Of a stretch of DNA of 45,217 bases, positions 1 through 45,217 are shown one piece after another. The notes beneath the pieces are model-generated. The model ran no database searches. It was not told the origin of the DNA and worked only from the letters and a program-made list of their open reading frames with translations. The DNA comes from Bacteroidota bacterium (GTDB lineage: Bacteria; Bacteroidota; Bacteroidia; JABEUT01). Location of the stretch: NCBI GenBank assembly GCA_013289475.1, contig JABCZW010000018.1, positions 1-45,217 on the forward strand. The letters are read 5' to 3'. A program made the translations under genes and the position numbers. Position 1 is the stretch's first letter. Every line of letters starts with the position of its first letter.

Positions 1-118
1 ATGTATATTGTCCTGATACCTTACTGCCTGATAAAAACAATGCTACTATAACCAACAAGCCGGTGAATGCCTTTTTGGCAGCCACACAAAATCTTGTATT
101 TATTTTACCCGGTTTCAT
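1..118 (-). CDS. exported protein, 5' fragment cut by the left window edge
   Basis: Reading the minus strand from an ATG at 118 gives 39 codons without a stop up to the window edge. The peptide begins MKPGKINTRF, then has a hydrophobic core (GLLVIVALFL) and ends near SGQYT, which is a clear signal peptide. The ATG overlaps the TGA stop of the gene upstream by 4 bases (ATGA), which implies an operon and translational coupling with that YD-repeat-like exported protein. Only the leader is visible, so the mature function cannot be stated. Confidence 0.75.
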   Translation of the reverse strand, partial: MKPGKINTRFCVAAKKAFTGLLVIVALFLSGSKVSGQYT

Positions 119-1647
119 TTCTTCCTTTTTTTCTTTTCATCGGCCTCACGGTAAACATACTGGTATGTCGTTTGCATGGCAGTGTATCTAGAAGTATATG
201 AATATTCAGTGGTATTACCTCTTTCATCAAATTTTGAGTCGTTCCAATAATAGGTACGCGACTCATAGCGCTCCTTCTTTACCGTATCGTTAGGGTAATA
301 AGTAGTAGTATAGCGGGCTATAGGCGCATCCATACAAGGACCATATTCACATTGTTCGGTTTCCTTGTGCTTGGTATTGTACTTATAAGTATAAGTTGAG
401 TTATGCCCAGAGTAATAACGTCCGCCCCTGTGCGATGCTTTTATCATATCTCCGGCATCGTTATAGTTATATGTTTCAATATCGGTTGAGCGGCGGTAGA
501 ACATAGTGCCTATAATTTCGCTGGCAGTGGTAAGCGATGTAATATTTTTACCCGCATACTTACGTATATAGCTTGTGCGGCTCCTGTTGGTATCGCCATT
601 ATTTATTGATACAATATAATCGGAAAGGTTTTGGTTGGCAGAATCGTACTGTATAATGCTGGTATTATGGCTGGGAATACATGAACCGGCGGTAGGCTCG
701 CCATACTCATCGGTTGTTTCGATGCGGCCTCCATGCTTGTTATATACATTGGCAGTTGAGCTTTGCAATCTATTGCCTGCGTATTGCATTTGCAAAACAA
801 CCCGTTTGTCTTTATCATAACTCATGGTAACATAGGCACTGTCACGTACCGGCTTTCCGTCGTCACCCATATATAGGCTTTTACCATCTATTCTTACCAG
901 ATTTTTTGCTTTATCATACTTATATGTATACATCATTTTTTGCGTCAGCTCCTTCTTTCTTGGCTTGTATCTTCCATGTCCACCACCTCCCCAATCTCCA
1001 TCTTCCTCGTCGCCATACCTGTCACTATTATTATCGTAGCTTGTAGTTATCCACGTGCTTACCTTGTCGATACTATTGTATGTATAAACGCTTTCAGATG
1101 TTGATATGGTTATAGAATCCTTTACACGGTGGTTAGCACAATCTACAAGGGCATCAAAGCTCGAATCGGTCTCGAGGGTATAAGTAAGTTTCTTTGTCGG
1201 GCTGTACCTGCATTTTTTATCCTTAGTAATCCGGCCAAGGCTATCATAATCTCTCGATTCAAGCAAGTTATCGTTTTTATCGTATACACTGCGCGAACTG
1301 TCTACAGTTTTCCCGAGCGAATCTTTTTTAAAAGAACTAATAAAATAACCTTTTTTACTATAAAAACTGGTTTCAACAGTTACCCGGCGCTTATCCGCAA
1401 GACTACTATCGGGCGATCGGTATTCAGTAGTTGTAAGTTTTACATAATCGGGGCCCCAATGATATTCATAAGGGGTGAATACCAGTTGATCATTCGGGTC
1501 GGTAAAATCAAAGTTGCCTTCTCTGCCATAATAATCTTCACCATCAGTAAATCGAACCTGAGCATTCGCATTAACGCAAGGCAAATACAAAATTGCCAGC
1601 AGGCAAAACTTAAGGGTCAGACTGTATCTTGAAAAGATTCTATTCAT
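115..1647 (-). CDS. exported protein with YD/RHS-like repeats
   Basis: About 510 residues. I place the start at the ATG at 1647 (MNRIFSRYS) rather than the in-frame TTG three codons earlier. A signal peptide follows, with likely cleavage after NANAQ. The mature part is rich in Tyr and Asp and carries loose YD-type units such as YDKNDNLLESRDYDSLGR, YNDAGDMIK and FDERGNTTEY, as in RHS-like beta-strand repeats. There is no toxin tip and no T9SS C-terminal domain; the tail is Lys/Arg-rich (DEKKKRKK). The same style of protein recurs at 27089, 36567 and 37601. It overlaps the downstream gene by 4 bases. The role is unknown; a cell-envelope or surface location is an inference from the leader. Confidence 0.85.
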   Translation of the reverse strand: MNRIFSRYSLTLKFCLLAILYLPCVNANAQVRFTDGEDYYGREGNFDFTDPNDQLVFTPYEYHWGPDYVKLTTTEYRSPDSSLADKRRVTVETSFYSKKGYFISSFKKDSLGKTVDSSRSVYDKNDNLLESRDYDSLGRITKDKKCRYSPTKKLTYTLETDSSFDALVDCANHRVKDSITISTSESVYTYNSIDKVSTWITTSYDNNSDRYGDEEDGDWGGGGHGRYKPRKKELTQKMMYTYKYDKAKNLVRIDGKSLYMGDDGKPVRDSAYVTMSYDKDKRVVLQMQYAGNRLQSSTANVYNKHGGRIETTDEYGEPTAGSCIPSHNTSIIQYDSANQNLSDYIVSINNGDTNRSRTSYIRKYAGKNITSLTTASEIIGTMFYRRSTDIETYNYNDAGDMIKASHRGGRYYSGHNSTYTYKYNTKHKETEQCEYGPCMDAPIARYTTTYYPNDTVKKERYESRTYYWNDSKFDERGNTTEYSYTSRYTAMQTTYQYVYREADEKKKRKK

Positions 1648-1678
1648 TGCGGGCAAAAAGCCGTTAAAGGCTTACGCA

Positions 1679-1686
1679 CAAATATA
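1679..1686 (-). promoter_or_regulatory. Bacteroidota -7 promoter element (TATATTTG)
   Basis: On the minus strand this reads TATATTTG, matching the Bacteroidota -7 consensus TAnnTTTG, about 31 bases upstream of the ATG at 1647. No clear TTTG -33 box is visible. It fits transcription of the two-gene operon running off the left edge. Confidence 0.5.
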
Positions 1687-1758
1687 AGTAAATTAGGCGG
1701 TTAATAATAAGTTGTTTGAAAGGAGGCTTCCACCTTAATAATTATTATTCATTTGCAC

Positions 1759-1766
1759 TATCTTTG
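1759..1766 (+). promoter_or_regulatory. -7 promoter element (TATCTTTG)
   Basis: TATCTTTG matches TAnnTTTG and ends 17 bases before the ATG at 1784, giving a short leader of roughly 12 bases for the small cysteine protein. Confidence 0.5.
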
Positions 1767-1783
1767 CACAACAATATCTTATT

Positions 1784-2023
1784 ATGAAAACATTACTCTT
1801 TGCTATTGGCCTAATTGTTACAACGGCATCGTTCACCCCCTATATGTTGCCCGATCAATATGTGTATATTGATTCGACAGATAATAAAGAACCCTATTAC
1901 CACGCCGCAGGCGATTGCAAGGATATTAAGAAAGGCGATAAAGTAAAAAAAGTAAGCCTTAACGATGCCCTGAACAAATACCACCTTAAGCCTTGCCCCG
2001 ATTGCTATAAACCAAAGAAATAG
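1784..2023 (+). CDS. small exported protein with a HxxxxC...CPxC zinc-type motif
   Basis: 79 residues with a short signal-peptide-like N-terminus (MKTLLFAIGLIVTTASF). The mature part has YYHAAGDC (His40, Cys45), then KKVSLNDAL and KPCPDC (Cys71, Cys74). The arrangement Tyr-His-x4-Cys, a hydrophobic strand, and Pro-Cys-x2-Cys resembles the Ada-type zinc-binding tail found at the C-termini of some nucleases and ComEC/metallo-beta-lactamase proteins. Here it stands alone as an exported microprotein. Metal binding is an inference from the spacing and the partner is unknown. A promoter lies just upstream. Confidence 0.8.
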   Translation: MKTLLFAIGLIVTTASFTPYMLPDQYVYIDSTDNKEPYYHAAGDCKDIKKGDKVKKVSLNDALNKYHLKPCPDCYKPKK

Positions 2024-2052
2024 CGGTTAGTGACCAGTGGTTGGTGATTAGT
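2024..2052. repeat. short intergenic repeat (GGTTAGTG...GGTGATTAG type)
   Basis: Degenerate direct repeats of the form GGTTAGTG / GGTTGGTGATTAG sit immediately after a stop codon. A relative (GTAGTGGTTAGTGGATTAG) lies upstream of the small terminase at about 22945-22962. This type of low-complexity repeat appears several times in the window. Confidence 0.45.
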
Positions 2053-2073
2053 TTTCCCTTTCCTATAATTATT

Positions 2074-2081
2074 TACTTTTG
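2074..2081 (+). promoter_or_regulatory. -7 element (TACTTTTG) five bases before the start codon
   Basis: TACTTTTG matches TAnnTTTG perfectly and its final G is followed by only five bases before the ATG at 2087. With the usual distance from this element to the transcript start, the mRNA would be leaderless or nearly so. The same spacing recurs at 36558 (minus strand) and 41214. Confidence 0.5.
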
Positions 2082-2086
2082 CCTAT

Positions 2087-2491
2087 ATGAGGTTTTCAAT
2101 CTTTATTGCCACTCTTGCTTTTTGCTTTACAGGTCATAACACTATTGCACAAACAACCAATGCCGATTCGGCTAGGATGCAACTGCAGGGTTCGTGGCGC
2201 ATGAATGCCGATACCAATGTTATGTTGATATTTAAAGGCGATACCATGACCCATAAAATGGTGCGCAGTTCGAACTACGGTAAAGCCTTTTATAGGGTGA
2301 CCGATAAAAACTGCGATACAACACGGTTTGTAAAAGAAAAAGCCTTGTACCTGCAGGAGGTTTACCGTTATTATCATTACAAAACCCCGCTCGATGGTAA
2401 GATATGCAACAAGATTGTATTCTTGAAAAACGGTACTCTTATATTAAAGCGCGACGGGTTATTTGAAACCTATACTAAGGTAAAAAAGTAA
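2087..2491 (+). CDS. small exported protein, lipocalin-like (weak)
   Basis: 134 residues. A signal peptide ends near NTIAQ at residue 22. The mature part starts LQGSWRMNADTNVMLIFKGD, which resembles the first strands of the lipocalin-like proteins common in Bacteroidota (LxGxW, then alternating strands). Two cysteines (in KNCDTT and KICNKI) could pair. The start is fixed by a -7 promoter element five bases upstream. Ligand and function are unknown. Confidence 0.75.
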   Translation: MRFSIFIATLAFCFTGHNTIAQTTNADSARMQLQGSWRMNADTNVMLIFKGDTMTHKMVRSSNYGKAFYRVTDKNCDTTRFVKEKALYLQEVYRYYHYKTPLDGKICNKIVFLKNGTLILKRDGLFETYTKVKK

Positions 2492-2501
2492 ATTCCTTCC
2501 A

Positions 2502-2774
2502 TTACTTCTTCTTAGCAGAATCAGCAACATTACGCGGCACAATGCGCACACCCGATTTTTGAGGAGGCGCTTTAGAGGTATCGGTTATGGTTGGATTATT
2601 GCCACCGCTTTGCACAGTTGTAGAAGATGTAAGCACAGTATGTAGCGAATTGCTTTTAGCCTTTTTACCGGGTGGCCTAATTGAATCTGCCGCAGTATTT
2701 TTTTGAGCCTGAGCTGTAAATGGTAATAGTAACATTGCCAAACAGACTATCTTGAGTAGTGCTTGCATTTTCAT
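2502..2774 (-). CDS. small exported protein, Ser/Lys/Pro-rich
   Basis: 90 residues, MKMQALLKIVCLAMLLLPF, with cleavage probably after AQAQ. The mature part is polar and probably disordered (KNTAADSIRPPGKKAKSN, DTSKAPPQKSGVRI). It is convergent with the gene ending at 2491. No domain is recognised. A TATATTTA element, one base off consensus, lies just upstream of the ATG on the minus strand. Confidence 0.65.
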   Translation of the reverse strand: MKMQALLKIVCLAMLLLPFTAQAQKNTAADSIRPPGKKAKSNSLHTVLTSSTTVQSGGNNPTITDTSKAPPQKSGVRIVPRNVADSAKKK

Positions 2775-2794
2775 AGAATAAATATACTAATTTA

Positions 2795-2802
2795 TATCTT
2801 TG
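2795..2802 (+). promoter_or_regulatory. -7 promoter element (TATCTTTG)
   Basis: TATCTTTG ends 28 bases before the ATG at 2831 and lies in the short divergent gap between the 2774 (minus) and 2831 (plus) genes. Confidence 0.45.
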
Positions 2803-2830
2803 CTCTATTGCTTTCTTAATCACTCATACT

Positions 2831-3640
2831 ATGACAAAAAAAATATTCACGTTACTATTGCTGGTCTCCCCTTTTCTCGCAATAGCACAGCAACCAGATA
2901 AAATGGCTCATTATGTTGCCACATTAAATGCTAATGACAGTGTGGCAATATGGCTATGCAGATACGATGAGGTTGCCTGGGTCAGTTCAGACAGTGTTAG
3001 CGCTTCGCCCAAAGAACAAATGGCTAAACTGGGCAAACAATGGTTTTGTTTCAGAGAAAATAAGACATGGCATGCAGTATACGGAAAATACGAAAATGGG
3101 GTATTTAATACAGTATTCCATTATATAGTAGACACGGCTAGAAAAATAAAACGAATTTATACTGCGGTTGATTCCTTTCTAGCGGGCTCGCTTTCGAGAG
3201 CTTTGATAAATGCTGACGAAAAAATGAAGAAATACCTCGACACAAACTATGTACTGCGATTCAACCAATATGTCAGGAAAAATCCCGATAATACTATTGC
3301 CGTATGGTTGTTTCCCGCATTTCAAACTAATGGCACCGCCGTTTATGGGGCCGAGTTTTACTATAAATATGATGCAAAAGGCAATAACCTGCTTGATAAA
3401 TATGAATATTTCCAGGGAAAGTTCAGAGGATTTAAAACAGGTCAAAAACGTGATATTTATATTAATTATACCGACCTTGAAGAACCCAGCTTAGGGGCAG
3501 TTTTTTTTGCACGATATTACAAACCCTACTTTACTAACATTACTATTGAGGTAAAGCACATGGATAGTCAATTATTCAACGACAATGGCAATTATACCTG
3601 GATAAGCGCTATTAAGGAAGAAAGGGAAAAGGATAAGTAA
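2831..3640 (+). CDS. exported protein of unknown function
   Basis: 269 residues with a signal peptide (MTKKIFTLLLLVSPFLAIAQ). The mature part is rich in Tyr, Lys and Asn, with beta-strand-like stretches such as NQYVRKNPDNTIAVWLFPAF and KYDAKGNNLLDKYEYF, the latter faintly YD-like. No catalytic motif, lipobox or C-terminal sorting signal is seen. A -7 element precedes it. It lies in a cluster of similarly exported small proteins. Confidence 0.8.
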   Translation: MTKKIFTLLLLVSPFLAIAQQPDKMAHYVATLNANDSVAIWLCRYDEVAWVSSDSVSASPKEQMAKLGKQWFCFRENKTWHAVYGKYENGVFNTVFHYIVDTARKIKRIYTAVDSFLAGSLSRALINADEKMKKYLDTNYVLRFNQYVRKNPDNTIAVWLFPAFQTNGTAVYGAEFYYKYDAKGNNLLDKYEYFQGKFRGFKTGQKRDIYINYTDLEEPSLGAVFFARYYKPYFTNITIEVKHMDSQLFNDNGNYTWISAIKEEREKDK

Positions 3641-3709
3641 TATGTCTTCAGTTAAATTACGGGACATTGACAGACTTTATTATTTCCTGCTTTTTCTTAA
3701 CTTTATAAA

Positions 3710-4195
3710 ATGAGAAAACTGATCCCGGTTTTATTTCTCTTATTTATAACTGTTGCGCATGCACAGGAAGTCAAGCTAAGGCTATCATCAGGGCTCGATA
3801 GTTTAAGGTTTCACCAAACAACATTAAAGGAAGCAAAAAAACTATTGGGCAAGCCGGATAGTATACACAAAACCAACTTTGATATCGATATTTTTTATCA
3901 CAAACTGGGGCTAGAATTATTATTCGGCAAAAGAATAAAAAATGAACTCTGGTGTATAGCACTTGATAAAAATTCTCACATTACCATTAACGATTCTATA
4001 AAAATAAACAGTACTGATACTATACAATTAGCCAGGCTTTGGGGGCCTCCGAAAGAAAAAGACAGAAGGAACAATTTTATTGAATTTGAATATGGCCCCT
4101 ATGTAGAACCTTCAGAATCTTTTTACTTTAATAACAAAGGGATACTTTACATGGTCATCCTTTCATCTTCCTATGTAATTAGCGTCGATTTTTAG
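3710..4195 (+). CDS. small exported protein
   Basis: 161 residues with a signal peptide (MRKLIPVLFLLFITVAHAQ). The segment HQTTLKEAKKLLGKPDSI resembles the helix-turn pattern of SmpA/BamE-like domains (T..E....LG.P), but the rest is not diagnostic, so this is only a hint. The stop codon lies inside a 26-base perfect palindrome that probably ends transcription. TAACTTTA, one base off the -7 consensus, lies four bases before the ATG. Confidence 0.75.
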   Translation: MRKLIPVLFLLFITVAHAQEVKLRLSSGLDSLRFHQTTLKEAKKLLGKPDSIHKTNFDIDIFYHKLGLELLFGKRIKNELWCIALDKNSHITINDSIKINSTDTIQLARLWGPPKEKDRRNNFIEFEYGPYVEPSESFYFNNKGILYMVILSSSYVISVDF

Positions 4196-4217
4196 TTGAA
4201 GATATATCTTCAACTAA
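4192..4217. terminator. 26-base perfect palindrome at a convergent junction
   Basis: The sequence TTAGTTGAAGATA is followed directly by its exact reverse complement. It includes the stop codon of the plus-strand gene ending at 4195 and is followed by an AT-rich tract. It lies between convergent genes (4195 plus, 4284 minus), so a bidirectional terminator is the simplest reading. A dyad operator is less likely there. Confidence 0.5.
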
Positions 4218-4283
4218 TTTAATAAACTCTGCCTTTTGTGTTAGTAAGTCCATCATATCAAGATTGGGCTATCATCCGGCAAA

Positions 4284-4775
4284 TTAATTATCACCCTCAT
4301 AATAATCGGTTGAAACTCCGGGTATATCATTCGTGTAAACAGTTTCATTTTTTAGTTGGCCACTTTTATAATACCATGAACGCACTCCTTCTATTTTACC
4401 TTGCTTATAAGGAGTTTTAACCTCCAGCTTTCCGTCAGGGTAATACTCTTTGGCCACTCCATCTTCTTTACCATCTTTAAAAGGAATTATTCCTTCCAGT
4501 TGCCCATTCATATAATAAAACCTTCTGATTCCGACAGGTTCACCTGCCTTATAAATAGTAAGGCTATAAAAAATTGATATAGCGGTATCATTGGTTACAT
4601 TTTTAAACATGTTATAGTACTCAATCCACTTACCGTCCTTTACTCCATTTGCAACCTGGTTTTTAGCTTCAGATTTATTGGCGAACCCATTTAAATCTTG
4701 CCCAAGCGCTGCAAGGGTAAATGAAAAGGATAGTAACAGAATTAAAATTGGTTTAACGATATTTTTCAGATGCAT
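4284..4775 (-). CDS. exported MORN-variant (YwqK-like) repeat protein
   Basis: 163 residues with a signal peptide ending near LAALGQ. Repeats of about 20-23 residues follow: KDGKWIEYY, GEPVGIRRFYYMNGQLEG, KDGKEDGVAKEYYPDGKLE, KQGKIEGVRSWYYKSGQLKN. The pattern G-x(2)-x-W/Y-YxxGxL is the MORN-variant repeat seen in YwqK-family proteins, where YwqK is annotated as an antitoxin-like protein. In Bacteroidota many exported copies exist with no shown toxin partner, and no toxin is adjacent here. A promoter on the minus strand lies 85 bases upstream. Confidence 0.85.
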   Translation of the reverse strand: MHLKNIVKPILILLLSFSFTLAALGQDLNGFANKSEAKNQVANGVKDGKWIEYYNMFKNVTNDTAISIFYSLTIYKAGEPVGIRRFYYMNGQLEGIIPFKDGKEDGVAKEYYPDGKLEVKTPYKQGKIEGVRSWYYKSGQLKNETVYTNDIPGVSTDYYEGDN

Positions 4776-4859
4776 TTGTTGTTTTATATTAAATAAGCCA
4801 CTTAAACTATTTTATTTTAACATATACAATATACACATATTTTTATAATTCTTCGGGGT

Positions 4860-4867
4860 CAAATATA
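4860..4867 (-). promoter_or_regulatory. -7 promoter element (TATATTTG, minus strand)
   Basis: The minus strand reads TATATTTG, 85 bases upstream of the ATG at 4775. It would give an AT-rich leader of about 80 bases for the MORN-repeat gene. Confidence 0.45.
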
Positions 4868-4894
4868 ATAAGTGTAGCTTTTTTATTGCTTCTA

Positions 4895-5452
4895 CTAGTT
4901 AGGCTGCCTGAAAAGTATTGAATAGGTAGAATAGAACCCAATGCTCCGTATGGTGGCCAATAGCACACAATCTTCAAGCACTTTAATAAGCTTTACCTTT
5001 TGGGTTGAGCACCGTTTTTCGTTTAAATAATACACAACGGTAAAAGTGTTTACCAGGTTGCGGGCCGCACGCAGCATATGGTAAGCATCAGTTGTAAACA
5101 CCAGTGCATCGGTGCTCTCAAAATAGCTCGGCCCTAGTTTGGGGTTACCATTTTTATATTTGTTAGCCCAACTCACTTCAGGGTTCCAGAACCGATCATT
5201 GGCTGTGGTATAAACACGCTTAAAGCCATCCTGGTAATGGTAGCTTATACTCTCCAGCGTTCCGTCAAGCATGCCCGATAGTAGCATAGATGCACCGGGT
5301 ACTATATAGTCGTGCGCCTTGGTGCGTTGTTTAAGGTTATAGTTCAGATCTATCTGCGCATTGACACATATTGAGCACGTTAAAAAAAGCAAAACCATTC
5401 CGGCTCGAAAAGTTTGCTTACAGCCTGTCAGGTAAGTATTTATTGGGTTCAT
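4895..5452 (-). CDS. exported/envelope protein of unknown function
   Basis: 185 residues. The N-terminus (MNPINTYLTGCKQTFRAG) precedes a hydrophobic stretch MVLLFLTCSICVNAQ, a signal peptide. The mature part has DYIVPGASMLLSGMLDGTLE, FWNPEVSWANKYKNG and a C-terminal segment with weak membrane character. This W-N-P-x-x-S-W-x-N-K-Y arrangement recurs in unnamed Bacteroidota envelope proteins, but I cannot assign a function. Internal ATG codons do not give a better leader. Confidence 0.75.
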   Translation of the reverse strand: MNPINTYLTGCKQTFRAGMVLLFLTCSICVNAQIDLNYNLKQRTKAHDYIVPGASMLLSGMLDGTLESISYHYQDGFKRVYTTANDRFWNPEVSWANKYKNGNPKLGPSYFESTDALVFTTDAYHMLRAARNLVNTFTVVYYLNEKRCSTQKVKLIKVLEDCVLLATIRSIGFYSTYSILFRQPN

Positions 5453-5612
5453 GGGTAGATATTTAGCAGGTTATTATTTCAGGTATTAAGCACTGCATTG
5501 CAATTCTTCCCTATCGACGAATTGCATTTGCAGCAATTTAAGATTTATTTTTCACTTTTTCAAATACATTAAGATTATCAGACCATCACATGAAAGGTAT
5601 TACCTTTACAAG

Positions 5613-6302
5613 GTGTGTTACTACGTAAAATCGAAAGTCAATATTAAAGCACTTAGAGAAAGGTTTAGTGCAGAATTTGACGGCCAGCCTGAACAATTGC
5701 CGGAGTATGAAACCATTTCTGGCTTTGCTCACCCTATGCTACCGGTAATTGATTGTGAGGAACCGGGTAAAATACATTTAATGGAATGGGGCCTTGTACC
5801 CCACTGGGTTAAAGATGAACATACTGCTTCGGAGATGCGTAACCTTACCCTTAATGCCCGCAGCGAGACACTATTTGAGAAACCATCTTTCCGTAGTATA
5901 CTAACACACCGTTGTCTTATACTTGTTAATGGTTTTTACGAATGGCAAACACATGCAACCCAAAAAGCAAAAACACCATATTATATACACCTGAAAAGCC
6001 AGGAATTGTTTGCCATGGGCGGATTATATGATGAATGGGTAAATACCACGACAGGCGAAATAACTAAGGGCTTCAGCATTATTACGGTGGAAGCAAACCC
6101 ATTAATGGCAATAATACACAACACCAAAAGGCGGATGCCGCTTATATTACCTGCAAATACTGAAAAAGACTGGCTGCAAAAGGGAATGAACGAGGGTGAA
6201 ATAAAAAATTTGATTACCCAATACCCCGAAGACGATATGGTAGCGGAGGAGCTACAGGGACAAAAAAATAACCACCCTGAGCAAACAGGGCGGTTATTTT
6301 AA
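5613..6302 (+). CDS. SRAP/HMCES-YedK family DNA-protein crosslinking protein
   Basis: 229 residues, the usual size for the family. Known role: SRAP proteins use the N-terminal cysteine, exposed after Met removal, to form a thiazolidine crosslink with abasic sites in single-stranded DNA. All key residues are visible: Cys2, Asn81 in NARSETLFEKPSF, Glu110 in GFYEW, and His169 in NPLMAIIHN. The start must be the GTG at 5613 because the catalytic Cys is residue 2; the nearby ATG at 5590 is out of frame and closes after 12 codons. The last codons form one arm of a terminator hairpin. Cytoplasmic; it stands alone rather than in an operon. Confidence 0.93.
   Translation: MCYYVKSKVNIKALRERFSAEFDGQPEQLPEYETISGFAHPMLPVIDCEEPGKIHLMEWGLVPHWVKDEHTASEMRNLTLNARSETLFEKPSFRSILTHRCLILVNGFYEWQTHATQKAKTPYYIHLKSQELFAMGGLYDEWVNTTTGEITKGFSIITVEANPLMAIIHNTKRRMPLILPANTEKDWLQKGMNEGEIKNLITQYPEDDMVAEELQGQKNNHPEQTGRLF
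6265..6302. terminator. bidirectional intrinsic terminator overlapping the SRAP stop codon
   Basis: Arms at 6265-6279 and 6286-6300 (AAAATAACCACCCTG and its near-complement) pair over 15 positions with one A-C mismatch and a six-base AGCAAA loop. A-rich and T-rich flanks suit termination in both directions, serving the SRAP gene and the convergent lipoprotein gene ending at 6319. Confidence 0.75.
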
Positions 6303-6318
6303 AATGCAACAATATTAC

Positions 6319-6855
6319 TTAGTCGTTTATCCTGAGCAATTGTTTAACCATGCTGTAATCTTTAACATTAAAGCCAGGATGTTGTTTAAGAATGGCAGTT
6401 GGTATAACCACTACTTTAAAGTTAAATGTTGGCGGTGCAGCAGGGGTAGTGCCATCTGAGTTTTGCAATTGAAGGGTAACAACTCCAACATCATAATTGA
6501 ATGTAAAGGTTTGTTCAGCAGCGCCTACAGGGTAGGTATCAGGCAGCGGAGCCCACTGCGTAGCACCCATACCTGAGGTTTGAAAGTAAACCATAACTAC
6601 TCCGTTGGCATCGGCATTAGCAGTAACAACAGCAACATTGTAGCCTGCAATTAAAAAGCTACCGCTAACTGACCAATCGGCCGGGTTAGAAATGCCGGTT
6701 TGGTAAGAGCCATTTACACCTGGGGCGCCATTAGTACCATTGAGACCATCATAACCCGCAGGGCCTTGTGGACCGGTAGGGCCTTCGGGGCCAACGCAGC
6801 CGGTAAAGAAAGCTGCCACCAAAGCCGCAAATAATGTAATTCGTAAAGTTTTCAT
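6319..6855 (-). CDS. collagen-like lipoprotein
   Basis: 178 residues from the ATG at 6855 (MKTLRITLFAALVAAFFTGC). A longer frame to 6960 exists, but a -7 promoter at 6883-6890 lies inside that extension, so the shorter start is chosen. Lipobox FTGC makes Cys20 the lipid anchor. Nine Gly-X-Y triplets follow at once (GPEGPTGPQGPAG to GAPGVNG), then a globular beta-rich domain of about 125 residues. Gly-X-Y tracts trimerise in collagen-like proteins; a short trimeric stalk at the envelope is an inference. A similar arrangement is common in Bacteroidota lipoproteins of unknown role. Confidence 0.88.
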   Translation of the reverse strand: MKTLRITLFAALVAAFFTGCVGPEGPTGPQGPAGYDGLNGTNGAPGVNGSYQTGISNPADWSVSGSFLIAGYNVAVVTANADANGVVMVYFQTSGMGATQWAPLPDTYPVGAAEQTFTFNYDVGVVTLQLQNSDGTTPAAPPTFNFKVVVIPTAILKQHPGFNVKDYSMVKQLLRIND

Positions 6856-6882
6856 GTTTAGGTTTTTTTTAGTTAATAATGT

Positions 6883-6890
6883 CAAATATA
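6883..6890 (-). promoter_or_regulatory. -7 promoter element (TATATTTG, minus strand)
   Basis: The minus strand reads TATATTTG, ending 27 bases before the ATG at 6855. It supports that start for the collagen-like lipoprotein over any upstream codon. Confidence 0.6.
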
Positions 6891-6991
6891 AATAGTATAA
6901 GATGAAGAAACAATGAATACGCAAATAATCAGCCAAAGTATACGCTGATACATTTGTCATCGGCTGTTAATAAATCATAACATCTTGTTAA

Positions 6992-7022
6992 TTTGTTTAT
7001 CATACTAAGTTTTATATATTTG
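6992..7022 (+). promoter_or_regulatory. full Bacteroidota promoter (TTTG, 19 nt, TATATTTG)
   Basis: TTTG at 6992-6995 and TATATTTG at 7015-7022 are separated by exactly 19 bases, the textbook Bacteroidota vegetative promoter. It would give a leader of about 60 bases before the ATG at 7090. Confidence 0.75.
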
Positions 7023-7089
7023 GTGAAAACAATTTAGTCGCATGACTAACTGAAATTCAATTACTAACAACTTAAATCTCTGAAAAAAC

Positions 7090-7503
7090 ATGAATGAAGA
7101 AAACGCAATGAACAACGCAATGGCCCACAATATTATGGCCATGCTCGGAGTAATACTTATTCCGCTTTTGCTGATCTCGCTTTTAATGATTATCTCGCAA
7201 TGGGTTATTTACACCAAAGCAGGTAAACCAGGATGGGCAATTTTGGTTCCTATCTACAATTTTATTGTTATGTTGCAAATTGTTGGCAGGCCATGGTATC
7301 ATATGTTTTTCCTGCTAATACCTATTTACAACATCATCTTTGCTATACAGGTTATTCACGGGCTTTCAAAGAGCTTTGGCAAAGATGCGGGCTTTACTGT
7401 AGGACTTATCTTTTTGGGTATTATTTTCTACCCAATGCTTGCCTTCAGCAAAAGCATTCAATATGTTGGCCCGGGTGGCGTAGCTGCACCCGCTGCGCAA
7501 TAG
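7090..7503 (+). CDS. DUF5684-type small multi-pass membrane protein
   Basis: 137 residues with about four hydrophobic segments (around residues 14-38, 47-63, 69-88 and 102-121). The signature WVIYTKAGKPGWAILVPIYN, followed by a second IPIYN, is typical of the DUF5684 family, often annotated as signal-peptidase-I-associated because of local similarity. No Ser/Lys protease dyad is visible, so peptidase activity is not supported. It is a single-gene unit with a perfect promoter upstream and an intrinsic terminator downstream. Confidence 0.85.
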   Translation: MNEENAMNNAMAHNIMAMLGVILIPLLLISLLMIISQWVIYTKAGKPGWAILVPIYNFIVMLQIVGRPWYHMFFLLIPIYNIIFAIQVIHGLSKSFGKDAGFTVGLIFLGIIFYPMLAFSKSIQYVGPGGVAAPAAQ

Positions 7504-7528
7504 TCTATTATTACAAATCAGTATTTTA

Positions 7529-7561
7529 AAGAATCCCGCCACATGGTGGGATTCTTTTTTT
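7529..7561 (+). terminator. intrinsic terminator
   Basis: AAGAATCCCGCCA pairs with TGGTGGGATTCTT through a tight loop (one G-T wobble), followed by a run of T. It sits 25 bases after the stop codon at 7503. Confidence 0.85.
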
Positions 7562-7620
7562 AACCCATTGCCGGTACCATTTTTTATCTTTTTTTAACAT
7601 ATTACTTGCCTTTATTGCCC

Positions 7621-7628
7621 TACTTTTG
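7621..7628 (+). promoter_or_regulatory. -7 promoter element (TACTTTTG)
   Basis: TACTTTTG matches TAnnTTTG. It lies 44 bases before the candidate ATT start at 7673 and 305 bases before the first in-frame ATG at 7934, so it supports translation beginning well upstream of that ATG. Confidence 0.5.
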
Positions 7629-7672
7629 TTACCTTAATACTTATTACCCCAAGCCTGAACACAACTAATCTC

Positions 7673-8434
7673 ATTAAAAACTATAAGTCATTAGTAAAAC
7701 TAACTGCTTGGTTTTTCGCTTTTAACTTTTCGCTTTTAACTTTTAACTGCATTGCCCAAAGCAAAACCATAACCATCAGCGGTAAGGTAACTAACAACAG
7801 CGGCAACGATAACCTTTACCAGGTAATTGTAGTTAACGAACGCTCATCGGAAGGTACGCTTGCATCTGCGGGGGGAGTTTTTAGCATTAGCGCCCTGAAA
7901 ACAGATACTATATTATTTACTGCCAGCGGCTTTATGGTTAAAAAGGTTTGCCTTAATGATTCGGTATATAAAGAACACTATACCATTGCCATTAAGCTCG
8001 ACAGCCTGCACCTGAGCCTGGCAGAAGTAAAAATATACCCGGTTAAAAGTTTACGTGAAATTGACAAAGACAAAAGCCGCCTTGGTACTGCACCAAGCAC
8101 CGACCTGTACCAAAATACACACTTGCTTAGCAGCCCTGTAACATACCTGTTCGAACGATTTAACAGCATGGAACAATCAAAGCGCAAAGTGGCACAACTG
8201 GAAGACGAACAGCAAAAACGTGCGGTACTTAAAGACCTGTTACACTTATATATAAAGAATGATATTATGAGCCTCGATGATGCCCAGTTCGATACATTTA
8301 TTGACTACCTGAACCTTAGCGATAGCTTTATAAGAACCGCTACCGATTATGAGTTGATTATGGCTATTAAATATAAGTACGAAGCATTTGTAAATGCTAA
8401 TTCATACTACACGGCCCCGGCAAAACACCAATAA
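7673..8434 (+). CDS. exported CarboxypepD_reg-like protein lacking an ATG start
   Basis: The first in-frame ATG is at 7934, but the frame is open from 7598 and encodes, before that ATG, a typical exported N-terminus: basic KNYKSLVK, a hydrophobic core, FNCIAQ, then ITISGKVTNNSG, the first strand of a CarboxypepD_reg-like beta-sandwich. No ATG, GTG or TTG occurs in frame between the stop at 7595 and this leader. An ATT codon at 7673 gives a textbook leader (M)KNYKSLVK; CTG at 7655 is an alternative. From 7673 the product is 253 residues. The C-terminal half is helical and charged (RKVAQLEDEQQKRAVLKDLL). The leader's core is built from a repeat also found in the large terminase gene. A mutated ATG or an assembly error is also possible. 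Confidence 0.7.
   Translation: MKNYKSLVKLTAWFFAFNFSLLTFNCIAQSKTITISGKVTNNSGNDNLYQVIVVNERSSEGTLASAGGVFSISALKTDTILFTASGFMVKKVCLNDSVYKEHYTIAIKLDSLHLSLAEVKIYPVKSLREIDKDKSRLGTAPSTDLYQNTHLLSSPVTYLFERFNSMEQSKRKVAQLEDEQQKRAVLKDLLHLYIKNDIMSLDDAQFDTFIDYLNLSDSFIRTATDYELIMAIKYKYEAFVNANSYYTAPAKHQ
7712..7750 (+). repeat. CTTTTAACTTTTCRC repeat inside a signal peptide
   Basis: Tandem copies of CTTTTAACTTTTCGC encode the hydrophobic core FAFNFSLLTFN. The same repeat, in the same frame sense, encodes FNFSLSTFNSQ in the large terminase (21620-21719), and relatives lie at 23241-23270 and 23478-23508. Confidence 0.6.
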
Positions 8435-8519
8435 TTTTTCCCAAGCATTACTTTTTATCGACTGAAAAACCACGTTTAACTGACATTAATCATGTTTGTC
8501 GAATTTATTTAAATAGTTC

Positions 8520-8551
8520 TTGCATTACGCATAATCAATTATCTATATTTG
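8520..8551 (+). promoter_or_regulatory. promoter of the candidate small RNA
   Basis: TATATTTG at 8544-8551 with TTG at 8520-8522, a 21-base spacer. The predicted transcript start is near 8556. No reading frame of note starts downstream before 8826, so the product is probably an RNA. Confidence 0.55.
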
Positions 8552-8555
8552 TAGT

Positions 8556-8763
8556 CCCAAAAACGAAAATGCCTGTTTAGGGAAGAAAACTAAATCGTTC
8601 TTAAATAAAGTTTACTGGTATAAATCTAAACTGGATAAAGTTTCGTATATTAGTAGAGTGGCATATATAAAATATTAAACGAATGCCCTTCTCTGAGTGG
8701 TGGGAAGGGTACGAGCCGGGAGCTTAGAGGAGCCATCTTCTAAACCCGGCTCACCTTTTTATT
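8556..8763 (+). ncRNA. candidate structured small RNA upstream of lspA
   Basis: This 390-base gap between genes has its own promoter (8544-8551) and a terminator (8713-8763), implying a transcript of about 205 nt. Paired elements: an 8-bp hairpin 8686-8693 with 8702-8709; an 8-bp perfect hairpin 8713-8720 with 8745-8752, capped by a second TTAGA/TCTAA helix; and GAATGCC 8681-8687 complementary to GGCATTC 8764-8770. Further copies, ATGCC at 8569 and GGCAT at 8660, could form competing helices. The length suits a 6S-type RNA, but the 5' and 3' ends do not obviously close as 6S requires, and I do not recognise a family. lspA has a separate promoter at 8798, so a leader riboswitch is less likely. 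Confidence 0.5.
8713..8763 (+). terminator. intrinsic terminator of the candidate RNA
   Basis: GAGCCGGG and CCCGGCTC pair perfectly, with a secondary TTAGA/TCTAA helix in the loop, followed by ACCTTTTTATT. It is the most GC-rich stretch of an otherwise AT-rich gap. Confidence 0.65.
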
Positions 8764-8797
8764 GGCATTCACTACCTCTACTTAATTCATAAATACC

Positions 8798-8805
8798 TAC
8801 TTTTG
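8798..8805 (+). promoter_or_regulatory. -7 promoter element (TACTTTTG) for lspA
   Basis: TACTTTTG matches TAnnTTTG and ends 20 bases before the GTG start at 8826. Confidence 0.5.
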
Positions 8806-8825
8806 ACTTTCTTTTTTAAACAATT

Positions 8826-9464
8826 GTGAAAAGGCCCCTGCTTATTATTTTTCTTGTATTGCTTATTGACCAGGCAATAAAAATTTATGTAAAGCTTCAT
8901 TTTGTAGAAGGTGAGGAATACAAACTCACTTCCTGGTTCATTATTCACTTTGCCGAAAATAACGGTATGGCCTACAGCATGGAATTTTCGGGCAAGTACG
9001 GAAAGTTACTTCTGAGCCTGTTTCGTATTGCAGCCATAACAGGCATGTGCTGGTATGTAAAAAAACTGGTTGATGCAAAAGCCCACAAAGGACTTATAAC
9101 AAGCATCGCTTTTATTATTGCCGGTGCATTGGGGAATGTTTTAGACAGTGCTTTTTACGGGCTTATCTTCAGCGATAGCAGTTATGAAGTGGCTAAATTT
9201 CTTCCGCAGGGTGGCGGCTATGCAAGCTTTCTGCACGGCAAAGTAGTAGATATGCTTTATGCTCCTATAATTGAGGGCCATTTCCCTTCCTGGTTCCCCA
9301 TATGGCATACCGAGGAATTCGTTTTCTTCAGGCCGGTTTGCAATGTCTCCGACTATTCTGTTTCTATAGGTGTAATACTGATTTTGCTTTTCAACCGTAA
9401 GTTTTTTCCCAAGAAAATTGAAAGCCAGCCAAGCGCCAGCTATCGCGAAGAGGTTTTAAAATGA
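8826..9464 (+). CDS. lspA: lipoprotein signal peptidase (signal peptidase II)
   Basis: 212 residues with a GTG start. Known role: LspA cleaves prolipoprotein signal peptides ahead of the lipidated Cys in the inner membrane. Family motifs in order: DQAIK (15-19), ENNGMA (44-49), GALGNVLD (100-107), GKVVD with catalytic Asp142, and VCNVSD with catalytic Asp176. At least three further hydrophobic segments are visible. The long segment between residues 108 and 137 and around 143-168 matches the enlarged Bacteroidota form. Cys172 replaces the usual Phe before the Asn of the last motif. Several lipoprotein genes in this window would be its substrates. Confidence 0.93.
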   Translation: MKRPLLIIFLVLLIDQAIKIYVKLHFVEGEEYKLTSWFIIHFAENNGMAYSMEFSGKYGKLLLSLFRIAAITGMCWYVKKLVDAKAHKGLITSIAFIIAGALGNVLDSAFYGLIFSDSSYEVAKFLPQGGGYASFLHGKVVDMLYAPIIEGHFPSWFPIWHTEEFVFFRPVCNVSDYSVSIGVILILLFNRKFFPKKIESQPSASYREEVLK

Positions 9465-9478
9465 TAACATTTGTTATC
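9463..9478 (+). terminator. small hairpin at the lspA stop codon
   Basis: GATAAC and GTTATC pair around an ATTT loop and overlap the stop. The stem is short and no T-tract follows, so it is only a possible pause or terminator. Confidence 0.3.
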
Positions 9479-9538
9479 GTTCACGTATAGTTGAATGGCG
9501 CAACTTTGTGCAATTAAGCTCTAACCATGCACGATTAA

Positions 9539-11953
9539 ATGAAAACGATTAAAAGATTATTGTGTGCAGCTATTCTTTTCTTTACTGTTCAAACTTCGTT
9601 TGCTCAAAAATGGCTTTGGGTAAATGCTGCTGCCAATAACGACACCAGCACACGCTGTGTACCCTGGGCAAATGCAACCGACACAGCAGGTAATGTATTT
9701 GTAACAGGTGGATACACGGGAGCCACCACCTTCGGAACATTTCCTATAAACTCGATGTTCGGAAAACCCTTTGCGGCATTTTTGCTTGTTAAATACAGTG
9801 CTGCCGGAAATGTATTATGGGCAAGAACATCGGTAACAAAACCTCCCTATAGCTGGTGCTTTGCCTTTTCAATAGCTACCGATAAAGCAGGTGATGCTTA
9901 TGCCACCGGTACGTTTTACGACTCAGTTTCGTTCGGGGCACTTACTATTTCAAACCCCAGCCCTAACCCAAATATGTTTTTGGTAAAATACGACCCCAGC
10001 GGAAATGTGCTTTGGATACGAACCCCTGCCCCACATTCTTCTCAATGCAGTGCACAGGGAAACTTTGTGGCAGTCGACCCAAATGGCAATCCTTATGTAA
10101 CGGGAGTATTTAACGACACTGTTTCTTTTGGTGCAAACACACTTACCAACGGAAGTAATAATGGTAATGCATTCATAGTTAAATACGACCCTAATGGAAA
10201 TCCAATATGGGCGAAGAGCCCTGCATGTATTTCTTGCGCAGCACTTGGCTCAGGCATAGCTTCCGATAATGCCGGCAACATTTATGAAACGGGCAATTAT
10301 AATACTGCAACTGCTATATCGTTCGGCGCATTTAACCTGGGCAACGGGCTAAGCCGCAATATGTTTTTAACCAAGTACGATGGCAACGGTAATGTGTTAT
10401 GGGCAACCAACGCAAGCTTGCCAAGCACCGCAAGCGCCATTAGTAAAATAGCTGGGCTGGGAGAATATGTAACTACCGATGCCGCCAACAATGCATATGT
10501 ATTGGGCAATTATATAGATACCGCCACATTTGGCACACATACTATCAGCGATGGAATTAACAGCACCTACGGCAATATTTTTGTAGCCAAGTATTCGGCT
10601 GCGGGCAATAATATCTGGGCCAAAAGCGGAACTATACCCAATACCATAAGCTTCGCAACCGATTATTCTGTAACAAGCGACCGCTGGAACAATATTTATG
10701 TATCGGGAACATTTAATACCAGCCTCACCTTCGGGGGAATTAATTTAACTGCACCTGCAAATACCCAGCCTTCGTTTATTATAAAGTTAGATTCTGCCGG
10801 TAATGCCCTTTGCGGCAGCTCGGTAAACAACCAGCGAAACACCAGTATTGCTGTAGATGTATCGGCTGGCACAGGAGTAACTGCCGACCCCAAAGGCCCC
10901 AATGTTTATTTTACGGGGAACATACAAGGCTTTAACCAATGCCTGTTTGGAACAGATACCGTTAATGGCATCGGTGAGATCATTGGCATTACCGGCAAAT
11001 GGACCTGCGGCACTTGTAATGTAGCTCCTAACCTTACAGGATTAACATCAGTCTGCAACGGGCAAACAATTACACTTGTTGCAGGCGGAGGATTGAATTA
11101 TGTTTGGAGCACCGGCAATACGGGCGACAGTTTAACCTTTAGCCCATCTGTAAGCAAATACTATTACGTTGCTATTAGTAATGATTCATGCACACGAAAT
11201 GATAGTATTGATATAACCATTCATCCTGTCCCTACCCCAACAATCAGTAATGCACAAACTATTTGTGAAGGAAGCACTGCCAGGCTTTCTGCTTCAGGCG
11301 GATTGGCTTATTCATGGTCACCGGTGACAGGATTAAACTCAGGTACTGTTGCAAATCCTAATGCCAGTCCTGCCACAACAACCAATTATACCGTAACCAT
11401 ATCGAATGGCTTTTGCAACGCAACCGACAGCACTACTATATATGTAAATCCTTATCCTGCAATCGCAGCTTGTTGTGATACAAGTATTGCTCCCGGGCAG
11501 AGTGTACAACTTAACTCTTCGGGCGGGGGAACATATTCGTGGCAAACATCATCGGGCCTTAGTTGCAACAATTGCCCCAACCCTGTTGCATCGCCATTGG
11601 TTAGTACTACTTATACGCTTACTATTACAAGCGACAGCGGTTGCTCTGTTGCCAGAACCATAACCATTGATGTAAATTGCGGCGAGGTATTTATCCCTGA
11701 AGCATTCTCTCCTAACGGTGACGGAAAGAATGATGTATTATATGTGCGTGGCGATTGTATTAAAACATTAAGCTTTATGATATTTGACCGATGGGGTAAC
11801 CGCATATTTGAGACTACCGATAAATATATTGGCTGGAATGGCGAATACAAGGGGCAAGCTACGAATACAGGCTCTTATGTTTATTACATAAGCGCAACCA
11901 ATTACGATGGAACATCCTTCACTAAAAAAGGCAATGTGGAATTGGTGAGGTAA
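9539..11953 (+). CDS. T9SS-exported surface protein with SBBP and Ig-like repeats
   Basis: 804 residues. A signal peptide (to about residue 22, SFAQ) precedes a propeller-like region to about residue 480, with repeats such as FIVKYDPNGNPIWAKS, FLTKYDGNGNVLWAT and DNAGNIYETGNY (SBBP-type beta-propeller units). Then come two or three Ig-like domains (TTNYTVTISNGFC, STTYTLTITSDSGC) and a C-terminal gliding-motility/CHU_C domain beginning FIPEAFSPNGDGKND and ending KKGNVELVR. That last domain is the known type B T9SS sorting signal, so the protein is inferred to be secreted or anchored at the surface. Its stop is adjacent to the convergent gene ending at 11954. Confidence 0.92.
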   Translation: MKTIKRLLCAAILFFTVQTSFAQKWLWVNAAANNDTSTRCVPWANATDTAGNVFVTGGYTGATTFGTFPINSMFGKPFAAFLLVKYSAAGNVLWARTSVTKPPYSWCFAFSIATDKAGDAYATGTFYDSVSFGALTISNPSPNPNMFLVKYDPSGNVLWIRTPAPHSSQCSAQGNFVAVDPNGNPYVTGVFNDTVSFGANTLTNGSNNGNAFIVKYDPNGNPIWAKSPACISCAALGSGIASDNAGNIYETGNYNTATAISFGAFNLGNGLSRNMFLTKYDGNGNVLWATNASLPSTASAISKIAGLGEYVTTDAANNAYVLGNYIDTATFGTHTISDGINSTYGNIFVAKYSAAGNNIWAKSGTIPNTISFATDYSVTSDRWNNIYVSGTFNTSLTFGGINLTAPANTQPSFIIKLDSAGNALCGSSVNNQRNTSIAVDVSAGTGVTADPKGPNVYFTGNIQGFNQCLFGTDTVNGIGEIIGITGKWTCGTCNVAPNLTGLTSVCNGQTITLVAGGGLNYVWSTGNTGDSLTFSPSVSKYYYVAISNDSCTRNDSIDITIHPVPTPTISNAQTICEGSTARLSASGGLAYSWSPVTGLNSGTVANPNASPATTTNYTVTISNGFCNATDSTTIYVNPYPAIAACCDTSIAPGQSVQLNSSGGGTYSWQTSSGLSCNNCPNPVASPLVSTTYTLTITSDSGCSVARTITIDVNCGEVFIPEAFSPNGDGKNDVLYVRGDCIKTLSFMIFDRWGNRIFETTDKYIGWNGEYKGQATNTGSYVYYISATNYDGTSFTKKGNVELVR

Positions 11954-12598
11954 TTAAAATCTAGCGGTTAGTCCAACTTCACCAAAGTAAGGCGTACCTA
12001 TTGCAAGTTCAAAATGCAAAGCTAAATTACCAACAGTTCTTATACCAACTGGTATCTGGATGCTTGGAAATTTCAGAACATGATTTTCTCCCAAATAAGG
12101 CCCAAATGCTGCCATTGGTGAAGGAGTGGGAGTTATGATATCTGTCCAATATGATACACCACATCTAAAACCCATATATATCTGTGTGGCTTTTGTAGAA
12201 CGAACAACCCATAAAACTCTTGCAGCTATATTCAATCTAGTTAAATTCTCCGTAAAGCCATATACCGTATACTGGCCTGCAGGAATTCCTGTTGCAGTTT
12301 GATATGCAACACCTAAGCCAAGAGTCATTTTATCTTTTATACCGTAATCTACTGTTCCATTATAAACTAATGATTGTGACGTACCCTTGGCTTCATTTCC
12401 ACCAGGGCTAGAATATAACCCTATTAGTATTGTGCTCTGCCCTATCCCAGCACTGATAAATACCTTCCCCTTAATACTTAAATGCTTCCAATCGGTGCTA
12501 TCTTTTTTAACAATTGCTTTACTTGTATCCTTTTGAGCAAAAGCTGCAAGTGACACTACAACTAAAAGAATTATTATTTTATATTTTAAGTAGCTCAT
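11954..12598 (-). CDS. outer-membrane beta-barrel, tandem paralogue 3
   Basis: 214 residues, the last of three adjacent minus-strand paralogues. Signal peptide ends near LAAFAQ. The mature protein alternates strands typical of a small (about eight-strand) outer-membrane barrel: KVFISAGIGQSTI, QSLVYNGTVDYGI, LGLGVAYQTATG, FTENLTRLNIAARVL, CGVSYWTDIITPTPSP, AIGTPYFGEVGLTARF. It ends in Phe, as barrels often do. The polar KDTSKAIVKKDSTDWK stretch after the leader is longest in this copy. Spacing of 8 bases to the next copy suggests one transcript. Function unknown. Confidence 0.85.
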   Translation of the reverse strand: MSYLKYKIIILLVVVSLAAFAQKDTSKAIVKKDSTDWKHLSIKGKVFISAGIGQSTILIGLYSSPGGNEAKGTSQSLVYNGTVDYGIKDKMTLGLGVAYQTATGIPAGQYTVYGFTENLTRLNIAARVLWVVRSTKATQIYMGFRCGVSYWTDIITPTPSPMAAFGPYLGENHVLKFPSIQIPVGIRTVGNLALHFELAIGTPYFGEVGLTARF

Positions 12599-12606
12599 TA
12601 TGCTTA

Positions 12607-13212
12607 TTAAATCCTAATGGTTAATCCGCCCTCTGCGAAGTAAGGAGTGCCTAAAGCAAATTCTGCATGAAGGCCAATGTTGCTTATAAAATACCTGGCA
12701 CCAATCAATAACTGGAGGCTTGGGTATTTTGTAACATGATTATCATTAAGTATAAGTGCTCCAGATGAAGTAGGGCCCGGAACAGGTGTTATTATATCTG
12801 TCCAGTATGATATGCCTATTCTATATCCTCCGTATAGCTGAAAATGATTTGAAAGATATGTATTACCGAGAAACCGTAAAGCTATATTCCATCTGCTAAA
12901 ACTCTCAGTGTATTTAGTATTACCCGATTCAAAAACACCATTAGCAGTTTGGTATGCAACTCCTGCACCTATTGTTATAAAATTAAAAAAACCGTAGTCT
13001 ATTGCGCCGTTATATACTATTGACTGCGCCTTAATTATTCCATCATTTTGTGTTTGGCCATTCTCAAGGCCATATATATTCCATAATATAGTACTCGCGC
13101 CTATTCCGCCGCTTATAAAAACCTTTCCTTTTATATTATTATTGGAAGCATCTCTTTGCCCAAAAGCCGCAAGTGACAATACAATGAAGAGTGTGGTTAT
13201 TCTAAACTTCAT
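12607..13212 (-). CDS. outer-membrane beta-barrel, tandem paralogue 2
   Basis: 201 residues, leader ending LAAFGQ. Shared blocks with its neighbours are KVFISGGIGASTI, QSIVYNGAIDYGF, IGAGVAYQTANG, RIGISYWTDIITPVPGP and ALGTPYFAEGGL. It ends in Ile instead of Phe. The central loop (NIYGLENGQTQNDGI) differs most from the other two copies, which fits divergence of surface-exposed loops after duplication. It is 15 bases downstream of paralogue 1. Confidence 0.85.
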   Translation of the reverse strand: MKFRITTLFIVLSLAAFGQRDASNNNIKGKVFISGGIGASTILWNIYGLENGQTQNDGIIKAQSIVYNGAIDYGFFNFITIGAGVAYQTANGVFESGNTKYTESFSRWNIALRFLGNTYLSNHFQLYGGYRIGISYWTDIITPVPGPTSSGALILNDNHVTKYPSLQLLIGARYFISNIGLHAEFALGTPYFAEGGLTIRI

Positions 13213-13227
13213 GAGTGATGAATACTT

Positions 13228-13830
13228 TTAGAACCTGAACGTAGCTCCACCTTCTATAAAATAAGGAGTGCCTAAAGCAGCTTCAACATGAAAGCCTACA
13301 GGGCCTGCAAAAAGCCTTATACCAATAGGTGCTTGTACACTTGGGTATGCGGTATTATTGCCCACCGTTGGTTGGATGGATGAACCTGCCGTTGGTGTTG
13401 GAGTTACTTTATCTGTCCAGTATGATACACCACCCCTGAACCCACAATATACTTGCATGTTACGCGTAGAATAAACCACGTATAAAACTCTGGCTGAAAT
13501 ATTTAAACGTGTAAAGTTTTCAGTATAACCCTGCTCATACATTGCCTCGGGGCTGCCTGTGCCACTTTGGTATGCAGCGCATATACCTACCATTACCTTA
13601 TCAGAAATACCATAATCTACCATACCGTTATATACCAATGATCGTGATAAGTTATATAGTGGTGCCTGCTGGCCCGAATACAAAAAAGTAAAGATGGTGC
13701 TCTCACCAATTCCGGCATTAACATAAAATTGCTTTTTAACGCTTACATGTTTCGAAGCGCTATCGTTTTGTGCAAAAGCTGCAACAGAAACAGCAATAAG
13801 AACGATTGTGAGTTTGTGGTTTAGTTTCAT
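13228..13830 (-). CDS. outer-membrane beta-barrel, tandem paralogue 1
   Basis: 200 residues, leader ending VAAFAQ. Blocks shared with the other two copies: FYVNAGIGESTIF, RSLVYNGMVDYGI, GICAAYQSGTG, FRGGVSYWTDKVTPTP and ALGTPYFIEGGATFRF (C-terminal Phe). It is the promoter-proximal copy, 7 bases downstream of the thioesterase gene, so the four minus-strand genes 14266 to 11954 may form one operon. Whether the barrels relate to the thioesterase is unknown. Confidence 0.85.
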   Translation of the reverse strand: MKLNHKLTIVLIAVSVAAFAQNDSASKHVSVKKQFYVNAGIGESTIFTFLYSGQQAPLYNLSRSLVYNGMVDYGISDKVMVGICAAYQSGTGSPEAMYEQGYTENFTRLNISARVLYVVYSTRNMQVYCGFRGGVSYWTDKVTPTPTAGSSIQPTVGNNTAYPSVQAPIGIRLFAGPVGFHVEAALGTPYFIEGGATFRF

Positions 13831-13837
13831 GGTATAT

Positions 13838-14266
13838 TTAATTTATGTGGTTAACTACTGCTACTGTAAGCCTGCTAATGCAAACCAGCTCTCCGGCTTC
13901 GTTCTTAATTTCTATTCCCCATACCTGTGTGCTGCGGCCTGTATGTATGGGCCTTGCAGTACCGGTTACAATGCCGCTCTTTACTGCCTTAATATGGTTT
14001 GCATTTATGTCGATACCTACACAATGGTATTTACTCTGGTCGACTGTAAGCATAGCGCCCATACTGCCCAATGTTTCGGCAAGCACTACCGATGCCCCGC
14101 CATGCAAAATGCCATAAACCTGGTGGGTGCGCTTATCTACGGGCATAGTGGCTTCAATATAATCTTCGCCCATTGCGGTAACTTTAATACCCAGCACTTC
14201 CATAATAGTATTGGCAGCAAACTTGTTAAGGGTTTCGAGTGGGTGTATCTGTAATTTATTCTTCAT
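13838..14266 (-). CDS. hotdog-fold acyl-CoA thioesterase, YdiI/MenI-like
   Basis: 142 residues, the usual size. The motif RTHQVYGILHGGASVVLAET (residues 46-65) is the PaaI/YdiI-type active site, with HGG at 55-57 and Glu64 as the expected catalytic base. GIDINANHIK and STQVWGIEIKNEAGEL also match the E. coli YdiI/MenI pattern. In that family the enzyme hydrolyses 1,4-dihydroxy-2-naphthoyl-CoA in menaquinone synthesis; no other men gene is nearby, so the substrate is not proven. Cytoplasmic. It heads the row of three beta-barrel genes. Confidence 0.9.
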   Translation of the reverse strand: MKNKLQIHPLETLNKFAANTIMEVLGIKVTAMGEDYIEATMPVDKRTHQVYGILHGGASVVLAETLGSMGAMLTVDQSKYHCVGIDINANHIKAVKSGIVTGTARPIHTGRSTQVWGIEIKNEAGELVCISRLTVAVVNHIN

Positions 14267-14396
14267 TCAATTATACTTGTGGTAAAGCTAACGAAAAAAC
14301 GGACATAATATTTTTCCGCATTATCCGTTATATTATATAATGAAACTAATTTTTGTTAGTAGCGTAGACAGTAAACAATTGTAACACCTGTGTATC

Positions 14397-14633
14397 ATGA
14401 AACGTATCATCTTTTTCTTCATCTTCGGTGCTTTAGCATTTCCCGCATTCTCTCAATGTACTTTCGAAAGCACCACTAAGGTGCGCAAGGACCAATACAG
14501 CAAGTCATCTCAGACCAATATAAAGGATTCTCAAAATGCCATGGATAAGCAGCAGACTGCTTTTCAAAAGCCACATTACCAGGCCGACTTAAAAATGGCT
14601 CCTAAAAAGCGTAAGGACAGGTCGCAGTACTGA
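14397..14633 (+). CDS. small basic exported protein
   Basis: 78 residues with a signal peptide MKRIIFFFIFGALAFPAFSQ. The mature part of about 58 residues is Lys/Gln/Ser-rich with one Cys (QCTFES) and a very basic tail (MAPKKRKDRSQY). No domain is recognised. The composition suggests a disordered periplasmic or surface peptide. The 197-base gap after it is AT-rich, with no other gene visible. Confidence 0.7.
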   Translation: MKRIIFFFIFGALAFPAFSQCTFESTTKVRKDQYSKSSQTNIKDSQNAMDKQQTAFQKPHYQADLKMAPKKRKDRSQY

Positions 14634-14771
14634 GCATTTCTTCTTATATTCGGTATTAATCTGTAGTAGCAAGCCTTAGTACTAACCAGTTTAAGCTACC
14701 TATAATCAGGCGATTTTAGTGTGTTAACAATCTAATAGCCTAGCTATAGTAATTATTTAAATAATTAACTG

Positions 14772-14779
14772 TATATTTG
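14772..14779 (+). promoter_or_regulatory. -7 promoter element (TATATTTG)
   Basis: TATATTTG ends 51 bases before the ATG at 14831. It would drive the large surface protein and probably the M28 gene 21 bases behind it. Confidence 0.5.
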
Positions 14780-14830
14780 GCAATAGCGATATTTTATAAT
14801 TAAATAGTTTCAATTAAAACATCTCCCTGG

Positions 14831-16555
14831 ATGCATAAAAAACTACTTTTCATATTTTTACTAGTGCAGCTAATCCTGGTTTCGGGATTCGTACATGCTC
14901 AAAACATTGGCATAAATACCACAGGTACAGCACCTAACTGCAATACTCTGCTCGACTTAAACACCGGTAATACTGCATTTAACACAGCCAATGGTAACCG
15001 TGGGCTACTGATTCCTAATATAAGTTTAAGTACTACTGCATCACAAACCGATTTCCCGACGGGCACCTGCGCCATACCCGATGGACTGCTTGTTTTTAAT
15101 ACCAATACCGCAATTACCGGTACCGGTGCAGCAGGTGAAGGCTATTATTACTGGAGCACCACAGTATCTCGCTGGATAAGTATTGTAGCTAACTATACTT
15201 ACGGACCATGGTTGTTATTAGGTAATGTGGGCATTACAAGTCCGGCTAACCCTGCAACATACGGAACATCTACGTTGGGCGCCGCTGAAAACTGGCTGGG
15301 AACAACTGATGCTAACGACCTGACATTTGGAACAAATAATATTGAAAGGATGCGCATTAAGCAAACAACCGGTTATATTGGTATTGGTCTATCTGCCCCT
15401 ACCAGCCTTTTACATATAGTTGATGCAACAGGTTCTTTTACCAACGGAACTATGGTTACCATTACCGCCAATTCACTAAATAGCGGGAAAGCCCTCTATA
15501 TCAGTTCTTCATCAATAACTACCGGTAACCTTGTAGAAATAGAGGCAACCAATGCTGCAGGAAGCACAAGCAATGGCTTGTATATAAAAAACACAAGCGC
15601 TACAGGAAATGCCATACAGGCATTTGGTAATGGGAACCCTAATTATTCCGCTATTTATGCTACTACTGCCCCTACTACATTTGGCAGCAGTTGGGATATA
15701 TCTACATCTAACCATGCCATAGCCGGTACGGTAACTGTTACACATGCTTATTCATCAGGTGTATTAGGCGAAAACACGGCTACAGGAGTTCCGTCGGCCG
15801 GGGTAGTTGGTATTTACAGCACGCTGCCTGCATGGGGCGCTTTAGGCTACAGGAGCACTGCGCCAGCTAATTATGGTGTTTATGGCTCTGCTGCATATGC
15901 CAGCGGAGCAGGGTATCTTTCAACCACGGTAATGGCTGGTATTGGCAGCGGTTTTTATGGCGGCATAATAGGAAGCTGGATACGGGGCGAAGTAATGGGC
16001 CAGGTTTCGTGTGGTGAGCTTTTTGCAACATATAACCTTGGCAATGCATATACATCAGGCTATTCGGCAGAAGTAGTAACGGTTAACGATAAAAGAGTAC
16101 CTGCATATTCAGTTACATCTACCGACATTAAAGTGTATAATGATGGCACCGGAAAACTTACTAATGGCAGGATACATGTAAGTTTTGATGATGCATTTAC
16201 TGAATTGATAGGCGAAAACAAACCTGTTGTTACAGTTACACCTATGGGCCAGTGCAACGGGGTGTATATTACCAATGTAACGGCTAAAGGATTCGATGTG
16301 GTTGAACTGAATAACGGAACTTCAAATGTTGAATTTTCATATATAGTGGTAGGCAAACGCATAGATGCTGCAGGGAAGCCGCAATTGCCCGATGCCATAA
16401 GCAAGAAAGATTTTGACGACAAGATGAAAGGCGTAATGCATAATGAAAGTAATGCACAGCAAAGCGGAACCCCTATTTGGTGGGATGGAAAACAGATACG
16501 TTTCGATGCAGTACCTGCCCTGCAAGGAGAAGATACAGAAAACGGTATTAAATAA
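14831..16555 (+). CDS. large exported surface/adhesin-like protein
   Basis: 574 residues with a leader ending GFVHAQ. The opening NIGINTTGTAPNCNTLLDL, then NRGLLIPNISLS, GLLVFNTNT and GYYYWSTTVSRWISI, is a hallmark of a large family of Bacteroidota exported proteins that resemble phage tail-fibre or trimeric adhesin heads. A Gly/Ser/Thr-rich middle follows (residues 150-400), then a more compact C-terminal domain (VNDKRVPAYSVTSTDIKVYN onward). No T9SS C-terminal domain is recognisable, so its route over the outer membrane is unclear. It is followed after 21 bases by the M28 homologue. Confidence 0.8.
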   Translation: MHKKLLFIFLLVQLILVSGFVHAQNIGINTTGTAPNCNTLLDLNTGNTAFNTANGNRGLLIPNISLSTTASQTDFPTGTCAIPDGLLVFNTNTAITGTGAAGEGYYYWSTTVSRWISIVANYTYGPWLLLGNVGITSPANPATYGTSTLGAAENWLGTTDANDLTFGTNNIERMRIKQTTGYIGIGLSAPTSLLHIVDATGSFTNGTMVTITANSLNSGKALYISSSSITTGNLVEIEATNAAGSTSNGLYIKNTSATGNAIQAFGNGNPNYSAIYATTAPTTFGSSWDISTSNHAIAGTVTVTHAYSSGVLGENTATGVPSAGVVGIYSTLPAWGALGYRSTAPANYGVYGSAAYASGAGYLSTTVMAGIGSGFYGGIIGSWIRGEVMGQVSCGELFATYNLGNAYTSGYSAEVVTVNDKRVPAYSVTSTDIKVYNDGTGKLTNGRIHVSFDDAFTELIGENKPVVTVTPMGQCNGVYITNVTAKGFDVVELNNGTSNVEFSYIVVGKRIDAAGKPQLPDAISKKDFDDKMKGVMHNESNAQQSGTPIWWDGKQIRFDAVPALQGEDTENGIK

Positions 16556-16576
16556 TTCTAAAGTATCATAACAAAT

Positions 16577-17464
16577 ATGTCAAAGAACGCATTGCTTATT
16601 GCGTTAAATATTTTTTGTATACCCCTGTTTTCGCAAACCACCACCGAAATTGATAAGCTTAAAACTATAGTTTACACCATTGCTGCCGACAGTATGCAGG
16701 GCCGTGAAGCAGGGACAGCCGGAGAAGCAAAAGCAAGAAACTATATACTGGCTTGTTATGAAAAAATCGGGCTGAAGCCTTTCCATAATTCATATACGCA
16801 GAAGTTTTCATTCCCAAAAGATTCATCACATACAGATACTGCCACCAACATTATTGGCATGATTGACAATAAAGCCGATTCCACCATTATTATTGGGGCC
16901 CACTACGACCACATTGGTATGGGCGGGCCTAAATCACGCTCGCTTACCAGTAATAAAATCCATCCCGGGGCAGATGACAACGCCAGTGGTGTGGCCATGA
17001 TGCTTGAATTAGCTGAACATTTTAAAATGTCAAAGAACAAAAAATTCAATTATCTATTTATAGCGTTTTCGGCAGAGGAAGAAGGCTTGTATGGCTCGCA
17101 GGCATTTGTCAATGATAAGAACTATAAATCACTCAAGGTAAAACTCATGCTCAATTTGGTTATGGTCGGCAGGCTCGATAAACAAAGGCCTTTACTTAAA
17201 GCTATGCGAGATAACCGCGATAACCATTTCGATTCCTTATTAAATAAACATACTGACAAGTTTAGCATTACTATTACCGATGAGAACCTAAACTTCACTG
17301 ATGCCGGGGCTTTCAGCAAGAACAAGGTGCCTGCTGTTTCTTTTACAACCGGCTTACACGATGATTACCATAAGACAAGCGATACTGCAGATAAAATAAA
17401 CTACGATGGAATGTTAGTTATAACCACATACATAGAAAACTTTATTGACGGGGCTTGTAAGTAG
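16577..17464 (+). CDS. M28-family peptidase homologue with one zinc ligand replaced
   Basis: 295 residues with a leader ending LFSQ. M28 motifs: IIIGAHYDH (His109), GADDNASG (Asp134, the expected bridging ligand), SAEEEGLYGS (catalytic Glu167, ligand Glu168) and HDDYHKTSD (His265). The block that normally reads NxDMxGR is NLVMVGR here, with Val195 in place of the Asp zinc ligand. M28 enzymes are two-zinc aminopeptidases/carboxypeptidases; this one may bind one zinc, act weakly, or be non-catalytic. The rest of the fold looks intact. It probably forms a transcript with the surface protein upstream. Confidence 0.9.
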   Translation: MSKNALLIALNIFCIPLFSQTTTEIDKLKTIVYTIAADSMQGREAGTAGEAKARNYILACYEKIGLKPFHNSYTQKFSFPKDSSHTDTATNIIGMIDNKADSTIIIGAHYDHIGMGGPKSRSLTSNKIHPGADDNASGVAMMLELAEHFKMSKNKKFNYLFIAFSAEEEGLYGSQAFVNDKNYKSLKVKLMLNLVMVGRLDKQRPLLKAMRDNRDNHFDSLLNKHTDKFSITITDENLNFTDAGAFSKNKVPAVSFTTGLHDDYHKTSDTADKINYDGMLVITTYIENFIDGACK

Positions 17465-17474
17465 ATCCATAATT

Positions 17475-17533
17475 TTACCGCAGAAACGCTAAGGCGCAAG
17501 GCCTTTCATTTCTATTGATAATTGACAATTTTG
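17475..17533. repeat. intergenic repeats: ACCGCAGAAACGC type and TTGATAATTGACAATT type
   Basis: ACCGCAGAAACGCTAAGGCGCAAGG is a relative of the ACCGCAGAGAACGCAGAGG array at 19357-19400. It is followed by TTGATAATTGACAATT, whose reverse strand encodes the last residues (IVNYQ) and stop region of the lipoprotein at 17512. Confidence 0.5.
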
Positions 17534-18441
17534 TCATGGAAAACTTCTTTCCCCATTTTTCCGTTTTGAAACACCTTTTGATCATAGTTCCAATAATAAT
17601 AGGTAGTACTTTTAACATCAACAGGTTTCTTCCTGTCATTTTCATAAGTATGCTCACATGCAATTTTAATTGAAGCATATCGCCTTTCTGAATCGGGCAA
17701 AAAGGTTATTTTTCTGTCAATCTCATCATCGGTTTCATTTCCTTTTTCATCCAGCTCCGATTGGTAATCTACCATCCTGCAATTAAATATTTCATGTATC
17801 GGACGTGAATCATCAATATTATAATAATATATGTCTTTAAAATAACCACCGGAGCCTTGCCAGTCGCTGGTAATAAACAAGGCATAATCGTCCCAGTATT
17901 GGTCTCCGCCAAATTTTTGTATCCCCAAACTATCAGCCTTGTGGCCCGACTGCCCCATAGTGGCAAAGTTTTTATTAAAGCATTGTACCTTATACGTGTA
18001 CCCATCTTTAACCAACTCCGCTATTCCATAATTCGCGCCGCACCAATGGCATGAACCTGCAAATACTCCATCATTATCATAAACCAGGGTGGTAAATACA
18101 ACCCAATAAACCTCATCGCGGTATGTTTTCTTGTATGGCACTTTTATAATGGTATCAATATTGGTATGGCAATAACCATCGTCCGATAAGTTCATATTAA
18201 GCTTATCCTCCGGAGAAGGTTTCCAAATAGCTATTTTCTTGTCAACCCTGATAGGGTCAAAAAATGCCTGCAATAACTTCACCGTATCAAACGGAGAATC
18301 TACATGCCAATCATGGGTTTGATGATAAAGATTATCCCGGTTAACGGTATCTTTCTTTTTAGCTGATACTATATCTTCTGCCACATGCGGATTATTGCAG
18401 GCGCAAACAAATATTAATAGTATAAAAGTTAAATATTTCAT
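17512..18441 (-). CDS. lipoprotein, tandem paralogue B with a CxxC motif
   Basis: 309 residues. The leader MKYLTFILLIFVCAC has a lipobox with Cys15 as the likely lipidated residue. Conserved with its upstream neighbour are WKPSPEDKLNMNLSDDGYC and the IDTIIKVP block, then a Cys cluster GSCHWCGANYGIA. A CxxC set beside a third Cys (DDGYC) suggests a metal site or disulfide, but no known fold is recognised. Its ATG overlaps the stop of paralogue A by 4 bases. The final residues are encoded by an AATTGTCAATTATC-type repeat, so the native C-terminus may have been altered. Confidence 0.85.
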   Translation of the reverse strand: MKYLTFILLIFVCACNNPHVAEDIVSAKKKDTVNRDNLYHQTHDWHVDSPFDTVKLLQAFFDPIRVDKKIAIWKPSPEDKLNMNLSDDGYCHTNIDTIIKVPYKKTYRDEVYWVVFTTLVYDNDGVFAGSCHWCGANYGIAELVKDGYTYKVQCFNKNFATMGQSGHKADSLGIQKFGGDQYWDDYALFITSDWQGSGGYFKDIYYYNIDDSRPIHEIFNCRMVDYQSELDEKGNETDDEIDRKITFLPDSERRYASIKIACEHTYENDRKKPVDVKSTTYYYWNYDQKVFQNGKMGKEVFHDKIVNYQ

Positions 18442-19298
18442 TTCTTTACTGATTCATATTGCTCACTTGAGCTATTCCATGAATAATATTTGTTGCTGAC
18501 CTTTGTAGTCCTTTTCTTCTCGGTCTCAATATTATAAGTAGTTTCTGTGGTTATTATTTTCAAATCATCATATTCCTCATTCTTTTTATTTGGAATAATA
18601 ATAAGCTTCCTTTCGTACGCCTTCCTGTAACCAGATGTATCACCGAACATATCTTCGTGAGTATTTAAACATTGAAATCTGAAAACCTCTGAAAATGTAT
18701 TTATATCATACAAGGTTTCAAATTCATAAAAAGCTGAGCCCTGGTAACCATTTATTATATCAAGTACATAATTTCCTTTGCCTATCTTTTTTAAGGTGAT
18801 ACTATCATTCATACCGTAAGTATCATTAAAAGACGTCAAAGAATTCCGACTAAAGCTTTCAAGTGCTTTTCCCGAGATACGGGCGTAGCCATATGTAAGC
18901 TTACAACTTGCGCAATTGCATACTCCATTTCTATAATTCTGCCTTGTGATAAATATTATAAAATACAAAGGCAAATGATGGTAAGATTTTTTCTCATCCT
19001 CAATTTTAAAAATGGTATCGATGCAGGTGTAACAATAACCATCGTCAGATACTGACATATTAAACTTAGCATCAGGGTCGGGTTTCCATTTGGCATTTTT
19101 ATTTATAATGGTATCCGGCGCAAAGAACTTCCTTAATAGTGCATTAGTATCACTTATTGATTTAATCACTTTATCACTATCTATTTGATTCGATACCGTT
19201 AGTTTCTTCGCAACGGCAACAACCTCCTTTTTTGCAGGTTGGTTATTGCAGCCGCAAACAAAAACAAATACTATAAAACTTAATGAGAGTGATTTCAT
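18438..19298 (-). CDS. lipoprotein, tandem paralogue A with a clustered Cys motif
   Basis: 286 residues from the ATG at 19298 (MKSLSLSFIVFVFVCGCNNQ), chosen because it gives a compact lipoprotein leader; in-frame ATGs at 19319 and 19310 only add residues. Cys17 is the likely anchor. Shared with paralogue B: WKPDPDAKFNMSVSDDGYC, TCIDTIFKI and the Cys cluster GVCNCASCKLTYGYA. The DDGYCYTC block adds another Cys pair. Overlap of 4 bases with paralogue B implies co-translation. Function unknown. Confidence 0.85.
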   Translation of the reverse strand: MKSLSLSFIVFVFVCGCNNQPAKKEVVAVAKKLTVSNQIDSDKVIKSISDTNALLRKFFAPDTIINKNAKWKPDPDAKFNMSVSDDGYCYTCIDTIFKIEDEKKSYHHLPLYFIIFITRQNYRNGVCNCASCKLTYGYARISGKALESFSRNSLTSFNDTYGMNDSITLKKIGKGNYVLDIINGYQGSAFYEFETLYDINTFSEVFRFQCLNTHEDMFGDTSGYRKAYERKLIIIPNKKNEEYDDLKIITTETTYNIETEKKRTTKVSNKYYSWNSSSEQYESVKK

Positions 19299-19351
19299 AC
19301 AGAAGAGCATATTTACCATAACTAAGATACGAAAAAAATATTGTCTTTTAG

Positions 19352-19436
19352 TTTAACCGCAGAGAACGCAGAGGAATACACGCAGAGAACGCAAAGTGCT
19401 TTGATTCGTAATTCGTAATTTTTAATTCTTAATTGA
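19352..19436. repeat. two repeat families at the left edge of the accessory island
   Basis: First ACCGCAGAGAACGCAGAGG with a second GCAGAGAACGCAAAG unit, then ATTCGTAATTCGTAATTTTTAATTC. The 18-base core ATTCGTAATTTTTAATTC is repeated exactly at 32064-32081 inside the GIY-YIG gene. The array lies between the phage portal gene and the lipoprotein pair, where further phage genes would be expected. Confidence 0.6.
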
Positions 19437-19475
19437 ATCGGCGTTAACGCCGATTAAGCTGTTCGGTATAAACAT

Positions 19476-20726
19476 CTAGTTGCCTTCAGGCACGTTTACT
19501 TCTCCTAAGCCGAGAGCTTTACGTTTTTCGTTTAAGGTCATCCACCAGGCCTGTGCCAAAATGTTTACACGGCTCTCTTCATCTTCGCGTATCTCTTCAA
19601 AGTGCTGCTTATCTACCTCAAGGCAGTAACGGCGGCCATCGGCTTTTTCAAATTCTGGCACAAGGTTGCGGTTAAGGCTATCTACAAACAGGTGCAATTC
19701 GGGCAATACACAATTAGTGATTAAGGCTTTGCGGGCTTCCTGCATATTGTTATAGGTCTTGTTATCGGGGTCGTTGAGCAACTGACTGCTTATGCCATAT
19801 ACATTACATATATCGCGCATGCTGGCTTTCTGTCCTTCCCACAAACCAAGGTCTTCGGCTTTCGCTCCGGTAGTTATCCAGTTCATTTTGCCGCCGGTAA
19901 TTAATATTTTACCATAGTTAGCAGGGCCTCCATATTTCTCCTCATACTTCTTTTGCAGGGCATCAACCTGGGTTTGGTCATACTGAATGTTTTCGTCGGT
20001 GATGGTCAATATACCTGTCGGGCCAAGGTTTTTAATGAGCTTCATGCTGGCTTCGTAAGCATCGTTGCTTTGTGCCACCACCTTGCGTGCAGCAGCCAAT
20101 GGAGATACTCCCCTTACTGTTCCGTCGGGGTTCCAGTACTTGGTAAATATCAGGTCGCCTGGTAAAATCTGTTCGCTGTAGCGCCCGTTTACATAATTGA
20201 ACGATTTGGGCAAACCTGTGCTTTCATCGAGCGATATGCTTACAAACTGCGGAGGCACCGTTATTAATTGTATTACCCTGCCAGCATTGGAGCCTGCCTG
20301 TACACGTATTTTAGGTATAAAACATTCACCTGTCAATAGCTTATAGCCAAACACATTCTCGATAAACTCAGCACGGCCCTGGTAAGGGTTTGGCCTTTGC
20401 AATAAGTCCAGTATAGGGTGCTGTGTAAGCTCTACCTTGTTGGCAGAGTTGGTAACATCGAACAATTTATAGTGCGCCTTGGCGGCGGTGCGGGCAATCA
20501 TTTCAATTACGGCATACACATTGGGGTTTTTACGGTAGCCATCGCGTATATACGAGCGCGGATCGTCGCCAATGTTATAAATAGCGCCTTCCTGTACATA
20601 GGCGTAGCTAATGCTGGCTCCCTTGGTATGCAGGCCATTTTTGTCATCGGTTTTATTGCTTTTGTCGCGGTTTAAGAACCTGTTAGCAAAAAAGCCAAAA
20701 AAAGTTTGTTTATTTTTCATTTTCAA
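19476..20726 (-). CDS. phage portal protein, HK97 type
   Basis: 416 residues, full length for the family. Known role: the portal is the dodecameric vertex through which DNA enters the capsid. Visible features include VYAVIEMIARTAAKAHYKLF near the N-terminus, QHPILDLLQRPNPYQ, GECFIPKIR, the segment GDLIFTKYWNPDG, YGISSQLLNDPDNKTYNN and the helical C-terminal part with TLNEKRKALGLGEVN. It is third in a minus-strand order small terminase, large terminase, portal. No prohead protease or capsid gene follows; repeats and a lipoprotein gene do. The 405-base gap to the large terminase is unusually long for a phage and is filled with repeats. Confidence 0.92.
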   Translation of the reverse strand: MKMKNKQTFFGFFANRFLNRDKSNKTDDKNGLHTKGASISYAYVQEGAIYNIGDDPRSYIRDGYRKNPNVYAVIEMIARTAAKAHYKLFDVTNSANKVELTQHPILDLLQRPNPYQGRAEFIENVFGYKLLTGECFIPKIRVQAGSNAGRVIQLITVPPQFVSISLDESTGLPKSFNYVNGRYSEQILPGDLIFTKYWNPDGTVRGVSPLAAARKVVAQSNDAYEASMKLIKNLGPTGILTITDENIQYDQTQVDALQKKYEEKYGGPANYGKILITGGKMNWITTGAKAEDLGLWEGQKASMRDICNVYGISSQLLNDPDNKTYNNMQEARKALITNCVLPELHLFVDSLNRNLVPEFEKADGRRYCLEVDKQHFEEIREDEESRVNILAQAWWMTLNEKRKALGLGEVNVPEGN

Positions 20727-20766
20727 TTTATGTTTGTCACGTTTTCATGACAGTGGTTATAATCTT

Positions 20767-20800
20767 TAAGCCCTGATCTCTTCCAAGAGGTCGGGGCTTT
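20767..20800. terminator. strong GC-rich hairpin between portal and large terminase
   Basis: AAGCCCTGATCTCTT pairs with AAGAGGTCGGGGCTT over 13-15 positions with two G-T wobbles. On the plus strand it is followed by TTTTAGTTT, so it looks like a plus-strand terminator although the flanking genes read on the minus strand. It may therefore be part of the repeat block and not a phage signal. Confidence 0.5.
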
Positions 20801-21131
20801 TAGTTTGGGGCCCTCATCCTTCTTCTCCCAAGCGGGAGAAGCGTTACTAAACTTCTTCGCACTAACGTCACTGCTAGTCCGGGCTTTACGCTACTATCCC
20901 TAACGCAGAAAGGCACGGCACGTGAGGTGATGAGAAACGATGATAGGCAATGACACATAGATGCAAAGAATTGTGCATAAGTAATTTTTATTTTATTGTA
21001 TTTACGAGGGCTTCGCCGTTGTGCCAAAACCAAACTAAGCATATTTTTTTTGAATATTGAGGTTGCTTCGTTCCTCGCAATGACGGTACCCATGTTTTCA
21101 CTCATAACTCATAACTTATAATTCATAACTC
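20801..21131. repeat. composite of multi-copy intergenic repeats, no gene
   Basis: The gap holds, in order: a CTTCTCCC/GGGAGAAG hairpin; a GC-rich block with CCGGGCTTTACGCTACTATC; GGCACGGCACGTGAGGTGA (20912-20930); AATGACACATAGATGCAAAG (20949-20968); TTGTGCCAAAACC (21019-21031); GCTTCGTTCCTCGCAATGAC (21064-21083); and ACTCATAACTCATAAC with TTATAATTCATAACT (to 21130). Several modules recur in the same order at 28436-28571, and the CCTCGCAATGAC module recurs at 30303-30322. An open frame exists through it but is repeat-encoded. I see no real gene. Confidence 0.7.
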
Positions 21132-22367
21132 TTATGCAAAGCATAATTTCTTCTTCTTCGGATAACTATACACATACCGGATAGCATCAATGGCATGGTC
21201 GAAGTCTTTAACGGGGCGGTGTATGAGGTGTCCATCTTTATTCGTATCCCACATATACTGGCGGAACTCTTTAATAAGGTTCACACTTTCGGCAGTTACG
21301 TTTATTTTACGGTCGAGCAACAGGTTAATCCCAAACTCGACACTGTCGGCGCCTTTGCCTGCAGGCTTTAAGCCCAGCCATCCCTTGCGGTACAGGTAGT
21401 CGATTGTTTTAGGTTCAGCGCTATCGGCAACAGCCAGGACATTCAGATCGATGTGCTCGTGGGCAAAAGCAAATAGTTCTTCATTTTGCATACCACTGCG
21501 ATAAAGCAGTTCATGTATAAAGAGTTCTCCGTTGCATTCATTAACCTGTACAATGGCGGTAGGTGAATGGGTAAAACCAAAATCGATACCATAGCCCAAA
21601 ACCTGGCCTGGCAGGTTTTGGGAGTTAAAAGTGGAAAGTGAAAAGTTAAAAGTTTCGGAATTTTCATTTTTTATTTCTTGTACGTCACTATTCACTTTTA
21701 GTTTTTCACTTTTCACTCGTATTACTCCCCAATTGCTAAACACCACTCCCTCCGCCACACCTATCTCCCCTTCTCCATATACCTTCCACCAGTTAAGGTT
21801 GTTGCGGCGGCGTTCAATGTTTTGTATTTCCTGGCTGGTCAGGTATTGGTTATCGCGGTAGGTAGACTTAAGCAATATATGATCTTCTCCGTGCAGTTGT
21901 GGCAATAGGTCGTTGTGTACCCAAAAACGGCGTACGGGGTTGAAGTCGAGGATGGTAAGTTGGCGTGTACGTACGTCCAGTTGCTGGAATGATTCATAAT
22001 CAACATTGTTACATTCGTTAATAAATAAAATATCGCGCCTTGCCCCGCGGAGCTTAGCTGCATTGTCGGCCGAGAAGAACTCCACCACCGACTTGCCGAT
22101 ATAAAAGGTGTGCTCGGTCTTATTTTCTTTTACCATGCCATCCCACCTGTTCATGGCCAGTATGCGTTTAAAATCGCGTATGGCACCGCGTTTAAGGTGA
22201 GGGAAGCTTTCAGCAACAACCGACACCAGGTAAGGTTTTTCCGACAGGATAGTGAGCAAGGCAATGTATTGCAAAATGGTAAATGTTTTACCCGATCCGG
22301 TGCCTCCCTGGTGAATGATGTAGCGGGTTTCAGAAGAATTACAATTGAGGGATTTTAAATTAAACAT
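21132..22367 (-). CDS. phage terminase large subunit carrying a repeat-derived insert
   Basis: 411 residues. The ATPase has Walker A GGTGSGKT (21-28) and Walker B DILFINE (112-118); the nuclease has Asp262 in YGIDFGFTHSP, Asp315 in LAVADSAEP and Asp394 in DFDHAIDAIRY. Known role: the motor and nuclease that cut and pump phage DNA into the portal. Between the domains, residues about 218-251 (from KSEKLKVN to NFSLSTFNSQ) are encoded by an imperfect palindromic repeat also found outside genes here. It lies at the ATPase-nuclease linker, keeps the frame and leaves all motifs intact, so the protein could still be functional. Confidence 0.92.
   Translation of the reverse strand: MFNLKSLNCNSSETRYIIHQGGTGSGKTFTILQYIALLTILSEKPYLVSVVAESFPHLKRGAIRDFKRILAMNRWDGMVKENKTEHTFYIGKSVVEFFSADNAAKLRGARRDILFINECNNVDYESFQQLDVRTRQLTILDFNPVRRFWVHNDLLPQLHGEDHILLKSTYRDNQYLTSQEIQNIERRRNNLNWWKVYGEGEIGVAEGVVFSNWGVIRVKSEKLKVNSDVQEIKNENSETFNFSLSTFNSQNLPGQVLGYGIDFGFTHSPTAIVQVNECNGELFIHELLYRSGMQNEELFAFAHEHIDLNVLAVADSAEPKTIDYLYRKGWLGLKPAGKGADSVEFGINLLLDRKINVTAESVNLIKEFRQYMWDTNKDGHLIHRPVKDFDHAIDAIRYVYSYPKKKKLCFA
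21620..21719. repeat. in-frame palindromic repeat inside the large terminase gene
   Basis: The arm GTGGAAAGTGAAAAGTTAAAAGT (shown in part: GTGGAAAGTGAAAAG) near 21630-21652 and the inverse of the 21695-21717 arm agree at 20 of 23 positions. One arm also matches the non-coding copy at 23480-23502 at 22 of 23 positions. The element adds about 34 codons without disturbing the frame. Confidence 0.75.
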
Positions 22368-22419
22368 GCTGTTTGTGGTGTCGGAAATTGAGGGTTTAGT
22401 GTCGGAAAAAAAAGTTTTT

Positions 22420-22941
22420 TTAGTTCCCTGAATCTAACCTCCCCTGCTCCCGTATTCTTTCTACTGCTAATCGTTCTTCTTCGTTGTCTACCACAATCTC
22501 TATTACCCGGGGCTGATTGGTATCAATGTCTTTGTAAACCTTACGCATTTTCAACAACAGGTCGATAGCGTTAATTACCTCGGCACACGAAGGGCGGCAC
22601 TTGACGGTGGTAATTTCTTTACCATCCCTCACAATTTTATCGAACTCAACCTTACCCGATACAATGGCGCATAGCCTTGCTTCGAGTTCCAAATTGCTCT
22701 TCAGCCATGTTTCGGCTTCATGGGCTATAATATCGGCGCGGACAGATTCAATAACCGCCTCACGTTTTTTCATCCGGCTGGCAACAAGGTCGCGGGCAAA
22801 GGCAAGGTAACGCTCAATACTGCGACTACTAAGGCCCCATTTGGGCATATATTCCTTCAGTATCTGTGAGGTGCTCCAGCCGCTCTCCAACTTGCGGGCA
22901 AGCTCGGTTATCTTAAGCTGGTATTCGGTTTTGTGGTTCAT
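22420..22941 (-). CDS. phage terminase small-subunit-like DNA-binding protein
   Basis: 173 residues. The N-terminal third (WSTSQILKEYMPKWGLSSRS, then IERYLAFARD) reads as a helix-turn-helix, fitting recognition of the packaging site. The middle is helical and charged (RADIIAHEAETWLKSNLELE); SCAEVINAIDLLLKMRKVYK and VDNEEERLAVERI look like the oligomerisation part. The assignment rests on its length, the DNA-binding pattern and its position just before the large terminase, in the canonical order; sequence similarity alone would be weak. The ATG is preceded by GGTTAGTGG-type repeats and a composite palindrome, not by a phage gene. Confidence 0.75.
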   Translation of the reverse strand: MNHKTEYQLKITELARKLESGWSTSQILKEYMPKWGLSSRSIERYLAFARDLVASRMKKREAVIESVRADIIAHEAETWLKSNLELEARLCAIVSGKVEFDKIVRDGKEITTVKCRPSCAEVINAIDLLLKMRKVYKDIDTNQPRVIEIVVDNEEERLAVERIREQGRLDSGN

Positions 22942-22962
22942 TTGGTAGTGGTTAGTGGATTA

Positions 22963-23098
22963 GATTCCTCGTTGCATTTCATTTCACTCGGAATGACAGG
23001 CATAGCGGGTATATGAGGAAAAGGGTGCGGGCAAAGCCCGCCCCCTTTTCCCACAAAACATTTAACCAAGCTGTCATTCCGAACGAAGTGAGGAATCT
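22963..23098. repeat. composite inverted repeat of about 136 bases
   Basis: Outer arms: GATTCCTCGTTGC...CTCGGAATGACAG at 22963-22999 and its inverse CTGTCATTCCGAACGAAG to AGGAATC at 23071-23097. Nested inside is a 15-bp hairpin at 23017-23051, GGAAAAGGG and GCGGGC pairing with GCCCGC and CCCTTTTCC through an AAA loop. The whole could extrude as a cruciform. It lies just upstream of the small terminase start. The CATTCCGA/GAGGAATC block is a type often repeated in Bacteroidota genomes. Confidence 0.7.
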
Positions 23099-23587
23099 CA
23101 TGAATTTATTTTTATTGGATTGAGTGGCTGAATCAATTTCAACTGCAAAAATAAACATTTTGTTTATTAGTTGTAATTTTAAACGCATTTAGTTTTCAAC
23201 AACCCAAAAAGCATCCTTAAAAAAATAGATTCCAAAACTGTTCACTTTTCACTATCCACTTTTCACTTTTTGCCAGCGGCAAAACAAAGAGAGAAAGAAA
23301 AGCATTTCTCCTTTCATCTCTCCCCCATACCCCCTTTCTTACTATCCTCTTATTAAAAGAAAGAGAGAATAAAGCGGATTTTTCGATTTTTCAATCCGCC
23401 GGAGCTGTTGATAATCAACAATAAAAAACCTACGCGAAACCTATAGCTTAGCACTAGGTTATTTTTAGGTTGTTTTTGAGTGAAAAGTGAAAAGTTAAAA
23501 GTGAAAAATATGGCATTAAAAATGAATCAAAAAAAATTGATATATTCGATATAATTAATTAGAAAAACCACATACAATTCATTTATT
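23099..23587. repeat. 489-base gene-less region with inverted repeats
   Basis: No convincing gene is seen. It holds CACTTTTCACTATCCACT at 23243-23260 and its inverted relative GTGAAAAGTGAAAAGTTAAA at 23480-23499, about 220 bases apart, the same element as the terminase insert. Between them are a CT-rich tract (23290-23350), a hairpin GCGGATT/AATCCGC at 23374-23399, and TTGATAATCAA at about 23408-23418. The hairpin could be an end of a mobile element handled by the nearby Y1 transposase, but there is no direct evidence. Confidence 0.5.
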
Positions 23588-24073
23588 ATGACTACTACGG
23601 AAAAACATGATTACAATATTACAGGAGCTTCTGGTGAGTTTTTTGTTGCTGCTGAGCTTTCCAGGAGGAACATTATTGCTACACTGACAATAAAGAACAC
23701 GCCCCAAATTGATGTTATCGCAACAAGCTTGAAAAATGGAATGTCTGCCAATTTACAGGTTAAGACAAAGGCAGAGCGTAATAAACAAGGATGGAAGTTA
23801 AACAGTAAGATAGACATACCTTCGGAGATTAAAAATCACTTCTATGTTTTTGTTGATTTGCATGACCCGAAGGCACTGCCGGAATACTATATAATCCCAA
23901 ATAATATTTTCGCCAACTTTTCTGAGAAAAAGCATAAAACATGGCTTTCTATAACTGGTCGTGATGGCAAAGAACATAAAGACAATAGTGTTCGAAATTT
24001 CAAACCATACACAAACGATAAGGCTTTTGCAGAAAAATATCGCAATAACTGGGAGATACTTAGCCTCTTTTGA
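23588..24073 (+). CDS. PD-(D/E)XK nuclease-like protein
   Basis: 161 residues, cytoplasmic. The order GASGEFFVAAELSRRN (Glu17/Glu23), then PQIDVIATS (Asp42), then LQVKT (Gln57, Lys59), is the restriction-endonuclease-like core E...D...(E/Q)xK. The remainder (YYIIPNNIF, TWLSITG) is typical of small unnamed members found beside mobile genes. Possible roles are a restriction-type nuclease, a Holliday-junction-type enzyme or an inactive relative; no methylase or helicase partner is adjacent. It sits 27 bases before the transposase gene, so co-transcription is possible. Confidence 0.7.
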   Translation: MTTTEKHDYNITGASGEFFVAAELSRRNIIATLTIKNTPQIDVIATSLKNGMSANLQVKTKAERNKQGWKLNSKIDIPSEIKNHFYVFVDLHDPKALPEYYIIPNNIFANFSEKKHKTWLSITGRDGKEHKDNSVRNFKPYTNDKAFAEKYRNNWEILSLF

Positions 24074-24100
24074 TATATTTGATAAGTACAAAACAACCAA

Positions 24101-24559
24101 ATGGCAGATACCTACGCTCAAATTTATGTGCACATTGTTTTTGCGGTTAAAGGCAAAGAGAATTCAATTTCTCCGCGCTGGAAGATTGAACTTTACCAGA
24201 ATATTGCAGGCATAATTGTAGACGGCAAACAAAAGCTTATTGCCATAAACGGCATGCCCGATCATTTACATATACTCGTTGGCCTGCAGCCCAACAAAGC
24301 CCTGAGTGACCTTATTACAGAAATAAAAACAGGCTCAACAAATTTTATTAATGGCAAAAACTGGGTTACGGGTAAGTTTGAATGGCAGGCTGGCTATGGT
24401 GCATTCTCATACAGTCCATGGCAATTAGATACCATTGAAGCCTATATTAAGAACCAGGATATGCATCACCACAAACAAACCTTCCGCGAAGAGTACCAGC
24501 AGTTATTACAATCGTTCAATGTTGATTATAAATCGGAGTTTATTTTTGAGGATTTATAA
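24101..24559 (+). mobile_element. IS200-like Y1 (HUH) transposase, RAYT type
   Basis: 152 residues, a CDS of the REP-associated tyrosine transposase/IS200-like class. The HUH pair is His55 and His57 in PDHLHILVG; the nucleophile is expected at Tyr115 in AYIKNQ, and WQAGYGAFSYS is the family's central motif. Known role: Y1 enzymes nick single-stranded DNA at hairpins and mobilise or spread them. No clean IS200 ends are seen beside the gene, so it is better read as a free-standing RAYT than as an intact insertion sequence. AGCATC-ATA-GATGC forms a small hairpin just after the stop. Large palindromes lie about 1 kb upstream. Confidence 0.85.
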
Positions 24560-24586
24560 GCATCATAGATGCCTTAGATACCACTT

Positions 24587-24877
24587 ATGAAGAAAATATT
24601 TAAAGGTAAATACAGCATTATCAGCCTTCTTATATCAATGGCATATTTTATTTTGCCTGCCATATTTGTTAATGAGGTTGTTGATTTTGCATTGTTGAAA
24701 TGGCTGACCATGCCTGCCACATTCCCGTTTTTAGCCTTTCGGCTTTTCTTTCACAGAAGTGATTTCTGGATATACTATGTTATTTTATTTATTTTAATAA
24801 TTTTTGGCTGGGCAATAACTAATTTTGTTCTTAACCTGGCAATGATGGCTAAAACCGGAAAAACACCGAAAGAATGA
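24587..24877 (+). CDS. small membrane protein of unknown function
   Basis: 96 residues with about three hydrophobic segments: residues 9-28 (YSIISLLISMAYFILPAIFV), 40-53 and 59-84 (FWIYYVILFILIIFGWAITN). The ends are basic (MKKIFKGK, AKTGKTPKE). Its TGA overlaps the ATG of the next gene by 4 bases, opening a chain of coupled genes. No family is recognised. Confidence 0.75.
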   Translation: MKKIFKGKYSIISLLISMAYFILPAIFVNEVVDFALLKWLTMPATFPFLAFRLFFHRSDFWIYYVILFILIIFGWAITNFVLNLAMMAKTGKTPKE

Positions 24878-25503
24878 AAAATATATTTGTAATAGCCCTT
24901 GCATTAATACTTTGGGTAGCGTGCGAACAACCTGACCCCGATAAGAAAGTTGACACCGGGGCTATAACAAATGGCGTTTATTATTGCCCTAAAATTGGAT
25001 GGACCATTCATATTCCAAATACATGGAAGATTATCTCAAAAGATTCAATAGAAGGTTTAAACCAACGAGGAATAGATACAATTAATAAATCTACCAAAAC
25101 AAACATCGAAAAAGGGCCAATCCAGTCGCTGATCAGTTTTAGAAAAGATGGATTAAATTTTTTCATCTCTTCAATAGAACCTTTCAAAGAAGACTATACA
25201 GGAGAATACGAGAAGAGAAGAAAAAAAGGGAATGAAATAATTTGCAAAGCTATATCATACTATAATATTAAAGCTGATACCAGCTCGGGCAAGGAAACAG
25301 TTAGAGGATTAGAATTTGAGAGATTTACTATTACCCGTTATAATAAAGAAGATATGCCAGATTTGAGTGAAATAATATATTCCAAACTCTTAAATGGATA
25401 TGATTTCCAGGTAATCATTTATTACAAAAATGACAGTACAAAACAAGTAATGCTCGATGCATTTAGGAACTCAACATTTGATAATAAACAACAAACGTAC
25501 TAA
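24874..25503 (+). CDS. lipoprotein, paralogue 1 of a coupled pair
   Basis: 209 residues. Leader MKNIFVIALALILWVAC, with Cys17 lipidated, followed by EQPDPDKKVD. The mature domain has VYYCPKIGWTIHIPNTWKII, reminiscent of PsbP-like domains (W-x-I-x-I-P-x-x-W), LISFRKDGLNFFISS, SSGKETVRGLEFERFTI and a C-terminal YDFQVIIYYKND. It is the same length as the next gene and plainly homologous. It overlaps the upstream gene by 4 bases and shares one base with the downstream ATG (TAATG). Function unknown. Confidence 0.85.
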   Translation: MKNIFVIALALILWVACEQPDPDKKVDTGAITNGVYYCPKIGWTIHIPNTWKIISKDSIEGLNQRGIDTINKSTKTNIEKGPIQSLISFRKDGLNFFISSIEPFKEDYTGEYEKRRKKGNEIICKAISYYNIKADTSSGKETVRGLEFERFTITRYNKEDMPDLSEIIYSKLLNGYDFQVIIYYKNDSTKQVMLDAFRNSTFDNKQQTY

Positions 25504-26132
25504 TGAAATATTTATTTAGCCTCATTCTTACCACAACCCTTTTAACCGCTTGCAGCCACCCCGACCCCAACAAGCAAGTCGATGAAGGGACGGTGAAAGG
25601 TAGCACATACCATTGTCCCGAAGTGGACTGGACAATTAATATACCCGATGGCTGGGATGTAACCACCAAAGACAAACTGGATGAACTGGACACGAAGGGA
25701 AAGGAGGCTATTGCAAAAACATTTAGCGGAGATGTTGACACCAAAGACCTGAAACATTTGATCAGCTTTCAGAAGAACCAGTTTAACATGTTCTCTTCCA
25801 CAGCACAGCCGTTTAAAGAAGATTCGGCAGGTGATTATGAACAACAGAATAAAGCTTTATATGCATTGGTTTATGAAACCTTTACGGCGCAGGGTATAAA
25901 AGCCGATACGGCATCGGGTAAAGAAACCATACAGGGAATTGAGTTCAACAAATTTACTGCAGATATTCATGACCCCGATGGAGATATAATTATGCATGAA
26001 ATAATGTATAGCAGGTTAATTAATGGTTACGACTTTGGCGCTAATATTAACTACAACAACGACGATGATAAAAAGATAATGGTGGATGCCTTTAAAAATT
26101 CAAAGTTTGACAAGAATTATCCTGTACGATAA
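25503..26132 (+). CDS. lipoprotein, paralogue 2 of a coupled pair
   Basis: 209 residues. Leader MKYLFSLILTTTLLTAC with lipidated Cys17, then SHPDPNKQVDEG, matching the first paralogue's C-x2-PDP-x-K-x-VD start. Shared core: YHCPEVDWTINIPDGWDV, HLISFQKNQFNMFSS, ASGKETIQGIEFNKFT and YDFGANINYNNDD. Divergence is spread through the protein, which argues for an old duplication. It shares one base with the following ATG. Confidence 0.85.
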   Translation: MKYLFSLILTTTLLTACSHPDPNKQVDEGTVKGSTYHCPEVDWTINIPDGWDVTTKDKLDELDTKGKEAIAKTFSGDVDTKDLKHLISFQKNQFNMFSSTAQPFKEDSAGDYEQQNKALYALVYETFTAQGIKADTASGKETIQGIEFNKFTADIHDPDGDIIMHEIMYSRLINGYDFGANINYNNDDDKKIMVDAFKNSKFDKNYPVR

Positions 26133-26491
26133 TGAAATATACAATACTCTCACTGATTATACTCTTCTTAAGTAGTTGCACATCTTTTTTCAATAACGAC
26201 AAAAAAGATATAGACATTGCTAATGTTTCCCGTATTGAGATTTCCAAATCAAAAGATTCGACGCACATATTATCAGGACAACAAGAGAAAGAATTTATTG
26301 ATAAGTGGAATAGTGCACCAGGTGAAGGCTCATGTATTTTTATAACTCATTATCTTATAACAGTTCATTTAAAAGATAATACAGTAAGAAGCTTCCGTGC
26401 AAACGGGCAGGCAATTAAAGAACGCTCGGATTATGGTTACCTGTTTGGAGACACTGCATATTTTCGAAAACTTTGGGAAGCAAAACAATAA
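26132..26491 (+). CDS. small lipoprotein
   Basis: 119 residues. Leader MKYTILSLIILFLSSC, lipidated Cys16, then a polar stretch and a compact domain: RIEISKSKDSTHILSG, EFIDKWNSAPGEG, YLITVHLKDNTVRSFRANG and a C-terminal FGDTAYFRKLWE. This strand-helix-strand layout resembles small immunity-type or inhibitor-like lipoproteins, but I cannot name a family. Its ATG overlaps the previous stop by one base, so it belongs to the coupled operon. Confidence 0.8.
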   Translation: MKYTILSLIILFLSSCTSFFNNDKKDIDIANVSRIEISKSKDSTHILSGQQEKEFIDKWNSAPGEGSCIFITHYLITVHLKDNTVRSFRANGQAIKERSDYGYLFGDTAYFRKLWEAKQ

Positions 26492-26503
26492 AAATAAATA
26501 GTT

Positions 26504-27067
26504 ATGGTAGATTATGACATTGAAAATGAATTACAGCCGGTTTTGGGCCCGGATGAAAAGCTTTTATGGACCGGCAGGCCAAAGCGGGGAATAGTTTTTC
26601 GCGGTTCTGATATGGTAGACATACCCTTTAGCCTTATGTGGTGCGGCTTTGCTATTTTTTGGGAATACAATGCCATAACATCAAACACACCCTTTTTCTT
26701 TAAATTATTTGGCATACCTTTTGTTTTGGTGGGCCTGCACATAACAGTGGGCCGCTTTTTTGCCGATGCCCGCAACAGGGCCAGCACCATTTATGGCATT
26801 ACCAACGACCGCATTATTATTAAGTCGGGGGTTAACAGCAGTGCCATTAAATCGTTAACCATTAAAAACCTTACCGATATTACTTTTACTACCAACAATA
26901 ATGGTGTGGGTACTATAATGCTGGGCCCCATGATACCCGGTTATTCAATGATGCAGGGCACAGGCAGGTTTGGCAGCAGGCAAACGCTGGCGCCATCCAT
27001 GCTCGAACTTATTGACGATGTGCAAGCGGTTTACCAGAAAATTATTGAACAGCAAAGGCTACCGTAA
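26504..27067 (+). CDS. bacterial PH-domain membrane protein
   Basis: 187 residues. The N-terminus LGPDEKLLWTGRPKRGIVFR is the standard opening of membrane-anchored bacterial PH (YdbS/DUF304-like) proteins. Two membrane segments follow (about 41-57 and 65-85), then the PH strands: YGITNDRIIIKSGVNSSAIK, SLTIKNLTDITFTTNN and GTIMLGP. Known bacterial PH domains are scaffolds of unclear ligand. It is 12 bases behind the small lipoprotein and 21 bases before the next gene. Confidence 0.85.
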   Translation: MVDYDIENELQPVLGPDEKLLWTGRPKRGIVFRGSDMVDIPFSLMWCGFAIFWEYNAITSNTPFFFKLFGIPFVLVGLHITVGRFFADARNRASTIYGITNDRIIIKSGVNSSAIKSLTIKNLTDITFTTNNNGVGTIMLGPMIPGYSMMQGTGRFGSRQTLAPSMLELIDDVQAVYQKIIEQQRLP

Positions 27068-27088
27068 ACTATCAAGACATAAAGAGGA

Positions 27089-27796
27089 ATGATAAAAAAT
27101 CATTTAGAATCTGAACGCCTGAAGGGCAAGTTAAGGGGATATACCGATTCGCATTTCAATGCGCGCAGTTTTTTTGGTTTTGGGAAACGTGAAAAAGGCT
27201 CGCTTGATAAAAAAGTAGCCAGGAAACTTAATGAGGCCGGATACCTGGTTGAACAATGCGAATATGGAATAAACGATAAACTAACCCTTAGCATAATTAT
27301 TACCTATAACCTAGATAAAGGCACCGCTGAAATAAAAGCGCTTACCAATGGCGAACATCCCGCCTACGAAATGAAAGCCATACACGAAGCCGAAAGCGCC
27401 ACATACGACATAATATCACACCACCCTAAAGGAGATGTGGTTACAAAACAAGTTTACAGTTTCGATAACCGCGGAAACGTAATTAAAAAGACATTCTATA
27501 ACAGAAAAGGCATTTTAGAGTTAATACAGACCTTTATTCACGATGAAAGGAACCTGCCTGTTGAGGCACAAACATCATACGGAGAAGGTAAGCTCTATTT
27601 TAAATACCTCTATACGTATGACGAACATGGTAATGAAATAGAATCGGCAAGATATTCAACAAACAGGTTAACTGAGAAATATACCATGGAGTACGGAGAC
27701 TTCGACAAGTATGGCAACTGGCTAAAATCAAAAACCTTTTTAAACGGCAAACTCATAGGGCTTACTGAACGCCAGGTAGAATATTATGATGAGTAA
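27089..27796 (+). CDS. YD/RHS-like repeat protein without a signal peptide
   Basis: 235 residues. There is no leader, the start MIKNHLESERLKGKLRGY being charged, so it is probably cytoplasmic, unlike the related exported proteins at 115, 36567 and 37601. YD-type units: YSFDNRGNVIKKTFYNRKG, YTYDEHGNEIESARYS and GDFDKYGNWLKSKTF. The N-terminal half (ARKLNEAGYLVEQCEYG) is different and not recognised. The stop lies just before the ATG chosen for the next gene. Confidence 0.8.
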   Translation: MIKNHLESERLKGKLRGYTDSHFNARSFFGFGKREKGSLDKKVARKLNEAGYLVEQCEYGINDKLTLSIIITYNLDKGTAEIKALTNGEHPAYEMKAIHEAESATYDIISHHPKGDVVTKQVYSFDNRGNVIKKTFYNRKGILELIQTFIHDERNLPVEAQTSYGEGKLYFKYLYTYDEHGNEIESARYSTNRLTEKYTMEYGDFDKYGNWLKSKTFLNGKLIGLTERQVEYYDE

Positions 27797-27809
27797 CCAT
27801 AAGTTAAAC

Positions 27810-28430
27810 ATGAAGGCAAAAACAAAATTTACCTTGCTATTACTATCTCCTCTTTTTGCATTGGCAGCATTGGGGCAGCAAGATACAGTTACCATACAAT
27901 ACGGAGAACTTGAGGGTAACAGAACGGAAACAATACTTGCCAATAACCCTTACGAAGAAATATTATTACACGGCTCAATGATATTACCGGGCACACCAGG
28001 CCAGTTCGATGCACAGGAGCATGGGCTTTACCTGAAGTCGCTTTTTTTTGATGCCGATACGATGGATGATCCCGGAGGAGGTGAACCGCGTATAGATACT
28101 GCCTACCTTCACGACTCGACTTTATTTATCCGGGCAACCATTACTGTGGGCGGTTGCCAGCAATGCCTGTTCGATATGGGTGTGGAGAATGATACTGTTA
28201 TTAATATGCTTTACTACCCTTACGGCCCCACCTATTCGTGCGCCAGCAGTAAAAGCTATTATGTAACCTACCAAATTAATTTATACGACGAAAGCACAGG
28301 TGAAGCTGATGTGGAGGAGATAAAAGCTTTAAAGAAAATTAAATGGGTAATGCTGGCTGGTGATAAACAACAGGCTAAGAACATACGTAAAGTAATGAGG
28401 CATTATACAACAAAAAGAAAGACTAAGTAA
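27810..28430 (+). CDS. exported protein, last gene of the coupled operon
   Basis: 206 residues from the ATG at 27810 (MKAKTKFTLLLLSPLFALAA), the start giving a clean signal peptide; ATGs at 27786 and 27789 would overlap the upstream gene and prefix polar residues. Cleavage is likely after ALGQ. The mature part has acidic turns (DADTMDDPGGGEPRID) and a CxxC-type motif VGGCQQCLFDMG, with another Cys near PTYSCASS. The tail is basic (RHYTTKRKTK). No domain is recognised. Confidence 0.75.
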   Translation: MKAKTKFTLLLLSPLFALAALGQQDTVTIQYGELEGNRTETILANNPYEEILLHGSMILPGTPGQFDAQEHGLYLKSLFFDADTMDDPGGGEPRIDTAYLHDSTLFIRATITVGGCQQCLFDMGVENDTVINMLYYPYGPTYSCASSKSYYVTYQINLYDESTGEADVEEIKALKKIKWVMLAGDKQQAKNIRKVMRHYTTKRKTK

Positions 28431-28435
28431 TTTGC

Positions 28436-28571
28436 ACAAAGCAACGGCACGTGAGGTGAAATGTAAAGCTGATAGATAAATGACACATAGATGCAAAGGG
28501 CTGTGCCAAAACCTTGTATCCTACGTATAATAGTATCTCAATTCATAACTCATAATTTATAATTCATAACT
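28436..28571. repeat. second copy of the composite intergenic repeat
   Basis: The modules run in the same order as at 20912-21130: ACGGCACGTGAGGTGA (28444-28459), AATGACACATAGATGCAAAG (28479-28498), CTGTGCCAAAACC (28501-28513), then ATTCATAACTCATAATTTAT with AATTCATAACT. This copy lacks the roughly 50-60 bases that separate the second and third modules in the other copy. No gene is seen in this 181-base gap. Confidence 0.7.
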
Positions 28572-28611
28572 GATTATGCCTATATTTAGCTTTTATAACT
28601 AATCGCTTATC

Positions 28612-29517
28612 ATGGAGAACCCCGTATTCCAAAAGTTAGTCGACCAGCAAATAGCAGTACTGCGTATTACAAGCTATATTATTGTAGGCTTTATATCGCT
28701 GCTGTTTGTTATGGTATATACCGCCTTTGGCATTAAGCAAACGCTGCCCATGATAATGCTGCCTTACGATGCAGCCGTGCTTGTAAACATCCTGCTGCTG
28801 TCAATCCATAAAAAAGCATACATCACTTACATTGTTTTAATAACCTTAACTTTTGCCGAATTAATGGCGCTTGTGCTGGTATCGGGCGGTATTTTAAGCC
28901 CAATAGTGTTAATACTTATAACTTTATCGTGGTTTGCTTTTTACACCAGCCGCAAGCAGGGCAAGTTGTGGTTTGTTATATGCTTTGTATCTGTAATAGC
29001 TGTATACAATGCAGCTTATTTTAATATTCCGGTAAGCAATATAGTGCCCGAGAAATACCGCACGTTTTTTCTTTTTGTAATAATATTGTTTGTGCTTTTC
29101 TTAACATCGGTATACCTGTTAATGGTTAAGCAAGATGTATCGAACGCACACAAATCGTTCAGCCAGGCAAAAAAGGACCTTGAAGAAAAGAACAAGCGCA
29201 TGGAGAACCTCGTAATGCTTGTCAATTACTCTATTGAGCTTATGTGCGTAATTGACATAAACACTATGGTATTTGATGAGGTTAACCCCGAGTTTAAAAT
29301 ATCATTGGGTTACGAACTATCGCAACTGCGGGGCGAGTCAGTAAAGAAACTTTTAAAGGATAGTATTATACCAACCCTTGCTGCGGTTAAAGAAGGCGAG
29401 AAAATATCGTTCGATACTCCTATACTCTGCCGCAGCGGTGCCGAGAAAATGGTGAGCTGGCTTGCTATTGCCCAAAACGGCAAGCTATATACTTACGGAA
29501 GGAGTACAGGGAAGTAA
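28612..29517 (+). CDS. membrane PAS sensor lacking a kinase domain
   Basis: 301 residues. Six hydrophobic segments lie between residues about 19 and 172 (for example ITSYIIVGFISLLFVMVYTA and TFFLFVIILFVLFLTSVYLL), then a coiled-coil linker (AHKSFSQAKKDLEEKNKRME) and a PAS-like domain from about 205 (IELMCVIDINTMVFDEVNPE, then YELSQLRGES). This is the front half of a sensor histidine kinase or cyclase, but the frame stops after the PAS domain (YGRSTGK) with no HisKA, HATPase or GGDEF. It may be a truncated kinase or a true stand-alone sensor. Repeats lie on both sides. Confidence 0.85.
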   Translation: MENPVFQKLVDQQIAVLRITSYIIVGFISLLFVMVYTAFGIKQTLPMIMLPYDAAVLVNILLLSIHKKAYITYIVLITLTFAELMALVLVSGGILSPIVLILITLSWFAFYTSRKQGKLWFVICFVSVIAVYNAAYFNIPVSNIVPEKYRTFFLFVIILFVLFLTSVYLLMVKQDVSNAHKSFSQAKKDLEEKNKRMENLVMLVNYSIELMCVIDINTMVFDEVNPEFKISLGYELSQLRGESVKKLLKDSIIPTLAAVKEGEKISFDTPILCRSGAEKMVSWLAIAQNGKLYTYGRSTGK

Positions 29518-29556
29518 GATAATTTGATGATTTGGCGATACGGTAATTTGATAATG
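29518..29556. repeat. AATTTGATGATTTGG...GGTAATTTGATAATGAG repeat
   Basis: Two AATTTGAT-AT units separated by GATTTGGCGATACGG lie directly after the PAS-protein stop and extend into the ATG of the next gene. The in-frame TTG and ATG at 29524-29527 are part of this repeat and are therefore poor start choices. Confidence 0.45.
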
Positions 29557-30300
29557 AGTAAAGGGCTAATTATATCTTTGTTTTTCACGTTATATTCCGC
29601 ATACACAATTGCTCAGAGTATAAACGATGAAATTATTGAATATTGCAGATGGAGTGAATATGGATTTGAAGGGCAGGTTAAAGGAGTTGATACCGCTGAC
29701 GCGCGCTTTAAAGCTATAAAATCAAGTGTATTTTGTTATTGCAATTCACACTGGAATGTAAAATTAGATACTTGCCACATGCGTTGTCAGTGCAGGGAAT
29801 ATGTTTCATTTTCAAACAGCTCCTGGGATGAAGAGTCAAAAAAGGAGCTTGCATTGGAGGAAAAAAAATTTAAAACTGAAGGCTTGAGGTATGAAATATA
29901 TTTAATAATAAGAATTAAACCTGGAATAAGCTATTTCACAAGCTTTGTACTTGATTCATTATACCATGTGAAGGAAACTCCGCCTTATTTCAATAAGGTA
30001 AATATTAAAACCCTCTGGCAGCTTAAAGAATGGAGCAAAATGGAAGATAGCGTTAAAAGGTATAAGAATGGCTTTATTTTACCAATTCAAAGTAATTACC
30101 TGGAATATGATACAACATTGGGAAGATATATTTATAATATTGAACAGGGGGTAAATGATAAAACAGTAGTTAGAAAAAAGCATGATATTTTCCGGAAGTA
30201 TGATTATAAGGTTAATGTTATTAAAGTTGATGCCATTACCACTAAAGTGATTTACGAGGGCAGGAAGGGTTGCTATTTAACATCAGAACCAGTTTGGTAA
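29554..30300 (+). CDS. exported protein of unknown function
   Basis: 248 residues from the ATG at 29554 (MSKGLIISLFFTLYSAYTIA, cleavage after AQ); upstream in-frame starts lie in a repeat and would prefix MMIWRYGNLI. The mature part has a Cys cluster (FCYCNSHWNVKLDTCHMRCQ, then CREY), suggesting disulfides or a metal site. The rest is Lys/Tyr-rich (YFTSFVLDSLYHVKETPPYF). No family is recognised. It ends where another CCTCGCAATGAC repeat begins. Confidence 0.75.
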   Translation: MSKGLIISLFFTLYSAYTIAQSINDEIIEYCRWSEYGFEGQVKGVDTADARFKAIKSSVFCYCNSHWNVKLDTCHMRCQCREYVSFSNSSWDEESKKELALEEKKFKTEGLRYEIYLIIRIKPGISYFTSFVLDSLYHVKETPPYFNKVNIKTLWQLKEWSKMEDSVKRYKNGFILPIQSNYLEYDTTLGRYIYNIEQGVNDKTVVRKKHDIFRKYDYKVNVIKVDAITTKVIYEGRKGCYLTSEPVW

Positions 30301-30396
30301 GATTGCTTCGTGCCTCGCAATGACAGAGCGTGACAGAATTAATAAAGCAACAATAACCCATATAGAAAACAGTAACGCCTCTCCCTCAAGGGAGAG
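30301..30396. repeat. CCTCGCAATGAC repeat and a CTCTCCC hairpin
   Basis: GCTTCGTGCCTCGCAATGAC at 30304-30323 matches 21064-21083 at 19 of 20 positions. CTCTCCC-TCAA-GGGAGAG at 30379-30396 is a 7-bp hairpin like the CTTCTCCC one in the 20801-21131 block. Confidence 0.55.
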
Positions 30397-30418
30397 ATAA
30401 GAGAAAGGGCAAACTTTT

Positions 30419-30426
30419 TACCTTTG
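30419..30426 (+). promoter_or_regulatory. -7 promoter element (TACCTTTG)
   Basis: TACCTTTG matches TAnnTTTG and ends 20 bases before the ATG at 30447. Confidence 0.55.
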
Positions 30427-30446
30427 CTTTACCTTATAAATCTATC

Positions 30447-31985
30447 ATGAACAAACTCAAACAGGCTCTGCTATTTTCCGCAATTATTATTCTTGTGCTC
30501 CCCCACTCTATATTCGGGCAGTCGAAATTTATTACCGATAGCCTCGACATTTACATTACCCGCGAAATGAAACGCTGGAACATACCCGGTGTTGCAATTT
30601 CTATAGTTAAAGATGGTAAGGTTATTTACCAAAAAGGGTTCGGTGTTCGTGAAGTCGGCAAGCCCGATAAGGTTGATGAGAACACCTTGTTTATGATTGC
30701 ATCGAACACCAAAGCATATACAGCCACAGCCGTTGCCCTGCTCGATAAAGAAAAACGTTTATCACTCAATGAGAAGGTCACCAGGTACCTGCCCTACTTC
30801 AGGCTCAAAGACAGTCTCTCCTCGCGCGATGTAACGGTTAAAGATTTGTTGAGTCACCGCATCGGTTTCTTTACCTTCCAGAGCGATTTTTTGAATTGGG
30901 ACTGTAACCTTAGCCGCACCGACCTGATAATGAACATGCGCCATGTAAAGCCTATGTATGGCTTCCGCACCAACTTTGGTTATACCAATATGGGCTTTGT
31001 TACCGCGGGCGAAGTTATACATGCCGTTACCGATACTACCTGGGAAGTTTTTTTGAAGTACAACATCTTTCTGCCTTTACAAATGACACGCACCACCACA
31101 CGCAATACAGATATTGTAACCGACAATAATGCGGCAAAACCGTACACCATTTTCGATGGCAAGCTGGTGGTTTTAAAATACGACAGCATTGATAATATAG
31201 CCCCCTGCGGCGGACTCAATTCCTGCGTAAAAGATATTTCGAACTGGATACTTATGCAGTTAGACAGCGGAAAGTTTGAAGGTAAACAGGTTATACCATT
31301 TGATGTATTAAAAAGAACACGCACTTCAACTACTATTGTGGGTGATGTGGCAAACCCGCTGTTCCCCTCTACACACTTCCGCACTTATGGGCTGGGTTGG
31401 TTTATGGAAGACTACGTTGGGCGCAAAATAATTTCACACGATGGCGGTGCCAATGGTTTTGTTACCAACACCACCCTTGTGCCCGAAGAGAAATATGGCT
31501 TTACCATTCTTACCAATACCGATGCCAACGCGTTTATGGATGCCCTGCAAATGCAACTGCTCGATGATGCATTTAATGTGCCTTACCGCAACCTGAGCGC
31601 CATATATTATAACAAATCTGCAAAGGGCACAGCAGAAGATGATTCTGTTACACATGCCATGTGGGCAACAGCAGCCAAGAAACCAAAGCCTGCATTAGAT
31701 CTGAAAACCTACACTGGCAAATACACCAACGAAATTTACGGCAACATTGAAATAAAAGAAGAAAAAGGAAAACTTGTCATCCATTTCTCGCACCATCCGC
31801 ACCTTACAGGCAACCTCGAACCATTGGGCGAAAACAAGTTCGTCTGCAATTACAACCCTGTTGCCTGGGGCGTTAAAGAAACTCCCTTTATTGTTGTAGA
31901 TGGCAAGGTGCAGTCGGTGGTAATATCGGTAAACGGCGGCATCGATTATCTGCCCTATGAGTTTAAGAAAGATTCTACAAATTAG
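30447..31985 (+). CDS. exported serine hydrolase, class C beta-lactamase fold
   Basis: 512 residues with a leader ending SIFGQ. Active-site motifs: SNTK (Ser86, Lys89), YTN (Tyr179, Asn181) and HDG (His331) in place of the third KTG box, as in the esterase/D-aminopeptidase branch of the family. A C-terminal DUF3471-like domain starts at about residue 413 (YTGKYTNEIYGNIEIKEE). It probably acts in the periplasm on D-amino-acid peptides or esters, but the substrate is unknown and resistance cannot be inferred. It is a single transcription unit with its own promoter. Confidence 0.92.
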   Translation: MNKLKQALLFSAIIILVLPHSIFGQSKFITDSLDIYITREMKRWNIPGVAISIVKDGKVIYQKGFGVREVGKPDKVDENTLFMIASNTKAYTATAVALLDKEKRLSLNEKVTRYLPYFRLKDSLSSRDVTVKDLLSHRIGFFTFQSDFLNWDCNLSRTDLIMNMRHVKPMYGFRTNFGYTNMGFVTAGEVIHAVTDTTWEVFLKYNIFLPLQMTRTTTRNTDIVTDNNAAKPYTIFDGKLVVLKYDSIDNIAPCGGLNSCVKDISNWILMQLDSGKFEGKQVIPFDVLKRTRTSTTIVGDVANPLFPSTHFRTYGLGWFMEDYVGRKIISHDGGANGFVTNTTLVPEEKYGFTILTNTDANAFMDALQMQLLDDAFNVPYRNLSAIYYNKSAKGTAEDDSVTHAMWATAAKKPKPALDLKTYTGKYTNEIYGNIEIKEEKGKLVIHFSHHPHLTGNLEPLGENKFVCNYNPVAWGVKETPFIVVDGKVQSVVISVNGGIDYLPYEFKKDSTN

Positions 31986-32015
31986 GAATCGGAGAATTAG
32001 GAATTAGGAATGATG
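31983..32015. repeat. AATTAGGAAT repeat
   Basis: Three GAATTAGGAAT-like units (TTAGGAATCGG, GAATTAGGAAT, TAGGAATGATGG) follow the serine hydrolase stop. Nothing else is in this short gap. Confidence 0.4.
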
Positions 32016-32035
32016 GAAACTTTTGATTTTTTAAT

Positions 32036-32347
32036 TCATCTTTTCTTCTTGCCTGGCTTTTTATTCGTAATTTTTAATTCGTAAATCGTAATTGATAGTA
32101 GCTTCTCCTCTCTCGTCAATTGCTTAAAAGCATATTCCGCTTTTGCTGCCTCCGATTTATCTTTATGCTTCCACTTGGCTTTTAACACCACCGGCCTTCT
32201 TGCTTTGGTGTACTTGGCTCCTTTACCTGAATTATGTTTTGCTACTCGCTCTTTTACATCATTGGTTATACCTGTATATATGCTGCCATCGGCACACTCC
32301 AACATATACACATACCACTTTTCAACGGGAGCTTTTTTCTTTTTCAT
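32036..32347 (-). CDS. GIY-YIG nuclease-like protein with a repeat-derived tail
   Basis: 103 residues. The GIY-YIG core is WYVYMLECADGSIYTGITND (Tyr14, Tyr24, Gly26), then Arg34 in KERVAKHN and Glu71 in KAEYAFKQL. Known proteins of this short UPF0213/YhbQ class are stand-alone single-domain relatives with poorly known DNA roles. Residues about 85-95 (SITIYELKITN) are encoded by the ATTCGTAATTTTTAATTC repeat, and a basic tail follows. Its ATG overlaps the stop of the NHL protein by 4 bases. Confidence 0.88.
   Translation of the reverse strand: MKKKKAPVEKWYVYMLECADGSIYTGITNDVKERVAKHNSGKGAKYTKARRPVVLKAKWKHKDKSEAAKAEYAFKQLTREEKLLSITIYELKITNKKPGKKKR
32062..32094. repeat. ATTCGTAATTTTTAATTC repeat inside the GIY-YIG gene
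   Basis: The 18-base core is identical to one in the intergenic array at 19411-19428. It encodes the C-terminal residues of the GIY-YIG protein in frame. Confidence 0.6.
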
Positions 32348-34692
32348 TTAATCACTTCAATGCGCCTATTAATTATGCCCTTGCTTGTTTCTACCTGCAA
32401 TATATACATACCGTTATTGAGATTAATATCAAGGTTAAAAATACTCTGAACAGAGTTTACAATTTGCGAATAGAGCTTTTCTCCCAACATATCATACACC
32501 TCTATATTTTTAATCTCCGTTTCGTTACCTCTAATTTTAACACTAAAGTTTCCATTGCATGGCTGCGGGTATGTACTTATCTCTCCGGCATTACTTATTT
32601 CATTTATGCCAAGCGGGGCAGATACTTTGCGAATACGGTTATTATACATATCGGCTATGTATAGATTATTGTTTGCATCAAGGGCAAGCCCCGATGGATA
32701 GTAAAGCTCTGCCAAAGAAGCATAAAAGCCATCGCCATTATAGCCATTGGTGCCTTTACCTGCATAAGTAGTAATAACACCTGCCTTATCTACCATACGT
32801 ATACGGCTGTTACCCATATCGGCAATATAAACATTGCCATATTTATCCTGCACCATCCCTGTAGGCATGTTTAACTGGGCCGCTGTTGCCATAGCTCCAT
32901 CACCTGAATATCCGCCACCAAGGTTATCGCCTGCAAATGTGGTAATAATGCCCGAAGCATTTATTTTGCGAATGCAATTGTTGTAAGTGTCGGCTACATA
33001 ACCCGAATCATAAATGGCTATGCCAAAAGGGTTATAAAACTCGGCATTAACTGCAGGGCCTCCGTCGCCCCCATAACCAAAAACACCCGGGGTACCCGCA
33101 ACGGTAGTTATAATTCCCTTTGCATTTACTTTACGTATGCAATGATTCCCCTGGTCCGCTATATAAACATTGCCCGAGTCATCTGCCGCCACACCCTGCG
33201 GGCCAAAAAGCTCAGCTTTTGTTGCAGGCCCTCCGTCTCCGCCGTACCCACCAGCACCATTACCGGCAAGGGTAGTTATAATACCTGCCTTATTTACTTT
33301 GCGTACCCGCATATTATAAGTATCGGCTATGTATACATTCCCGGAATCATCCACTGCCACACCGGCAGGTTTCCTGAGATAGGCATTTGTTGCCGGGCCT
33401 CCATCTCCTGCAGAACCTGCTGTACCGCGGCCCGCAAAAGTTGAAATTACATTCGATGTATTTACTTTCCTTATCCTGTTATTTTGCTGGTCAGCTATAT
33501 AAATATTACCCGCTGCATCTATAGCCACATCGGCGGGGTGATTAAGTTCAGCACTTGTAGCAGCGCCCCCATCGCCGCTATACCCTGCATTGCCACCACC
33601 ACCGCCTGCCAGGGTAGTAATAATGTCCGCCCCGTCTACTTTACGTATACGGTTATTGGTTCCATCGGCTATGAAAACATTTCCTTTTTTATCAGTCCCA
33701 ACACCGGTGGGCCAATTCAGTTCTGCTTTTGTTGCCGGGCCCCAATCGCCTGCAAAACCCCGGATAGTGTTACCGGCAAAACTGTTTATTACACCTGAGG
33801 CGCTTACTTTGCGTATGCAGCTATTAAACTCATCAACTATATAAACATTCCCCGAATCATCTAATGCTAATCCAATAGGGTAATTCAATTGGGCACCGGT
33901 AGCCTGCCCTCCATTACCTGTAATACCGGCAGTACCTGTTCCGGCAAATGTATTAATAGCACCCGATTTAGATATTTTACGAACGCGCTGATTATACTGA
34001 TCTGCTATATATATGTTTCCGCTATCATCTATTACTATACCCATAGGTAATGCCAATTCTGCAACAGATGCAGGGCCGCCGTCGCCGGAAAACCCTGATG
34101 TTCCATTACCTGCAATAGTATTTATTATGCCGGATGTATCAACTTTACGCACTCTAAAATTCCATGAGTCTGTTATGTAAATATTACCCGAACTATCAAC
34201 TGCAACTCCGGCGGGTGTATTAAACCAGGCATTAGTGGCAGGCCCTCCGTCACCGCTGTACCCACCGTTCCCATTACCTGCAACGGTAGTAATAATACCC
34301 GAGGTACTTATTTTCCGGATGCGGTCATTATAATAATCGGCTACATACAAATTTCCATAACGGTCGATAGCGAGGCCTGCAGGATCGTTAAGTTCAGCCG
34401 AAGTAGCCGGTATGTTGTCACCATTATATCCTTTTACTCCGTTACCTGCATAGGTAGTAATAATACCGGCTGTATCAATTTTTCGTACCCTTTGGTTGTT
34501 CTCGTCAGTAAAATACACATTCCCGGAATCGTCTGCCACAATATCATAAGGGCCGCTTATGGCAGCAAGTGTTGCCTGGCCCTCGTCGCCCGAATATGCT
34601 GAAGTATCGGTACCGGCTACGGTAGTAATAATTTGGGCATTTAAAAAAGAAAAAGTAAATAATAGCAGTGCAGTAGTAAGTACTAGCTTCAT
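32344..34692 (-). CDS. NHL-repeat T9SS cargo protein
   Basis: 782 residues with a leader ending SFLNAQ. Twelve NHL-type repeats of about 55 residues cover residues 22-690; each contains GxAxDxxGNxYxAD, N-x-R/C-x-R-K-V/I and then ITTxAGNGxxGxxGDGGPAT. Repeat 10 is shortened in the GNVYIAD segment (YDSGYVADTYNNCIRK). The C-terminus, from STYPQPCNGNFSVKI to NNGMYILQVETSKG, is a type A T9SS sorting domain, so export to the surface is expected. Twelve units would form two six-bladed propellers. Binding partner unknown. Confidence 0.93.
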   Translation of the reverse strand: MKLVLTTALLLFTFSFLNAQIITTVAGTDTSAYSGDEGQATLAAISGPYDIVADDSGNVYFTDENNQRVRKIDTAGIITTYAGNGVKGYNGDNIPATSAELNDPAGLAIDRYGNLYVADYYNDRIRKISTSGIITTVAGNGNGGYSGDGGPATNAWFNTPAGVAVDSSGNIYITDSWNFRVRKVDTSGIINTIAGNGTSGFSGDGGPASVAELALPMGIVIDDSGNIYIADQYNQRVRKISKSGAINTFAGTGTAGITGNGGQATGAQLNYPIGLALDDSGNVYIVDEFNSCIRKVSASGVINSFAGNTIRGFAGDWGPATKAELNWPTGVGTDKKGNVFIADGTNNRIRKVDGADIITTLAGGGGGNAGYSGDGGAATSAELNHPADVAIDAAGNIYIADQQNNRIRKVNTSNVISTFAGRGTAGSAGDGGPATNAYLRKPAGVAVDDSGNVYIADTYNMRVRKVNKAGIITTLAGNGAGGYGGDGGPATKAELFGPQGVAADDSGNVYIADQGNHCIRKVNAKGIITTVAGTPGVFGYGGDGGPAVNAEFYNPFGIAIYDSGYVADTYNNCIRKINASGIITTFAGDNLGGGYSGDGAMATAAQLNMPTGMVQDKYGNVYIADMGNSRIRMVDKAGVITTYAGKGTNGYNGDGFYASLAELYYPSGLALDANNNLYIADMYNNRIRKVSAPLGINEISNAGEISTYPQPCNGNFSVKIRGNETEIKNIEVYDMLGEKLYSQIVNSVQSIFNLDINLNNGMYILQVETSKGIINRRIEVIK

Positions 34693-34845
34693 GGTGGTAA
34701 GGTTTTGCTTTTCTACTAACGCAAGTATGTTATAGTTATTGTTACGTATTTAACCAGTAAGCCTGTAGGGTATTCCAATGTTACCTTTCCTTATTATAGC
34801 CAACAACAAAAATATACCCTATTCTCTTTCATTTCAATCTTTGTT

Positions 34846-35628
34846 CTATTTCTTATTATCTATATCTAAAGGTGAGGTGCCGTAATAATAATAACTTTTA
34901 TACCATTCATCCATTTTAGAATTGGGGTTATAATCCTCGAAATGGAACTGCGAATAATTAATTTCTCCGGGGAAAGATTTAGATATATAAAGATGTCCGC
35001 CAATAAGGAGCCTGACTCTCATCCTGGTTACATAATTACCTTTGTACTTTGTAAACAGGCACATTACAAACTCACCCGGATGCACCTTTAACCCAAACGA
35101 ATTAGCATCTGAAAAAGCCGTTTTAAATTCTATGGGCCTCCATTTTCCATTGCTATCAAGCGCCTCCTGGGTACCAAAAGCATGATCGAGCCTGCCATTA
35201 AACAATTGGGTTGATGCTGTTTGGTTTACTATATAAACAGGGTAATAATAAAAATGGCCATTCCCCCATCGGCTGTATGGCACTGAATAGGCGTAATCAA
35301 CATAAAGACTAAATCCATCACTTTTTATACTATCCTTTACCTGTTGTTCCCAATTCTCCTGCCACAAATAGTCATTAAGATACAGCCTTTCAGGCGGCAT
35401 TCGTTCAATCATATCAACCATATTAACAGTATCGGTTGTTGCTTTAAATTTCGCCAGAAAAACCGGGTCACTTGAAGTCAAATACTTAAAAGGGAAATAT
35501 ATAGGCTTATCTTTTGTTGTAGGTGCTGTTATAGCAGGTAGTCTAAATACTTCATGTTGATTTCCCACATTATTGCAGGCACCAAATAACCCAATGGCAA
35601 TTAAATATATGAGTGGTTTCATTTTCAT
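34846..35628 (-). CDS. lipoprotein of unknown function
   Basis: 260 residues. Leader MKMKPLIYLIAIGLFGAC with lipidated Cys18. The mature part includes PIYFPFKYLTSSDPVFLAKF, FYYYPVYIVNQTAS, KWRPIEFKTAF and VHPGEFVMCLFTKYKGN, a beta-rich pattern, and ends with a Tyr-rich WYKSYYYYGTS. No known domain. It is 12 bases downstream of the beta-barrel gene, so co-transcription is likely. Confidence 0.82.
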   Translation of the reverse strand: MKMKPLIYLIAIGLFGACNNVGNQHEVFRLPAITAPTTKDKPIYFPFKYLTSSDPVFLAKFKATTDTVNMVDMIERMPPERLYLNDYLWQENWEQQVKDSIKSDGFSLYVDYAYSVPYSRWGNGHFYYYPVYIVNQTASTQLFNGRLDHAFGTQEALDSNGKWRPIEFKTAFSDANSFGLKVHPGEFVMCLFTKYKGNYVTRMRVRLLIGGHLYISKSFPGEINYSQFHFEDYNPNSKMDEWYKSYYYYGTSPLDIDNKK

Positions 35629-35640
35629 TCACCATTTACA

Positions 35641-36552
35641 CTAATAAAACCTATATCCCAGCGTAAATCCCAGCTTCACATCCAAATAAGTATCGTCGAT
35701 TGTTTTCTTTTGCACGCTGCTATACGATATCATAGGCCCCACATTGCCAATGGCATTAACGTAATAACCAACCTCTTTAAGCCTTATATTTTTTTCACGC
35801 GAACCAAACCCGCCAAATACATCAAGCACAAAGTGTCTTTTGCGTAATTGGTATCCCCACACGGCATCAAAACAAATAATTCTTGCTTTAGCATGGTATA
35901 CATCTACTTTATCTCCATCTCCGGCAGTAACATTATTCAGATTTTGGCGCAGCGGGTTAATAACCTGGTCGTCTATACCCTGTGTAAAGCCCTGTGCATC
36001 TTGCGCCACTGCATTTAAATTACCATAATAGCGGTAAAAGCCCTGGAAGGAGAAATACCATTTCTGAGCAGGATCTAAGTATTGCAATATACCAGCCCGT
36101 ATAGTGTACCCCGATCCATCGTAGGTGTGAAACCCGGCATTGCCGCTGTTATCTTCGTTATATCCACCACCCAATAATATACCAAAGTTGTAAGTCAGGT
36201 TATATTGTATACTGAGACCTTGTTCGCTAATAAGCAGTCCGGGGTTAAGTTTTATAGTGAGTTGATTCGTAAGAGAAAAGGAAGGATCACCCGGTTCCCT
36301 TATTGCAGCTAATTGCCTCATTATAGCTGTATCAAGAATATTTATGCCCATTAATGAATCGCGCTTAAGCACCATATTAACAGAATCCATATTTATTCTA
36401 TGCCCGTCAATAATCAATATATTGGTTTCGCTCCGTTTTCCACCATCACTAAAGAAAACATGCTTTGCTGTATCCTTCTGCCCAAAAGCAGCAAAGCAAA
36501 CCAAGCAAAGCAATACGAGTAAATATTTCTTAACTCCTGTAGTATTTATCAT
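35641..36552 (-). CDS. outer-membrane beta-barrel-like protein
   Basis: 303 residues with a leader ending CFAAFGQ. After a linker mentioning ETNILIDGHRINMDSVN in pieces, the C-terminal 200 residues alternate aromatic and polar positions (IQYNLTYNFGILLGGGYNED, WYFSFQGFYRYYG, ICFDAVWGYQLRKRHFVLDV, DVKLGFTLGYRFY) and end in Tyr, typical of an outer-membrane barrel. It has a promoter five bases before the ATG and is followed by the lipoprotein, a common barrel-lipoprotein pairing. Cargo unknown. Confidence 0.82.
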   Translation of the reverse strand: MINTTGVKKYLLVLLCLVCFAAFGQKDTAKHVFFSDGGKRSETNILIIDGHRINMDSVNMVLKRDSLMGINILDTAIMRQLAAIREPGDPSFSLTNQLTIKLNPGLLISEQGLSIQYNLTYNFGILLGGGYNEDNSGNAGFHTYDGSGYTIRAGILQYLDPAQKWYFSFQGFYRYYGNLNAVAQDAQGFTQGIDDQVINPLRQNLNNVTAGDGDKVDVYHAKARIICFDAVWGYQLRKRHFVLDVFGGFGSREKNIRLKEVGYYVNAIGNVGPMISYSSVQKKTIDDTYLDVKLGFTLGYRFY

Positions 36553-36557
36553 CTCAT

Positions 36558-36565
36558 CAAATATA
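36558..36565 (-). promoter_or_regulatory. -7 element (TATATTTG) five bases before the start codon, minus strand
   Basis: The minus strand reads TATATTTG, then five bases, then the ATG at 36552, all inside a 14-base gap after the stop of the upstream gene. It implies a leaderless or almost leaderless mRNA, as at 2074 and 41214. Confidence 0.5.
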
Positions 36566-36566
36566 C

Positions 36567-37604
36567 TTACTCTTTTTTATACTTTACATCCATATCTTCA
36601 TCTTCTTCCCTAAGCTTAAACCAGCTATCAAACAATACTCTTCTCAAACGGGTAATATACTTGTCCTTATTATAGGTAAAGTAAATTCTCTCCGTTAGCG
36701 TATCGGTGTTCCACTGTTTTCCAATTTTTATTCTTTCAGCAGAAGTGTCGAGTTTTTCATACTTATCTGAACCAACCCAGTCAGGATTATTAACATAGTT
36801 TTTTAATGTTACTGAAACATTAGTATACGCTGTATCTAGCCTGTGATGGATCTTTACATACTTCGTGGTCTTTAAGGTACTGTCCGCATTCCAGGTTACG
36901 CGTGTATAATCGACAGATACCAGTGCCTTATTGCTTCCATACAGTCTATACATTATATGTTTCACCATACCATCAGTATATTGCCATGTTTCCAATTTAT
37001 CGTACCCGGAATCTTCAACCCGGTAATAAAGTTCAGTTCTTTCAACCAGCCTCTTTTGCTCATCAAGCTTATCGCGCCTGTATGTAATACTCGAATCAAG
37101 CAAAGGCCCATTCTCTCCCGTTCCGTATTCATAATTGCCAATTCGGGTAACCTTATACCCGGCAGAATCTTTTGTTCTGTAATGATGGGCTTTCGAATCA
37201 CGATAAATATAGTTTTCATAAAAACTTTCCCTGTCAGAATCCATGTAATTAATTAAATTATAGTTACGAATACGATAATAACAATTGAAACTATAAGTGA
37301 ACGGAGACCACCATCTATCCTTTATCCTGTCTTTAGAACTATAGGTAGAATCATTTATATATAAATACTTAAGGATTTCCCGACGGGTATTTAGATCCTT
37401 AGTGTATGGTAAAAAATTCGGTGTGTACCAATTACTGTACTTTTCTATTATAATTTTTTTGTAGTGCTGCGGGTTCTTTTGCTTCAGTATTATTATGTCT
37501 GTAATTTTCTCGTCTTCATCGAGACGCAAAATGTCTAATTGCGCATACATTGAATAAGTGCAAAATAGGAAAACAATAATTGGTATAGCTTTTCTATGCA
37601 TCAT
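36567..37604 (-). CDS. exported YD-like protein, paralogue 2
   Basis: 345 residues with a leader MMHRKAIPIIVFLFCTYSMY ending AQ. Shared with the upstream gene: KDSAGYKVTR, LDEQKRLVERTELYY, ETWQYTDGMVKHIMYRLYG, VDYTRVTWNADSTLKTTKYV and the C-terminal YNKDKYITRLRRVLFDSWFK. It carries a longer, Tyr-rich N-terminal part (TYSFNCYYRIRNYNLINYMD). Its ATG overlaps the stop of paralogue 1 by 4 bases. No enzyme motif; an envelope location is inferred. Confidence 0.82.
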   Translation of the reverse strand: MMHRKAIPIIVFLFCTYSMYAQLDILRLDEDEKITDIIILKQKNPQHYKKIIIEKYSNWYTPNFLPYTKDLNTRREILKYLYINDSTYSSKDRIKDRWWSPFTYSFNCYYRIRNYNLINYMDSDRESFYENYIYRDSKAHHYRTKDSAGYKVTRIGNYEYGTGENGPLLDSSITYRRDKLDEQKRLVERTELYYRVEDSGYDKLETWQYTDGMVKHIMYRLYGSNKALVSVDYTRVTWNADSTLKTTKYVKIHHRLDTAYTNVSVTLKNYVNNPDWVGSDKYEKLDTSAERIKIGKQWNTDTLTERIYFTYNKDKYITRLRRVLFDSWFKLREEDEDMDVKYKKE

Positions 37605-38497
37605 AAACCCTTTTCCTTTTTATAGGCAACCTCCATTTCCATATCTACTTGTGTAACCTTAAACCAGCTGTCGAATGATACAGTATGTATATGAGTAACG
37701 TTTCCTTCTTTGTTATAGGTATAATAAACATGGGTTGTTAATGTATCAACCCTCCATGTATCAAATTTCTGGTGAATGTTTACAAACGAGGTTGTGTTTA
37801 CTGTACTGTCCTTGTTCCAATAGCTACGGGTATAATCCTCCGATTCAAATGTTTCTTCCTTCCCATATATTTCGTACACTTTATGCTTTACCAAATTGCC
37901 TGTATATTCCCATGTTTCTCTTTTGTTGTTATTAGTTGGGCTGGTGTAAACTGCAGGATGATAAAATGAATATTTCTCAATAAGTCTGTGTTGTTCATCA
38001 TATTTGCTTCTTTCATATTCAATACTAGAATCTTTACGGGCAATCTCCCCATCATACACATAAAAAACACTGCGGGAAACCTCATAGCCAGCTGAATCTT
38101 TAACTGCTTTACGCAAACCGATTTCATCAATAACAGACTTATTATCCAGACCACACTCATAGTATTCTTCGTTACGCCTGATATAAGTATATACACCCTT
38201 TTCCCGACGGGGAGAATTATAGTTATAATATTCGCTGTACTTCAATGTTAAAACAGAGTCATTGGTAAAAGTGTATTTCAAATCATTGCTAAAATGATTG
38301 TAATCATCTAAAGTTGGGAACGATGTAAAATGAAAAGACTTTCCCTTAATGATTATATCGATCTCGTGATACCGCTTAGCCTTCTGCTGTTTTAAAACAA
38401 TTGATTTTGCTTCTTTACCATATTCAAACTCAAACTGGGCATATAGCAAACAACTGCTAAGCAGAAACACAGAAAGCAGAATGGTTTTCTTAGTCAT
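37601..38497 (-). CDS. exported YD-like protein, paralogue 1
   Basis: 298 residues from the ATG at 38497 (MTKKTILLSVFLLSSCLLYA, then Q); a frame seven codons longer is rejected because a -7 promoter at 38516 lies over it. The leader has an LSSC that could also act as a lipobox. Shared blocks with paralogue 2 are KDSAGYEVSR, YDEQHRLIEKYSFYH, ETWEYTGNLVKHKVYEIYG, EDYTRSYWNKDSTVNTTSF and FDSWFKVTQVDMEMEVAYKK. YD-type unit: YTYNKEGNVTHIHTVSF. Co-translation with paralogue 2 by a 4-base overlap. Confidence 0.82.
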   Translation of the reverse strand: MTKKTILLSVFLLSSCLLYAQFEFEYGKEAKSIVLKQQKAKRYHEIDIIIKGKSFHFTSFPTLDDYNHFSNDLKYTFTNDSVLTLKYSEYYNYNSPRREKGVYTYIRRNEEYYECGLDNKSVIDEIGLRKAVKDSAGYEVSRSVFYVYDGEIARKDSSIEYERSKYDEQHRLIEKYSFYHPAVYTSPTNNNKRETWEYTGNLVKHKVYEIYGKEETFESEDYTRSYWNKDSTVNTTSFVNIHQKFDTWRVDTLTTHVYYTYNKEGNVTHIHTVSFDSWFKVTQVDMEMEVAYKKEKGL

Positions 38498-38515
38498 GAG
38501 TATGAGTTGGTATAC

Positions 38516-38523
38516 CAAATATA
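38516..38523 (-). promoter_or_regulatory. -7 promoter element (TATATTTG, minus strand)
   Basis: The minus strand reads TATATTTG, ending 18 bases before the ATG at 38497. It sets the start of the minus-strand pair and rules out the longer frame. Confidence 0.6.
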
Positions 38524-38576
38524 CGCATAAACAAGCTTTTAATTACCTTCGCCATACCGAAAGAACCTGACCGACC

Positions 38577-40757
38577 ATGCCTGAAGAAAGCATCTTGCTT
38601 AAATATAAATATTGGGTGCTTGGCGCTATATGCCTGCTTACGTTCATATGTTTCAATTATACCCTGCATAACCAGTTTACCAACTGGGACGATGACGTGT
38701 ATGTAACCAACGACACCGTTATACGCACACTTAACACCGCTAACCTAAAAACCATCTTTACCGAAGATATTACCAAGAACAACTACCACCCGTTTTGTAT
38801 GCTATCGCTGGGTATTAACTACCAGTTTGCCAAATTAGCGCCTGCCACCTATTACCTTACCAATATACTTATACACGTTGCCAATGTGGCACTGGTATTC
38901 TTTTTAATAATGCAATTATGCAAACACATAAAGCTTAAAGAGAATGAATCATTCCTTATAGCAGCATTTGTCGCGCTGTGGTTTGGCGTGCATCCCCTGC
39001 ATGTCGAATCTGTTTCATGGATAGCCGAACGTAAAGATGTACTCTATACTTTCTTTTACCTTTTAGGACTCTTAACATACCTGAAATATCTCTCTACCCC
39101 ACTTCCAACTATCAATTCACAATTATCAATTAAGGATAAATGGTTCGTCCTGACCTTCATTTTATTTGTTTTTTCATGTTTGTCAAAACCAATGGCAGTG
39201 GTATTTCCGCTTAGCATGCTGGCAATAGATTATTTGTATGGCCGAAAGATTGAAATGAAATTGCTCACTCAAAAATCATTGTTCTTTTTAGCAGCACTGT
39301 TCTTCGGCGGCTATGCCTATTACACCCAAAACCGCACCGGTGCCATTGCCGATTTCAGCAAGCTGACCATTATGGAACGCATTATGTATGCATCATACGG
39401 ATTCGATATGTATTTGTATAAGCTCATCAACCCAAGCTTCCTCTCTACCTTTTACCCTTACCCTTACCGGTATATAGATGGTTCGTTGCCGGGTATTTAT
39501 TATGCCGCACCTTTTATAGCCATTGGTATTGTTGCACTGCCGCTTTATATTGCATATAAGTTTAACCGCAGTTATTTTACTATAGTTGCCTTCGCCTATG
39601 GCTTTTTTATTGCCAATGTAATTTTTGTGCTGCAACTTATATCGTGCGGTGCAGCCATAATGGCCGACAGGTATTCATACGTTTCATCAATAGGCATACT
39701 TTTTGCACTGGCTTATTTTATTAACGAACTCATTAAGCGCTTCCCTACTATTAAAACTATTACACTCACAATACTATTGTTTCTCTCGGGCGCTTTGGCT
39801 TATGGTTGTTACCAGCGAACCAAGGTATGGCACAATTCAGAAACACTTTATAAAGATGCCATTGGCAAATACCCTTACCGGGCTTTACTATCATATAAAT
39901 GGCTGGGCTATTATTATTTAGACCAGGTTAAGGATACCGATAAAGCAATGGAAAACTTTGGAGTGCTGGCGCAGATAAATGCGGGCGATGCCAAGATATA
40001 TGATGTAATGGGTAATGTTTACCGTGACCGCAAGGATTATAAAAACGCACTCGCATTTTACCAAAGATCGTTGAAGGAACAGAATGATGTATACATTACC
40101 TATGTTGACCGTTCGCTGGCTTTAATGATGGCGGGAGATACGGCTGATGCAAGAAAAGATTACGAACAAGCCCTGGCCCTTAACCACGATAACGCCATGC
40201 AAAGCTACGGCAAGCTTGCATCGCAAAACATAACTATTGCTAATTCATTTAATACACTGGGTAATATTAATCATAATGGCGGCGGACCCTATATGGCTTT
40301 TATAGATAGTTCGTTAGATGCAGCAGCCCATAGCGACTCAGCAAAGACGGTCAGGTATTATCTTTTGGCTATAAGCAAAAGCATGGCTGCCGAAAAGGTA
40401 TATTCCGAAAGAAGCTTTGCCATGGTGCAGGCTCAAAAGTATTTACCGGTAATAGAACAGTACAAGGCCTTGCTGCTCGTTAACCCCAACAACCCTTATT
40501 ACTATTTTTACAAAGGTGTGGCAGAATTTGGTGCCGGAAAACTAAACGCTTCTATAGTTGATTTTAAGACCTCTTTAAAATTCAATAAAAAAGAAGTATC
40601 GCAGGTAGCAGCATTTAATCTTGCCACTATATGCGATTCGGTGGGCGATGATAAAAGCGCCGTAACGTACGCCAACATGGCAACGCAATTAGGCAAGGCA
40701 CCCACACCTGAATTTGTACAGAAGATAAAAGATAAAGCAGCGAAAAAGCATGAGTAA
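38577..40757 (+). CDS. TMTC-like GT-C glycosyltransferase-type membrane protein with TPRs
   Basis: 726 residues. The N-terminal 415 residues hold about ten membrane segments; the motif TNWDDDVYV (Asp38-Asp40) in the first loop is the GT-C acidic pair, and VHPLHVESVSWIAERKDVLY (139-158) is the TMTC/DUF1736-type signature. The C-terminal 300 residues are TPR repeats (GNVYRDRKDYKNALAFYQRS, YKGVAEFGAGKLNASIVDFK). Eukaryotic TMTCs are O-mannosyltransferases; activity here is inferred only. Residues 177-186 (PTINSQLSIK) are encoded by a CAATTATCAATT repeat in a loop between membrane segments. The stop overlaps the next gene. Confidence 0.88.
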   Translation: MPEESILLKYKYWVLGAICLLTFICFNYTLHNQFTNWDDDVYVTNDTVIRTLNTANLKTIFTEDITKNNYHPFCMLSLGINYQFAKLAPATYYLTNILIHVANVALVFFLIMQLCKHIKLKENESFLIAAFVALWFGVHPLHVESVSWIAERKDVLYTFFYLLGLLTYLKYLSTPLPTINSQLSIKDKWFVLTFILFVFSCLSKPMAVVFPLSMLAIDYLYGRKIEMKLLTQKSLFFLAALFFGGYAYYTQNRTGAIADFSKLTIMERIMYASYGFDMYLYKLINPSFLSTFYPYPYRYIDGSLPGIYYAAPFIAIGIVALPLYIAYKFNRSYFTIVAFAYGFFIANVIFVLQLISCGAAIMADRYSYVSSIGILFALAYFINELIKRFPTIKTITLTILLFLSGALAYGCYQRTKVWHNSETLYKDAIGKYPYRALLSYKWLGYYYLDQVKDTDKAMENFGVLAQINAGDAKIYDVMGNVYRDRKDYKNALAFYQRSLKEQNDVYITYVDRSLALMMAGDTADARKDYEQALALNHDNAMQSYGKLASQNITIANSFNTLGNINHNGGGPYMAFIDSSLDAAAHSDSAKTVRYYLLAISKSMAAEKVYSERSFAMVQAQKYLPVIEQYKALLLVNPNNPYYYFYKGVAEFGAGKLNASIVDFKTSLKFNKKEVSQVAAFNLATICDSVGDDKSAVTYANMATQLGKAPTPEFVQKIKDKAAKKHE
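39105..39134 (+). repeat. CAACTATCAATTCACAATTATC repeat inside the TMTC-like gene
   Basis: CCAACTATCAATTCAC and CAATTATCAATTAAG are two tandem units of one AT-rich repeat. It encodes PTINSQLSIK in frame in a loop between membrane segments. The 11-base CAATTATCAAT core also lies at the end of the lipoprotein at 17512. Confidence 0.55.
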
Positions 40758-41202
40758 CACAACAACCTGCAAACATTTTAAAGAGCTTAGTACCACTGAG
40801 CTTTACAACATCATTAAACTCCGCATAGAGGTGTTTAGTGTAGAGCAGAACTGCCCTTACCAGGATGCTGATGGTAAAGATTTCGACAGCTGGCATTTAA
40901 TGATACACGATTCAAACCATAACCTTATAGCATATTCCCGCCTCTTGCCAAAGGGCATAGCTTATCCTGATTACTGTTCTATTGGCAGGGTAGTTACTTT
41001 ACAATCGGTGCGCAAACAAGGCCTTGGAAAATTGTTAATGCACAAAAGCATAGAACAGGCCAACACATTATTTGGCAATACACCTATTAAAATAAGCGGG
41101 CAAGCTTACCTGCGTAAATTTTATACCGAACTGGGCTTTGTAGCTACCGGTGATGAATATATGGAGGATTTTATACCCCATATTGCTATGGTGAAAAAAT
41201 AA
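40750..41202 (+). CDS. elaA: ElaA-type GNAT acetyltransferase
   Basis: 150 residues, normal for the family. LRIEVFSVEQNCPYQDADGK with the following DFDSWHL is the ElaA signature; the acetyl-CoA loop is RKQGLG (88-93) after SIGRVVTLQSV; KISGQAYLRKFYTELGF closes the fold. Substrate unknown. It overlaps the TMTC-like gene by 8 bases, so it is likely translated together with it. Confidence 0.9.
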   Translation: MSNTTTCKHFKELSTTELYNIIKLRIEVFSVEQNCPYQDADGKDFDSWHLMIHDSNHNLIAYSRLLPKGIAYPDYCSIGRVVTLQSVRKQGLGKLLMHKSIEQANTLFGNTPIKISGQAYLRKFYTELGFVATGDEYMEDFIPHIAMVKK

Positions 41203-41213
41203 GCTTTTTTTCG

Positions 41214-41221
41214 TATATTTG
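41214..41221 (+). promoter_or_regulatory. -7 element (TATATTTG) five bases before the start codon
   Basis: TATATTTG is followed by five bases and the ATG at 41227, the same arrangement as at 2074 and 36558. It lies just after the stop of elaA, separating that gene from the next. Confidence 0.55.
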
Positions 41222-41226
41222 AAAGT

Positions 41227-43635
41227 ATGAAAAGGACACTACTCGTTTTCATGTTTTTTATAATTGCTTTATATACCAATGCACAGTCATGCACTGATTT
41301 ATTAAAGCAACTTACAAACGGAGACCCAAAAATAGCTTTAACAGCTTACATCAAGCTAACTCAAAGCAACCCTGATAAAGTAGATAATGTATTAAAAAAG
41401 CACATCGAGGAAGACTTGGAGGCTAATGATGTGCTTCCTTCTTTCTGGGAACAGTTCTTACCGCAACAGGCAAGGTTAACTGACTACTGTAACAAAAATG
41501 GTTTCAGCTACACTCCCACCGATACTATACAGGCATATTTAAACCTGCTTAACTCAAGTATACCCTTCAGTAAAAGGTATAAAGCCGAGAACGAGCTTAT
41601 TGAACATATGAAATTGAAAGATGTTACCGCTATTGAATATTGGGGCACATTGTATTGTGACAGAAGAGGGCAACCATTCGGCCTGCCTGATACACTTTCT
41701 GTTTCCATTGCCAGAGTATTAGATATATTTTATTCGAAGCATTGGACTGAAGTTACACATAATAAACAACAGCTGCGGTTGTATTTAAAAAAATCTTACC
41801 TGCTTAGCAATATGGGTATTATAGGGGTTTGTAATAATTACCTGGTTAAATTTTCAACCAGTAGCAAAACCTTTGTTGATACACTAAGCAACATGATATC
41901 ATGGGAGAAGGACAACGATATAAAAGGGCAGCTGAAAAGGCTGGTAAATGGAAAGTATGTAGAACTCGACTATAGTGAATATAAAGAACTAAACAGGCAT
42001 GGAGGAACAATTCCGCTGAAAGACTTTTTACATAACCTTAAATCTTACAGCTATGACCTGGCAGACAATGTTATTATAGATACAACCGGTAGCGATTACA
42101 GCGTAATGGCAGATAAAATACTATCCTTAAAAAATGCCGACGATATAAATAAGATATTCCGGGCCATCACCAGCCATCCCTCAGCTAACATGGTAGGGCC
42201 TTTACTGCGCCTGGTGAACGATAGCTTTGCCATCAGTTCCGAATCTATTACTTATGATTTCATGGGTGGCGGAAGTTCACATGTTACGCATTATATTACC
42301 GTATCTGATGTAGCAATAAACGCTATATCTGTTTTTTACAATTTCTGGTTTCCGGCTGCTAAAAAAGGTATACCTATAGATATAAAAGCGGGAATGGATG
42401 AATCGGCTGCAAATGACTTCTCCTTTGACGGACCTGATGAATATAAGCAACGGCTTACGGCTCCCTATTGGCTCGAACTTTGGAAAGTTGACAGTGCAGA
42501 CCATGCCAATTGGGGAAGAATGCTCTACCACGAAAAGCTTGACATTGCCCGCAGGAAAGACACCATAAATGCAAATGATCTGAATATGCTGTGGAAATCG
42601 AAGTTTTATACCGCGGCCGACAGGCCGGCCATTATATATATGTTCAGTAAGGTGATGCCATATTATTATGAAGATATACACCCAAAAATGGGTGATTTTA
42701 TTTCCCCGGCTGAGCTTACTTATTTCGATAAGGTTAAAATGGATAAGAGCTACGAACTTGAGAGGATAATGGAACATATATTGCCACAGGAAGATGCCAG
42801 GGTAATGCACTTTGCAAAACGCCAATGCGGCTATATGGATTTTAAAGAAAAAAGCAAAGCTTTCATGCTATTAGGGAAATATACCGACTATTATAGCCTT
42901 TGGGGCGACAGTTTGATTAAAGATACAGCATGGAGGAAGTACATAACTCAAACCTTAGAAATTTACAGGGAAACGCTTGAATACAATGATGAAATTGCTG
43001 ATGCAGACGCAGTGATAATGGAATTAAACAACAAAAGCCTGCCATCCTTCACTGCACGCATTTGTGCCATAGACCCGGGTAAATATAAAGAGTACAGGAA
43101 TGTAATAGGCGTAGATATAGAAGCCCTGCCCTACGACAGCCTCGGTAGCCTGTTTACGTTATATAACAAAGGGTTTATACAAGAAGGCATGCTGGAAGAA
43201 TATCTTATTAACGACATGGGATTTCTTTTACCCAATGAAAGAAAAGAAACCCTTGATGAATTTATAAGCAACTATTACAAAATGAGCGAAAAAGACCTTT
43301 ACGCCAATTACCTTGATAAAGCCGGAATTATTTATAAAAAGCCCAATGGCGAACTGGACCTGCAAAAAATTTACAGTATGTTAAAATGGGATGATGTTAA
43401 AGCAGCCTTTGTAGGTAGTACCAATGGTGCAGGCGGAGAGCAATTACCTTCACTCTCACGCATACTGGAGCTTACATTTCATACAACTTTAGGGCAAGAG
43501 AAACTATTCAACCATTATTTAACAGGCCGGGGTGGCAGCTCTGATTATGCAACAGCCTGGAGAAAATACCTGGAGAATAATAAACTTGTGGTGCAGGATA
43601 ATTATGAAGTGCCTTCTTTCAGTAAAGGAGATTAA
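41227..43635 (+). CDS. large exported protein of unknown function
   Basis: 802 residues with a leader MKRTLLVFMFFIIALYTNAQ. The mature part is largely helical and charged, with no repeats, membrane segments or sorting domain visible; sample landmarks are PTDTIQAYLNLLNSSIPFSK, FRAITSHPSANMVGPLLRLV, TAPYWLELWKVDSADHANWG and SLSRILELTFHTTLGQEKLF. HEAT/ARM-like solenoid packing is possible from the alternation of short helices, but it is not established. The stop overlaps the convergent hydratase gene by 4 bases. It has its own promoter. Confidence 0.83.
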   Translation: MKRTLLVFMFFIIALYTNAQSCTDLLKQLTNGDPKIALTAYIKLTQSNPDKVDNVLKKHIEEDLEANDVLPSFWEQFLPQQARLTDYCNKNGFSYTPTDTIQAYLNLLNSSIPFSKRYKAENELIEHMKLKDVTAIEYWGTLYCDRRGQPFGLPDTLSVSIARVLDIFYSKHWTEVTHNKQQLRLYLKKSYLLSNMGIIGVCNNYLVKFSTSSKTFVDTLSNMISWEKDNDIKGQLKRLVNGKYVELDYSEYKELNRHGGTIPLKDFLHNLKSYSYDLADNVIIDTTGSDYSVMADKILSLKNADDINKIFRAITSHPSANMVGPLLRLVNDSFAISSESITYDFMGGGSSHVTHYITVSDVAINAISVFYNFWFPAAKKGIPIDIKAGMDESAANDFSFDGPDEYKQRLTAPYWLELWKVDSADHANWGRMLYHEKLDIARRKDTINANDLNMLWKSKFYTAADRPAIIYMFSKVMPYYYEDIHPKMGDFISPAELTYFDKVKMDKSYELERIMEHILPQEDARVMHFAKRQCGYMDFKEKSKAFMLLGKYTDYYSLWGDSLIKDTAWRKYITQTLEIYRETLEYNDEIADADAVIMELNNKSLPSFTARICAIDPGKYKEYRNVIGVDIEALPYDSLGSLFTLYNKGFIQEGMLEEYLINDMGFLLPNERKETLDEFISNYYKMSEKDLYANYLDKAGIIYKKPNGELDLQKIYSMLKWDDVKAAFVGSTNGAGGEQLPSLSRILELTFHTTLGQEKLFNHYLTGRGGSSDYATAWRKYLENNKLVVQDNYEVPSFSKGD

Positions 43636-44042
43636 CTGGTCTTTATTCCCATCCACTTAATTACCGCATTGCCTTCAATAACAATTTCGTTATGGCTATT
43701 GTAGCAGTTGGTGTTCAGCTTATAGATTGACTTCTCGGCAATTATTTCCATTATTTCAACGGTGCAGGTAACTTCATCGTTTAAATATACGGGCCTTTTA
43801 AAATTCATTGTTTGCGATAAGTATATGGTACCATTACCGGGCATGGTATTACCCAGCACAGCAGATATTAAGCTACCCACCAAAAAGCCATGTACAATGC
43901 GTTTTTTAAATATTGTATTCGCGCTATATGCATCATCAAGGTGCACAGGGTTCTTATCGGTAGATAAAACTGCAAACAGTTCCACTTCTTCGGTAGTAAA
44001 TACCTTTTTCACTGTGGCTTTGTCGCCTACTTTGTATGCCAT
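43632..44042 (-). CDS. MaoC-like (R)-specific enoyl-CoA hydratase
   Basis: 136 residues from the ATG at 44042 (MAYKVGDKATVKKVFTTEEV). An in-frame ATG 20 codons upstream exists but its extension overlaps a small ORF and lacks domain sense. Catalytic pair of the PhaJ/MaoC hotdog: Asp29 and His34 in STDKNPVHLD, followed by RIVHGFLVGSL. Length fits a single-domain PhaJ-type hydratase acting on trans-2-enoyl-CoA. Cytoplasmic. It is convergent with and overlaps the large exported protein gene. Confidence 0.9.
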   Translation of the reverse strand: MAYKVGDKATVKKVFTTEEVELFAVLSTDKNPVHLDDAYSANTIFKKRIVHGFLVGSLISAVLGNTMPGNGTIYLSQTMNFKRPVYLNDEVTCTVEIMEIIAEKSIYKLNTNCYNSHNEIVIEGNAVIKWMGIKTS

Positions 44043-44080
44043 AAATTTTTTTTGAGCTAAAGATGAAGCAATATAACACT

Positions 44081-44212
44081 TTACCAGTTCATGGTACACC
44101 ATTCTAAAAAGTAATGGTAAGCATAGTACACCAGCGATGCTGCCCTGCTTAAAAGGTTATGCTCATCAGTCAGTACCATTTCATCTGTTTTCATTTCCTC
44201 TCCTCCACTCAT
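44081..44212 (-). CDS. possible 43-residue protein upstream of the hydratase
   Basis: Reading minus from the ATG at 44212 gives MSGGEEMKTDEMVLTDEHNL, then LSRAASLVYYAYHYFLEWCT and MNW, stop TAA at 44081. The central AASLVYYAYHYFLEW is an amphipathic or membrane-like helix. A GGAGGAGAGG purine tract and the ATG at 44194 (MKTDEM) offer a second start. A -7 promoter at 44262 lies upstream and the hydratase starts 38 bases downstream, so one transcript is plausible. It is short, and chance cannot be excluded. Confidence 0.45.
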   Translation of the reverse strand: MSGGEEMKTDEMVLTDEHNLLSRAASLVYYAYHYFLEWCTMNW

Positions 44213-44261
44213 AACTTTCAAGTTTTAAGATACTGTTGTGTACATTCAGAAAACCTTCCCA

Positions 44262-44269
44262 CAAAGTTA
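44262..44269 (-). promoter_or_regulatory. -7 promoter element (TAACTTTG, minus strand)
   Basis: The minus strand reads TAACTTTG, matching TAnnTTTG, 49 bases upstream of the ATG at 44212 and 219 bases upstream of the hydratase ATG at 44042. Confidence 0.45.
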
Positions 44270-44447
44270 CCGGAGATATATGCCCTTATAAAGCAATGCT
44301 ATGTGTCCTTGTACACAGGGTTTTCAACAAACAAGGGTATGTAGAAGAAATTGAAAATGCAGCAATAACAACCTATTGGGGCATACCCTTAACAATTTAT
44401 TTATATTAAGGTATGGGCTTAATATTTGGATAAAGTGGTAAAACAAT

Positions 44448-44529
44448 ACCCCAAACCCCTAAAGGGGCTTTAATACAAAAACGCATTTAACAGCGATACT
44501 TGTTCAAAGCCCCTTTAGGGGTTTGGGGT
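44448..44529. repeat. perfect 24-base inverted repeat with self-complementary arms
   Basis: ACCCCAAACCCCTAAAGGGG with CTTT at 44448-44471 is exactly complementary to AAAGCCCCTTTAGGGGTTTG with GGGT at 44506-44529, across a 34-base spacer. Each arm also contains its own CCCCTAAAGGGG dyad. It lies downstream of the beta-barrel gene stop at 44546 and could terminate it, or be a REP-like mobile unit. The arms are much more GC-rich than their surroundings. Confidence 0.8.
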
Positions 44530-44545
44530 TAACAACAAAATAAAT

Positions 44546-45217
44546 TTACAATCTGTATTGCAAACCAAGCGATGCTATAAGTTCAGGAGTAAAGGCTTCT
44601 TGCTTTTGCGATGGAGAGCCATTAAAAGCAGGGCTGTTTGATTCAGAATAGGCAGCAAGGAAACCAAACTTTAAAGGAACGGCAATGTGTTTTGACACAT
44701 TAAAGGAAAATGCAACATTTACATTACCGCTCAGGTTAAATTGGTTTACCGGCGGTTCAGAAGACACATCAGAACCTGCACCGGCTTTACTGCTGACATA
44801 TGAGCTGCCTATTAAACCCTCAAGATAACAATCTACTATTCCCGAATCGTGAGGGGTTAAATACCACCTGAAAAATAAATTGCTGGGCACTAGCACTAAT
44901 TCGGATGCATAGCCATAAAATGTACCATTGTAAAAATAACCCGAACCTGTATTGTTATTAAAACTCAGGCCCACACATACCCTGTCCGACACAAAATAAC
45001 CTGCCCATATATTCAGCGAAAAAGCAAAACTCTCGAAACTGCTTTTACTGCTGTCGTTAATTTTACCTGCCGAATACGATTTGTAGGTGGAGCCCCCGGC
45101 TCCGTAATTCACCAGGTTAGTACCAAATACAAAGTGCCCTTTATTCTGCTTAATGGTTTTTTCGGGCACAGTATTGACTTGTGCCTGAACATTGGTTTGA
45201 GAAAAAGTAAAACATAA
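44546..45217 (-). CDS. outer-membrane beta-barrel-like protein, 5' end beyond the window
   Basis: The frame is open to the right edge. A GTG at 45169 is the only internal candidate start, but the 16 codons before it read LCFTFSQTNVQAQVNT, the end of a signal peptide, so the true start lies outside. The mature part shows barrel strands: FAFSLNIWAGYFVSDRVCVG, LSFNNNTGSGYFYNG, LVLVPSNLFFRWYLTP, NVAFSFNVSKHIAVPLKFGF and a C-terminal ELIASLGLQYRL. It resembles the generic small outer-membrane proteins of Bacteroidota. The 44448-44529 inverted repeat lies just downstream. Confidence 0.82.
   Translation of the reverse strand, partial: LCFTFSQTNVQAQVNTVPEKTIKQNKGHFVFGTNLVNYGAGGSTYKSYSAGKINDSSKSSFESFAFSLNIWAGYFVSDRVCVGLSFNNNTGSGYFYNGTFYGYASELVLVPSNLFFRWYLTPHDSGIVDCYLEGLIGSSYVSSKAGAGSDVSSEPPVNQFNLSGNVNVAFSFNVSKHIAVPLKFGFLAAYSESNSPAFNGSPSQKQEAFTPELIASLGLQYRL

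Follow-up and report, generated by a model that had tools for sequence, protein, structure and literature searches.

Within the gene for the large terminase subunit in the window, by which we mean the whole stretch of Bacteroidota DNA analysed here (45,217 nucleotides), lies a palindromic repeat that leaves the reading frame intact. How did such a repeat come to occupy the linker of a packaging motor, and is it alone there? An earlier note on this DNA had placed the insert between an intact ATPase and an intact nuclease domain, and both domains were indeed recovered as Pfam matches on either side of it.

Results

The terminase gene and its insert comprise the following features.

21132..22367, minus strand: terminase large subunit gene (P0001), 411 aa
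21765..22325, minus strand: ATPase domain, Pfam match to Terminase_3, residues 15-201
21171..21584, minus strand: nuclease domain, Pfam match to Terminase_3C, residues 262-399
21618..21716, minus strand: in-frame palindromic insert, residues 218-250 (VKSEKLKVN...NFSLSTFNSQ), without counterpart in homologues outside the genus
21630..21653, plus strand: arm 1 of the inverted heptamer repeat of the insert, 24 nt, 88% complementary to arm 2
21694..21717, plus strand: arm 2 of the same repeat, 24 nt

The peptide runs from KSEKLKVN, whose first residue is 219, to NFSLSTFNSQ, whose last is 250. The insert is encoded by an imperfect inverted repeat, as the note had described with essentially the right figures, and only one of 200 dinucleotide shuffles matched or exceeded the folding stability of its DNA (z -3.25). 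A structure model of the terminase built with 38 sequences (mean pLDDT 83.6) had its best structural matches in the terminases of phages D6E and Sf6, the low whole-chain TM-scores probably reflecting uncertain domain orientation. Residues 220-249 form the sole internal segment with a pLDDT below 50 (the C-terminus is also low); the model predicts a disordered loop for the insert, which, judged by pLDDT, sits at an unstructured position that fits the fold. The surrounding region (17512-22941) holds a portal gene, the terminase and three unknown frames, with no capsid gene recognised, and is perhaps a remnant prophage or a domesticated packaging cassette. Further repeat-like DNA lies beside the terminase gene, namely GGAATGACAG / CTGTCATTCCGAACGAAGTGA at 22979-23091 and, within 20800-21110, TTCGTTCCTCGCAATGACG together with a CTCATAA run near 21100.

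The arm consists of 7-nt units (AGTGAAA AGTGAAA AGTTAAA AGTGAAA), and arm 1 is 96% identical to positions 23479-23502, the copy near 23480 to which the note had pointed. Two arms of this heptamer family lie between genes in the window.

23479..23507, plus strand: intergenic heptamer arm, same family as the insert
23237..23270, minus strand: second intergenic heptamer arm, inverted to the 23479 arm, 89% complementary, 211 nt apart

Searched with the insert, the window's own genome (2.62 Mb, 57% complete) gave 22 DNA matches, the insert itself included. Roughly half of the copies examined lie between genes and half in open frames, the count of coding and non-coding copies being one that the note had asked for. 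Inverted heptamer pairs with a short spacer are also present at C16 of the same genome and in genome G010, as are single arms. In one orientation, coding copies fall in the sorting tails of type IX secretion (Por_Secre_tail was confirmed for L003) and in the opposite orientation at the position of putative signal peptides, cases that were read from the sequence. At L003, L007, L012, L021, L022 and L307, the arm occupies the same spot of the secretion tails (YPNP...ELKVNSEKLKVEVYN). The insert is multicopy palindromic DNA with copies both in unrelated proteins and between genes, and these properties support, by analogy, the note's comparison in principle with the Rickettsia palindromic elements (RPE).

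We measured the linker from W213 to G260 in 214 terminase rows drawn from viral contigs, genomes and the window's genus, some genus loci standing twice, once per collection. The linker has 17 aa in 168 of the 214 rows and 14-21 aa in nearly all others; lengths of 32-49 aa were found solely in the window's genus, two more long rows being misaligned non-terminase matches. Homologues outside the genus lack the inserted residues, a point for which the note had asked for this comparison, and the linker is filled within the genus only. The same residues recur in two congeneric terminases (L024 and L027), whose family also matches other places in genome G005, and in no terminase from an unrelated genome.

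Seven congeneric terminases with long linkers were read out. The heptamer element is present in L024 and L027, whereas the elements of L025, L026, L031 and L035 are G+C-rich, that of L035 being classed by its appearance and one match to another locus; L028 has a 28-residue linker with no recognised repeat. The inserts are always in frame, and when seven close terminases were aligned, no part of the protein outside the linker varied comparably in length. A single genome, G003, has three terminase loci (L024, L031 and L035), each with a different linker. The L025 element consists of two 35-nt hairpin arms, inverted to each other and separated by a spacer that varies; single arms are frequent. 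It has 11 matches in G002, 18 in G005 and 3 in G007. The L027 family gave 17-21 matches in each of G000, G005 and G010, and the L026 and L031 elements fewer and partial ones. According to record titles, the other terminases with repeat inserts come from metagenome-assembled genomes (MAGs) of one soil study, and the named close relatives are Bacteroidetes MAGs, mostly from one soil study. The terminase linker is a hot spot, not the site of a single insertion. The note had called a repeat at the linker of a motor protein unusual; the insert is real, but it is not an isolated case, as different repeats have repeatedly settled in this linker and in loops of other proteins of the phylum.

The linker is decoupled from the history of the gene. 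Between the window and L027, DNA identity is 62% in the N domain, 79% in the linker and 72% in the C domain, whereas between L027 and L031 it is 80%, 35% and 82%, respectively. In a tree built without the linker, L027 joins L031 and L035 (96/95) and not the window and L024. The heptamer linker requires three changes on the terminase tree, two of them forced by well supported branches; with its few rows, this tree shows more than one origin or exchange of the linker, and no rate can be derived from it. Both terminase domains are under purifying selection, with dN of about 0.07-0.25 against dS above 1.1, although dS is near saturation and the ratios are therefore rough, and the dN/dS of the linker (0.21/0.38) lies above that of the domains. 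A single old insertion passed on by recombination could account for the heptamer insert that the window's terminase shares with L024 and L027. No high-identity empty allele of the window's terminase was found among 11 congeneric genomes, nor a close one in IMG/VR, where the best match has under 50% identity; the idea of a recent insertion in this lineage was dropped on these grounds.

A hairpin of leucyl-tRNA synthetase (LeuRS) offers a parallel. The LeuRS stretch is present in 142 genomes, about 20 of which match in two pieces, most broken at one place. Between IGRSEG and TTRPDT, the hairpin has 15-23 aa when empty. Its occupant is a CGTC-ended palindrome in G095 and G127 (for a total of 34 aa), a palindrome with a 7-nt period in G074, and a DUF559 domain with arms at nine loci (154-241 aa). 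Filled and empty states occur within single genera: G073 is filled and G030, G108 and G140 are empty in genus g21, G063 is filled and G019 and G099 are empty in g10, and G095 and G127 are filled and G013 and G059 are empty in g4. The terminase linker shows this pattern too, and in the LeuRS hairpin, as there, one of the occupants is a heptamer-type element. At L485, L491, L499 and L502, from several genera, short heptamer-like DNA lies in the hairpin with its length unchanged.

The G+C-rich family fills loops of other proteins as well. A loop of SpoIIE phosphatases (GDFYW...DCTGHG) was read at about 95 loci; its length is 13 aa at most of them but 39 aa at two, where the filler is the G+C-rich family in frame. 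Further in-frame copies lie in a second SpoIIE loop, in glycosyltransferases and in a DUF2400 protein. All coding copies inspected share one reading frame (AP.PSPLGK...VLPNGEDLGGA), which we attribute to stop codons in the other frames.

In the SpoIIE protein of L252, the GDFYW...DCTGHG loop contains a domain of DUF559, which we take to be a Vsr-like nuclease, and this domain ends in the repeat arm KVLPNGEDLGGA; a relative in G005 has DUF559 in the same loop. DUF559 is present in 139 of 295 Bacteroidia genomes, and among the matches listed 71 of 149 tabulated frames have at least 300 aa. At the 29 loci that were read, the domain lies within LeuRS, MetH (two sites), IleRS, acetyl-CoA synthetase and HsdR proteins or at the end of a PurL-like protein, and the inserts are mostly bordered by arm peptides. 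When left and right flanks were compared as inverted repeats, 35 DUF559 loci gave a median score of 32, against 19 for mismatched loci and 24 for the 99th percentile of the shuffles. A second test detected inverted arms at 23 of 33 DUF559 loci, at 13 of 22 Y1_Tnp loci (positive control) and at 1 of 26 SpoIIE loci (negative control); mismatched DUF559 pairs reached the same score in 24% of cases because arms at different loci resemble one another. A LeuRS row of this control was set aside, as homology among its loci distorts the value for mismatched pairs.

The arm of the L025 terminase linker is 88-92% identical over 33-36 bp to arms beside DUF559 in L455, L456, L467 and L470, among them LeuRS genes of other families. 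This match links DUF559 directly to the G+C-rich class, not to the heptamer class of the window. No heptamer arms were found bounding DUF559, the heptamer matches at DUF559 loci being solely those of L452 and L455, downstream of the SpoIIE gene, and DUF559 was rejected as the mover of the heptamer family. Splicing of the inserts was likewise rejected, as none of ten DUF559-bearing hosts scanned has a splicing (Hint) domain; the terminase insert itself (33 aa) is too short for one.

Discussion

We consider it highly probable that the insert is an RPE-like multicopy coding palindrome which entered the frame of a prophage terminase at its linker, a hot spot that was subsequently re-occupied. An element made of an arm of 7-nt units, a spacer and the inverted arm would have entered at the flexible linker between motor and nuclease, and would owe its survival to a frame without stop codons and to a linker that can accommodate an unstructured loop. 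Within the genus, the linker has been filled on several occasions, by the heptamer family and by an unrelated G+C-rich double-hairpin family, new repeats replacing or joining old ones where insertion does little harm. We infer that the element inserts by a copying event and not by recombination between terminases, and that the mover of the G+C-rich family is the DUF559 nuclease, encoded by a gene that bears the same arms. DUF559 would thus be the mobiliser of that class, but it could also be a passenger that settles in repeats. Our guess for the heptamer family is a spread by slippage and template switching at hairpins. Chances seem to us evenly balanced that Bacteroidota harbour a mobile class composed of palindromic arms around a DUF559 gene whose coding strand is open in frame, which inserts into loops of essential proteins and remains unspliced in the mature product, with the arms-only terminase copies as non-autonomous members and the same loops reused by unrelated palindromes.

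A long linker might instead be a selected functional feature of this terminase lineage, the repeats merely contributing disordered sequence to reach a required length. Within the genus, most close homologues do keep 29-45 aa between FxNW and GYG, and L028 retains its 28 residues with no recognised repeat. Linker length and sequence nevertheless vary freely, with a dN/dS above that of the domains, and L029 of the same genus has a linker of 17 aa, making this explanation unlikely in our view. Growth of the heptamer stretch in situ through replication slippage, as the 7-nt period might suggest, is similarly improbable: slippage yields no inverted arms, whereas the stretch has two of them around a spacer, like its counterparts at C16 and in G010, and the G+C-rich hairpins that occupy this site in other terminases are no heptamers. 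Heptanucleotide repeats are nevertheless widespread according to PMC4679880, which cites work in which they form the most abundant class in most genomes surveyed, and the heptamer-like sequence in the LeuRS hairpin adds no length.

The paired arms also recall REPINs, inverted REP doublets linked to REP-associated tyrosine transposases (RAYTs) (PMC3116915), and the window contains a Y1_Tnp gene 0.6-0.9 kb from heptamer arms.

24101..24559, plus strand: IS200-like (Y1_Tnp) gene near the intergenic heptamer arms, its role in moving them being unsupported

Y1_Tnp genes occur in 10 of the 11 genomes. Yet the G+C-rich families are found at none of 30 Y1_Tnp loci, and heptamer arms lie within 1.5 kb at two only; the flank test is able to pick up arms beside Y1_Tnp genes, but these arms are their own and, in the one case read (L321), differ from ours. 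No RAYT gene flanked by the same repeat emerged, a RAYT was rejected as the mover, and a REPIN origin of the insert appears quite improbable. At L321 (G005), the hairpin arms that bound the Y1_Tnp gene are CCACGACCTTTAGGTCGTGG, unlike the terminase-linker families. Least probable is assembly chimerism. All genomes concerned are drafts and repeats are typical sites of misjoins, but the flanks share one gene and one frame in seven loci, and differences within genera recur at LeuRS over many assemblies.

In-frame palindromes are known from Rickettsia, Wolbachia and Methanocaldococcus (cited in PMC2996958). These too are multicopy palindromes, in frame at unstructured positions of unrelated housekeeping proteins and also between genes. 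The present families belong to another phylum, and their likeness to RPE is one of analogy only; unlike RPE, unrelated families here share one position, and one of them shares its arms with a nuclease gene. According to PMC3733652, GTAG/CGTC REPs lie inside genes, tRNA synthetases included, as singles and dimers that encode 20-30 aa, and CGTC repeats are reported in Bacteroidetes. The LeuRS inserts of G095 and G127 start with CGTCA and end with TGACG; the heptamer arms of the window, in contrast, carry neither tag at their ends. That paper places repeats at different sites within uvrA/uvrB and not at a common one, and the passages considered do not tie the repeats to DUF559. In the one library covered, fourteen papers mention DUF559, and no title or abstract opening among them links it to palindromes. 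With REPINs, the terminase insert shares the inverted doublet with spacer as its unit and the coexistence of singlets (PMC3116915), but no RAYT is bounded by these arms and a sizeable share of the copies is coding. The DUF559 cases resemble inteins and homing endonuclease genes in placing a nuclease domain in frame inside essential proteins. Unlike inteins, they have palindromic arms on both sides and, in the ten hosts, no splicing domain; the insert would remain in the mature protein.

Ever since the Rickettsia work, coding palindromes have been on record, to our knowledge without a demonstrated mover, and a G+C-rich repeat class that shares its arms with a nuclease gene provides a concrete candidate. 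The best reading is that several families of coding palindromes share loop hot spots in Bacteroidota. The terminase linker, the LeuRS hairpin and the SpoIIE loop, in which related species collect unrelated repeats, form a natural series of empty, arms-only and nuclease-bearing states, in which the cost of insertion to the protein and the turning of foreign DNA into protein sequence could be measured. For DUF559 inside LeuRS or MetH, annotation would shift from domain fusion to inserted element.

Single loci offer minor observations. The L452 protein (G005), which holds DUF559 in its first SpoIIE loop, has an extra repeat-like insert in the second, GERHTEPVEVSTLPIDGLRQAQPD, and a similar-looking STGSGQAG stretch is nested in an arm at L467. 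At L454 (G010; minus strand, 1411-2550), the DUF559 frame passes in frame through the arm RPPPAPSCEER into the downstream protein, by its look a diphthine-ammonia ligase.
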